Source: a virus. Taken from it: 26,932 bases of DNA. Shown piece by piece: positions 1 through 26,932 of this stretch. Position numbers and translations under genes: made by a program. The stretch is taken from positions 1-26,932 of IMG/VR virus record IMGVR_UViG_3300030118_002628; one strand, 5' to 3'. Below the pieces are notes generated by a model. That model worked only from the letters and a program-made list of their open reading frames with translations, was not told the origin of the DNA and made no database searches. Position 1 is the stretch's first letter. Every line of letters begins with the position of its first letter.

Positions 1-520
1 CTGGAGGTGAAGGGGTCGGAGTAGGCGTTGGGGAAGGAGGGGGAGTTGAATCTGTTCTGGGTGCAAACTGTGGGAATTGTTTATAAAACTCATCGATTGC
101 TTTATTTGCAGTCGCAGGAGAAATGGTTTTTCCTTCCTCTATTTGTTTTCCAATCTCTGATGCATTAGCTAATGCTTGTCTTTGTGATTCATTCATATTT
201 ATTACTTGAGGTGTTTTGAATCCAGGAAGTGGCTCTACATCCTTAACTACATTACCAAGTCCTTGGGCTATAGGTGGAGCTAAAGGTTGTTGTCTACCAT
301 TAATATTTACTCCACCCACTTGAAATCTTTTGGTATTAAATCTTTTATTTATTTCTTCAGTTGCTATAGAAGTTGCTTTAGCTAACTCTTTTGCAGCTTC
401 TGGTGTACCATCTTGTATATTTTTAGCTGACAAAATCATAGCTTTCTGTTGAGGTGTAAAACCTTTGAAACGTCTTTGCATTATCTTTTGGGTTACAGGA
501 GGTTTTGTTGTATGTTCCAT
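1..520 (-). CDS. Pro-rich virion-associated protein candidate, 3' end cut by window edge
   Basis: The frame opens at ATG 520 and stays open for 173 codons to base 1, so the C-terminus is missing. The start has a good ribosome-binding region (AGGATTAGGTAA just upstream) and lies 5 nt after the preceding stop. The N-terminal part contains FKGFTPQQKAMILSAKN, a short helical segment, then Ala/Glu/Lys-rich helices, and near the cut edge a Pro/Thr/Ser run (TPPPSPTPTPTPSPP) typical of a flexible linker. No membrane segment or catalytic motif is visible. Its place at the end of the tail/fibre genes suggests a virion or internal protein, but the function is not recognised. Confidence 0.75.
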   Translation of the reverse strand, partial: MEHTTKPPVTQKIMQRRFKGFTPQQKAMILSAKNIQDGTPEAAKELAKATSIATEEINKRFNTKRFQVGGVNINGRQQPLAPPIAQGLGNVVKDVEPLPGFKTPQVINMNESQRQALANASEIGKQIEEGKTISPATANKAIDEFYKQFPQFAPRTDSTPPPSPTPTPTPSPP

Positions 521-524
521 TTAC

Positions 525-758
525 CTAATCCTTGCTCAATACTCTATCTAATTTATCTTCAACTCTATGCAATGCGTCAACAACTACTTTCATATCATCT
601 CGCATTTCATTTCTTGTAACATAATCTTCTCTTGTCCTATTTAACAAAATATCTATTCTTTTTACTTCATTTAATAAATTTCTAAATGCCCAAAAAGCAG
701 GTGCTAAAACTAAAGTTAATATCACATTCCAAAATAAAATAGGGTTAATTTCCATCAT
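525..758 (-). CDS. Small membrane protein with C-terminal coiled coil
   Basis: A 77-residue protein with one hydrophobic segment (about residues 7-26, FWNVILTLVLAPAFWAF), followed by a charged heptad-rich helix (RNLLNEVKRIDILLNR, then DALHRVEDKLDRVL). The start has AAGGA about 6 nt upstream, and the first two codons are both ATG. The start overlaps the stop of the upstream gene by 4 nt, so translation is probably coupled. A single-pass protein with a coiled coil would suit a spanin-like, holin-accessory or tail-tip role, but no signature decides between them. Function unknown. Confidence 0.8.
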   Translation of the reverse strand: MMEINPILFWNVILTLVLAPAFWAFRNLLNEVKRIDILLNRTREDYVTRNEMRDDMKVVVDALHRVEDKLDRVLSKD

Positions 759-1183
759 TGTTGATCCTTTAGGTACTTAGCAAATAACACTATTCCAACT
801 ACACCTACAATAAAAATAATAATACCAGCAGTTATTGATATTATTGTCATTAATTTTTCTTTTTTTACCATAGCAGCATACTGACTTTTTTTTTGTTGTT
901 CTTTTGCTTCTTTTCTAAACTGTTGAAACTTATTCCATCCAGACATACCACGACTATCTATAATAACTTTTCTCAAGTCTCTCTCAAAGTCTTTTGCCTT
1001 CTCATAGGCAATGTAAGATGAGAGTGGGTCGTTTTTATCGTTCTTCTTGTGTGCTTCTTTTGCTCCATCAATAAAAGAAAATAAAGAATTTATATCCTTG
1101 CTCATGGATTGAATATCTTTTCCAAGAGCAATGCCTTTCTTTATTGCAGTAAGCGAAACTAGTGCTATCGATATAGGGTCTAT
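755..1183 (-). CDS. Conserved-looking C-terminally anchored membrane protein; probable non-ATG (ATA) start
   Basis: The first ATG is at 1105 (116 residues) and lacks a good ribosome-binding site. The same frame runs open upstream to the preceding stop, and the extra part reads IDPISIALVSLTAIKKGIALGKDIQSM. From memory, marine phage relatives begin MDPI or similar, and the matching codon here is ATA at 1183-1181. It sits 8 nt after a clean AGGAG (1196-1192), which overlaps the stop of the upstream gene. No ATG, GTG or TTG occurs in the extension. The protein has an amphipathic N-terminus, a charged middle region and a C-terminal membrane segment (about 20 residues around IISITAGIIIFIVGVVGIVLF, read in two parts). 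Function unknown. The gene is secure; the exact start is not. Confidence 0.75.
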   Translation of the reverse strand: MDPISIALVSLTAIKKGIALGKDIQSMSKDINSLFSFIDGAKEAHKKNDKNDPLSSYIAYEKAKDFERDLRKVIIDSRGMSGWNKFQQFRKEAKEQQKKSQYAAMVKKEKLMTIISITAGIIIFIVGVVGIVLFAKYLKDQQ

Positions 1184-1194
1184 TGTTCTATCTC

Positions 1195-2025
1195 CTAATG
1201 TTTAGTTTTATTCTCTAACTGAGGTTTATTAGTTAGAGACTGTTCATCTAACAATTTAAAACCCCTACGTTCAGCAAACTTTTGTGGGTTATTCTCAAAT
1301 TTGTCAGCACATGACTCTAACCATTTCATAGTGTCTTCATGTGTTGGCATCTCTCCTTTTTTAAGTAAATTATTTTCAAAATTCAAATAGTTTACAACTT
1401 CTAATTGTGCTTCTGCTCCATTTATGCCTATGTCAAACAAGTATATCATATTACCTTCATCTATAATACCACCCCTAGGTCTAGCACTAATTAGAGCTTG
1501 TTTCATACAAGTCATAATGTGATATCTATTTTCTTCCTTTTCGTACATTTCTTCAGTAATCTCATCTACTCCTAGATGATTTAGTAAGTTATCATATTGA
1601 TTCATAAAAAAGTTTAACTTTCTAATAGCACCTTGTATGACATCATTAGCATTTATGATTTTTGTTTCTAATTCAATTATTTCTATTCGTAATAATTCTA
1701 TATTGTATGTATTCTTACACCTTGATAACTTATCTTTTTTCTTTTTTAACTTTATCTTTAATTTTTCAAGGACTATTTGGTTCTCTTGTAAAGCTAATTT
1801 AGTTTTATTTATTTCTGCAAGAGTATGTTTTACAGAACGAATTGGTGTAATCGCTGTAACATCAACAGTGACACCCATAAATTGAGAGTGTGACTTATGA
1901 AAATTACTACAAGCCTGAAGCACAGAGGGCATCTTGTTCTCAATGTTTTTTAACATTGTTTTGTATTCAGGTTTTACATCTGATAAACTGTTCTTTAAAT
2001 TCTTTATTGTTAAATCTTTACCCAT
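1195..2025 (-). CDS. Coiled-coil protein of unknown function in the tail gene cluster
   Basis: A 276-residue soluble protein. Residues about 70-145 are a long Lys/Glu/Leu-rich coiled coil (KTKLALQENQIVLEKLKIK followed by KKKDKL). The C-terminal half looks globular and includes CMKQALISARPRGGIIDEGN and the PTHEDTMKWLESCADKFENN region. No membrane segment or signal peptide is seen. The start ATG at 2025 follows GGTGGATAAAAT. It lies 3 nt after the gene upstream, and its stop codon lies within the ribosome-binding site of the next gene. The position suggests a virion or virion-assembly protein, but I do not recognise the family. Confidence 0.8.
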   Translation of the reverse strand: MGKDLTIKNLKNSLSDVKPEYKTMLKNIENKMPSVLQACSNFHKSHSQFMGVTVDVTAITPIRSVKHTLAEINKTKLALQENQIVLEKLKIKLKKKKDKLSRCKNTYNIELLRIEIIELETKIINANDVIQGAIRKLNFFMNQYDNLLNHLGVDEITEEMYEKEENRYHIMTCMKQALISARPRGGIIDEGNMIYLFDIGINGAEAQLEVVNYLNFENNLLKKGEMPTHEDTMKWLESCADKFENNPQKFAERRGFKLLDEQSLTNKPQLENKTKH

Positions 2026-2028
2026 ATT

Positions 2029-2382
2029 TTATCCACCATTTAGAGTTGTTAAAGTATTCCATATTGTTGCAGCTGCATCAGCAGGAACAAAATCTGATTC
2101 CTCTCCAGAGCTAGAATATTGTTTCCAATTATTACCATTACTTGCGTTTGTTAAATAGGTTGTTAAATCATCCTGTGTTGTTATTTCTCCGTCTGACTCA
2201 GATATGTTTGCTCCATCTTGTGAGATACCAAGATAAACACAGTTTCTTGGTGTATTTTGAAAAGCCGTATTGTTGTCAATTACAGCGTACATCCCACTCG
2301 TCGTTTGTGAAACACCAAACACAAGATAGTTAGGTATTTGACCATCTTTAGTTAATCTATATTTAATAACTTTATGTGCCAT
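2029..2382 (-). CDS. Small acidic protein downstream of the fibre genes
   Basis: A 117-residue protein beginning MAHKVIKYRLTKDG. An ATG two codons upstream (2388) is too close to the GGAG (2 nt), while the ATG at 2382 has it at 8 nt and is preferred. The N-terminal YRLTKDGQIPNYL segment resembles openings of small marine phage tail proteins. The rest is polar, rich in Thr, Asn and Ser, with an acidic stretch (SQDGANISESDGE). It follows the propeller-like fibre gene and could be a fibre-associated or chaperone-type protein. This is inference from position only. Confidence 0.8.
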   Translation of the reverse strand: MAHKVIKYRLTKDGQIPNYLVFGVSQTTSGMYAVIDNNTAFQNTPRNCVYLGISQDGANISESDGEITTQDDLTTYLTNASNGNNWKQYSSSGEESDFVPADAAATIWNTLTTLNGG

Positions 2383-2399
2383 TTTCATCTCTCCACTTA

Positions 2400-3461
2400 C
2401 TAAGCTATACCACCATGCAAGTTACAACAGCTAGAAACTCTAGTGACAGTTCTAGCTAAATCACCAAAATCAGTAGCGTTCCCTGCTGAAGCGATTGTTA
2501 CTTTATCAATTATATTTACGTTACTAAAACCTCCTCCTGCAAAACAGGCTATTTCTTTATTTCCAGTTCCTGCTCCTAATTTTCTTGCAGCAGTTAAATC
2601 TCCAAAATCAGTAGCGTCTCCTGTTGAGGCAAGAGTAATAAAGTCAATTACGTTAGAATTACCACCAGAAGTATTACCTCCTGCCATTACTCCTCTCGTT
2701 GAAGAAGAATGACCCATTCTTTCAGTAGCTGAAATCGTTGCATTTCCAAAATCTGATGATTGCGAGTTTGCATCAAAATTGACTAAAGTTATGGTATTCA
2801 TTCTACTATTTTCACTCGTTCCATCAGAATTACCAGTAATAATAAATCGAGTCGTATTGTTTATCATTCCTTGTGTGCCACTTCCAGAATTAATTACTGT
2901 GTCATGTTGCGTTATTGTTACACTACCTGCATCTCCAGTAAAGTCTGTTGTATTTCCTTGACTGGCAATAGTTACTTTACATATTCTGGAAGTATCATTC
3001 CCAAGAGCTTGACTTTGACCTCCTGCAAACACAGCTATAGTTCCATTACTAGCCATAGCTGCTGGGTCTGTATTACCAAAGTCATTGGTAATATCTCCAA
3101 AATCTTGTGCATCTCCTGTAGAAGCAAGTGTTACAAAATCTATTGTTTTATTACCATGATTACCACCAAAAAATAGACCCCTAGTGCTTGATGATGCTCC
3201 TCCCATAGAAGACGCTGCAGCAATCAAGTCTCCAAAATCAGTGGCATTCCCGTCGCTTGTAGGGTCAAAAAACTCAATTACATTTGTAGCACCTGTGCCA
3301 TCATTACCTCCAGCTACGAGACAACGATTAAGGGGCTGTACCCACTCGCCACCTTTCTTTTTAACTATTTGTTGTTCTATTGAAAATACACCACTAGCCA
3401 CTGTTGAAGAGGTAGTAACTTCTGTAGCTGTTACAAAACCACCTTGATATCGTCTGCTCAT
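2400..3461 (-). CDS. Kelch/propeller-like repeat tail fibre or adhesin
   Basis: A 353-residue protein made mostly of about 45-50-residue repeats. Each repeat carries a glycine-rich strand (LFFGGNHG, VFAGGQSQ, CFAGGGFS), a hydrophobic strand (TIDFVTLAS, IIDKVTIAS) and a DATDFGDL-type turn. Six such turns can be counted: NATDFGDL, DAQDFGDI, NTTDFTGD, SSDFGNAT, DATDFGDL, NATDFGDL. The pattern suggests a six-bladed beta-propeller, as in kelch-type proteins. The C-terminus ends with a Cys-Cys pair and an HGG motif (SSCCNLHGGIA). The place after the long fibre supports a host-receptor-binding role. The DNA repeats are divergent at synonymous sites, so selection acts on the protein. Fold and role are inferred. 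Confidence 0.8.
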   Translation of the reverse strand: MSRRYQGGFVTATEVTTSSTVASGVFSIEQQIVKKKGGEWVQPLNRCLVAGGNDGTGATNVIEFFDPTSDGNATDFGDLIAAASSMGGASSSTRGLFFGGNHGNKTIDFVTLASTGDAQDFGDITNDFGNTDPAAMASNGTIAVFAGGQSQALGNDTSRICKVTIASQGNTTDFTGDAGSVTITQHDTVINSGSGTQGMINNTTRFIITGNSDGTSENSRMNTITLVNFDANSQSSDFGNATISATERMGHSSSTRGVMAGGNTSGGNSNVIDFITLASTGDATDFGDLTAARKLGAGTGNKEIACFAGGGFSNVNIIDKVTIASAGNATDFGDLARTVTRVSSCCNLHGGIA

Positions 3462-3476
3462 GCTCCTACCTCTCTA

Positions 3477-3869
3477 TTAAGCGTCATCTATTACTTCATA
3501 TGAAACAAATAAATCTAAATCGCCTGAAGCACTTGCTCCACCTTTTAATACATCACCTTCCATTAGATAAATAGGATTACTAATTACAGAAAGTGTTGCA
3601 TCAGCAGGAACAGATATTGTCTTAGCTAAATACACAGTAGCGTCTGCTCCAGTTGTTGTAACACCTGATGCTCCTGAACCTAAACCATCAACAAATAAAT
3701 CTAATGTAGCTGCGTTTGAGCCATCAACATTTGCACAAGTTATGCTATTTATTTTAAGTAGTTTATCAGAGTCAACTGTTATAAGTGTTGCTGTCGCTGT
3801 ATTCGTTAAGTTGAAACCTGCGTTACCACCTACAATACTAGTGACACTTACTATATTTGGATTTGCCAT
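3477..3869 (-). CDS. Small beta-rich virion structural protein
   Basis: A 130-residue, Cys-poor, Thr/Ala/Gly-rich protein with alternating hydrophobic strands (ATATLITVDSDKLLKINSI, ATLDLFVDGLG, PIYLMEGDVLKGG, LDLFVSYEVIDDA). This is the look of a beta-sandwich decoration or fibre-tip protein. It lies between the two long fibre/adhesin genes with 11-15 nt gaps, so it is probably a fibre component. It resembles in layout the 116-residue protein at 21078-21428, which opens MANVLRTSRYKNAKL and ends in a similar strand pattern. The two may be paralogues. Confidence 0.8.
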   Translation of the reverse strand: MANPNIVSVTSIVGGNAGFNLTNTATATLITVDSDKLLKINSITCANVDGSNAATLDLFVDGLGSGASGVTTTGADATVYLAKTISVPADATLSVISNPIYLMEGDVLKGGASASGDLDLFVSYEVIDDA

Positions 3870-3880
3870 ATTTTACTCCT

Positions 3881-6769
3881 TTATCCAAAAACTATAGCCA
3901 TCGCTATCGCTTTACCTGTTGTGGCTGCATTAGCCTCCATATATGTTCTAACTGTTTGCACGTTAGTCATTCTCATTGTACCTGCATCATTGATTAATAT
4001 GCCGTCTCCATCAGCCAATGCAGTAGTACCTCTTGCTGTGCCACCATCAATTAGGTTGATTTCAGCTGCGGTGCTAGTGATTGAAGTACCACCTATTTGT
4101 AATGTTGTAGCGTTTACCTCGCCAGATGAGCCATAAATAACAGCTTTACTATTAACAATAGTTCCTGCAGAAGAACCATCTACTAGGTTAAGTTCAGCAC
4201 CAGTAGAGGTTATAGCAGTGCTTGCATAATTTAAATTACCTGCTGCAATATTTATCTCACCTGTGCCTTTTGGTGTAATATCAATATCTACGTTAGTGTC
4301 GCTACCCATTGCTCCTATAACAACTGCACCACTTGCTGCTGCGTTTGTTATCTCAACTGCATTGGCTGCCGAACTAACTGTTTGAAAAACCAACATTTCT
4401 GCACCATTAGCGTCAGCAATAAATCCACCATCAGCAAATACAGGTGCTGTTAGGGTTTTGTTTGTTAGTGTTTTTGTTGTTCCAGCTAGATAAGTGTCAA
4501 AGGTATCTACACTTGTTTGACGCATTGTACCATTATCGTTAGTTAAAATACCATCACCACCTGCAACAGCCGTAGTTCCTACAGTGCTACCTCCATCTAG
4601 CAGATTGAACTCTGCAGCAGTAGCAGTTAAATCCGTGCCTGATATTTGTAAACTTGTAGCATTTACTTTACCACCTGAACTATAAATAACTCCTTTGCTG
4701 TTAACAATCGTGCCTGCACTAGCTCCATCTAGCACGTTGAGTTCTGCACCAGTTGCTGTGAGTCCAGTTACATTATTAGCAGCACCTGCTGTAGCTTCTA
4801 CGAAGGCTTTTACAGATTGTTGTGTAGGCACTAATGTAGCACTATCTGAGGTCATGTCGTCTTCGTCAACAAATGCAGTTATTGTTATACTTCCATCAGA
4901 TAAACTGCCAAAGGTCATTGTGCCTGTAGTTGTAATTGCACTTGAGCCGTTATCGATTGAACCAAAACCACTTGTAATACTCCCAGAGTTAAGTGCTCCA
5001 GTTGTTGCTAAATTAGATAAAGCATCAATCTCACTCTCAAAGTATGTATTTAATGATGTCATAGCCACTTGTTTCATTGTACCACCATCATTCAATACGA
5101 CTCTGTCCGCATCAGCTACTGTTACAGAGGAAGCTGAAGTATCACCATCAAGTATACTAAGCTCGGCTGGAGTAGCAGTGATTGCTGTATCACTGTCTGC
5201 TGCTAGGACGGGAAGTGTTCCAGACTGGTTGGGCAGTTTGATTGTTCTGTCTGCTGTTGGGTCTGTAATTGTTAAAGTTGTTTCATGTGCGTCTGCCGTA
5301 GCTCCCTCAAATACAAAAGCATTAGATGCGTTTATAGTTGTTGAGTCTACTATAGTTTGTGTTCCACTTACTGTGAGATTACCCGAAACAGTTAGGTTAT
5401 CTGCTATTGTTACCTCAGAAGTGCTATGTCCTATAGTAATAGCCGTGCCAGATATACCTGTACCTATAGATATAGACTCACTGCTATTACCAGTATCAAC
5501 TATTAAGTACGCATCAGAACCTTGTTTAATTGTAAATGCTGTACCTGAATTGTCTGAAATAGCAACATTAATATCTGTTCCATCTGCACTAATAGAATCA
5601 AGTGCAATATCACCAACATTTGTAATGTCATTGTCACCAAAGGATGTTGCAGCTAATGTAGATGATCCAGTTACTCCCAACGTCCCACCCACAGTGAAAT
5701 TTCCAGATAGCTCGGCAGCTCCATTCATATCTATAGTAGTTGCGTTAATCTCTATTTCAGTGTCAGAAACGAGGTCTAGTACACCATCTGCTGATTGATG
5801 TATGTATGTTCCACTATCTCCAAATTGTAATTGTCTTGTACTATTAAGTAAAACACCCGTATCTGCTACATGTGTTAGTGTTGTATCTTGATCATCACCT
5901 AAATTAATAATACCCCCATCTGCTATGAACAAATCACTAAACTGTAAAGATGAAGTACCTAATGCAGCTCCATCAGAAGCATCAGGAACAAAGGCTGTGG
6001 TAGCAGTTATAGTTGTGCCTTGGACTGTGCTTGAGCCTGTAAATGCTCCTGTTACTCCCAACGTGCCCGCTACAGTGGCATTCGCATCTACATCAAGTGT
6101 GTCTATGTGAGCAGTCCCATCTAGAAACAAGTCCTTGAACTCTAAAGAAGATGTACCTAGATCAACATCATTATCTGTTACTGGAGCAATAACACCATCT
6201 GCCATTGTAAACTGAGAAGTACCTCCAGCAGTAAATGCTAATGTGTCTGCTGCACTAAAAAACAATCCACAGTTTGTATCACCAGTGTTAGTAATAGAAG
6301 GAGCAGATGCTGAACCATCAGATATTGATAGAATATCTGATAGTGTTACTGCACCCGTTACACTTAGCGTTCCAGCAACTGTAGCATTTTCATCTATGTC
6401 TAGTGTATCTATATGGGCTGTTCCATCTAAAAATAAATCTTTAAATTCTAATGATGCTGTACCTAAATCTATGTCATTATCAGTTGTTGGTCTAATTGAT
6501 CCGTCAACAATCGTAACTTGCTCTGTGCCACCTATATCAATACGAAGAACATCCTCGTCAGCGGATTCTTCTAGTTGTATTTTAGTATCTCCGTCTGCAT
6601 CTGAGAGCAAAGATATCAATGCACCCTCTGTTGAGCTGCCATCATGATTATGACCCCCACTTAGTGCAAAAGCAGTTTGAAGGGCATTTAATTCTGCATT
6701 TATTGGTGCAGATTTAACTACGGCATTAGCTGTTATATCTGCTGAATTAGTTCTTGAGTATCCTGCCAT
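3881..6769 (-). CDS. Long repetitive tail fibre protein
   Basis: A 962-residue protein, the longest in the window. The N-terminus (YSRTNSADITANAVVKSAP, then a GGHNHDGS motif) looks like the virion-attachment end of marine phage fibres. The rest is low-complexity and rich in Thr, Ser, Ala, Gly and Asp, built from several repeat types. These include DNDVDLGTSSLEFKDLFLDG with TAHIDTLDVDANATVAGTL (near residues 100-230), SGNLTVSGT-type strands, and a TATGAELNVLDGASAGTIVN/INLIDGG block repeated near residue 660 and again at the C-terminus. TKTLTNKTLTAP, common in phage fibres, is also present. It ends AMAIVFG. It probably forms a trimeric beta-helical host-recognition fibre. Its start lies directly after the preceding stop (TAAATG). 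Confidence 0.88.
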   Translation of the reverse strand: MAGYSRTNSADITANAVVKSAPINAELNALQTAFALSGGHNHDGSSTEGALISLLSDADGDTKIQLEESADEDVLRIDIGGTEQVTIVDGSIRPTTDNDIDLGTASLEFKDLFLDGTAHIDTLDIDENATVAGTLSVTGAVTLSDILSISDGSASAPSITNTGDTNCGLFFSAADTLAFTAGGTSQFTMADGVIAPVTDNDVDLGTSSLEFKDLFLDGTAHIDTLDVDANATVAGTLGVTGAFTGSSTVQGTTITATTAFVPDASDGAALGTSSLQFSDLFIADGGIINLGDDQDTTLTHVADTGVLLNSTRQLQFGDSGTYIHQSADGVLDLVSDTEIEINATTIDMNGAAELSGNFTVGGTLGVTGSSTLAATSFGDNDITNVGDIALDSISADGTDINVAISDNSGTAFTIKQGSDAYLIVDTGNSSESISIGTGISGTAITIGHSTSEVTIADNLTVSGNLTVSGTQTIVDSTTINASNAFVFEGATADAHETTLTITDPTADRTIKLPNQSGTLPVLAADSDTAITATPAELSILDGDTSASSVTVADADRVVLNDGGTMKQVAMTSLNTYFESEIDALSNLATTGALNSGSITSGFGSIDNGSSAITTTGTMTFGSLSDGSITITAFVDEDDMTSDSATLVPTQQSVKAFVEATAGAANNVTGLTATGAELNVLDGASAGTIVNSKGVIYSSGGKVNATSLQISGTDLTATAAEFNLLDGGSTVGTTAVAGGDGILTNDNGTMRQTSVDTFDTYLAGTTKTLTNKTLTAPVFADGGFIADANGAEMLVFQTVSSAANAVEITNAAASGAVVIGAMGSDTNVDIDITPKGTGEINIAAGNLNYASTAITSTGAELNLVDGSSAGTIVNSKAVIYGSSGEVNATTLQIGGTSITSTAAEINLIDGGTARGTTALADGDGILINDAGTMRMTNVQTVRTYMEANAATTGKAIAMAIVFG

Positions 6770-8554
6770 TTATCTTACATCTCCTGTGCTATATGTTACA
6801 GTAAATCCTTGAACACTATGACTTGGGTTAGTATCATCTGTTACATATCTAAAAGAAATAGACTTACCCGATCCAGAAAAACTCTGGGACTCTACAGGTG
6901 AAGGATTACCATCAAAAATATCAGTCGTATCAAATATTGCTACATTACTTCCTGTATCAAAAAAAGATGCAGGACTTTCATTCTTTAATTGGACATTTTC
7001 AGGAGTTTTTGTATTTGGGTTTTCATAATCATATGTAACTCCTAAACTAATAGTGTGAACTCCTTCTGCACTTAGATAAGTGGAAACACTATAAAAATTC
7101 TTTCTTTGTTCAGGGTTTTCCATATAAATAAAAGGAGTTTTAAATATGCTTATAATATTACTCGTATCAAACGCATTCCCTGATTCCTGTTGAAACACTT
7201 TTCCACTTGATGCACCATGAAGCACAAATTCATCTGTATCTAAATATCCACTATCTGCACATGTGCAAGTTAAACCTGATATTTGCCCAAACTCAAAAGA
7301 AAAGCCACCTTGACCCTCTCTAAGAGCCCCCACCAGACCTAAAGAGGCAGAATCACTGAATAGGTATCTAAACTGAGATTTAGTTCTAATTAATACTGAG
7401 GACAATTCAGTTAGAGTTTCAAGTTTTATTAAGTTGTTAATAGTTTTTTGTATACTCTTTGATACTGTTTCTAAATTTACATCTCCTATTTTAGCCGTTC
7501 CTCCTATAGGTCTTATGCCGTCTGGTGCTAAAAATATAAGGTCACCCCCTAACTCTAGAACACTATCTGTTGATAAACATCCAAGATTCGACGTTACAGT
7601 TTCTAACACAAAGTTTGCAGAGTTTTCTCCTACTAATCTTTTGATTGTATTATTACCAAATACATACAAAACATTACGGAACTTCTTTATAGAAACTATC
7701 TCAAATCCCACATTAATTACCCCCGCCCCATTTGCAGGTGTAAAGTCCGTTTCTGCTGTCGGAGCACTAAAAAACAAGTTACTAACTTGAGCAGGATCAC
7801 CCGCTAAAAACAAGTGATTTTGAAACTCCTCAGACAAAGTCGGATCAGTGGGGGCATTAGAATCCGTTATCTGAGTGTAAGTGCTACCATCATACGTTGC
7901 TGCTGGGTTTACCCCATCAGTTAATACTACCTTAGGAGTGCCAAAGTTTATCTCAGTAAATCTTACTTTAGAAACATTTGTCATAGTAGGTGACCCACTT
8001 GTGCTAACTGCTGTCCAACCTATAACGGCAGGAACAGAACTTAGAGTTGTGCTAGTAGAAAAACTATCGTCAGAAATAGCATTTCCATTAGTAAATACGG
8101 CAGAAGGTATCCTTCCGAAGTTAACAACTATCGTATTTGAACTTTTTGAAATCAGAACCCCAGTTACAGAGGTAGCAGTGCTAGAGTCTCCCGCAGACGT
8201 TCTTTCTGTTAATGTCTGTCCGACAGTTAAATTTGAATCTGAAGCAACATTAAATTGATAGTAAAAGTTCCAATGATGTAAGTAATTATTACCCGAAGAG
8301 GGAGTTCGACAAGCCAGCACACCTTGATTGATCCCATCTGCTACTGCAATTCCTAGCACAGACCCAGTGCCAGGCACAGTTCCAAAGTTGTGAGCAAAAC
8401 CATTTATTTTTCTGTAACCTCCCTCAAGATTGGGCTCATAATTAACTAGTTGTGTAGCTGCACCAGATGCAAATTCACCTAAAGATAGCACATCTGTACC
8501 AGTATTTAAACCTCCTCTACATACGGCTTTAAATGTGGCTACTGCGTCTACCAT
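6770..8554 (-). CDS. Tail protein (P22 gp10-like / tail tubular B-like position)
   Basis: A 594-residue protein opening MVDAVATFKAVCRGGLNTG, followed by LVNYEPNLEGGYRKINGF. That second motif is characteristic of podovirus tail proteins placed directly after the small connector gene. The rest is beta-rich, with a central segment (SIKKFRNVLYVFGNNTIKRL, LELGGDLIFLAPDGIRPIGG) that looks like propeller strands. The gene order coat, decoration, gp4-like connector, this protein, fibre parallels P22 gp5-gp4-gp10 and the T7 gp11-gp12 arrangement. It most likely builds the short tail tube or stabilises the connector. The assignment rests on N-terminal motif and synteny. Confidence 0.75.
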   Translation of the reverse strand: MVDAVATFKAVCRGGLNTGTDVLSLGEFASGAATQLVNYEPNLEGGYRKINGFAHNFGTVPGTGSVLGIAVADGINQGVLACRTPSSGNNYLHHWNFYYQFNVASDSNLTVGQTLTERTSAGDSSTATSVTGVLISKSSNTIVVNFGRIPSAVFTNGNAISDDSFSTSTTLSSVPAVIGWTAVSTSGSPTMTNVSKVRFTEINFGTPKVVLTDGVNPAATYDGSTYTQITDSNAPTDPTLSEEFQNHLFLAGDPAQVSNLFFSAPTAETDFTPANGAGVINVGFEIVSIKKFRNVLYVFGNNTIKRLVGENSANFVLETVTSNLGCLSTDSVLELGGDLIFLAPDGIRPIGGTAKIGDVNLETVSKSIQKTINNLIKLETLTELSSVLIRTKSQFRYLFSDSASLGLVGALREGQGGFSFEFGQISGLTCTCADSGYLDTDEFVLHGASSGKVFQQESGNAFDTSNIISIFKTPFIYMENPEQRKNFYSVSTYLSAEGVHTISLGVTYDYENPNTKTPENVQLKNESPASFFDTGSNVAIFDTTDIFDGNPSPVESQSFSGSGKSISFRYVTDDTNPSHSVQGFTVTYSTGDVR

Positions 8555-8555
8555 A

Positions 8556-9287
8556 TTATGAACCTAAACTTAACACCCTACTTGATGTTCTAGGTCGATT
8601 AATCATAGTAGATCTCATAACAATAGGATCGTCTAACAATAATCGTCTCATAACTTTAATACCATCTCTAAATTTCTGTTGATGTATTACTGCACTTTGC
8701 TCGTTTGAGCGAAAACGCATCATATACATCATTGCACCATCAATAACTATATATTTGAACCTATCGGGAATAATCATGGTATCAGTCGTAGCTGAAAGGT
8801 CATCTGGGAATTTGTAATACACATATTCAATTACATATGCAGCATCAGGTATAGGCGTAACTCCAAACTTTTCCTCTAGTGTTTGATATATCAGATCAGG
8901 AGCAGTTCTTCCACCAGTGCCAGAAGCGTCTTCTATTCCTCTATAATTTTGAATATAATCATCAAAAGATATTGTAGGCAAAGACATAGCTACGTTATTT
9001 TTGTCTGAAAGTTGTTGAATATAAAAAGTATCCCAGTCAACACTTGCTAAGTCAGAAGGAAAAGCATATGTGCCTGTTCCTGCTGTTAATGTTTGTGTTG
9101 TTGTTGTCTTTAGAAAAGGAAATTGATGACCATCTTGGAGTATCTCTCGAATAGCGTTATTTATGGAATCTTTAGCTATTGCTTGAATATTTTTAGCCGT
9201 ATCAAAACCATCTCCAGATGAATCAAAAGTAACTTCATTTAATCTTCTTAGTAAATCGTTAACTAAAGTTAAGTATGTTGTTGCCAT
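8556..9287 (-). CDS. Head-tail connector / tail adaptor protein (gp4-like)
   Basis: A 243-residue protein. It begins TYLTLVNDLLRRLNEVTF and continues with KNIQAIAKDSINNAIREILQ, the all-helical start seen in podovirus head-completion proteins such as P22 gp4 and T7 gp11. Then come TGTYAFPSDLASVDWDTFYI and VIEYVYYKFPDDLS, and a basic helical C-terminus with MYMMRFRSNEQSAVIHQQKF. It lies between the coat/decoration genes and the large tail protein, with its stop 1 nt from the next start. It probably forms the ring that joins portal to tail. A hairpin attenuator lies immediately upstream. Confidence 0.78.
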   Translation of the reverse strand: MATTYLTLVNDLLRRLNEVTFDSSGDGFDTAKNIQAIAKDSINNAIREILQDGHQFPFLKTTTTQTLTAGTGTYAFPSDLASVDWDTFYIQQLSDKNNVAMSLPTISFDDYIQNYRGIEDASGTGGRTAPDLIYQTLEEKFGVTPIPDAAYVIEYVYYKFPDDLSATTDTMIIPDRFKYIVIDGAMMYMMRFRSNEQSAVIHQQKFRDGIKVMRRLLLDDPIVMRSTMINRPRTSSRVLSLGS

Positions 9288-9307
9288 TTATCATCCTTTT
9301 TATAGAA

Positions 9308-9333
9308 AGCGAGGGGCAAGTATGCCCCTCACT
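9308..9333 (-). terminator. GC-rich hairpin between decoration and connector genes; attenuator candidate
   Basis: On the minus strand an 11-bp stem (AGTGAGGGGCA with TGCCCCTCGCT, one G-T wobble) closes a 4-nt TACT loop. It is followed by only a weak U-rich tail (UUUCUAU). It stands out in an AT-rich genome and sits in a 54-bp gap directly after the coat and decoration genes. Partial termination, or protection of the upstream coat mRNA 3' end, would explain the position. Full termination is unlikely because the downstream genes have no clear promoter of their own. Confidence 0.6.
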
Positions 9334-9341
9334 ATAATAAA

Positions 9342-9872
9342 TTAAGCTAACAAGTCTCTATCAACTTCAGTAGCTTTATCTACTGCACCATGATCGTTAC
9401 AATCAAGGACAGTAGCATAGACTCTTAGTCTACCAGTGGTCGGATCAGCTCCTGCCAACTTCACATCTATTGTATCTGTTGTAGATATAAACTGTGTGTA
9501 AGTTGATGCAGCGTTGCCAACTACAGTATTTGTCTGTCCGTTAGAACCTGCTGCACAGAAACCTGTTGATGTCACATCTGCACCATCAACAATGTCATCA
9601 CCTGCCGCAAAGTCAATGTCAGCAGTTACACTAGAATTGAATGCCGCCATAACTTCAGCCCCTGCATTAAGGACTAAAGTACCAGCAGGTATTTCCAATA
9701 ACTGAAAGATGTCTCCATCAGCTAAAGAATTTCCTGCTGCTATTAAAGCATCAACATCTAGATAAGCCTGAATTGTCTTTACTACATGTGTTCCTGTATC
9801 CGTTGGTAGTGCTGCGATAGAATCAGCACCAACTCCTGTGGTAGATTTAGCTGTTAAATCAAAAGTAGCCAT
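9342..9872 (-). CDS. Head decoration / virion structural protein candidate
   Basis: A 176-residue, beta-rich, acidic protein starting MATFDLTAKSTTGVGADSI. Strands such as DGDIFQLLEIPAGTLVLNAG and AEVMAAF, the TADIDFAAGDDIVDGADV stretch and GRLRVYATVLDCNDHG suggest a compact beta-sandwich. It follows the coat gene by 14 nt, sharing its promoter and leader, and is followed by a strong hairpin, so coat and this protein would be made together at high level. That fits a cement or decoration protein on the capsid. The family name is not established from sequence alone. Confidence 0.72.
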   Translation of the reverse strand: MATFDLTAKSTTGVGADSIAALPTDTGTHVVKTIQAYLDVDALIAAGNSLADGDIFQLLEIPAGTLVLNAGAEVMAAFNSSVTADIDFAAGDDIVDGADVTSTGFCAAGSNGQTNTVVGNAASTYTQFISTTDTIDVKLAGADPTTGRLRVYATVLDCNDHGAVDKATEVDRDLLA

Positions 9873-9886
9873 TTTTAATCTCCCCC

Positions 9887-10957
9887 TTACGCTGCGTTAT
9901 ACTTAGCAGTTACGATAGCTTCTGGACGAAGTATCTTTCTGCCATACAAGTGCATACCACGAACTATATCAGCAAAGCTGTCTGGATCACGATATGTTTC
10001 TGTTTTACTTAACTGCTCTGCGGTAGCAACAGCAGAACCATGACCAGCTACAATCACACCAAAATTAGAGTTCTGATTTGATGAACCAGATGTTCCTGGA
10101 CCTGTTCCAACAGCAGGTAGATTACTAGATACATAAACTCTAAAACCAGCAAGGTTATTGACAACAAGACCATTTTTTAATGAAGCCTCTGCAAAGTCAG
10201 CATTAACTAACTTAGAGTTTTCATCAGAAAGTAATTCCATAAAAACTGGATCAATTACTAACCATCTGTCTTGAGAATCAACTTGTTGTTGATTTAATAG
10301 TCTATTCATTCTGTTCACAATCTGCATTGGAGATGCAGTAGCCGTAGGAACAGATGTTGCTCCATTTGGCACATTAGCTACAGGTATGGAGTGATCACCT
10401 GCTGATGATGTTGTGATGTTACCAAATGAATCTTTTCTTAACTTCATAGAAGTAAGAAGTTCGTCTGAACCAGCGGTGCTTACTGCCTTAGTACCATTTA
10501 CTGTTGTATTTGCAGCACTGGCTACTGCATTTAATGAGGCTTGTTTAAAACCACTTAGATAACCAAGAACTTCTTGATCATATTGATCTGACAGTCTGTA
10601 TGCAGCTCTGTCGGTAGCAAGTTGCATAAAATTTATATGACTATGAGCTTCTTCAATGTCATCCATTTTAAAAGCATAGTAGTTTGCTTTATCGACAACA
10701 AGCTGAAAGTCTTCGTCATCTAAATCTTGTGCAGTTACTTGAGTGCCTCTGGCATACTCTTTTACTGAAATTTCAGGTTCTTTGATAATCCTGACAGTAT
10801 CGCCCTGATTAGCAATCTCTCCGAAATAATCAGAGTTTGTGATATCTCCAACAACAGTAGACTTACGAAACGCAAGTTGTACCTGTTTGGAGTAGATTAT
10901 TGGAGAAAAATTACCATTAGGTAAATTTCCATAACCCGCTACAGTTTGAAAAGCCAT
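9887..10957 (-). CDS. Major capsid (coat) protein
   Basis: A 356-residue protein with coat-protein character. It opens with IYSKQVQLAFRKSTVVGDIT, continues with GDTVRIIKEPEISVKEYARG and DDEDFQLVVDKANYYAFKMD, then a helical spine (RAAYRLSDQYDQEVLGYLSG). In the C-terminal half NRMNRLLNQQQVDSQDRWLV and VFMELLSDENSKL are followed by GRKILRPEAIVTAKY. This layout is typical of HK97-fold coats of the P22-like kind. The scaffold gene lies immediately upstream. The ATG is preceded by a strong AAGGAGG, and a consensus promoter plus about 200-nt leader drives it separately, as expected for the most abundant virion protein. Confidence 0.88.
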   Translation of the reverse strand: MAFQTVAGYGNLPNGNFSPIIYSKQVQLAFRKSTVVGDITNSDYFGEIANQGDTVRIIKEPEISVKEYARGTQVTAQDLDDEDFQLVVDKANYYAFKMDDIEEAHSHINFMQLATDRAAYRLSDQYDQEVLGYLSGFKQASLNAVASAANTTVNGTKAVSTAGSDELLTSMKLRKDSFGNITTSSAGDHSIPVANVPNGATSVPTATASPMQIVNRMNRLLNQQQVDSQDRWLVIDPVFMELLSDENSKLVNADFAEASLKNGLVVNNLAGFRVYVSSNLPAVGTGPGTSGSSNQNSNFGVIVAGHGSAVATAEQLSKTETYRDPDSFADIVRGMHLYGRKILRPEAIVTAKYNAA

Positions 10958-11128
10958 AATAAATCCTCCTTATAAATATATATTGGCTATACTTAATTAG
11001 CAAACATAAGTTCTAAGCGAGGCTGTATTTAATATAAGGTGCATAATGTTTTGTAATTGTACAGTTTACATAACAAGTGGGCTTATATATACAGGTGTCT
11101 TTTTAGTTACCATGTTCCACGTTCACAA

Positions 11129-11151
11129 GCACAGTTGATTGAAAACTGTGC
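11129..11151 (-). promoter_or_regulatory. Perfect hairpin at the 5' end of the coat transcript
   Basis: The minus strand reads GCACAGTT, a 7-nt loop TTCAATC, then AACTGTGC: a perfect 8-bp stem. It begins about 4 nt after the predicted start site. It has no T-run behind it, so it is not a terminator. A 5'-end stem protecting the coat mRNA from decay is the simplest reading. A protein-binding operator is the alternative. Confidence 0.55.
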
Positions 11152-11160
11152 ATATTTCTA

Positions 11161-11188
11161 GTTATATGAAAAAAATTAAACTTGTCAA
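11161..11188 (-). promoter_or_regulatory. Sigma-70-type promoter for the coat gene
   Basis: On the minus strand a perfect TTGACA (11188-11183) is followed after 16 bp by TATAAC (11166-11161). Initiation would fall near 11155. This gives the coat and decoration genes an additional start beyond any promoter further upstream. Confidence 0.7.
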
Positions 11189-11194
11189 CTTTTT

Positions 11195-12136
11195 TTAACG
11201 AGCACCTCCTGATACATCATAGATAATTTTTTTCTCTCTTGTCGCTTGTAATATGGCTTCTTGATTAGCTTCATATTCTTTATCTGACATTTTTTGTATT
11301 TGTGATTCTCTAAAATAAGACTCAGATTCATCCTTTTGAGGAACACTTCGATTACTTTTTACCGATTTAGCCGCATCTTTAATCGCATTGTTTGCTTTTG
11401 ATGTGTTTGAAACACCTTTTTCAGTTTTGTATAGATTTATAAGTTTAGCAACAGCTTTTGCATCAGTACTATTCTCATACAATATATCTTGTAGAGCTTG
11501 TGGTAAAGTCTCTGCCCAATCATGAAAAGCATCATCCTGTCTGATCTCAGTATAGTCAGGGTGTAATTTAAGTAATTCTGCTTCGGCTTTTTCTTTGGCG
11601 GCTTCTTCTCGTAGCTTTTCTATTTCAGATAATCTTTTATCAAGTTCTTCTGATCTATTTTTAGATATTTTATCTGCCATTGTATGCATTGTTGCAGCAA
11701 CGTCAGGATATTTTGCTATCCAAGCATCCATTTCTTCTTCACTTTTAGGTAATATTAATTGACTGTTAGTTGCTTTTTTAAGTTGAGACTCTAACTCTTC
11801 AAACCTTTTATTCCACTCTTTTTCTTTAGCAGCAAAGGCTTTTCTAAGATCTGCGTGTCTTTTCTTAAAAGTAGTTTCTTCTCTGGATAGAGGTTGTTCA
11901 TCTGTATCTTTTGTTTTTTCCTCACCATTTTTCTGAGTATCTTCAGAAACAGAGGAAGCATCTTGTTGATTTTCTGTTTTAGACTCCTCTACCTCTTTTT
12001 CTCTTTGTGCAAGTAATTCAGCTAACTCTTTTTCATCTTGATTTATTCTCTCTTGATTAGCCTTATTACCTTTGTTTCTTTCTCTAGATACAAATCCAGC
12101 AACTTTTGATTTTTCTACATTTTCTAATTCTGGCAT
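11195..12136 (-). CDS. Capsid scaffolding protein
   Basis: A 313-residue, highly charged, almost entirely helical protein directly before the coat gene; P22 scaffold is of similar length (303 residues). The N-terminal third is disordered and rich in Glu, Lys, Gln and Ser. A coiled coil follows (KRHADLRKAFAAKEKEWNK and RFEELESQLKKA), then a second Lys/Glu helix (KRLSEIEKLREEAAKEKAEA). A conserved-looking module ELLKLHPDYTEIRQDDAFHD with WAETLP follows, typical of phage scaffolds. The basic C-terminal part (KSVKSNRSVPQKDESE and the final REKKIIYDVSGGAR) would be the coat-binding end. AAGGAG lies before the ATG at 12136. Confidence 0.82.
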   Translation of the reverse strand: MPELENVEKSKVAGFVSRERNKGNKANQERINQDEKELAELLAQREKEVEESKTENQQDASSVSEDTQKNGEEKTKDTDEQPLSREETTFKKRHADLRKAFAAKEKEWNKRFEELESQLKKATNSQLILPKSEEEMDAWIAKYPDVAATMHTMADKISKNRSEELDKRLSEIEKLREEAAKEKAEAELLKLHPDYTEIRQDDAFHDWAETLPQALQDILYENSTDAKAVAKLINLYKTEKGVSNTSKANNAIKDAAKSVKSNRSVPQKDESESYFRESQIQKMSDKEYEANQEAILQATREKKIIYDVSGGAR

Positions 12137-12157
12137 GATTTTCTCCTTTTAATTAAT

Positions 12158-13726
12158 TTACTTACGTTTCTTTTTAGACATTAAACCACCTTTTACAAAA
12201 GATATTGGAGCAGTTGCTTTTACACCTTCTGTATATTCTTTAATTTTTTTTGTCTCTTCATCATATTTCTTAGAATCAATATTTAACCTCTTCATATCTC
12301 TTTTTTTAGCTTTCTTTTTTTTGGAAACTTCCTTTACTACATTTGAAACAACATTTTTAGCTTTATCTAAGGCTTGGATTTCAAAACTTCGAGCAGGAGT
12401 GTACCCGCCTTCTCCAGCTAATGCTTGATTATATATTGTTTTTTGCTCGTCAGTTAAGTTCTTATTATTTTTTAGTGAATTATCTATGCTTTCTAAAATC
12501 TTCTTGTGTTGTTGAGCTAACGCAAGAGAAGCTATATTACCTACTATTGGTATTTTAGTGAAAGCATCATCAACACCTATATTAAATTTAGTGTATCCTT
12601 TTAATTGTTTCAAGTATTCATCTATCTCATTTGTTGTAAAATCTCTTCTCCCACCCCCCTTGTCTTCATCAAAGAGTTGCATATTATACCCTAAACTCTC
12701 ATAATATTTTCGTAACTTAGCTACTTGTTTAGCGTCAGATGGATCAATGGGTTTTTTTAATATGTCGCTGGTTATAGGGTCATCATCTTTATCAAACAAA
12801 GAACTCTTCTTTTTTCGTTTAACCTTAGTTTCTGGTGCATCTTCCTCTGTAACTTCCTCTTCTACTTCTGGCTCATAAGGAACAAAGTTAGCTATAGAGG
12901 ATTCTGAATGAGAGACGGGTTTGTCATCCAAAAAGAACACATCAATAATAGAGGACTCATTTATCCCATCCCAATACTTTATAGTACCTTCTCTTTTCTC
13001 TGAGGATTCTACATCACCTCCCTCGTCAAAAGACTGCATAGACTCATCTTTAGGCTCATCCATAGCAACCTCTTCAGTCTGTAATTCTTCGATTGGAAAA
13101 GGTAGGACATTAGACTCTGCTTGTGGTGTATCATCAGTTTCTCCACCTATTCTTCCAGTTGCTTCCATTCTGGCGAGACCCATTTTTGCTTGTGCTCTAA
13201 GGTCTTCAAAAAACTTTAAGCCATAAAATCTTAAAACATCTGCAGGAACAACATACTCGCCCTCACTAAGCATAGCTGGAATATCATCACGGACTTCTTC
13301 TGCTAATGATCCGCTAGGTATTTCATTTCCACTTACAGGGTCTTTATCCAAACCATCATCTATAAATGCCATTTCCATCTGCTCATCCATAACTTGTCCT
13401 CCTTTGTTTTTTGTTAAAGGAGTATTAGTTGCTCCTCCTTCTTTGCTTCTTTTCTTTGCTGCCTCTACAGCAGTCTTAACAGAGTTGTATCTTTTAAACA
13501 TTTTGCCTGTTCTCTCTTCATATTTTTTTGCTTCTTTTTCTGCCCTTTCTCTTGAGAAAAAACTTGGCTCTTTTGTTTTCTCATTGAACCAAATCAATGG
13601 ATAATTTATAAACTTATTAGAGTCATCAAATGCAGGTTCAGACACAGTCACTTCAGTAGCATATTCTTGTCCCATTAATTGAATAGGCTTGTGTTTTTTA
13701 AGATTAAAAGGTTCAAACTCACCCAA
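12158..13726 (-). CDS. Virion-associated accessory protein with KGG-type C-terminus
   Basis: A 522-residue protein starting with TTG at 13726, with GAGGT 8 nt upstream; the first in-frame ATG (13675) has no ribosome-binding site. The N-terminal part includes SFFSRERAEKEAKKYEERTG. The middle has DDGLDKDPVSGNEIPSGSLA, then EEVRDDIPAMLSEGEYVVPA and DVLRFYGLKFFEDLRAQAKM, a block I know from many marine phage proteins of unknown role. It continues as an acidic disordered region and a Lys-rich end, SFVKGGLMSKKKRK. It lies between portal and scaffold, overlaps the preceding gene by 8 nt, and so is probably a virion or ejected protein. The biochemical function is unknown. Confidence 0.75.
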   Translation of the reverse strand: MGEFEPFNLKKHKPIQLMGQEYATEVTVSEPAFDDSNKFINYPLIWFNEKTKEPSFFSRERAEKEAKKYEERTGKMFKRYNSVKTAVEAAKKRSKEGGATNTPLTKNKGGQVMDEQMEMAFIDDGLDKDPVSGNEIPSGSLAEEVRDDIPAMLSEGEYVVPADVLRFYGLKFFEDLRAQAKMGLARMEATGRIGGETDDTPQAESNVLPFPIEELQTEEVAMDEPKDESMQSFDEGGDVESSEKREGTIKYWDGINESSIIDVFFLDDKPVSHSESSIANFVPYEPEVEEEVTEEDAPETKVKRKKKSSLFDKDDDPITSDILKKPIDPSDAKQVAKLRKYYESLGYNMQLFDEDKGGGRRDFTTNEIDEYLKQLKGYTKFNIGVDDAFTKIPIVGNIASLALAQQHKKILESIDNSLKNNKNLTDEQKTIYNQALAGEGGYTPARSFEIQALDKAKNVVSNVVKEVSKKKKAKKRDMKRLNIDSKKYDEETKKIKEYTEGVKATAPISFVKGGLMSKKKRK

Positions 13727-13916
13727 TGTTATTTACCTCGTCTTTCAACTGTTTTAACTTTCTTAGTATATGTATAGATCCTTGTTTTCTCCACATATTT
13801 TGATTATCAGTCGCTTGTTCCATTACTCTATGCTCTTGAGATATTAAATGATCAATATAATTATTGTAATCCTCCCAAAGGTCTTTGTTGTTCACCAATT
13901 TCTTGAGGGGGTTCAT
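13719..13916 (-). CDS. Small helical protein overlapping the portal gene
   Basis: A protein of 65 residues if it starts at ATG 13916 (MNPLKKLVNNKDLW); an upstream ATG at 13952 would give 77. Both starts lie inside the portal gene, which ends at 13861, in a different frame. The body is helical and charged (YIDHLISQEHRVMEQATDNQ, SIHILRKLKQLKDEVN). From memory, similar small proteins follow the portal gene in other marine podoviruses and start at or near the MNP position; this is why the shorter form is chosen. It lacks a membrane segment. A portal-associated or assembly role is possible but not shown. Confidence 0.7.
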   Translation of the reverse strand: MNPLKKLVNNKDLWEDYNNYIDHLISQEHRVMEQATDNQNMWRKQGSIHILRKLKQLKDEVNNIG

Positions 13917-16011
13917 TATTTCTTTGTTCATTTCCTGAGAATCCTTGTTCATTAGGTAAAGGAACTTGACCAGTTCCTATGTTTGCTCCACCTGCACCAG
14001 TGGGATCATTTGGGTTAACCCCTGCAGGAGTCTGTTGACCCTCTTGAGGTTGCATTCGTATATTCATCTCTCGTAGTAACTCAGCTTGTACAGCTGCATC
14101 AGCTAAAGAGTTAGTTAGTTTATCTGGATCTAAGTCCATAGACTTAGCTATCTCTCTAACAATATAATCCATTTTAGCAAAAGGAGCTAAGACAGGATTA
14201 CTAACAACTCCTAAAAATTGCATTAGTCTTTGACTTCTTACCTCGTTTGCCATCAAACTCTCAGTTCCTTGTGCTTTGACCTCAAGATCACCTCGAATCG
14301 CAGGATCAAAATCAAATTGCATATTAAAGCTAAAAAACGCTTTTCCTAAAGGAGCTAATAAGTAGTCATCTATATTTTTAACGACATTTCTAATTGAACC
14401 ATTTGCTGCTGACATTAACATAGATATTCCACTTGCTGTTCTTCCAACTCCTTGAATGCCTGTTTGTCCATGTGCATAAGAAGGAAACCCAGTGCTTTCG
14501 TCAGCCAAAACTCTTGCCTTATCAAATAGTTGCATGTTTTCACCTGCCACATTTGGAAACTTAGTTCCGAATAGAGCTTGACCAGGAGCACCACCTTGTC
14601 TTCTAAATATTTTACCAGGATATACACTCATATCTTGACCTGGAACTAAATTAGTTTCATCTACTTCTATAATAAGATTTCCAGACAAAGCAGCATTATC
14701 AATAGCCATTCTCATGAATCCATTCATAAGTGTCTGTGTATCATCCATATTCTCAGCTATACCAACACCAAAAAAACTATAAGGATTTAATTCGTAAGGA
14801 ACAGCATAGTAAGGAATACGAGTTGGTGTGAAAGGATTTAATACTAAACGAAGAACTTGACCATTACAAACCCAGATATTAACATTTATTTGCTCTAGGT
14901 CTTCCATGTCTTTTGGGATTTCTAAACCATTTTCTTCAAGGATACGGGAATCTACATAACCCCAGAACTCTAAAACTTCATATCTTTCTGTCTTTCCACT
15001 TATGGTTTCATCTTCCATATGTTCTTCCCAGTACTTTCTAGTGTATGCCTCTCCCATATCAATCGCTATATCAATAGACTCGTCCCTAAAATAAGGTCTT
15101 TTCTTTAGGGACCTCAACTGAGAACGAGACATCTTATGTCTTTCCACTACATACTCTACATCATCCATATTATCTGCATCTGGATCAGGATAAAAATTCC
15201 ATATTGAAACATGACTGGTTGAGGGAACAGTTTTAATTAAGGGATCATACTCCCCCTCTTCATTCCAGTTCGGATATTCTTTATCGATTGCAAAGGGACC
15301 TTTCATTATCCCTGTCCCAAACAAAGCCATCTCAAAAGCGGAAAGTCTTAACTGTTTATTAGTTCCTGACTCCTCTAACTGATCATGTATCTTCTTTTCC
15401 ATCTTTTTTGCAGCAATCATAGAAGGGTGAAAAGTAACTTTGCTTCTTGTAGTGCCTTCACCTTCTGTTAATTTTTCAGAAATCGGAGACAGATAATCTT
15501 TTAAATAACTAAGTCTCCCTTCTAAGTCGTCTTCGGTAGCTCCAGCTATATCTACAGGCTCACCTTGATCATTTAATAAAAAAGGTTTTGCTCCAGGGGC
15601 TTCTCTTTTATTCATATCTGATGTAGTATTAGGTGTAATATCAAAATGTGCTGCTTCAGCAACACCATCTGGCAGTATTGTTGGATCTATAGTTAAGGGA
15701 AATCTTGAACTTCCGAATAAAACATCAACTATTTGTCCATAAGCTGCTAATGTTTTGGTTTTTGTTACCTTTATAAACACCCTTGATTTTTCAGCCTCTG
15801 TAAACTGAACATCAGAACCATACAAACCTCTGTAGTTCTTGTAGGCTTTTAACCATCTTTGCTCATCTGTAAATCTCGCATTATCTGCTTTGTTATACTT
15901 TTCTTGAACAAAAGAAACCACTGATGATTCCGATTGTAATGTTTCGTCTTCATTATTAACAGCTTGTACTTCATCTGTGTCAAATAATACTTCATCTTGT
16001 TTAATAGCCAT
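13861..16011 (-). CDS. Portal protein
   Basis: A 716-residue protein, close to the 725 residues of P22 gp1. Portal-like features are EEQRW-type opening helices (ARFTDEQRWLKAYKNYRGLY), VFIKVTKTKTLAAYGQIVDV, the MALFGTGIMKGP-like ALFGTGIMKGPFAID, SIWNFYPDPDADNMDDVEYV, and NAALSGNLIIEVDETNLVPG with YPGKIFRR. The Gln/Pro/Gly-rich C-terminus is disordered. The chosen ATG (16011) starts 1 nt after the TerL stop; a GTG at 16050 in the same frame would add 13 residues overlapping TerL and is less likely. The portal forms the dodecameric vertex ring through which TerL packages DNA. Confidence 0.88.
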   Translation of the reverse strand: MAIKQDEVLFDTDEVQAVNNEDETLQSESSVVSFVQEKYNKADNARFTDEQRWLKAYKNYRGLYGSDVQFTEAEKSRVFIKVTKTKTLAAYGQIVDVLFGSSRFPLTIDPTILPDGVAEAAHFDITPNTTSDMNKREAPGAKPFLLNDQGEPVDIAGATEDDLEGRLSYLKDYLSPISEKLTEGEGTTRSKVTFHPSMIAAKKMEKKIHDQLEESGTNKQLRLSAFEMALFGTGIMKGPFAIDKEYPNWNEEGEYDPLIKTVPSTSHVSIWNFYPDPDADNMDDVEYVVERHKMSRSQLRSLKKRPYFRDESIDIAIDMGEAYTRKYWEEHMEDETISGKTERYEVLEFWGYVDSRILEENGLEIPKDMEDLEQINVNIWVCNGQVLRLVLNPFTPTRIPYYAVPYELNPYSFFGVGIAENMDDTQTLMNGFMRMAIDNAALSGNLIIEVDETNLVPGQDMSVYPGKIFRRQGGAPGQALFGTKFPNVAGENMQLFDKARVLADESTGFPSYAHGQTGIQGVGRTASGISMLMSAANGSIRNVVKNIDDYLLAPLGKAFFSFNMQFDFDPAIRGDLEVKAQGTESLMANEVRSQRLMQFLGVVSNPVLAPFAKMDYIVREIAKSMDLDPDKLTNSLADAAVQAELLREMNIRMQPQEGQQTPAGVNPNDPTGAGGANIGTGQVPLPNEQGFSGNEQRNNEPPQEIGEQQRPLGGLQ

Positions 16012-16012
16012 A

Positions 16013-17581
16013 TTAATATCCAAAGTTAGGGTCTGCTGCTTTAAATCCACCAGTGCTCATTATTGGATTATAATCAAACAGACTGCTTCTAGGTCTTGAC
16101 ATGATGCCATATCTTAAAGCATCATACAAGTGGTCTTCTGCGTTAGTGTTTATATCCTCTGGATTTCTCTTATCCAAAGGTAATGCTGGTAATTGAGAAA
16201 TAATATTAGTGCAGTTATTAAAAAATACTAGTCTAGGCTCATTTGTAAACTCATCAACTTGCAAACGTCTGTGTATTTCATTTTTACCAGATATTCTAGA
16301 TCCTCTACTTCTGTCTGAGGGTCTCCATCTACACCCACGTTGGATCATTTGCTCTGCCAAAGAAGGTCCAGTGTCTCCTCTTTTATGCCACAGACTACTG
16401 TCTAATACACCATAAGCTATCGTTCCATCATCCTTTTCTGCTTCTAATATCATGTCCGCTAAATCTGTAGCTAATACTTTTTGAGTGTAAAGCTCTCTAT
16501 ATACTACAAGTTGTTCATTAGGATTAACTGCAAACCAAACAACACCACTGTAACTACCATAACCATAGTCACAAGCTCTAAATCTCTTCCAGGTTTTAGG
16601 GATATTATAAGGTTGTACAACATGTATTTCTCTATTCCATTCTGTAAAAGCTGCTCCTTCAGCTACATCCCAATCTCCTTCTAATAATTGTCTTCTTTGT
16701 TGTTCAGGCAAAGAAAGTAAATTCATTTCATACTCACCTGATTCTACCAAATATGGGTTGTCAAACAATTTAGCAGGTATAAATCTTCTTTTGAATAAAG
16801 GAGTACCTTCTTTCGAATGACCTTTAGGATATGACAAAACCTTTCCTGTTTCTATGTCTGTAGCGTAAAATGCAGTATTTTCTGGAGCAGGATCTATAAA
16901 CATTTTTTTTACCCACTGATGTCCACTTCCTCCAGGGTTAGTAGTTGCCCTCATGTAAATAGGTAAATCTTTTGCAGCGGTACGCAATCTACTTCTAAGA
17001 TAATTCCAAGCAAAAGGAGTAGACCATTGTGTTAACTCATCAAATCCAATCCAGTTAAATGCTAAACCTTGATATCGTAAGACATCCTCATCTCTATCTA
17101 AATATGAAAACCAAAGTCTTCCTCCTTGAGGACTAACCCATTGCATTTTTCTCTCTGACCATTTAATACCAGGTATTGCTTTTGTATATAATTCTTGTGA
17201 CTTCCAAACTAGTTCTCTTAACTCTTCCGTAGTATGTCTAATTAATAATCCAGAAAATTGAGGGTGAGTTATATATCGTAGAGGGTCGGCTAACATAGCA
17301 AAAGATTTTCCTCCACCTGCACTACCCCCATAGAGAACCTCTCTTTCGGATGAAGCTAGAAATTGGGTTTGAGGACCTTTATTAGGCTCAAATATTACTT
17401 CTCTACCATTATAAGGAAGAGGTTCATCTACTAAATTTTTATTCTGTGTTGGTACAGTCTTCGATTTTGTCGTGAGCTCCGAGTCTGCCTTTTTCGAGCC
17501 TTTCGACTGTCTTGAGTGCTTTTTCGTATCTCTTAACCCATTGACGTTTAATTTTAGCTGTTCCTTTACGCTTTTTTTCAT
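16013..17581 (-). CDS. terL: Terminase large subunit (packaging ATPase/nuclease)
   Basis: A 522-residue protein with all key motors. The adenine-binding segment is GPQTQFLAS (about 69-77), Walker A is GGSAGGGKS (85-93), Walker B is FNWIGFDE (175-182) and the coupling motif is ATTNPGG (212-218). The nuclease acidic residues lie in RACDYGYG (D338), GVLDSS (D394) and EDHLYDALRYG (D483, D487). It cuts and translocates concatemeric DNA into the prohead. The conserved part begins near residue 59. The first 47 residues are basic, low in complexity, and overlap the preceding gene by 143 nt. No ATG, GTG or TTG exists in frame after 17581 until within the ATPase fold, so either this weakly placed ATG is used or the protein is made by frameshifting. 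Confidence 0.92.
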   Translation of the reverse strand: MKKSVKEQLKLNVNGLRDTKKHSRQSKGSKKADSELTTKSKTVPTQNKNLVDEPLPYNGREVIFEPNKGPQTQFLASSEREVLYGGSAGGGKSFAMLADPLRYITHPQFSGLLIRHTTEELRELVWKSQELYTKAIPGIKWSERKMQWVSPQGGRLWFSYLDRDEDVLRYQGLAFNWIGFDELTQWSTPFAWNYLRSRLRTAAKDLPIYMRATTNPGGSGHQWVKKMFIDPAPENTAFYATDIETGKVLSYPKGHSKEGTPLFKRRFIPAKLFDNPYLVESGEYEMNLLSLPEQQRRQLLEGDWDVAEGAAFTEWNREIHVVQPYNIPKTWKRFRACDYGYGSYSGVVWFAVNPNEQLVVYRELYTQKVLATDLADMILEAEKDDGTIAYGVLDSSLWHKRGDTGPSLAEQMIQRGCRWRPSDRSRGSRISGKNEIHRRLQVDEFTNEPRLVFFNNCTNIISQLPALPLDKRNPEDINTNAEDHLYDALRYGIMSRPRSSLFDYNPIMSTGGFKAADPNFGY

Positions 17582-17867
17582 CTTTAATTCTTTTTGTTAA
17601 TCCTACATGTGAAATATATCTTCCTGTTGTTTTCTCTAGCCATCTTGCAACTTCTCTATAACTGTATTGTTTTAAATGTAATTTTGCTTTTTCCAATGCA
17701 TCTAGCTCTAAATCTATTGGAAGTAGCAAAGAATTATCGTTAGGACATACCATATATCCAAAAGGTATCACACTAGTTGATCTAGGTATGGGTAACCACT
17801 TTCTTTTATTTTTGTCATCATTAGGTTCAGGTAACTCCCAAAAACCTAAACTTTCTCTAAAACTCAT
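17439..17867 (-). CDS. HTH protein upstream of terL, terminase-associated
   Basis: A 142-residue protein. The N-terminal half begins SFRESLGFWELPEPNDDKNK and includes PIPRSTSVIPFGYMV. The middle YSYREVARWLEKTTGRYISH with VGLTKRIKDEKKR is a clear helix-turn-helix of the recombinase/terminase-small type. A basic coiled coil follows (KRQWVKRYEKALKTVERLEK). Its stop lies 143 nt inside the TerL frame. It probably binds DNA during packaging. In some phages I recall such a segment being continuous with TerL, so a split or frameshifted fusion is possible. Confidence 0.75.
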   Translation of the reverse strand: MSFRESLGFWELPEPNDDKNKRKWLPIPRSTSVIPFGYMVCPNDNSLLLPIDLELDALEKAKLHLKQYSYREVARWLEKTTGRYISHVGLTKRIKDEKKRKGTAKIKRQWVKRYEKALKTVERLEKGRLGAHDKIEDCTNTE

Positions 17868-18107
17868 CTATTTTCTCTTTGGCTGTCTTTTTCTGTTAAA
17901 TTTTTTACTAACGACTCTTATATTTTTAGGTCTATTATCTAATGGATTCATATTAATATGATCTATTTCTTTTTTATCTCCTTTACGAACAATGCCTTTT
18001 TTCAGTAATTTATTTCGAGCTGAATTTCTAGCAGCTCTACGTTTTTTCTGAACTGGCAAAGCTCCATGAGTATCATATTCTCTGCGATAATTCCTAGTTT
18101 TTCTCAT
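17868..18107 (-). CDS. HNH-type endonuclease domain protein
   Basis: A 79-residue, very basic protein. The C-terminal half KKEIDHINMNPLDNRPKNIR carries the HNH signature (Asp-His at DHINMNPLDN, then Asn, and NIRVVSKKFNRKR). The N-terminal half is an Arg/Lys-rich DNA-binding tail (KKRRAARNSARNKLLKKGIV). It lies between TerS and the HTH protein, directly abutting the TerS gene stop. HNH proteins next to terminase genes often assist in DNA cleavage during packaging. Free-standing homing endonuclease is the alternative. It lacks extra domains, and activity is not proved by sequence. Confidence 0.75.
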   Translation of the reverse strand: MRKTRNYRREYDTHGALPVQKKRRAARNSARNKLLKKGIVRKGDKKEIDHINMNPLDNRPKNIRVVSKKFNRKRQPKRK

Positions 18108-18479
18108 TTAACTTTTTTCATCACTATTCTTAGGAGGTAAAATAAATACACCATTAGGTAGATTTACCTCCATTTTTTCAGTTTTACTATATCCAGTTCT
18201 ATCTAATAAATCTTTTGCTGCTGTCATTTTATCTCTAATGCCTAATTCGGTTGGATCATTTAAAGCATTAGCCATAGAATAAGCAGCACGGGGAGCTACT
18301 CTAGCTAGATAGTCTCTAGTAGCCTCAGATATCTCCTCTTTCATATGACGAATTATATCAGAAGTTTTAGTGCTATCTGCATATCCTGCTAACTTTTTAG
18401 CTAGAACAACGTCCCCATTTGCTTCATCAAAAAGAACTTCTAGTAGCTTTTGTTGTTTTTCAGTTAATTGTTTACTCAT
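18108..18479 (-). CDS. terS: Terminase small subunit (probable)
   Basis: A 123-residue protein. LTEKQQKLLEVLFDEANGDV and VLAKKLAGYADSTKTSDIIR form the terminase-small HTH pattern in which a Tyr-Ala-turn precedes the recognition helix. ATRDYLARVAPRAAYSMANA and GIRDKMTAAKDLLDRTGY follow, the usual helical oligomerisation part. The tail MEVNLPNGVFILPPK resembles TerS C-termini. It would recognise the packaging start and present DNA to TerL. The position four genes ahead of the portal and within the packaging module agrees. Confidence 0.8.
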   Translation of the reverse strand: MSKQLTEKQQKLLEVLFDEANGDVVLAKKLAGYADSTKTSDIIRHMKEEISEATRDYLARVAPRAAYSMANALNDPTELGIRDKMTAAKDLLDRTGYSKTEKMEVNLPNGVFILPPKNSDEKS

Positions 18480-18481
18480 CT

Positions 18482-18733
18482 TTATCTGTACCTAGCTGTT
18501 TTTTTAGCAATTCTTTTAGGTTGTTTAGAGAACTGTTTACCTTGTTGTTTAGCTTTTCGTTTAGCTCTAGAAGTAGCTGCATACTCAGCAGCGGATAAAC
18601 TTTTAATAGCTGCAGTTGGAAGATAACGTTCTCCCGTAGCTTTTTTACCTTGCGTAGAAGGTTTTCCACTTTTAGTTCTCCATTTTTGTTTTGTCCAGTC
18701 TTTTAAAGACTTTTGTGACTTTTTTAGTGCCAT
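18482..18733 (-). CDS. Very basic small protein, DUF5872-like
   Basis: An 83-residue protein with roughly a third Lys/Arg. It reads ALKKSQKSLKDWTKQKWRTK, SGKPSTQGKKATGERYLPTA, AIKSLSAAEYAATSRAKRK and ends QPKRIAKKTARYR. The KSLKDWTKQKWRTKSGKPS motif with GERYLP is familiar from small proteins of unknown role in marine phages and some giant viruses (DUF5872-type, from memory). It starts with a TAATG junction from the gene upstream, indicating coupled translation. A DNA-binding or packaged internal role is suggested by charge alone. Confidence 0.75.
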   Translation of the reverse strand: MALKKSQKSLKDWTKQKWRTKSGKPSTQGKKATGERYLPTAAIKSLSAAEYAATSRAKRKAKQQGKQFSKQPKRIAKKTARYR

Positions 18734-19143
18734 TATCTTCTTTTCATCCTAGTAGAACCTTTTTTAGTCATTCCACCATATCTCATTTTAGTTGCACCTT
18801 TTTTGGTCATACCACCTCGTTGCATTCTAGTAGCCCCCTTCTTGGTCATACCACCCCTTTGCATTCTAGTAGCTCCCTTCTTAGTCATACCACCACGTTG
18901 CATTTTGGTTGCACCTTTCTTAGTCATGCCTCCTCTTTGCATCTTAGTAGCACCTTTCTTAGTCATACCACCTCTTCTCATTTTGGTAGCTCCTTTCTTA
19001 GTCATGCCACCTCCTCTCATTTTGGTAGCTCCTTTTTTAGTCATCCCGCCTTTTGCCATTTTACCTTTACCATCAACTGTAAAAGCAGGGACCATTTTAC
19101 CTGTTTTTTTATCTTTTACCATTGGCATCTTGTGTTTAGTCAT
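18733..19143 (-). CDS. Eleven-residue-repeat KGGMTKKGATK protein
   Basis: A 136-residue protein. The chosen ATG (19143) has TAAAGGAG about 7 nt upstream; the longer frame reaching 19398 is a shadow over the upstream gene. After a short lead (MTKHKMPMVKDKKTGKMVPA, FTVDGKGKMAKGG) the whole remainder is eight tandem copies of GGMTKKGATKM plus R/Q-R, the last being GSTRMKRR. The repeats differ largely by synonymous changes, so protein sequence is under selection. The protein is extremely basic, glycine-rich and probably disordered. Related KGGM motifs occur in other genes here. Function unknown. Confidence 0.78.
   Translation of the reverse strand: MTKHKMPMVKDKKTGKMVPAFTVDGKGKMAKGGMTKKGATKMRGGGMTKKGATKMRRGGMTKKGATKMQRGGMTKKGATKMQRGGMTKKGATRMQRGGMTKKGATRMQRGGMTKKGATKMRYGGMTKKGSTRMKRR
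18740..19048 (-). repeat. Eight 33-bp coding tandem repeats
   Basis: Each 33-bp unit encodes GGMTKKGATKM and two basic or Gln residues. The eight copies are contiguous and in frame, with no indels breaking the frame. Variation falls mainly at third codon positions and at the two variable residues after the Met. Confidence 0.85.
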
Positions 19144-19144
19144 C

Positions 19145-19837
19145 TTAGTCTCCTTTATTATCTTCGTTAGCATACATATTGTTGAATGTTTCCTCTGGGT
19201 CAAGATAACTTTCGTGTATCTCAGCTGCATGAAGAAACTGACTGGGTTTAAAATCTGGTGCACCTTGACCAGTTTCCCATAAAGCAGGACTTGTAGCCCT
19301 AACTCTATTATTTGGTAGGGCAACAATATTACCCTTCCATTCTCCTGAAAGTAATTGCAATACATGACTTTGCTTATGTTGAGCTGCATCATCAGCAATA
19401 TGACTTTCTGTATAATCTACTGTAAACATATACTGAGCAGTAAACCACTCTCCATCTATTTTACATTGCCAAGGACTGGAACTTACTCTTTCCATCTTTA
19501 CTATGGCATGATTATGGGAACTACAATCCCAAGGTTGTGCTAGATAAGTTTCCATTTTCTCTGGGAAATCTTCAAATGACTCATATGTATCATCTGCAAC
19601 TAATGCAGTAATAGGCATTCTTGCCCACATAGCACCCCCATGAACATTATCAGTGTCATAAAACTCACTTTCATTTCCTGTAAATACAACTTGAAAACTT
19701 AAACATCTATCTGGTATTGTATTAACAGCTATGGCATTTGCATGGAGATATTCTCCATGATACTCTTCATGATTATTTGTAAATTCTTTTCTTACCCAAC
19801 ATTTAAAGTAGGGTATATCGCTAATTAAATACGGCAT
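19145..19837 (-). CDS. Conserved-looking globular protein, function unknown
   Basis: A 230-residue protein unlike its basic neighbours, with aromatic-rich globular composition. The opening PYLISDIPYFKCWVRKEFTN and the later GGAMWARMPITALVADDTYE, TYLAQPWDCSSHNHAIVKME and SSPWQCKIDGEWFTAQYMFT are segments I associate with a protein widely present in marine phages, always without known role. Near the C-terminus GEWKGNIVALPNNRVRATSP and ALWETGQGAPDFKPSQFLHA follow. No membrane segment. The start overlaps the preceding stop by 1 nt (TAATG). It could be a virion or host-modifying protein. Confidence 0.75.
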   Translation of the reverse strand: MPYLISDIPYFKCWVRKEFTNNHEEYHGEYLHANAIAVNTIPDRCLSFQVVFTGNESEFYDTDNVHGGAMWARMPITALVADDTYESFEDFPEKMETYLAQPWDCSSHNHAIVKMERVSSSPWQCKIDGEWFTAQYMFTVDYTESHIADDAAQHKQSHVLQLLSGEWKGNIVALPNNRVRATSPALWETGQGAPDFKPSQFLHAAEIHESYLDPEETFNNMYANEDNKGD

Positions 19838-20136
19838 TATGATTTCTTCCTTTCGTTTTCTCTTTTAAGTTGTAATTTTGCTTGTTTGGCTAGTCGGGCA
19901 ACCTCCATTTTGCCCATAACTTTAGCTCTTTGTTCTAAAACAGTTAGTATTTGTATTTTTCTTGCATAAGGTTTTCTTATTCTTTTTACTTTTGCTATAG
20001 TGTCTTTCGTATCCTTAACTGTAGCAAACTTAATACTGACTGTATCTTTTGGATTTTCATCCGTATACAGCCTTCTACCACTTCCTTTAGGTTTTTTACC
20101 TGTACCTACTTTTGGATCTGGTTTTTTTCTTGCCAT
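19837..20136 (-). CDS. Basic small protein (KKPKGSGRRLYTDENPKDTV family)
   Basis: A 99-residue basic protein. A Lys/Gly/Pro-rich lead (RKKPDPKVGTGKKPKGSGRR) is followed by LYTDENPKDTVSIKFATVKD and RKPYARKIQILTVLEQRAKV, ending in a Lys/Arg-rich helix. The GSGRRLYTDENPKDTV and KPYARKIQILT segments recur in marine phage and some eukaryotic-virus small proteins, as I recall. The role is not known. It is coupled to the next gene by TAATG. Confidence 0.75.
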   Translation of the reverse strand: MARKKPDPKVGTGKKPKGSGRRLYTDENPKDTVSIKFATVKDTKDTIAKVKRIRKPYARKIQILTVLEQRAKVMGKMEVARLAKQAKLQLKRENERKKS

Positions 20137-20158
20137 GTCTTAGCTGCCTTTAAACATA

Positions 20159-20446
20159 TTAATTTCTGTAGCCTCCGCCTTTTGCTTTGTATTCTCTGGC
20201 TAACATTTGTGCTTTTCTTGCTGACCATTGACCAGCACCTCCACCTTTTGTACCCGCTTTAATTTTATTAAATAAATTCTTACGCATTGTGGGTTTTGTA
20301 TAATTACCTGCTTTATTAACTGTGCTACCTCCTTTATTTAATTTTATAGCAGAAAGTTTTTTTGCTTGACTAGCATGGGCTTTACTTGCTTTTTTTAGTT
20401 TAGAAACTACAGTTTTAATAGCTTTTTTTGCTTGTTTTTTCTTCAT
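20159..20446 (-). CDS. Basic small protein with GGGAGQWSARKAQ motif
   Basis: A 95-residue protein with an N-terminal Lys/Ala helix (KKAIKTVVSKLKKASKAHAS), an NKGGSTVNKAGNYTKPTMRK segment, and a C-terminal GTKGGGAGQWSARKAQMLAR with EYKAKGGGYRN. The GQWSARKAQ-EY-K-GGGY end is a recurrent module in phage and giant virus small basic proteins. Highly basic with no acidic clusters, consistent with nucleic-acid binding or packaging with the genome. It begins at a TAATG junction. Role unknown. Confidence 0.75.
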   Translation of the reverse strand: MKKKQAKKAIKTVVSKLKKASKAHASQAKKLSAIKLNKGGSTVNKAGNYTKPTMRKNLFNKIKAGTKGGGAGQWSARKAQMLAREYKAKGGGYRN

Positions 20447-20718
20447 TATGATGCCACCTTTATAACTACACTCGCTATTATTATAACGACAATAGCTACA
20501 ATCGCTATATTTGTTGTCGTAAATTTAGATTTATTTTTACTGAAATCTAAAGGTTCTTTGAGTTTTTGTTCATATGCTTCATTAACATTAGGAGTTGCAG
20601 GATTATCTGCTTTAAAATGTCCTTTAGTGTTTCTAGCCCTTTTTAATTTTTTAGTAGTCGTAGCTTTTTTAGCTGTTACTTTAGTTTTGTTTTTAACTTT
20701 ATTTTTTTTATTTACCAT
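20446..20718 (-). CDS. Basic small protein with C-terminal membrane segment
   Basis: A 90-residue protein. The N-terminal third is Lys/Thr-rich (NKKNKVKNKTKVTAKKATTT), followed by RARNTKGHFKADNPATPNVN, then a polar stretch. The C-terminal membrane helix (NIAIVAIVVIIIASVVIKV) lies at about residues 69-87, a tail-anchored layout with the basic part likely in the cytoplasm. It is embedded in the run of basic small genes. Function unknown; possible roles are membrane tethering of DNA or a lysis accessory. Confidence 0.75.
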   Translation of the reverse strand: MVNKKNKVKNKTKVTAKKATTTKKLKRARNTKGHFKADNPATPNVNEAYEQKLKEPLDFSKNKSKFTTTNIAIVAIVVIIIASVVIKVAS

Positions 20719-20722
20719 AATA

Positions 20723-21022
20723 TCACCATTTCACTTTATGTGCCCAATATCTAGCTGAAAATTTATCAGGATTTTTATCTTGTGCATCATGCCTTGCATA
20801 ATAACTTTTTCTTCTAGCTTTATCTTTAGCTGTTTTTGGATTTTTCCCAGCCCCTCTAACGCCTTGTTGCCCAAATCGTATTACTTTTAGTTCGTGGGTT
20901 TTAGATTTTTCAGCTACAACAATATGAGATTTTGTTTTGTGACTAGGAGTTCTTTTGGCTTGATTCGTTTTTGATAAGCCATATTTTTTAAGTAGAGCTT
21001 TTTTACGATCTGAGTGTGGCAT
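20723..21022 (-). CDS. Basic small protein ending in ARYWAHKVKW
   Basis: A 99-residue basic protein, opening PHSDRKKALLKKYGLSKTNQ. Its core is ELKVIRFGQQGVRGAGKNPK followed by ARRKSYYARHDAQDKNPDKF and the end SARYWAHKVKW. The RFGQQGV and the SYYARHDAQ / SARYW-HKVKW blocks are recognisable from marine phage and giant-virus small proteins of unknown function. AGGA lies 7 nt upstream of the ATG. The 55-bp gap ahead of it is the widest within the basic-gene run and is AT-rich without a clear promoter. Confidence 0.75.
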   Translation of the reverse strand: MPHSDRKKALLKKYGLSKTNQAKRTPSHKTKSHIVVAEKSKTHELKVIRFGQQGVRGAGKNPKTAKDKARRKSYYARHDAQDKNPDKFSARYWAHKVKW

Positions 21023-21077
21023 CCATATATCCTAATATTCTGTAGTTATATCTAAATACTTTTTAATTACAAGTTAA

Positions 21078-21428
21078 TTATGCAGTTGTTACTTTTGGCA
21101 CTTCAATAAAAGAAGCAACCACATGAATTCTATTTGCTGTTCCTGCTGTAACCTTTAAAATATCAGCAGAGGTCAATATTAACTCATTTGTCAATAATTC
21201 TAGTGTTCCTTTCGCACCTATTGCCTTATCTTTATAAATACTGAAAACATCTGATCCATTTGTCAATGTTAATGTGATTGTATCTGCATTACCACTATCC
21301 TCAGATACTAAAATAGAAGTTACAAAAGTATCCATTAAACTAGGACAAGTATACAAAGTTGTTACATCTGTTGTTGTTAAGTCTAACTTTGCATTTTTAT
21401 ATCTTGATGTTCTTAATACATTAGCCAT
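21078..21428 (-). CDS. Beta-rich virion protein candidate
   Basis: A 116-residue protein with alternating strands (VTTLYTCPSLMDTFVTSILV, ADTITLTLTNGSDVFSIYKD, LTSADILKVTAGTANRIHVV) and few charged residues, resembling a small beta-sandwich decoration or fibre protein. The TYTCPSLMDTFVTSI / DILKV / HVVASFIEV pattern parallels that of the fibre-cluster protein at 3477-3869. It stands between the lysis genes and the basic-protein run, far from the fibre genes. Role inferred from fold only. Confidence 0.7.
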   Translation of the reverse strand: MANVLRTSRYKNAKLDLTTTDVTTLYTCPSLMDTFVTSILVSEDSGNADTITLTLTNGSDVFSIYKDKAIGAKGTLELLTNELILTSADILKVTAGTANRIHVVASFIEVPKVTTA

Positions 21429-21441
21429 TAACTATACTCTA

Positions 21442-21645
21442 TTAGTAAGAATCTTCCAAAACACAATCAAGCTGCATTGTATAGAATAAATTATTCTCAT
21501 GTCTTTTCCAATTATCTTCATTAATAAGTTTTTGACACTCCTCAAACGTAAAATACTCTTTCATAACATACTGATTACCTGTATATTCCCACTGAGTTCC
21601 ATTATAACCCCAAACACTAATTAATAACAAATAAATCTTCATCAT
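21442..21645 (-). CDS. Small exported or membrane-anchored protein next to endolysin
   Basis: A 67-residue protein with a short hydrophobic N-terminus (MMKIYLLLISVWGYNG) that looks like a signal or anchor, then a polar, aromatic, Cys-containing domain (YVMKEYFTFEECQKLINEDN, FYTMQLDCVLEDSY; two Cys). It overlaps the endolysin stop by 4 nt (ATGA), so is co-translated with it. A spanin-like or periplasmic lysis accessory is possible, but no lipobox or long coiled coil is present to support this. Confidence 0.7.
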   Translation of the reverse strand: MMKIYLLLISVWGYNGTQWEYTGNQYVMKEYFTFEECQKLINEDNWKRHENNLFYTMQLDCVLEDSY

Positions 21646-22094
21646 GACAATTCAAAATGAGGACCATCAATAAAAGGTCGTCTTCCTTGACTGCGTCTTA
21701 AATCAATATATTGATTCATAACCTCTTCCATACTGTGATTCGTATCAGCTATATTGTTAACATGCCAAGCTGCTCCCCAACGTACACTTACATTCTCTAC
21801 TTTTGCAGCTTCTTTCATGGCATCCGCTATGTCATCATATAAATTTAACTCCCATGAAGCTCTTCCTGCTACATATGCCATTAAATCAACAGCTAACCCA
21901 TCAATATGCTTTGATTTTAGTGTTTGAGAAGCTCCTTTTTCAACTAGAGCCTTCTGTTCAGCCATAGTTCTTAAACCGCAGATCACTCCAAAATCTACTT
22001 TTGTCTCTTTTATGGCTCTTTTTACAACTTTTACAAGTTTATTGTTAACACCTTTTAATCTATCTTGGCTTTTTGTTGATAATTTAAATGTCAT
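21642..22094 (-). CDS. Endolysin, peptidase M15-like (D-Ala-D-Ala / L-Ala-D-Glu peptidase)
   Basis: A 150-residue protein with the M15 zinc-peptidase motifs: SKHIDGLAVD (residues 61-70, zinc-binding His63 and Asp70) and GPHFEL near the C-terminus (third ligand His146, with Glu148 nearby). The GVICGLRTMAEQKALVEKGA stretch (about 36-55) is the usual lead into the fold, and the length is typical for a single-domain phage lysin. It would cut the peptide part of peptidoglycan and is released by the holin encoded upstream. It overlaps both neighbours by 4 nt. No signal peptide, so it depends on the holin. Confidence 0.88.
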   Translation of the reverse strand: MTFKLSTKSQDRLKGVNNKLVKVVKRAIKETKVDFGVICGLRTMAEQKALVEKGASQTLKSKHIDGLAVDLMAYVAGRASWELNLYDDIADAMKEAAKVENVSVRWGAAWHVNNIADTNHSMEEVMNQYIDLRRSQGRRPFIDGPHFELS

Positions 22095-22255
22095 AGTTTA
22101 TTTCCTTTTTGTTTTGTATTTCCTAATCTACGTTGGTCTTCTTTTTCTTTACATGGGATACATACACTATTAACTTTCCGAAATTTTTTCGTCTTGTATG
22201 TATATACATTAAATATTTTTACCTCTTGTTTGCAAATAGGGCATTTTGGTGGCAT
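22091..22255 (-). CDS. 54-residue zinc-ribbon protein
   Basis: A short ORF starting at ATG 22255 and ending in a TGA that overlaps the endolysin start (ATGA), supporting real coupled translation. It contains two Cys pairs, CPIC (residues 5-8) and CIPC (32-35), separated by 23 residues, a four-Cys zinc-ribbon layout. The remainder is basic (KTKKFRKVNS, KEKEDQRRLGNTKQKGNKL). It would bind zinc and perhaps nucleic acid. The family is not identified. Confidence 0.72.
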   Translation of the reverse strand: MPPKCPICKQEVKIFNVYTYKTKKFRKVNSVCIPCKEKEDQRRLGNTKQKGNKL

Positions 22256-22262
22256 TTAACAT

Positions 22263-22568
22263 CTATGATTTGGATGTTAACGTCACAAATCGTCCTCTTC
22301 TGCCTTGATTTTCTCTTCTTTGTCCTCTAAATGTCATTCCACCTCCATAAAACATACCTGTTTTACGATAATCCTTCATCATACCACCTTTATTCATTGA
22401 TAATCCAGTTGTTGGATTAATTTTTTTCTTGTTACCCATCATCATACCCCCTATATTTGCCTTTTTTGTAGCATTTTTTGTTTTTTTAGAAGGTTTTTCC
22501 ATTATTCCTACAGCAATTACAATTTCTGCTGCTGCTTTTTTTGACTTAGAATCGGATTTATGTTTCAT
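22263..22568 (-). CDS. KGGM-motif basic protein
   Basis: A 101-residue protein. The preferred ATG (22568, MKHKSDSKSKKAAAE) has AAGGAG about 10 nt upstream; an alternative start 11 codons earlier (22601) gives 112. It is rich in Lys, Gly, Met and Arg, with GGMMMGNKKKINPTTGLSMN, KGGMMKDYRKTGMFYGGGMT and a final GQRRENQGRRGRF. The NKGGMMK motif parallels the repeat protein at 18733-19143 and the C-terminus of the 522-residue protein at 12158. Its 5' end overlaps the preceding zinc-ribbon gene by 11 nt. Function unknown. Confidence 0.72.
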   Translation of the reverse strand: MKHKSDSKSKKAAAEIVIAVGIMEKPSKKTKNATKKANIGGMMMGNKKKINPTTGLSMNKGGMMKDYRKTGMFYGGGMTFRGQRRENQGRRGRFVTLTSKS

Positions 22569-22725
22569 CTTTTTTTTTCTCCTTGTTCGGTAAGTATACA
22601 TCTACATGACAATCACATTTTGGACAACTTAAATTTGTTAATTGACAATAATAATCACTTTCTTTCTCGTTTATCTCTCTAGTGCCACCCCAAATAAGTT
22701 CTGTTTTACAATGCCAACATCTCAC
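22558..22725 (-). CDS. 55-residue zinc-ribbon protein with GTG start
   Basis: The frame starts with GTG 22725 overlapping the holin stop as GTGA, a normal coupling junction. The protein has CWHC (residues 3-6), Cys27, and CPKCDC (34-39), a zinc-ribbon arrangement, and a Lys-rich C-terminus (YLPNKEKKKDET). Together with the 54-residue gene at 22091 it gives two tiny zinc-ribbon genes within the lysis cluster. Function unknown; a nucleic-acid-binding or structural zinc knuckle is the likely type. Confidence 0.7.
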   Translation of the reverse strand: MRCWHCKTELIWGGTREINEKESDYYCQLTNLSCPKCDCHVDVYLPNKEKKKDET

Positions 22726-23123
22726 TTAGTTAAACCTTTCTGCTTTTCATAAGTCCTTAAACCACCAATCCCAAGTAATCCGCCTAATACAGGTAAAAGT
22801 GTAGAGATATCAAACTCTGGAAGTTCAGGTATTTCTGCACCACTAATCGCAACAATAAATATAATTGAAGGTTGAAGGATGTAATGGTAAAAAAAAACCA
22901 ACGCACACGTCCAACCAACTGCGGGCCGCCAACCGCCCTTAAATAAACTACCTGATTGTGCTTCAGCTTTATTAATTTCTAATTGTGCTAACAAAGCCTG
23001 TTGAGCATGGGTATCAGACATTGTTGCTATTTCGTGTGCGAGTTTTGCTTTTTGATCTTTGTCCTCAATAACTTTATCAAGAATACCCGTTACTGGGCCT
23101 ATTAGTTGTCCTATAATACTCAT
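22722..23123 (-). CDS. Holin, 3TM (GTA-holin-like)
   Basis: A 133-residue protein. The N-terminal half is amphipathic and helical (LAHEIATMSDTHAQQALLAQ), followed by the conserved-looking GGWRPAVGW (about 63-71). Two clear hydrophobic segments follow (CALVFFYHYILQPSIIFIVA and STLLPVLGGLLGIGG), then LRTYEKQKGLTK. The GWRP motif and the LLG(I/L)GGLRT-EK ending match the 3TM holins of gene transfer agents (PF11351 type, from memory). It would form membrane lesions that release the endolysin encoded below. Its ATG overlaps the stop of the upstream gene (ATGA). Confidence 0.85.
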   Translation of the reverse strand: MSIIGQLIGPVTGILDKVIEDKDQKAKLAHEIATMSDTHAQQALLAQLEINKAEAQSGSLFKGGWRPAVGWTCALVFFYHYILQPSIIFIVAISGAEIPELPEFDISTLLPVLGGLLGIGGLRTYEKQKGLTK

Positions 23124-23545
23124 TTATTATTCTCCATTGATTTGTTCTTTGTCCATGCAGACAAACCAAAAAATGTTCCAATTACGCCCATGTTAGAAAT
23201 TAAAAATGTGCTGAGTATAGGTCCAATGTGATCGAGTCTTTCAACAGGTATAAGACCAGGTATTAATACAACTATTATTAAAATAGTCACTGTTAACATA
23301 GAAAACCAAACCATATATCTTTGCTGATCTTCTTTCTTATCAGCATTTTCCATTCTGATTCTACGTTCTTCTCTATCTAGGGATGCGTTCTTACGAAGAA
23401 TTTCATCTTCTAACTCTTGATGACTAATAACATCATCATTGTTTTTATCTGCTTCATTGTATGCACTCTTAACATCAAGTTTTTTCATTTTAGTCTTTTC
23501 TCTGTCTACATGAAAATGACTTTTTACTTCTATTCCATTATTCAT
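23120..23545 (-). CDS. EF-hand membrane protein of the lysis module
   Basis: A 141-residue protein. Residues 33-44 form a complete EF-hand loop (DKNNDDVISHQE: Asp33, Asn35, Asp37, Ser41, Glu44), preceded by a helix (LDVKSAYNEA). A charged coiled helix follows (RKNASLDREERRIRMENADK), then two membrane segments, about residues 80-100 (WFSMLTVTILIIVVLIPGLI) and 107-131 (IGPILSTFLISNMGVIGTFF). Calcium sensing or stabilisation by calcium is implied. Its position before the 3TM holin suggests a holin partner or antiholin. Start uncertain: ATG 23545 lacks a strong ribosome-binding site, and ATG at residue 20 is an alternative. Confidence 0.75.
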   Translation of the reverse strand: MNNGIEVKSHFHVDREKTKMKKLDVKSAYNEADKNNDDVISHQELEDEILRKNASLDREERRIRMENADKKEDQQRYMVWFSMLTVTILIIVVLIPGLIPVERLDHIGPILSTFLISNMGVIGTFFGLSAWTKNKSMENNK

Positions 23546-23642
23546 ACAATCTAAAATAATAATTTAAGGATAATTATACAAGTATTAAGATCTCGAAGGG
23601 ACATTATAACTACAATTCTTAATAAAATTGTTAACTGCTCTT

Positions 23643-23666
23643 ACATTTAATGTAACATTTAATGTT
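23643..23666. repeat. Operator-like tandem pair ACATTTAATGT, copy 1
   Basis: Two 12-bp units, ACATTTAATGTA and ACATTTAATGTT, lie end to end. Each 11-bp core is a near-palindrome (ACATT-T-AATGT). The same 24-bp string recurs exactly at 23701-23724. Confidence 0.75.
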
Positions 23667-23700
23667 TATTCTATTATTTTTCTAAGAATATTTTATATTC

Positions 23701-23724
23701 ACATTTAATGTAACATTTAATGTT
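23701..23724. repeat. Operator-like tandem pair ACATTTAATGT, copy 2
   Basis: An exact second copy of the 24-bp double unit, 58 bp after the first. Adjacent sites 12 bp apart lie on nearly the same DNA face, as for cooperative regulator binding. The pair lies upstream of the late block (minus). Confidence 0.75.
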
Positions 23725-23823
23725 CTTAATAAGAAGGTATATTTTTGAATCATTATGTGTCAATAAATAAATTATTCAATCTATGTGTTTTATTCTAATG
23801 TGTTGCATAATTAACTCTATAAT

Positions 23824-23862
23824 TGTGATAAATATGTAACACCTGTGATATACATACAACAC
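23824..23862 (+). repeat. TGTG dyad, copies 1 and 2
   Basis: TGTGATAAATATGTAACAC (23824-23842) and TGTGATATACATACAACAC (23844-23862) start 20 bp apart, about two helical turns. With the next base, copy 2 fits a 20-bp dyad TGTGnTnTAnnTAnAnCACA. These look like operators for one regulator. Two further copies lie at 24235 and 24263. Confidence 0.65.
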
Positions 23863-23931
23863 ATATAAAACTTGTTAACACCTAAATTACCTCATCTGTG
23901 TATTTATACATGTATATATAACGCTATACGG

Positions 23932-23964
23932 GGGGATGGCCCCTGCATGGGTCGTGCATTTTTT
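23932..23964 (+). terminator. GC-rich double hairpin with T-run
   Basis: GGGG-ATGG-CCCC (23932-23943) abuts a second stem TGCATG-GGT-CGTGCA (23944-23958, one G-T wobble), followed by six T. Of the 30 bases at 23929-23958, 22 are G or C, in an otherwise AT-rich region. The form is that of an intrinsic terminator on the plus strand, but no gene ends before it. It may end a very short RNA or block readthrough into the early block. Confidence 0.5.
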
Positions 23965-24004
23965 GTTGATCCTATCCAAAAATGTGACGATTACATTACT
24001 AAAA

Positions 24005-24040
24005 ACAAGTATTTTATAACATTTTATTGATAAAACTTGT
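24005..24040. repeat. Imperfect inverted repeat ACAAGT...ACTTGT
   Basis: ACAAGTATTTTAT and ATAAAACTTGT are complementary except for one bulged base, with a 12-nt spacer. The right arm ATAAAACTTGT also recurs directly at 23865-23875. There is no T-run, so it is not a terminator. Possible protein-binding site. Confidence 0.5.
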
Positions 24041-24208
24041 ATAAATTTACAGTTAATTAGCTTACTGACTATAAAACAGTAATCAATCTATTATGTCATT
24101 TCTTATAAGGATTTTAAAAACATGTACCCCTCATTTTTATTGGTCGTTTTTAATTTAAAAACATGCACATATTAACCTCCAGTATTTTAATAATAACCTT
24201 AATCATTC

Positions 24209-24229
24209 GATAGCCACAGAATGACCATC
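24209..24229 (+). repeat. CAAAA-loop hairpin family, copy A
   Basis: GATAGCCA, loop CAGAA, TGACCATC. It is the most diverged copy, with two mismatched pairs in the 8-bp stem. CATTC precedes it, as in copy B. Confidence 0.7.
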
Positions 24230-24234
24230 AATAG

Positions 24235-24281
24235 TGTGACATTATTGCAACACCTATCATAGTGTGGTATTTTTACAACAC
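24235..24281 (+). repeat. TGTG dyad, copies 3 and 4
   Basis: TGTGACATTATTGCAACAC (24235-24253) and TGTGGTATTTTTACAACAC (24263-24281) share the pattern TGTGRYATTNTTRCAACAC, with ATAG directly before each. Copies start 28 bp apart. They lie between hairpin copies A and B. Confidence 0.65.
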
Positions 24282-24307
24282 ATGAACAGCTAATATATTA
24301 ATCATTC

Positions 24308-24328
24308 GAAAGTCACAAAATGACTATC
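24308..24328 (+). repeat. CAAAA-loop hairpin family, copy B
   Basis: GAAAGTCA, loop CAAAA, TGACTATC; one mismatch. It starts 99 bp after copy A and 100 bp before copy C. Confidence 0.75.
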
Positions 24329-24363
24329 AAATAAATTAAATTCAAATTAATTAAAATAATGTA

Positions 24364-24391
24364 TTGAATATTATAAAAAAATATGCATAAT
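24364..24391 (+). promoter_or_regulatory. Early promoter candidate for the 263-residue gene
   Basis: TTGAAT (24364-24369), 16 bp, CATAAT (24386-24391). Initiation would be near 24398, putting hairpin copy C within about 10 nt of the RNA 5' end. Both boxes deviate by one or two bases, and the region is so AT-rich that chance matches are common. Confidence 0.45.
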
Positions 24392-24407
24392 AAAAATATA
24401 ACCATTT

Positions 24408-24428
24408 GATAGTCACAAAATGACTATC
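24408..24428 (+). repeat. CAAAA-loop hairpin family, copy C (perfect stem)
   Basis: GATAGTCA, loop CAAAA, TGACTATC: all 8 pairs match. Compared with copy E, a C-G pair is replaced by T-A, a compensated change. It ends 34 nt before the ATG of the 263-residue gene, within its likely leader. Confidence 0.8.
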
Positions 24429-24462
24429 AATAATTTTAACTTAGAAAGAAAGTGATTATAAA

Positions 24463-25254
24463 ATGACAAATACATTCAAAATAACTACTACAAAATTACA
24501 AAGAAACAACGTTTTATTTAGTAAGAAAACAAAAAGTATCACTGGTTCTTTAGATATAAAAGATAAAAAAACTTATAACAAAGTAATGACGAACTTTGAA
24601 AACAAAGTAGGTGACATTGTAAAAACTATGTCTACTAATACAAAAAATATAGAGAGTATTTTAGAATTAAGTCATTATGTTAATGACTTATTTAATATGT
24701 TAACGTCCAGTATATACAGTAAAAATGAAATTGGATCAGTTATAAAAGACACTATATGTCCTATTCTTTTGAAACATGAATTAATAATTAAGCAACAACA
24801 CGCGACAAAAGTTTGCTTCTCTTTAAGGAACATTGCCAACAATAGTGGACAATTTATTGAAATGATTAATTCAAGATTAAAGGAGGGTAAAAACGTTAAT
24901 CTATCAATTAGAACTTGTGATAATGAACTAAGAAAATATTTAAAAAGTGAAAACAGTGATGAGGATAACAATAAAAGAGCACCCCAACAACCAAAAGAAA
25001 AGAGTAGAGACGAAAAAATCGAAGCACAAGCAAAGTCTTTAAATAAATTAATAGAGAAAGATGGCATTGAAATTTTTGCCTATGCAATGGCAATTAAATT
25101 TAACACAATGACTAATGTGGAAAAATGCAATTTCTATAGAATTTTTAATAAAAATATAGATGGTAATTTTGACGATTATAAAGTCAATACAACCCCAATT
25201 AAAATTCCTAAGATAACTAGTCAACCTAACAGAATTCCATTAAAAACTGTATAG
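24463..25254 (+). CDS. 263-residue early protein of unknown function
   Basis: This is the first gene of the plus-strand block. It is Asn/Lys/Ile-rich and soluble. Residues about 38-145 are mostly helical (VGDIVKTMSTNTKNIESILE, HYVNDLFNMLTSSIYSKNEI). A charged, probably disordered linker (about 162-185, ENSDEDNNKRAPQQPKEKSR) follows, then a short second domain (DGIEIFAYAMAIKFNTMTNV) and a Pro/Ile tail (TPIKIPKITSQPNRIPLKTV). It has no recognised motif. The ribosome-binding site is weak (GAAAGAAAGTG). Sitting next to the operator arrays with hairpin C in its leader, it is a candidate regulator or early host-takeover protein, by position only. Confidence 0.75.
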   Translation: MTNTFKITTTKLQRNNVLFSKKTKSITGSLDIKDKKTYNKVMTNFENKVGDIVKTMSTNTKNIESILELSHYVNDLFNMLTSSIYSKNEIGSVIKDTICPILLKHELIIKQQHATKVCFSLRNIANNSGQFIEMINSRLKEGKNVNLSIRTCDNELRKYLKSENSDEDNNKRAPQQPKEKSRDEKIEAQAKSLNKLIEKDGIEIFAYAMAIKFNTMTNVEKCNFYRIFNKNIDGNFDDYKVNTTPIKIPKITSQPNRIPLKTV

Positions 25255-25267
25255 GTTTAAAATTAAT

Positions 25268-25303
25268 AATTAAATAGGTGCAATTAATTGTACCTATTTA
25301 ATT
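25268..25303 (+). promoter_or_regulatory. Long perfect-type dyad between two early genes
   Basis: An 18-bp arm (AATTAAATAGGTGCAATT) is followed directly by its complement (AATTGTACCTATTTAATT), with a single G-T wobble and no spacer. It lies 14 nt after the 263-residue gene. As RNA it would fold into a stable stem but is not followed by a T-run, so RNase processing or an mRNA 3'-end stabiliser is more likely than termination. A DNA-binding site is the alternative. Confidence 0.65.
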
Positions 25304-25322
25304 CATATGAAAAGGATTTAAA

Positions 25323-25511
25323 ATGATTGATTTTTTAAAAGACATTGTAAAAGAAATAATATTCGTATTTTGTCTGGTTATTATCTGTTTTTGTTTATCT
25401 GTGTTCGTCGTCGTCTGGAGAATGGACTATACGACTATTTTAATAAGTTTACCTTTTGTAATTGTGTTATTATTACCAGTTTTACCAGATTTTTTTAGAA
25501 AAAATAAATAA
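25323..25511 (+). CDS. Small two-span membrane protein
   Basis: A 62-residue protein of which most is hydrophobic. Two membrane helices can be read, about residues 11-32 (EIIFVFCLVIICFCLSVFVV) and 37-56 (TILISLPFVIVLLLPVLPDF), with a short loop (WRMDYT) and basic end RKNK. AAGGA stands 6 nt upstream of the ATG. It is followed 12 nt later by another small membrane gene, forming a pair after the 263-residue gene. Small membrane proteins in early phage operons often alter host envelope functions, but no specific role can be given. Confidence 0.7.
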   Translation: MIDFLKDIVKEIIFVFCLVIICFCLSVFVVVWRMDYTTILISLPFVIVLLLPVLPDFFRKNK

Positions 25512-25523
25512 GGATTTAATAAA

Positions 25524-25616
25524 ATGAAAGATTTTTTAACTGATGCAATAGGTATAACTCTATTATTTATGATTCTATTAATTATTATCTTTGTTGCTAG
25601 TATTTACTATATTTAA
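25524..25616 (+). CDS. 30-residue single-span membrane peptide
   Basis: A short ORF, MKDFLTDAIGITLLFMILLI then IIFVASIYYI, almost entirely one membrane helix. AAGGA lies 9 nt before its ATG, in the same leader style as the gene before (AAGGATTTAA). It comes 12 nt after the previous stop and is followed by a strong terminator, so it closes the operon. Length and lack of motifs prevent a functional guess. Confidence 0.55.
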   Translation: MKDFLTDAIGITLLFMILLIIIFVASIYYI

Positions 25617-25642
25617 AATAATTTGATAATTAAATAAAAATT

Positions 25643-25673
25643 AAAGGATAACTTTTGGTTGTCCTTTTTTTTT
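25643..25673 (+). terminator. Strong intrinsic terminator
   Basis: AAAGGATAAC, loop TTTTG, GTTGTCCTTT (one G-T wobble), with the right arm running into a T-run (nine T from 25665). It closes the operon of the 263-residue gene and the two membrane peptides. Confidence 0.85.
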
Positions 25674-25785
25674 GTCTTATCGTTTTTATTTTTATTGTGT
25701 TCAGTTTTTTTATTCTATTAAGATTTTTTATTTTTGTTTTACTTTTTTTTATTTTGACATGAAAAAATATCAATAAATTTTTTTA

Positions 25786-25816
25786 TTATGATAGGTTATG
25801 ATAGGTTTATGATAGG
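25786..25816 (+). repeat. Three TTATGATAGG iterons after a T-rich tract
   Basis: Copies begin at 25786, 25796 and 25807, at about one helical turn each. They follow roughly 90 bases that are mostly T on the plus strand. T-rich DNA plus iterons is an origin-like layout. An operator array for the promoter 50 bp downstream is equally possible. Confidence 0.65.
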
Positions 25817-25864
25817 TTTTTTTAATATTTTTCATGATAAGTCTTTGATTTCTAATAATAAATA

Positions 25865-25892
25865 TTGACATAAAACGTCAGTATGCTATTAT
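25865..25892 (+). promoter_or_regulatory. Consensus sigma-70 promoter
   Basis: TTGACA (25865-25870), 16 bp, TATTAT (25887-25892); the best promoter on the plus strand. TGAC...GTCA around the -35 is a short dyad and may be an operator. Initiation is expected near 25899, shortly before hairpin copy D. Confidence 0.75.
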
Positions 25893-25898
25893 GGGATC

Positions 25899-26100
25899 AG
25901 TAAGCAGTAAAAGGTTTAATGTTACGATAGCCACAAAATGGCGATCAGATTTTTCTTTGAAAATTAAATAGTCAAGAGGTTGGGATTTTTTCTGGTATAT
26001 TCCCCTCTGAAGAAAAAACCAGATACTAAAAGGATAACGTATTGAGTACGTTTATCTCAGTAATGAAAGTTTTCCATCAATTCGAGTGAATGTGATATGT
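25899..26100 (+). ncRNA. Structured transcript, possible small RNA or long leader
   Basis: Downstream of the consensus promoter about 200 nt lack a credible ORF yet contain several stems: hairpin D; AGAG/GGGA with TCCC/CTCT across 25975-26007; and GATAACGTA-TTGAG-TACGTTTATC (26032-26056, one bulge). No known RNA family is recognised and no clear terminator follows, so it may be a long leader of the 26183 gene instead. Confidence 0.35.
25926..25946 (+). repeat. CAAAA-loop hairpin family, copy D
   Basis: GATAGCCA, loop CAAAA, TGGCGATC; one mismatched pair. It is identical to copy F over the 21 bases and lies about 27 nt after the predicted start of transcription. Confidence 0.8.
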
Positions 26101-26106
26101 TATTTT

Positions 26107-26127
26107 GATAGCCACAAAATGGCTATC
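26107..26127 (+). repeat. CAAAA-loop hairpin family, copy E (perfect stem)
   Basis: GATAGCCA, loop CAAAA, TGGCTATC: all 8 pairs match. It ends 55 nt before the ATG at 26183. Confidence 0.8.
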
Positions 26128-26182
26128 AGATTATGGCATATCAGTTTTGATTTATTTCAAAATAGGCAAGGTGATTGAAATT

Positions 26183-26296
26183 ATGTTTAATACTGATAAC
26201 GATTACATAATATTAGATTACACTTTCAGATTACATAAATTACTCCAGAATGTAAAAAGCTGTTTATGCGTTGGTGGTGCAAGAAGATACAAGTAA
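26183..26296 (+). CDS. 37-residue early protein candidate
   Basis: ATG 26183 follows AAGGTG at about 9 nt, and the frame gives MFNTDNDYIILDYTFRLHKL then LQNVKSCLCVGGARRYK. A longer in-frame form starting at a TTG inside hairpin E (26105) is not accepted, because its first residues just translate the hairpin. The peptide has two Cys and a basic end. The spacing from hairpin E and the ribosome-binding site favour a real gene, but its length makes this tentative. Confidence 0.45.
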   Translation: MFNTDNDYIILDYTFRLHKLLQNVKSCLCVGGARRYK

Positions 26297-26352
26297 TTAC
26301 GTTTAGTATTCCTCCGTACTCGTGATTTAGAAGGTAAAATTTAACTATAATC

Positions 26353-26391
26353 TAGGATCATTTTAAACTGTGGATAGTTAAAGTGATCCTA
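26353..26391 (+). promoter_or_regulatory. Long bulged stem-loop in front of the last early genes
   Basis: TAGGATCATTTTAAACT pairs with AGTTAAAGTGATCCTA, about 16 pairs with one bulge and one wobble, closing a short GTGGAT loop. It is not followed by a T-run. The flanking TAACTAT and ATAGTTA segments allow alternative folds. It may process or regulate mRNA of the genes from 26480. Confidence 0.55.
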
Positions 26392-26421
26392 TTTGATAGT
26401 TAATAACTAGCTATCTTATTT

Positions 26422-26442
26422 GATAGCCACAAAATGGCGATC
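26422..26442 (+). repeat. CAAAA-loop hairpin family, copy F
   Basis: GATAGCCA, loop CAAAA, TGGCGATC, with TTATTT before and AAAT after. It ends 37 nt before the ATG of the 69-residue gene, close to the 34 nt seen between copy C and its gene. Confidence 0.8.
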
Positions 26443-26479
26443 AAATATTAATCTTTATTAAATAAAAGGAGAATGAAAA

Positions 26480-26689
26480 ATGACATTGGTAGTAAATTAT
26501 CCCTCAAAGAAATCCTGCCAAGAAAATATAGGCAAAGAACTTAGTTTCATAGAAACGTCTATTTTTGGACCTGAATATAAATCAGATGGTACGATTTATG
26601 TAGCAAATAGACCCCATATTACAGGTCTAGGAAGAGAGTGGTTTGGTAGGATCACAATGAAGAATGACATAATTATAAAAGTTACTTAA
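26480..26689 (+). CDS. Small conserved-looking early protein (MTLVVNYPSKK type)
   Basis: A 69-residue protein. MTLVVNYPSKKSCQENIGKE with ETSIFGPEYKSDGTIYVANR and HITGLGREWFGRITMKND is a type I recall from early regions of marine podoviruses (a conserved NYPSKK and FGPEY...NRP-ITG), always without known function. It is a compact alpha/beta protein. AGGAG lies 8 nt upstream of the ATG, and hairpin F is in its leader. It probably starts a short operon with the following ORFs. Confidence 0.82.
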   Translation: MTLVVNYPSKKSCQENIGKELSFIETSIFGPEYKSDGTIYVANRPHITGLGREWFGRITMKNDIIIKVT

Positions 26690-26718
26690 GAGACTTATGA
26701 AAAATTAAAATGGAGATT

Positions 26719-26829
26719 ATGAAAATGGAACAAGTATATAAATATTTAGAAAATAATGAAACTTATGATGATATTATTCTTACATTAAATGAAGAAGATA
26801 TTGATATTTTAAATGAGGAGGATCTATAA
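26719..26829 (+). CDS. Acidic 36-residue protein
   Basis: ATG 26719 follows GGAG at 3-4 nt; an in-frame ATG at 26710 is also possible but has no ribosome-binding site. It reads MKMEQVYKYLENNETYDDII, then LTLNEEDIDILNEEDL, strongly acidic. Its 3' end carries the GAGGAGG used by the next gene. Very acidic small early phage proteins are sometimes DNA mimics or host-enzyme inhibitors, but there is no specific evidence for that here. Confidence 0.6.
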   Translation: MKMEQVYKYLENNETYDDIILTLNEEDIDILNEEDL

Positions 26830-26932
26830 ATGCATATTGAATCAACAGACAAACAGGGTGTATTTAAAGCCTGTAAAGAAGGTCACAAACTTCTAGAACT
26901 CATCCATGACATGGGATGGGATTACGATAGAT
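26830..26932 (+). CDS. Small early protein, cut by right edge
   Basis: It starts at ATG 26830, directly after the previous stop (TAAATG), with GAGGAGG about 10 nt upstream. It is open to the end of the window (34 residues: MHIESTDKQGVFKACKEGHK, LLELIHDMGWDYDR...). The KLLELIHDMGWDYDR segment is helical. Unknown family; the continuation lies beyond the window. Confidence 0.65.
   Translation, partial: MHIESTDKQGVFKACKEGHKLLELIHDMGWDYDR

Follow-up and report, generated by a model that had tools for sequence, protein, structure and literature searches.

We identified a short linear motif, G-[GL]-[LM]-[LMVA]-x-[KR]-[KR], that recurs in HMO-2011-type phages on a number of late proteins that are otherwise unrelated. 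The starting point was a window (the whole stretch of DNA analysed) of 26,932 bases, a contig that is a virus record in itself, and most of the comparative evidence comes from its relatives. Forms of the motif include GGLMSKKKRK in the 12158 gene product, GLMARRK in a second protein, which we call IPG, and KGGMTKKGATKM. We propose that it serves as a docking tag through which several unrelated late proteins would bind one partner and be brought into the head as cargo, a reading to which we give a probability of slightly under one half (about 0.48). The conservation of the motif is observed; its job is what these sequences suggest. We treat the role as a well-founded hypothesis rather than a finding because the tail is missing in many family members, the window does not include the IPG region, and the literature searched held no virion proteome of HMO-2011-type phages.

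The late module of the window lies on the minus strand and contains a holin (phrog_3427), an M15 endolysin, a block of small genes, an HNH gene, the terminase genes and the portal gene, as well as the 12158 gene, a scaffold-like protein, the major head protein (phrog_267) and tail genes. The portal protein shares 63-70% identity with its counterparts in Puniceispirillum phage HMO-2011 and the nearest Roseobacter phages (CRP-x), the closest IMG/VR relative stands at 86% identity, and the late genes are ordered as in HMO-2011 and the CRP phages. By these sequence comparisons the window is therefore a contig of an HMO-2011-type phage, a dominant and broadly distributed marine group (PMC9038755). 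The 27-kb contig stops short of the replication module (DnaJ-type CxxCxGxG DNA polymerase) and before the IPG region; IPG data thus come from relatives. The coat protein was assigned to phrog_267, a family of phage major head proteins (E 1e-62), and the M15 peptidase to endolysin families; no prohead protease family was matched among the head genes of the window. Eight small late proteins encoded between 17868 and 22601 have net charges of +16 to +42 and pI values of 10.5-12.0. The product of 20446-20718 is basic with a single hydrophobic C-terminal segment, probably membrane-spanning. The scaffold-like protein (11195-12136; L031:5330-6454 in a relative) has a conserved end of its own, (I/V)YD(I/V)SGGAR. 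The features discussed below, with genes named by their lowest coordinate, are these:

12158..13726, minus strand: LSEGEYVVPAD-type late gene, the second gene downstream of the portal gene; orthologue in L477 at 72% identity
12161..12193, minus strand: DNA encoding the C-terminal tag KGGLMSKKKRK, followed by the stop codon TAA at 12158-12160
13142..13342, minus strand: DPVSGN..LSEGEYVVPADV..IGG domain; outside it and the tail, no part of the 12158 protein is strongly conserved
13388..13405, minus strand: in-frame AAAGGAGG plus ATG, encoding KGGQVM; homologues begin at the equivalent MDEQ/MNEQ
13861..16050, minus strand: portal protein (SU10_portal), the reference point of the comparisons, with 63-70% identity to the portals of HMO-2011 and the nearest CRP phages
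18733..19143, minus strand: small, strongly basic repeat protein, 136 aa, net charge +42; true start ATG at 19143
18742..19053, minus strand: eight tandem 39-bp units encoding the 13-residue [KRYG]GGMTKKG[AS]T[KR]M; pN/pS between units 0.14
20159..20446, minus strand: basic phrog_17747 protein; its KGGGYRN end is a domain feature and is left out of the shared tag
22263..22601, minus strand: small basic protein, 112 aa, net charge +26, containing NKGGMMKDYRKTGMFYGGGM; related proteins in L002 and L189
22338..22394, minus strand: NKGGMM..TGMFYGGGM motif pair in the 22263 gene

The preliminary description had assigned a KGG-type signature to four late proteins, those of genes 12158, 18733, 20159 and 22263. 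The peptides that it quoted are all present in the named genes, but they are not all one thing. The signature holds up in three of the four genes, as the C-terminus of the 12158 protein, the repeats of 18733 and the motif pair of 22263. The KGGGYRN of 20159 is instead the conserved C-terminus of phrog_17747 (E 1e-34), whose members in 17 phage records have endings much alike. Nor is KGG the core: what is conserved is G-[GL]-[LM]-hydrophobic-x-[KR]-[KR], most clearly at C-termini. In within-protein shuffles of the window's genes, with the repeat gene omitted, KGG occurred 10 times against 2.5 expected (0 of 1000 shuffles reached 10), NKGG three times against 0.12, and KGG[ML] twice against 0.24 (P 0.03), while the looser [KRYG]GG[MLVG] was found in four proteins against 1.9 expected (P 0.11). 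On these statistics, the KGG excess within the window alone is real but modest. The Pfam KGG family (stress-induced acidophilic repeat, GsiB/YciG type) likewise has Lys-Gly-Gly repeats in small basic proteins, but its unit differs and none of the four proteins matched it at E values up to 1. Searches of the motif proteins against Pfam and PHROGs gave nothing informative beyond phrog_17747, phrog_14910 and weak repeat matches.

The 12158 gene may give products of 522 aa (from TTG 13726), 505 aa (ATG 13675) or 410 aa (internal ATG 13390). The extreme C-terminus is FVKGGLMSKKKRK, and the same tail is present in four relatives (L477, L002, L081, L421). In the family alignment, conservation is seen in the LSEGEYVVPAD domain and in the tail but not in the middle. 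An AlphaFold prediction of the 12158 protein with six sequences had a mean pLDDT of 46, a value that shows only that the tail is not confidently folded. The protein has a net charge of -15. The NKGG cited for this protein, the only one that it contains, has another explanation, an in-frame Shine-Dalgarno sequence ahead of the start codon of the homologues. Its codons (AAC AAA GGA GGA CAA GTT ATG) read as AAAGGAGG-ACAAGTT-ATG, with the Shine-Dalgarno 7 nt before the ATG, and 13388-13405 is thus probably an internal ribosome binding site and start. The gene would then yield a longer and a shorter product, of which only the longer has the N-terminal domain resembling part of phrog_938 (endolysin-like). 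The DPVSGN..IGG domain resembles a stretch of the tape-measure family phrog_3547. Some tape-measure-like proteins likewise contain LSEGEYVVPAD-like and KGG stretches (L179, L156; ORFs of 3432 and 1560 aa; phrog_3547 match), hinting at an element shared between podovirus internal proteins and tape measures.

Among complete ORFs behind the portal gene in related loci, 33 of 59 end in a GG[LMF] tail, followed in almost all by basic residues; examples are NKGGLMQKKKKKK, KEGGLASKKKTKKKK and NKGGLVERPTK. These tailed ORFs fall into two whole-protein families, the LSEGEYVVPAD protein and a second portal-adjacent family, and the 200 residues preceding the tails form 10 groups with no detectable similarity. 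The tail is missing from the other 26 metagenomic ORFs. Most isolates also lack it on their post-portal LSEGEYVVPAD protein. The one exception is CRP-9, in which the tag is found on the IPG protein, the LSEGEYVVPAD protein and a KGGM protein.

The IPG protein is a further carrier, unrelated to the 12158 protein. It has about 170 aa and an IPGxSLT..RPWQ.PPQY signature, and its gene lies directly before two large ORFs. GLM[AS][RK] ends 66 of 73 unique metagenomic sequences, or 70 when looser forms are allowed. G165-L166-M167 are invariant columns across 55 aligned sequences, although these were picked for a near-terminal GLM and the 66 of 73 is the unbiased count. The tails of isolates are GLMARRK, GGLMSRRT, GGLMARRA and RGLMARG. 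A hypervariable acidic linker precedes the tail; AlphaFold predicts a helical core with pLDDT above 90 and a disordered linker (pLDDT 42-51). The fold had no match in the PDB (best E 1.8) and one significant viral match, a 183-residue protein, and the sequence matched no family in Pfam or PHROGs. The small ORF directly upstream carries GL[LM]x[RKP] in mid-protein in 54 of 75 loci, and 51 of 145 small ORFs at IPG loci contain this pattern compared with one after shuffling. In pelagiphage HTVC115P, orthologues of window genes 20159 and 18482 adjoin IPG and two large internal-type genes. IPG and its neighbors are labelled putative internal proteins by gene order only. HTVC115P gp46 (L360:5006-5455), annotated as a toxin-activating lysine-acyltransferase, also lies in this neighborhood, near lysine-rich small proteins.

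The third group of carriers comprises small proteins built largely from KGGM repeats. Relatives of the 18733 protein, with the arrangement KDPKTGKM-PAF-DGKGKM-KGGM, are present in L009, L011, L103 and L158. Across 80 related loci, [KRYNQGA]GGM was found in 41 ORFs, chiefly small basic proteins with MKKKGYAKGGM-like repeats, and KGGM/GYAKGGM repeats fill small, strongly basic proteins in many aquatic phages. In viral contigs at least 120 stretches matched GYAKGGM, compared with 21 for a scrambled heptapeptide, and there were 90 matches in 257 billion bases of cellular genomes. It is in frame within an ATG-started ORF at all 117 of 117 loci, in many different proteins, a few of them long and tape-measure-like. 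A tblastn search of isolates with the repeat protein and the GYAKGGM tail returned no match, likely owing to the low-complexity filter. Tiny proteins of 45-50 aa consist almost wholly of RGGM/RGGGM-like repeats (L339:8533-8670, L082:45346-45498, L331:11971-12114), and the tiny RGGM-type protein of HMO-2011 is missing from the annotation of its record. Many GYAKGGM proteins (L099, L114, L127, L160 and others) terminate in another conserved sequence, RADG(I/C)A.(R/K)GKT(R/K)G.(M/I), and others in RG.G.A.RG...K; these endings are further C-terminal tags. The KGGM repeats and GGLM tails are likely one motif, as suggested by the intermediates FNRGGMVKKRKK and KGGMVDMRTTGLFR.

It is possible, though not probable, that the small KGGM proteins are low-complexity proteins that condense DNA or RNA through Gly-Tyr-Lys-Met stickers, being packaged or acting on nucleic acid, and that their likeness to GGLM tails is coincidental. 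The eight late proteins at net +16 to +42, among them those of 18733, 20159 and 22263, would fit such a role, as would the Gly/Lys/Tyr-rich composition of the GYAKGGM repeats. However, the Gly-Leu/Met core also ends acidic proteins (12158 at net -15; IPG behind its acidic linker), so that binding to DNA alone, one of the possible partners named in the preliminary description, does not explain the core. Basic charge would also not require GGM at fixed spacing with a pN/pS of 0.14.

An improbable account is compositional convergence, in which Gly/Lys/Met-rich disordered tails recur independently and share no partner. Many carriers do appear disordered and of low complexity, and KGG by itself is just modestly enriched in the window. 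Against this, composition-preserving shuffles were exceeded about 15-fold at C-termini: among 780 non-redundant HMO-type ORF products, 32 had GG[ML][MVAI] within their last 20 residues, where 2.2 were expected (14.8-fold). In the same 780 products the reversed tetrapeptide was not enriched and an acidic control pattern reached 2.4-fold. The IPG GLM tail, moreover, is preserved beyond a hypervariable linker. Relatives infecting Sinorhizobium, Vibrio, Pseudoalteromonas and Aeromonas showed no clear C-terminal excess of the pattern (2 versus 0.7 expected). Since shuffle tests leave shared ancestry in, clustered and unique counts were used. For GGLMxKK (Leu as TTA), 49 of 69 in-frame cases had the pattern no more than 20 residues from the C-terminus, a count that carries supporting weight only; its reversed control, KKxMLGG, was contaminated by another conserved phage tail. 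Because that control was not clean, C-terminal position alone is weak evidence, and we used the counts of unrelated carriers instead. The tail recovered by the control, TILTSGxGVDEEAETKKTMLGG / RSSTILTTADGLEDDELTTKKKMLGG, sits on small proteins of about 70 aa in L479-L592 (for example, L491:479-703 and L500:8203-8418).

A tag for lysis or the membrane, or a C-terminal regulator of stability (degron or anti-degron), seems more improbable still. The C-terminal placement and the proximity of several carriers to the endolysin and holin genes would suit it, but the strongest carriers sit beside the portal, scaffold and internal-type genes, and the motif lies inside the protein both in the repeats and in the small ORF before IPG. 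We consider a cleavage site for a head-maturation protease very improbable. In T4-like phages, unrelated head proteins that the prohead protease cuts typically share short sites. Most of the tail sites are near the C-terminus, though, where cutting would achieve little, and the head genes of the window gave no prohead protease match, the M15 peptidase belonging with endolysins; this lack of a match also makes a protease an unlikely partner, contrary to one of the original suggestions. Finally, we dismiss the idea that a nucleic-acid signal, either a Shine-Dalgarno sequence or recombination repeats, happens to be translated as KGG: it accounts for one cited case, the internal NKGGQVM of 12158, but codon data refute a Shine-Dalgarno origin for the tails and repeats, where Gly-Gly codons are mixed, GGAGG is rare (3 of 22 in the tails, 4 of 138 at GYAKGGM sites), and the eight 39-bp units of 18733 differ mostly silently (pN/pS 0.14). 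Judged by these silent differences and mixed codons, the motif unit is selected as protein and not as a DNA or RNA signal.

A common signal on unrelated late proteins, acting through one partner, is thus the part of the preliminary description best supported by the comparative data, but with a different core and with 20159 removed. A fixed core with a basic end, placed on flexible tails of several unrelated late proteins in one phage group, has the form expected of a docking peptide. The carriers also neighbor the portal, scaffold and internal-type genes, and the HTVC115P orthologues adjoin IPG; from these features we propose a head-loading tag. The tag would bind one partner in the young head, which may be the inner capsid face, the portal or the inner core, and through this binding proteins that are internal or ejected would enter the assembling particle, the tailed 12158 product being one of these putative cargoes. 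The 18733 repeat protein and the 22263 protein may be multivalent versions of the tag, their positive charge perhaps holding partner and DNA together.

The closest likeness in form is to encapsulin targeting peptides, which are C-terminal (for example, GGDLGIRK) and bind an HK97-type shell on its inside (PMC10960027). Family 1 peptides (GGDLGIRK, GSLGIGSLR, LTVGSLRR) resemble the tag in being short, mostly C-terminal and Gly-Leu-hydrophobic-basic, are common to unrelated cargo and dock inside a shell related to phage capsids (PMC10960027). The resemblance is one of form only: the phage coat here is of family phrog_267 and not an encapsulin, docking here is proposed from sequences, and encapsulin cargo has no within-protein repeats, whereas the phage tag would have repeated versions. 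The T4 capsid targeting sequence is N-terminal and is removed by the prohead protease. In contrast, the tag is C-terminal or internal, and the window's head genes gave no match to a prohead protease. The likeness to T4 is that its diverse internal proteins, taken into the head core, have only a short targeting signal in common (PMC3012670), as do the unrelated carriers here. The tag therefore belongs to neither class, there being no encapsulin shell and no N-terminal cleaved signal. T7 gp6.7 and gp7.3 are likewise small late proteins encoded near the portal, and gp6.7 is annotated as injected from the virion; neither contains a GGLM or KGGM motif. The row of T7 genes 14, 15 and 16 (internal proteins gp14-16) resembles IPG and its two large ORFs.

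A broader proposal, which we consider unlikely, is that one docking code serves at least five unrelated late proteins of marine and freshwater tailed phages and represents a new general head-loading route. The carriers would be the post-portal tails, the IPG tail, the pre-IPG peptide, and the repeat proteins of KGGM and GYAKGGM type. One common virion protein with a pocket for the peptide would load internal or ejected proteins, and the repeat proteins would act as multivalent adaptors. The majority of HMO-2011-type late proteins have no known role. If the proposal is true, the tag would group such proteins into one assembly pathway and make virion cargo recognizable from sequence alone. It would also bear on how podovirus-like heads take up internal proteins, in a form strikingly like encapsulin cargo loading.

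Follow-up and report, generated by a model that had tools for sequence, protein, structure and literature searches.

Three small genes of a marine phage, A, B and G, form one conserved unit within a block of genes for mostly basic proteins, and we tentatively read their products, with a probability of roughly 45%, as small head-associated accessory proteins of a single late-gene unit in which the other genes of the block (R, P, X and T) are passengers. The window, meaning the whole stretch of 26,932 nucleotides that was analysed, is a genome fragment of an HMO-2011-type marine podophage, and the block consists of seven consecutive minus-strand genes at 18482-21022. The features referred to below are the following, with net charges given per 100 residues.

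12158..13726, minus strand: 522-aa protein encoded between portal and scaffold genes
16013-17581: TerL, packaging gene
18108..18479, minus strand: terminase small subunit (TerS), PHROG 2538, directly downstream of A
18482..18733, minus strand: A, 83 aa, net +27.7, PHROG 14910, core member of the B-A-G unit
18733..19143, minus strand: R, 136 aa, net +30.9, eight 13-residue repeats of the GGMTKKGATKM type
19145..19837, minus strand: P, 230 aa, acidic, net -9.1, PHROG 3704, between B and A
19837..20136, minus strand: X, 99 aa, net +21.2
20159..20446, minus strand: B, 95 aa, net +27.4, conserved core at about residues 41-94 corresponding to PHROG 17747
20446..20718, minus strand: T, 90 aa, net +17.8, Lys-rich N-terminus
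20723..21022, minus strand: G, 99 aa, net +21.2, PHROG 7595, relative of DUF5754 (Tlr6F)
21642-22094: M15-type endolysin, lysis gene
22722-23123: holin, lysis gene

An earlier note on this DNA had placed a block of small Lys- and Arg-rich genes between the packaging and lysis modules, and this position was borne out, with TerS and TerL on one side and the endolysin and holin on the other. The genes are indeed small and Lys/Arg-rich, all on the minus strand, but strongly basic products come from six of seven genes rather than from five of six, P being the acidic exception, and the positions that had been listed as gene starts mark the left limits of genes read on the minus strand, hence their stop ends. 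The TAATG junctions said to link the genes are found at 18733, 19837 and 20446 and are absent from the other three of the six internal junctions. We started R from the ATG that ends at 19143 instead of using a longer mechanical ORF.

The basicity of the block exceeds what the base composition of the genome predicts. A first-order Markov null built from the entire minus-strand coding stretch (3000 peptides, none longer than 95 residues) gave a mean net charge of +7.1, a standard deviation of 5.0 and a 95th percentile of +14.7, so that A, R, X, B, T and G all lie above the 95% point. Against a null built from the block's own coding strand (mean +14.7, 95% point +23.2), only A, R and B do so. Basic genes make up 6 of the 7 in the block and 9 of the 34 listed genes (hypergeometric P = 4e-4, with the cut of +15 chosen post hoc), and they also occur beyond it, as an HNH gene at 17868 (+29.1) and genes at 22263 (+23.2) and 22091 (+20.4).

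A, B and G matched three separate PHROG families of unknown function (A to 14910 at E 2.7e-36, B to 17747 at 9.6e-35 and G to 7595 at 2.3e-26), and their arrangement is conserved. Of the 77 B-seeded viral loci in which iterated profiles found both A and B, 76 have B upstream of A in the same orientation, separated by at most 50 bp in 34 of the 76, and G was co-directional with B in 52 of 52. Annotated phage records that carry both A and B have B 5' of A on the same strand in every case (16/16, HMO-2011 being counted twice). HMO-2011 itself holds homologues in the same arrangement and order as the window, with gp63 corresponding by position to B, gp59 to A and gp69 to G; gp61, annotated as a methanesulfonate monooxygenase, lies between B and A, where the window has X, P and R. 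Roseobacter phage CRP-345 likewise has A, B and G, and Lentibacter phage ICBM2 has G. Portal homologues at 21-61% identity were present in 30 of 80 B-seeded loci, a range which indicates that the unit travels with very different portals. G matched 42 annotated phage records and A matched 17, so G is frequently found without A and B; of 80 loci seeded with G and taken with flanking DNA reaching at most 4 kb, 22 contain A and 19 contain B, and the genes annotated next to G in HTVC008M are not head genes. The ten core genes of the HMO-2011 type, as mentioned in the relevant part of PMC9038755, include several without known function, and the pelagiphage transcriptomes described in the corresponding part of PMC12753301 are those of HTVC022P and HTVC027P, neither of which is among the A or B records.

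The genes lying among A, B and G are passengers, and R, X and T are poorly conserved, being present in 3, 20 and 10 of 87 sources, respectively. R had no match at E 0.01 in the phage collection. X has no PHROG match and none in Pfam above cut-off, and its homologues lie in HTVC033P and in large cyanophage and pelagiphage records. P, with homologues in cyanophages and pelagiphages, has no Pfam match, and PHROG 3704 elsewhere often carries a PurM or ferredoxin label. The C-terminal hydrophobic segment of T is, as we read its sequence, a probable membrane anchor.

The association with the phage head comes from proteins in which these domains are joined to others. In three related contigs, the protein encoded immediately ahead of scaffold has A as its N-terminus (the whole A domain in two of them), and the MCPs of these contigs are 57-60% identical to that of the window phage. 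The window's own 522-aa protein shares a 91-aa region of 44% identity with the A-carrying protein of L268, which has the same genomic position. The G domain lies inside CL131 gp012, a protein with portal_3, InPase and Mu_F domains, and it is joined to Peptidase_S78_2 in Vibrio phage ICP1 gp125 (annotated as a capsid protease) and, in reversed order, in 2L372X_100. A Peptidase_S78_2 label initially given to GR11A_110 was dropped, as this is a 118-aa lone G domain with no Pfam match. B, at 68% identity, lies within a 1022-aa phage protein labelled ParB/Sulfiredoxin. For A, with three contigs, and for B, with one database protein, the link to the head is weaker. The domains are also fused to each other, A with G in L188 and L189 and B with A in L143, L183 and L186.

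One of these fusions connects G to a wider family. The window's G itself falls below the gathering cut-off of PF19058 (27.4 bits), scoring 11 bits at E 0.46. The L188 protein (L188:4759-6105) passes this cut-off with 54.6 bits over residues 375-420, and a non-iterated G profile matches the same protein over residues 354-448 (E 2.7e-15, database size set to 1000); the wider family of the window's G thereby includes a sequence that passes PF19058. At a limit of E 1, 11 of 22 G members hit DUF5754 (best 3.7e-4), 7 of 22 DUF6321 (best 0.0033) and 6 of 22 Phage_tail_tube_init (best 4.1e-4), and a structure search with G retrieved Tunisvirus and CeV-01B proteins at E about 0.02. For A and B, PF19197 (DUF5872, gathering cut-off 27.5 bits) gave no match to the window proteins at E <= 1. 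Matches to DUF5872 cross the B-A boundary in two proteins, L143 (positions 2-105, E 3.4e-4, 18.4 bits) and L354, a Rubrobacter B-A protein (6-85, E 6.5e-4, 20.7 bits), both under the cut-off, and the link of A and B to this family consists of these sub-threshold matches. The family passes its cut-off in L119 and L197, both of which also carry G. The resemblance to small proteins of giant viruses mentioned in the earlier note is supported for G, by relation through L188, and for A and B reaches only sub-threshold DUF5872 matches. DUF5872 is listed for the algal virus CpV-BQ1 in the pertinent part of PMC12085832, and the main text of PMC8715426 mentions neither PF19058 nor PF19197.

No solved structure is convincingly like G or B. 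Sequence searches of solved structures yielded one weak match per profile (E 0.07 for A, 0.54 for B and 1.3 for G), and fold comparison for G placed none of 569 aligned chains at Z 2 or more. The model of B, which is weak (pTM 0.43), has two helices at 50-64 and 76-88, and the 3 of 27 rows at Z 2.4-3.0 that it retrieved were treated as noise. Pfam hits below cut-off were set aside, namely Lysostaphin_N for R, PCuAC and DUF6293_C for X, RIFIN for T, and Lipid_DES and DUF6321 for G. No DNA-binding Pfam family was matched among the block proteins, and A, B and G matched no HU, H-NS or similar family in Pfam or NCBIfam.

A and B also occur outside phages, in bacterial chromosomes. Among the best 80 prokaryote-genome loci, 34 carry A and B in a single ORF, all in records titled as bacterial, including Bacteroidota, Acidobacteria, Myxococcus, Rubrobacter, Verrucomicrobia and SAR11, so that a head role would not be the sole role of A and B; we read phage B and A as the separated parts of a protein that in many bacteria is a single chain. 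Net charge is below +10 per 100 residues in 14 of the 34, two of them slightly negative, the fused Rubrobacter protein is neutral, and strong basicity is therefore not the conserved trait of the A+B family. That the bacterial relatives are often weakly basic argues against plain charge neutralisation and, with the hydrophobic segment of T and the Pfam result above, leaves the nucleoid-like role once proposed for the block proteins weak. These bacterial proteins lend some weight to the view that phage A and B were copied from a cellular protein, either nucleic-acid-associated or stress-related, and act in the infected cell on DNA protection or organisation or on host physiology, outside the virion, with G merely co-travelling. 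In several, the N-terminal tail is enriched in Lys, Arg, Ala, Pro, Ser and Thr. The A-B gene of one SAR11 genome adjoins genes for TspO, an SDR, a cyclopropane-synthase-like protein, DUF1365 and DUF3833; a literature search gave no support for the idea that this is a singlet-oxygen cluster, and we do not claim it. Of 99 genomes drawn from that genome's family, 12 gave a B match, which in 11 cases fell in an open frame of 139-149 aa. Nevertheless, we consider such a role in the infected cell rather unlikely. A and B sit with terminase, portal and scaffold genes, A is fused to the pre-scaffold protein, neither matches a DNA-binding family, and in the midpoint-rooted tree the SAR11 clade (support 0.99, against 0.49-0.89 in its neighbourhood) falls amid pelagiphage and other split sequences, a placement which suggests that SAR11 likely captured the phage A/B pair.

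Closer to the head, A, B and G could be assembly factors, either scaffold helpers or co-factors of portal or terminase, that work on the procapsid and do not stay in the mature virion. The joining of G to prohead proteases and of A to the product encoded next to scaffold would fit this, as would the position of A immediately upstream of TerS; prohead proteases are not necessarily retained in the virion, which counts against packaging. However, G also lies within the portal-MuF chain, the portal is a lasting virion component, and we regard a purely assembly-stage role as improbable. Equally doubtful is a broader scheme in which B, A and G serve as a portable set of head-docking domains that bring proteins into the assembling capsid. 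They would act as free proteins in marine phages and be attached elsewhere to portal-MuF proteins and prohead proteases; polinton-like and giant viruses would share them as DUF5872 and Tlr6F, and bacteria including SAR11 would use fused A+B for a purpose of their own. Very improbable, finally, is the reading that these Lys-rich genes follow one another by chance, in an AT-rich genome, and share no function. Only three of the six basic genes exceed the 95% point of the block-composition null, and chance may still account for the poorly conserved R, X and T, but it is contradicted for A, B and G by their conserved order and strand and by their fusions.

Under the head-associated reading that we prefer, A, B and G would be made late, from an operon that also carries terminase, and their conserved aromatic/glycine cores would dock onto head-assembly proteins, A onto the protein encoded beside scaffold and G onto portal-MuF or the prohead protease. 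Their Lys/Arg surfaces would contact DNA, so that the proteins would end inside the head, probably packaged together with the DNA, and they may exit the head with it. It is the fusions to head proteins that make a packaged or ejected role, also raised in the earlier note, more likely. A search of the open-licence literature yielded no virion proteomics for phages that carry A, B or G as free proteins and, by family names, no paper describing the three together. Phage relatives of Tlr6F are present in a portal-MuF chain and in prohead proteases and travel with two further small families, so that their role is testable in cultured phages such as ICP1 or roseophages, and the A-B-G link offers a testable clue to the role of the giant-virus Tlr6F family.

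Known systems invite comparison. Polyvalent proteins with InPase, some of them portal-fused, are predicted to be packaged in the virion in the sections of PMC5512222 concerned, and CL131 gp012 with its G domain and the long ParB/Sulfiredoxin protein with B are built in the same style. Unlike them, A, B and G of the window are separate small single domains, none of them enzymatic, without the at least two effector or enzymatic domains per chain that mark polyvalent proteins. G is a relative of Tlr6F, a small protein common to phages, polinton-like viruses (PLVs) and giant viruses. Tlr6f, equated with DUF5754, is reported from NCLDVs, PLVs and phages in the relevant parts of PMC12220804 and PMC4642659, the latter describing it as conserved across almost all polinton-like viruses, in several virophages, in many giant viruses and in some phages, without detectable similarity to domains of known structure or function. 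The difference is that those parts of the two papers assign it no function, whereas here its phage relatives are tied to A, B and head proteins.

The block at 18482-21022 comprises seven minus-strand genes, given here by window coordinate; A, B, and G form the proposed conserved unit.

18482-18733, minus strand: A, strongly basic protein
18733-19143, minus strand: R, strongly basic protein, eight copies of a 13-residue repeat
19145-19837, minus strand: P, the acidic member
19837-20136, minus strand: X, strongly basic protein
20159-20446, minus strand: B, strongly basic protein
20446-20718, minus strand: T, strongly basic protein with a hydrophobic segment at its C-terminal end
20723-21022, minus strand: G, strongly basic protein

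An earlier note had described five of six genes here as Lys/Arg-rich and linked by TAATG junctions. Strongly basic genes are indeed present (net charge +17.8 to +30.9 per 100 residues), though they number six of seven; TAATG occurs at three of the six internal boundaries and not at the others, and the positions listed as gene starts need correcting, being the left, or stop, ends of minus-strand genes. All six basic proteins lie above the 95% point of a Markov null built from the whole coding strand; when the null is built from the coding strand of the block itself, only A, R, and B lie above that point. The six differ in kind. A, B, and G each have a match to a PHROG family of unknown function (2.7e-36, 9.6e-35, and 2.3e-26, respectively). 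Directly downstream of the terminase small subunit gene lies a short gene (window 17868-18107) for a very basic HNH endonuclease.

The consistent element is company, as the A, B, and G families keep together. A viral-contig scan with B gave at least 599 stretches, and in the best 80 of these, iterated profiles found A in 77 loci and G in 52. Of the 77 loci with both A and B, 76 had B on A's strand and upstream of it; the gap between them did not exceed 1,414 bp and was no more than 50 bp in 34 of these 76. G shared B's strand in 52 of 52 (36 upstream, 16 downstream), and 30 of the best 80 loci also contained portal homologues, whose identity was 21-61% and lay under 25% in 13 cases. A single-pass search carried out earlier on 87 sources (the window and loci L001-L086, with L001 overlapping the window) retrieved A from 83 of them, G from 55, P from 22, X from 20, T from 10, and R from 3, as well as the window's terminase large subunit (TerL) family from 27, many loci being too short to show TerL. 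Among 80 loci seeded with a divergent G and taken with flanks of up to 4 kb, 22 contained A and 19 contained B; thus, the link of A and B to G is real, and looser when seeded from G. The annotated phage collection holds 17 records with A, 16 with B, and 42 with G, and in all 16 that hold both A and B, the listed coordinates put B on A's strand, 5' of it. G lies towards the end of the late arm in ICBM2, adjoining lysis genes, and in HTVC008M adjoins genes without head-gene annotation. On a 399-kb SAR11 contig (L315:3302-4413), G, B, and A close a run of phage-like genes; the genes that come next are on the opposite strand and read as host genes, an arrangement that, by reading the sequences, resembles a prophage end.

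A and G also occur as parts of larger proteins, either head-building ones or ones whose genes lie in the head module. In three contigs (L081/L267, L268, and L269), A is the N-terminus of a larger protein of 415, 1,151, and at least 840 aa, respectively, the last being cut by the contig end and holding part of A. The portal gene is upstream in L081/L267 and L268, scaffold and major capsid protein (MCP) genes follow in all three, and the MCPs are 57-60% identical to that of the window. Over 59-91 residues, the A-bearing proteins are 44-56% identical to the 522-aa product of window gene 12158-13726 (minus strand), encoded between portal and scaffold. In L081 and L268, P and B sit between portal and the A-bearing gene, P immediately before B. 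The 1,151-aa protein also has a methyltransferase domain and, by reading, an HExxH motif. The G domain occurs in Aphanizomenon phage CL131 gp012 between Phage_portal_3 (60-419) and InPase (631-752), with Phage_Mu_F at 991-1103; after Peptidase_S78_2 in ICP1 gp125, an annotated capsid protease; and before it in Aeromonas phage 2L372X_100. A protein of 1,022 aa from an uncultured phage, labelled ParB/Sulfiredoxin, contains B at 68% identity.

The families are joined to each other as well. The A, B, and G profiles themselves place A and B in one protein in L143, L183, and L186, and A and G in L188 and L189, two contigs with identical coordinates. G is joined to A-like and B-like stretches in L119, L128, L197, and L215, the A-like part being identified via DUF5872 (L119, L197) or PHROG 23735 (L128, L215; E 0.008 and 0.0015) and the B-like part by reading, with a weak profile match in L197 and PHROG matches to families not linked to B. 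The joined A and B protein of L143 (L143:3-1130), on a 164.6-kb virus contig, also carries a DnaJ domain (E 2.3e-9).

The B alignment was also run against the genome_contigs collection, in which each of 84,980 prokaryote species is represented by one genome, and it matched 428 stretches. Of the best 80, 76 contain A, 16 contain G, and 34 carry A and B in a single ORF (25 B-A and nine A-B, all nine from SAR11); no G was found within 4 kb of any of the 34 fused genes. In a tree of 174 B and A pairs (midpoint root), 24 of the 25 fused proteins from outside SAR11 fall in a single clade (support 1.0), and the SAR11 clade (0.99) is placed with pelagiphage sequences and other split ones (support of neighbouring nodes 0.49-0.89), a position suggesting capture of the SAR11 gene from phage. 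The SAR11 A-B protein shares 58% identity with window A, and 68% with a stretch of 50 residues in window B. A B match was found in 12 of 99 genomes sampled from the family of the L362 SAR11 genome, and the neighbour at the TspO position (TspO in L362) is conserved in seven of nine SAR11 loci. The chromosomal A-B gene of SAR11 lies in the L362:10685-16853 cluster, together with TspO, SDR, DUF3833, cyclopropane-synthase-like, DUF1365, and amine-oxidase-like genes.

The shared company and the fusions of A and G to head-module proteins favor reading A, B, and G as head-associated accessory modules, probably packaged, to which we tentatively give a probability of about 0.45; they would be packaged, contact DNA, and be ejected. 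An intracellular role is rather unlikely, yet it is kept in play by the fused proteins of cellular genomes and by the variation in their charge (-1.1 to +24.6 per 100 residues, below +10 in 14 of 34, computed on mechanical ORF starts). Together, these weigh most heavily against a simple "nucleoid protein" reading.

The giant-virus likeness raised in the earlier note is supported for G through its relatives: DUF5754 is matched by 11 of 22 G members at E <= 1 (best 3.7e-4) and a related G, that of L188, passes its cut-off, but window G itself, at 11 bits, falls below. When the G model (mean pLDDT 83) was searched with Foldseek, the top entries were unnamed and phage proteins, an XkdF protein came at rank 13, and Tunisvirus and CeV-01B proteins were listed at E about 0.02. 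Tlr6f (DUF5754) is reported in PLVs, NCLDVs, and phages (PMC12220804) and described in one account as resembling no domain of known function (PMC4642659); a table for algal virus CpV-BQ1 lists both DUF5754 and DUF5872 proteins (PMC12085832).

Among the other block genes, R and T had no matches in the phage collection (R at E 0.01). Over 28 non-independent pairwise comparisons, R repeat units show 135 silent against 54 residue-changing codon differences, and 148 of 229 base differences fall at third positions, which suggests that the repeat is being maintained at the protein level. Nine records match X: HTVC033P and others from large cyanophage or pelagiphage genomes. P matches 108 records, and 23 of the 30 listed are labelled PurM or ferredoxin, labels that look unsupported, no Pfam match backing them for window P. 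A short Gly-Gly motif, often preceded by Lys or Glu and followed by Met or Leu, seems to recur in window genes 18733-19143, 12158-13726, 22263-22601, and 20159-20446 and the A-bearing L268 protein (L268:1766-5221).

Of 1,766 records matching the window terminase, the 14 with the best matches comprise 13 HMO-2011 and CRP roseophage records at 62-78% identity, HMO-2011 being counted twice, and an uncultured one at 66%. These identities and the agreement in gene order with HMO-2011 indicate that the window, a virus record of 26,932 bases, represents part of an HMO-2011-type marine podophage genome. The B-A interval admits other genes: in HMO-2011 it holds gp60-gp62, including a gene annotated as methanesulfonate monooxygenase, whereas in the window it holds X, P, and R.
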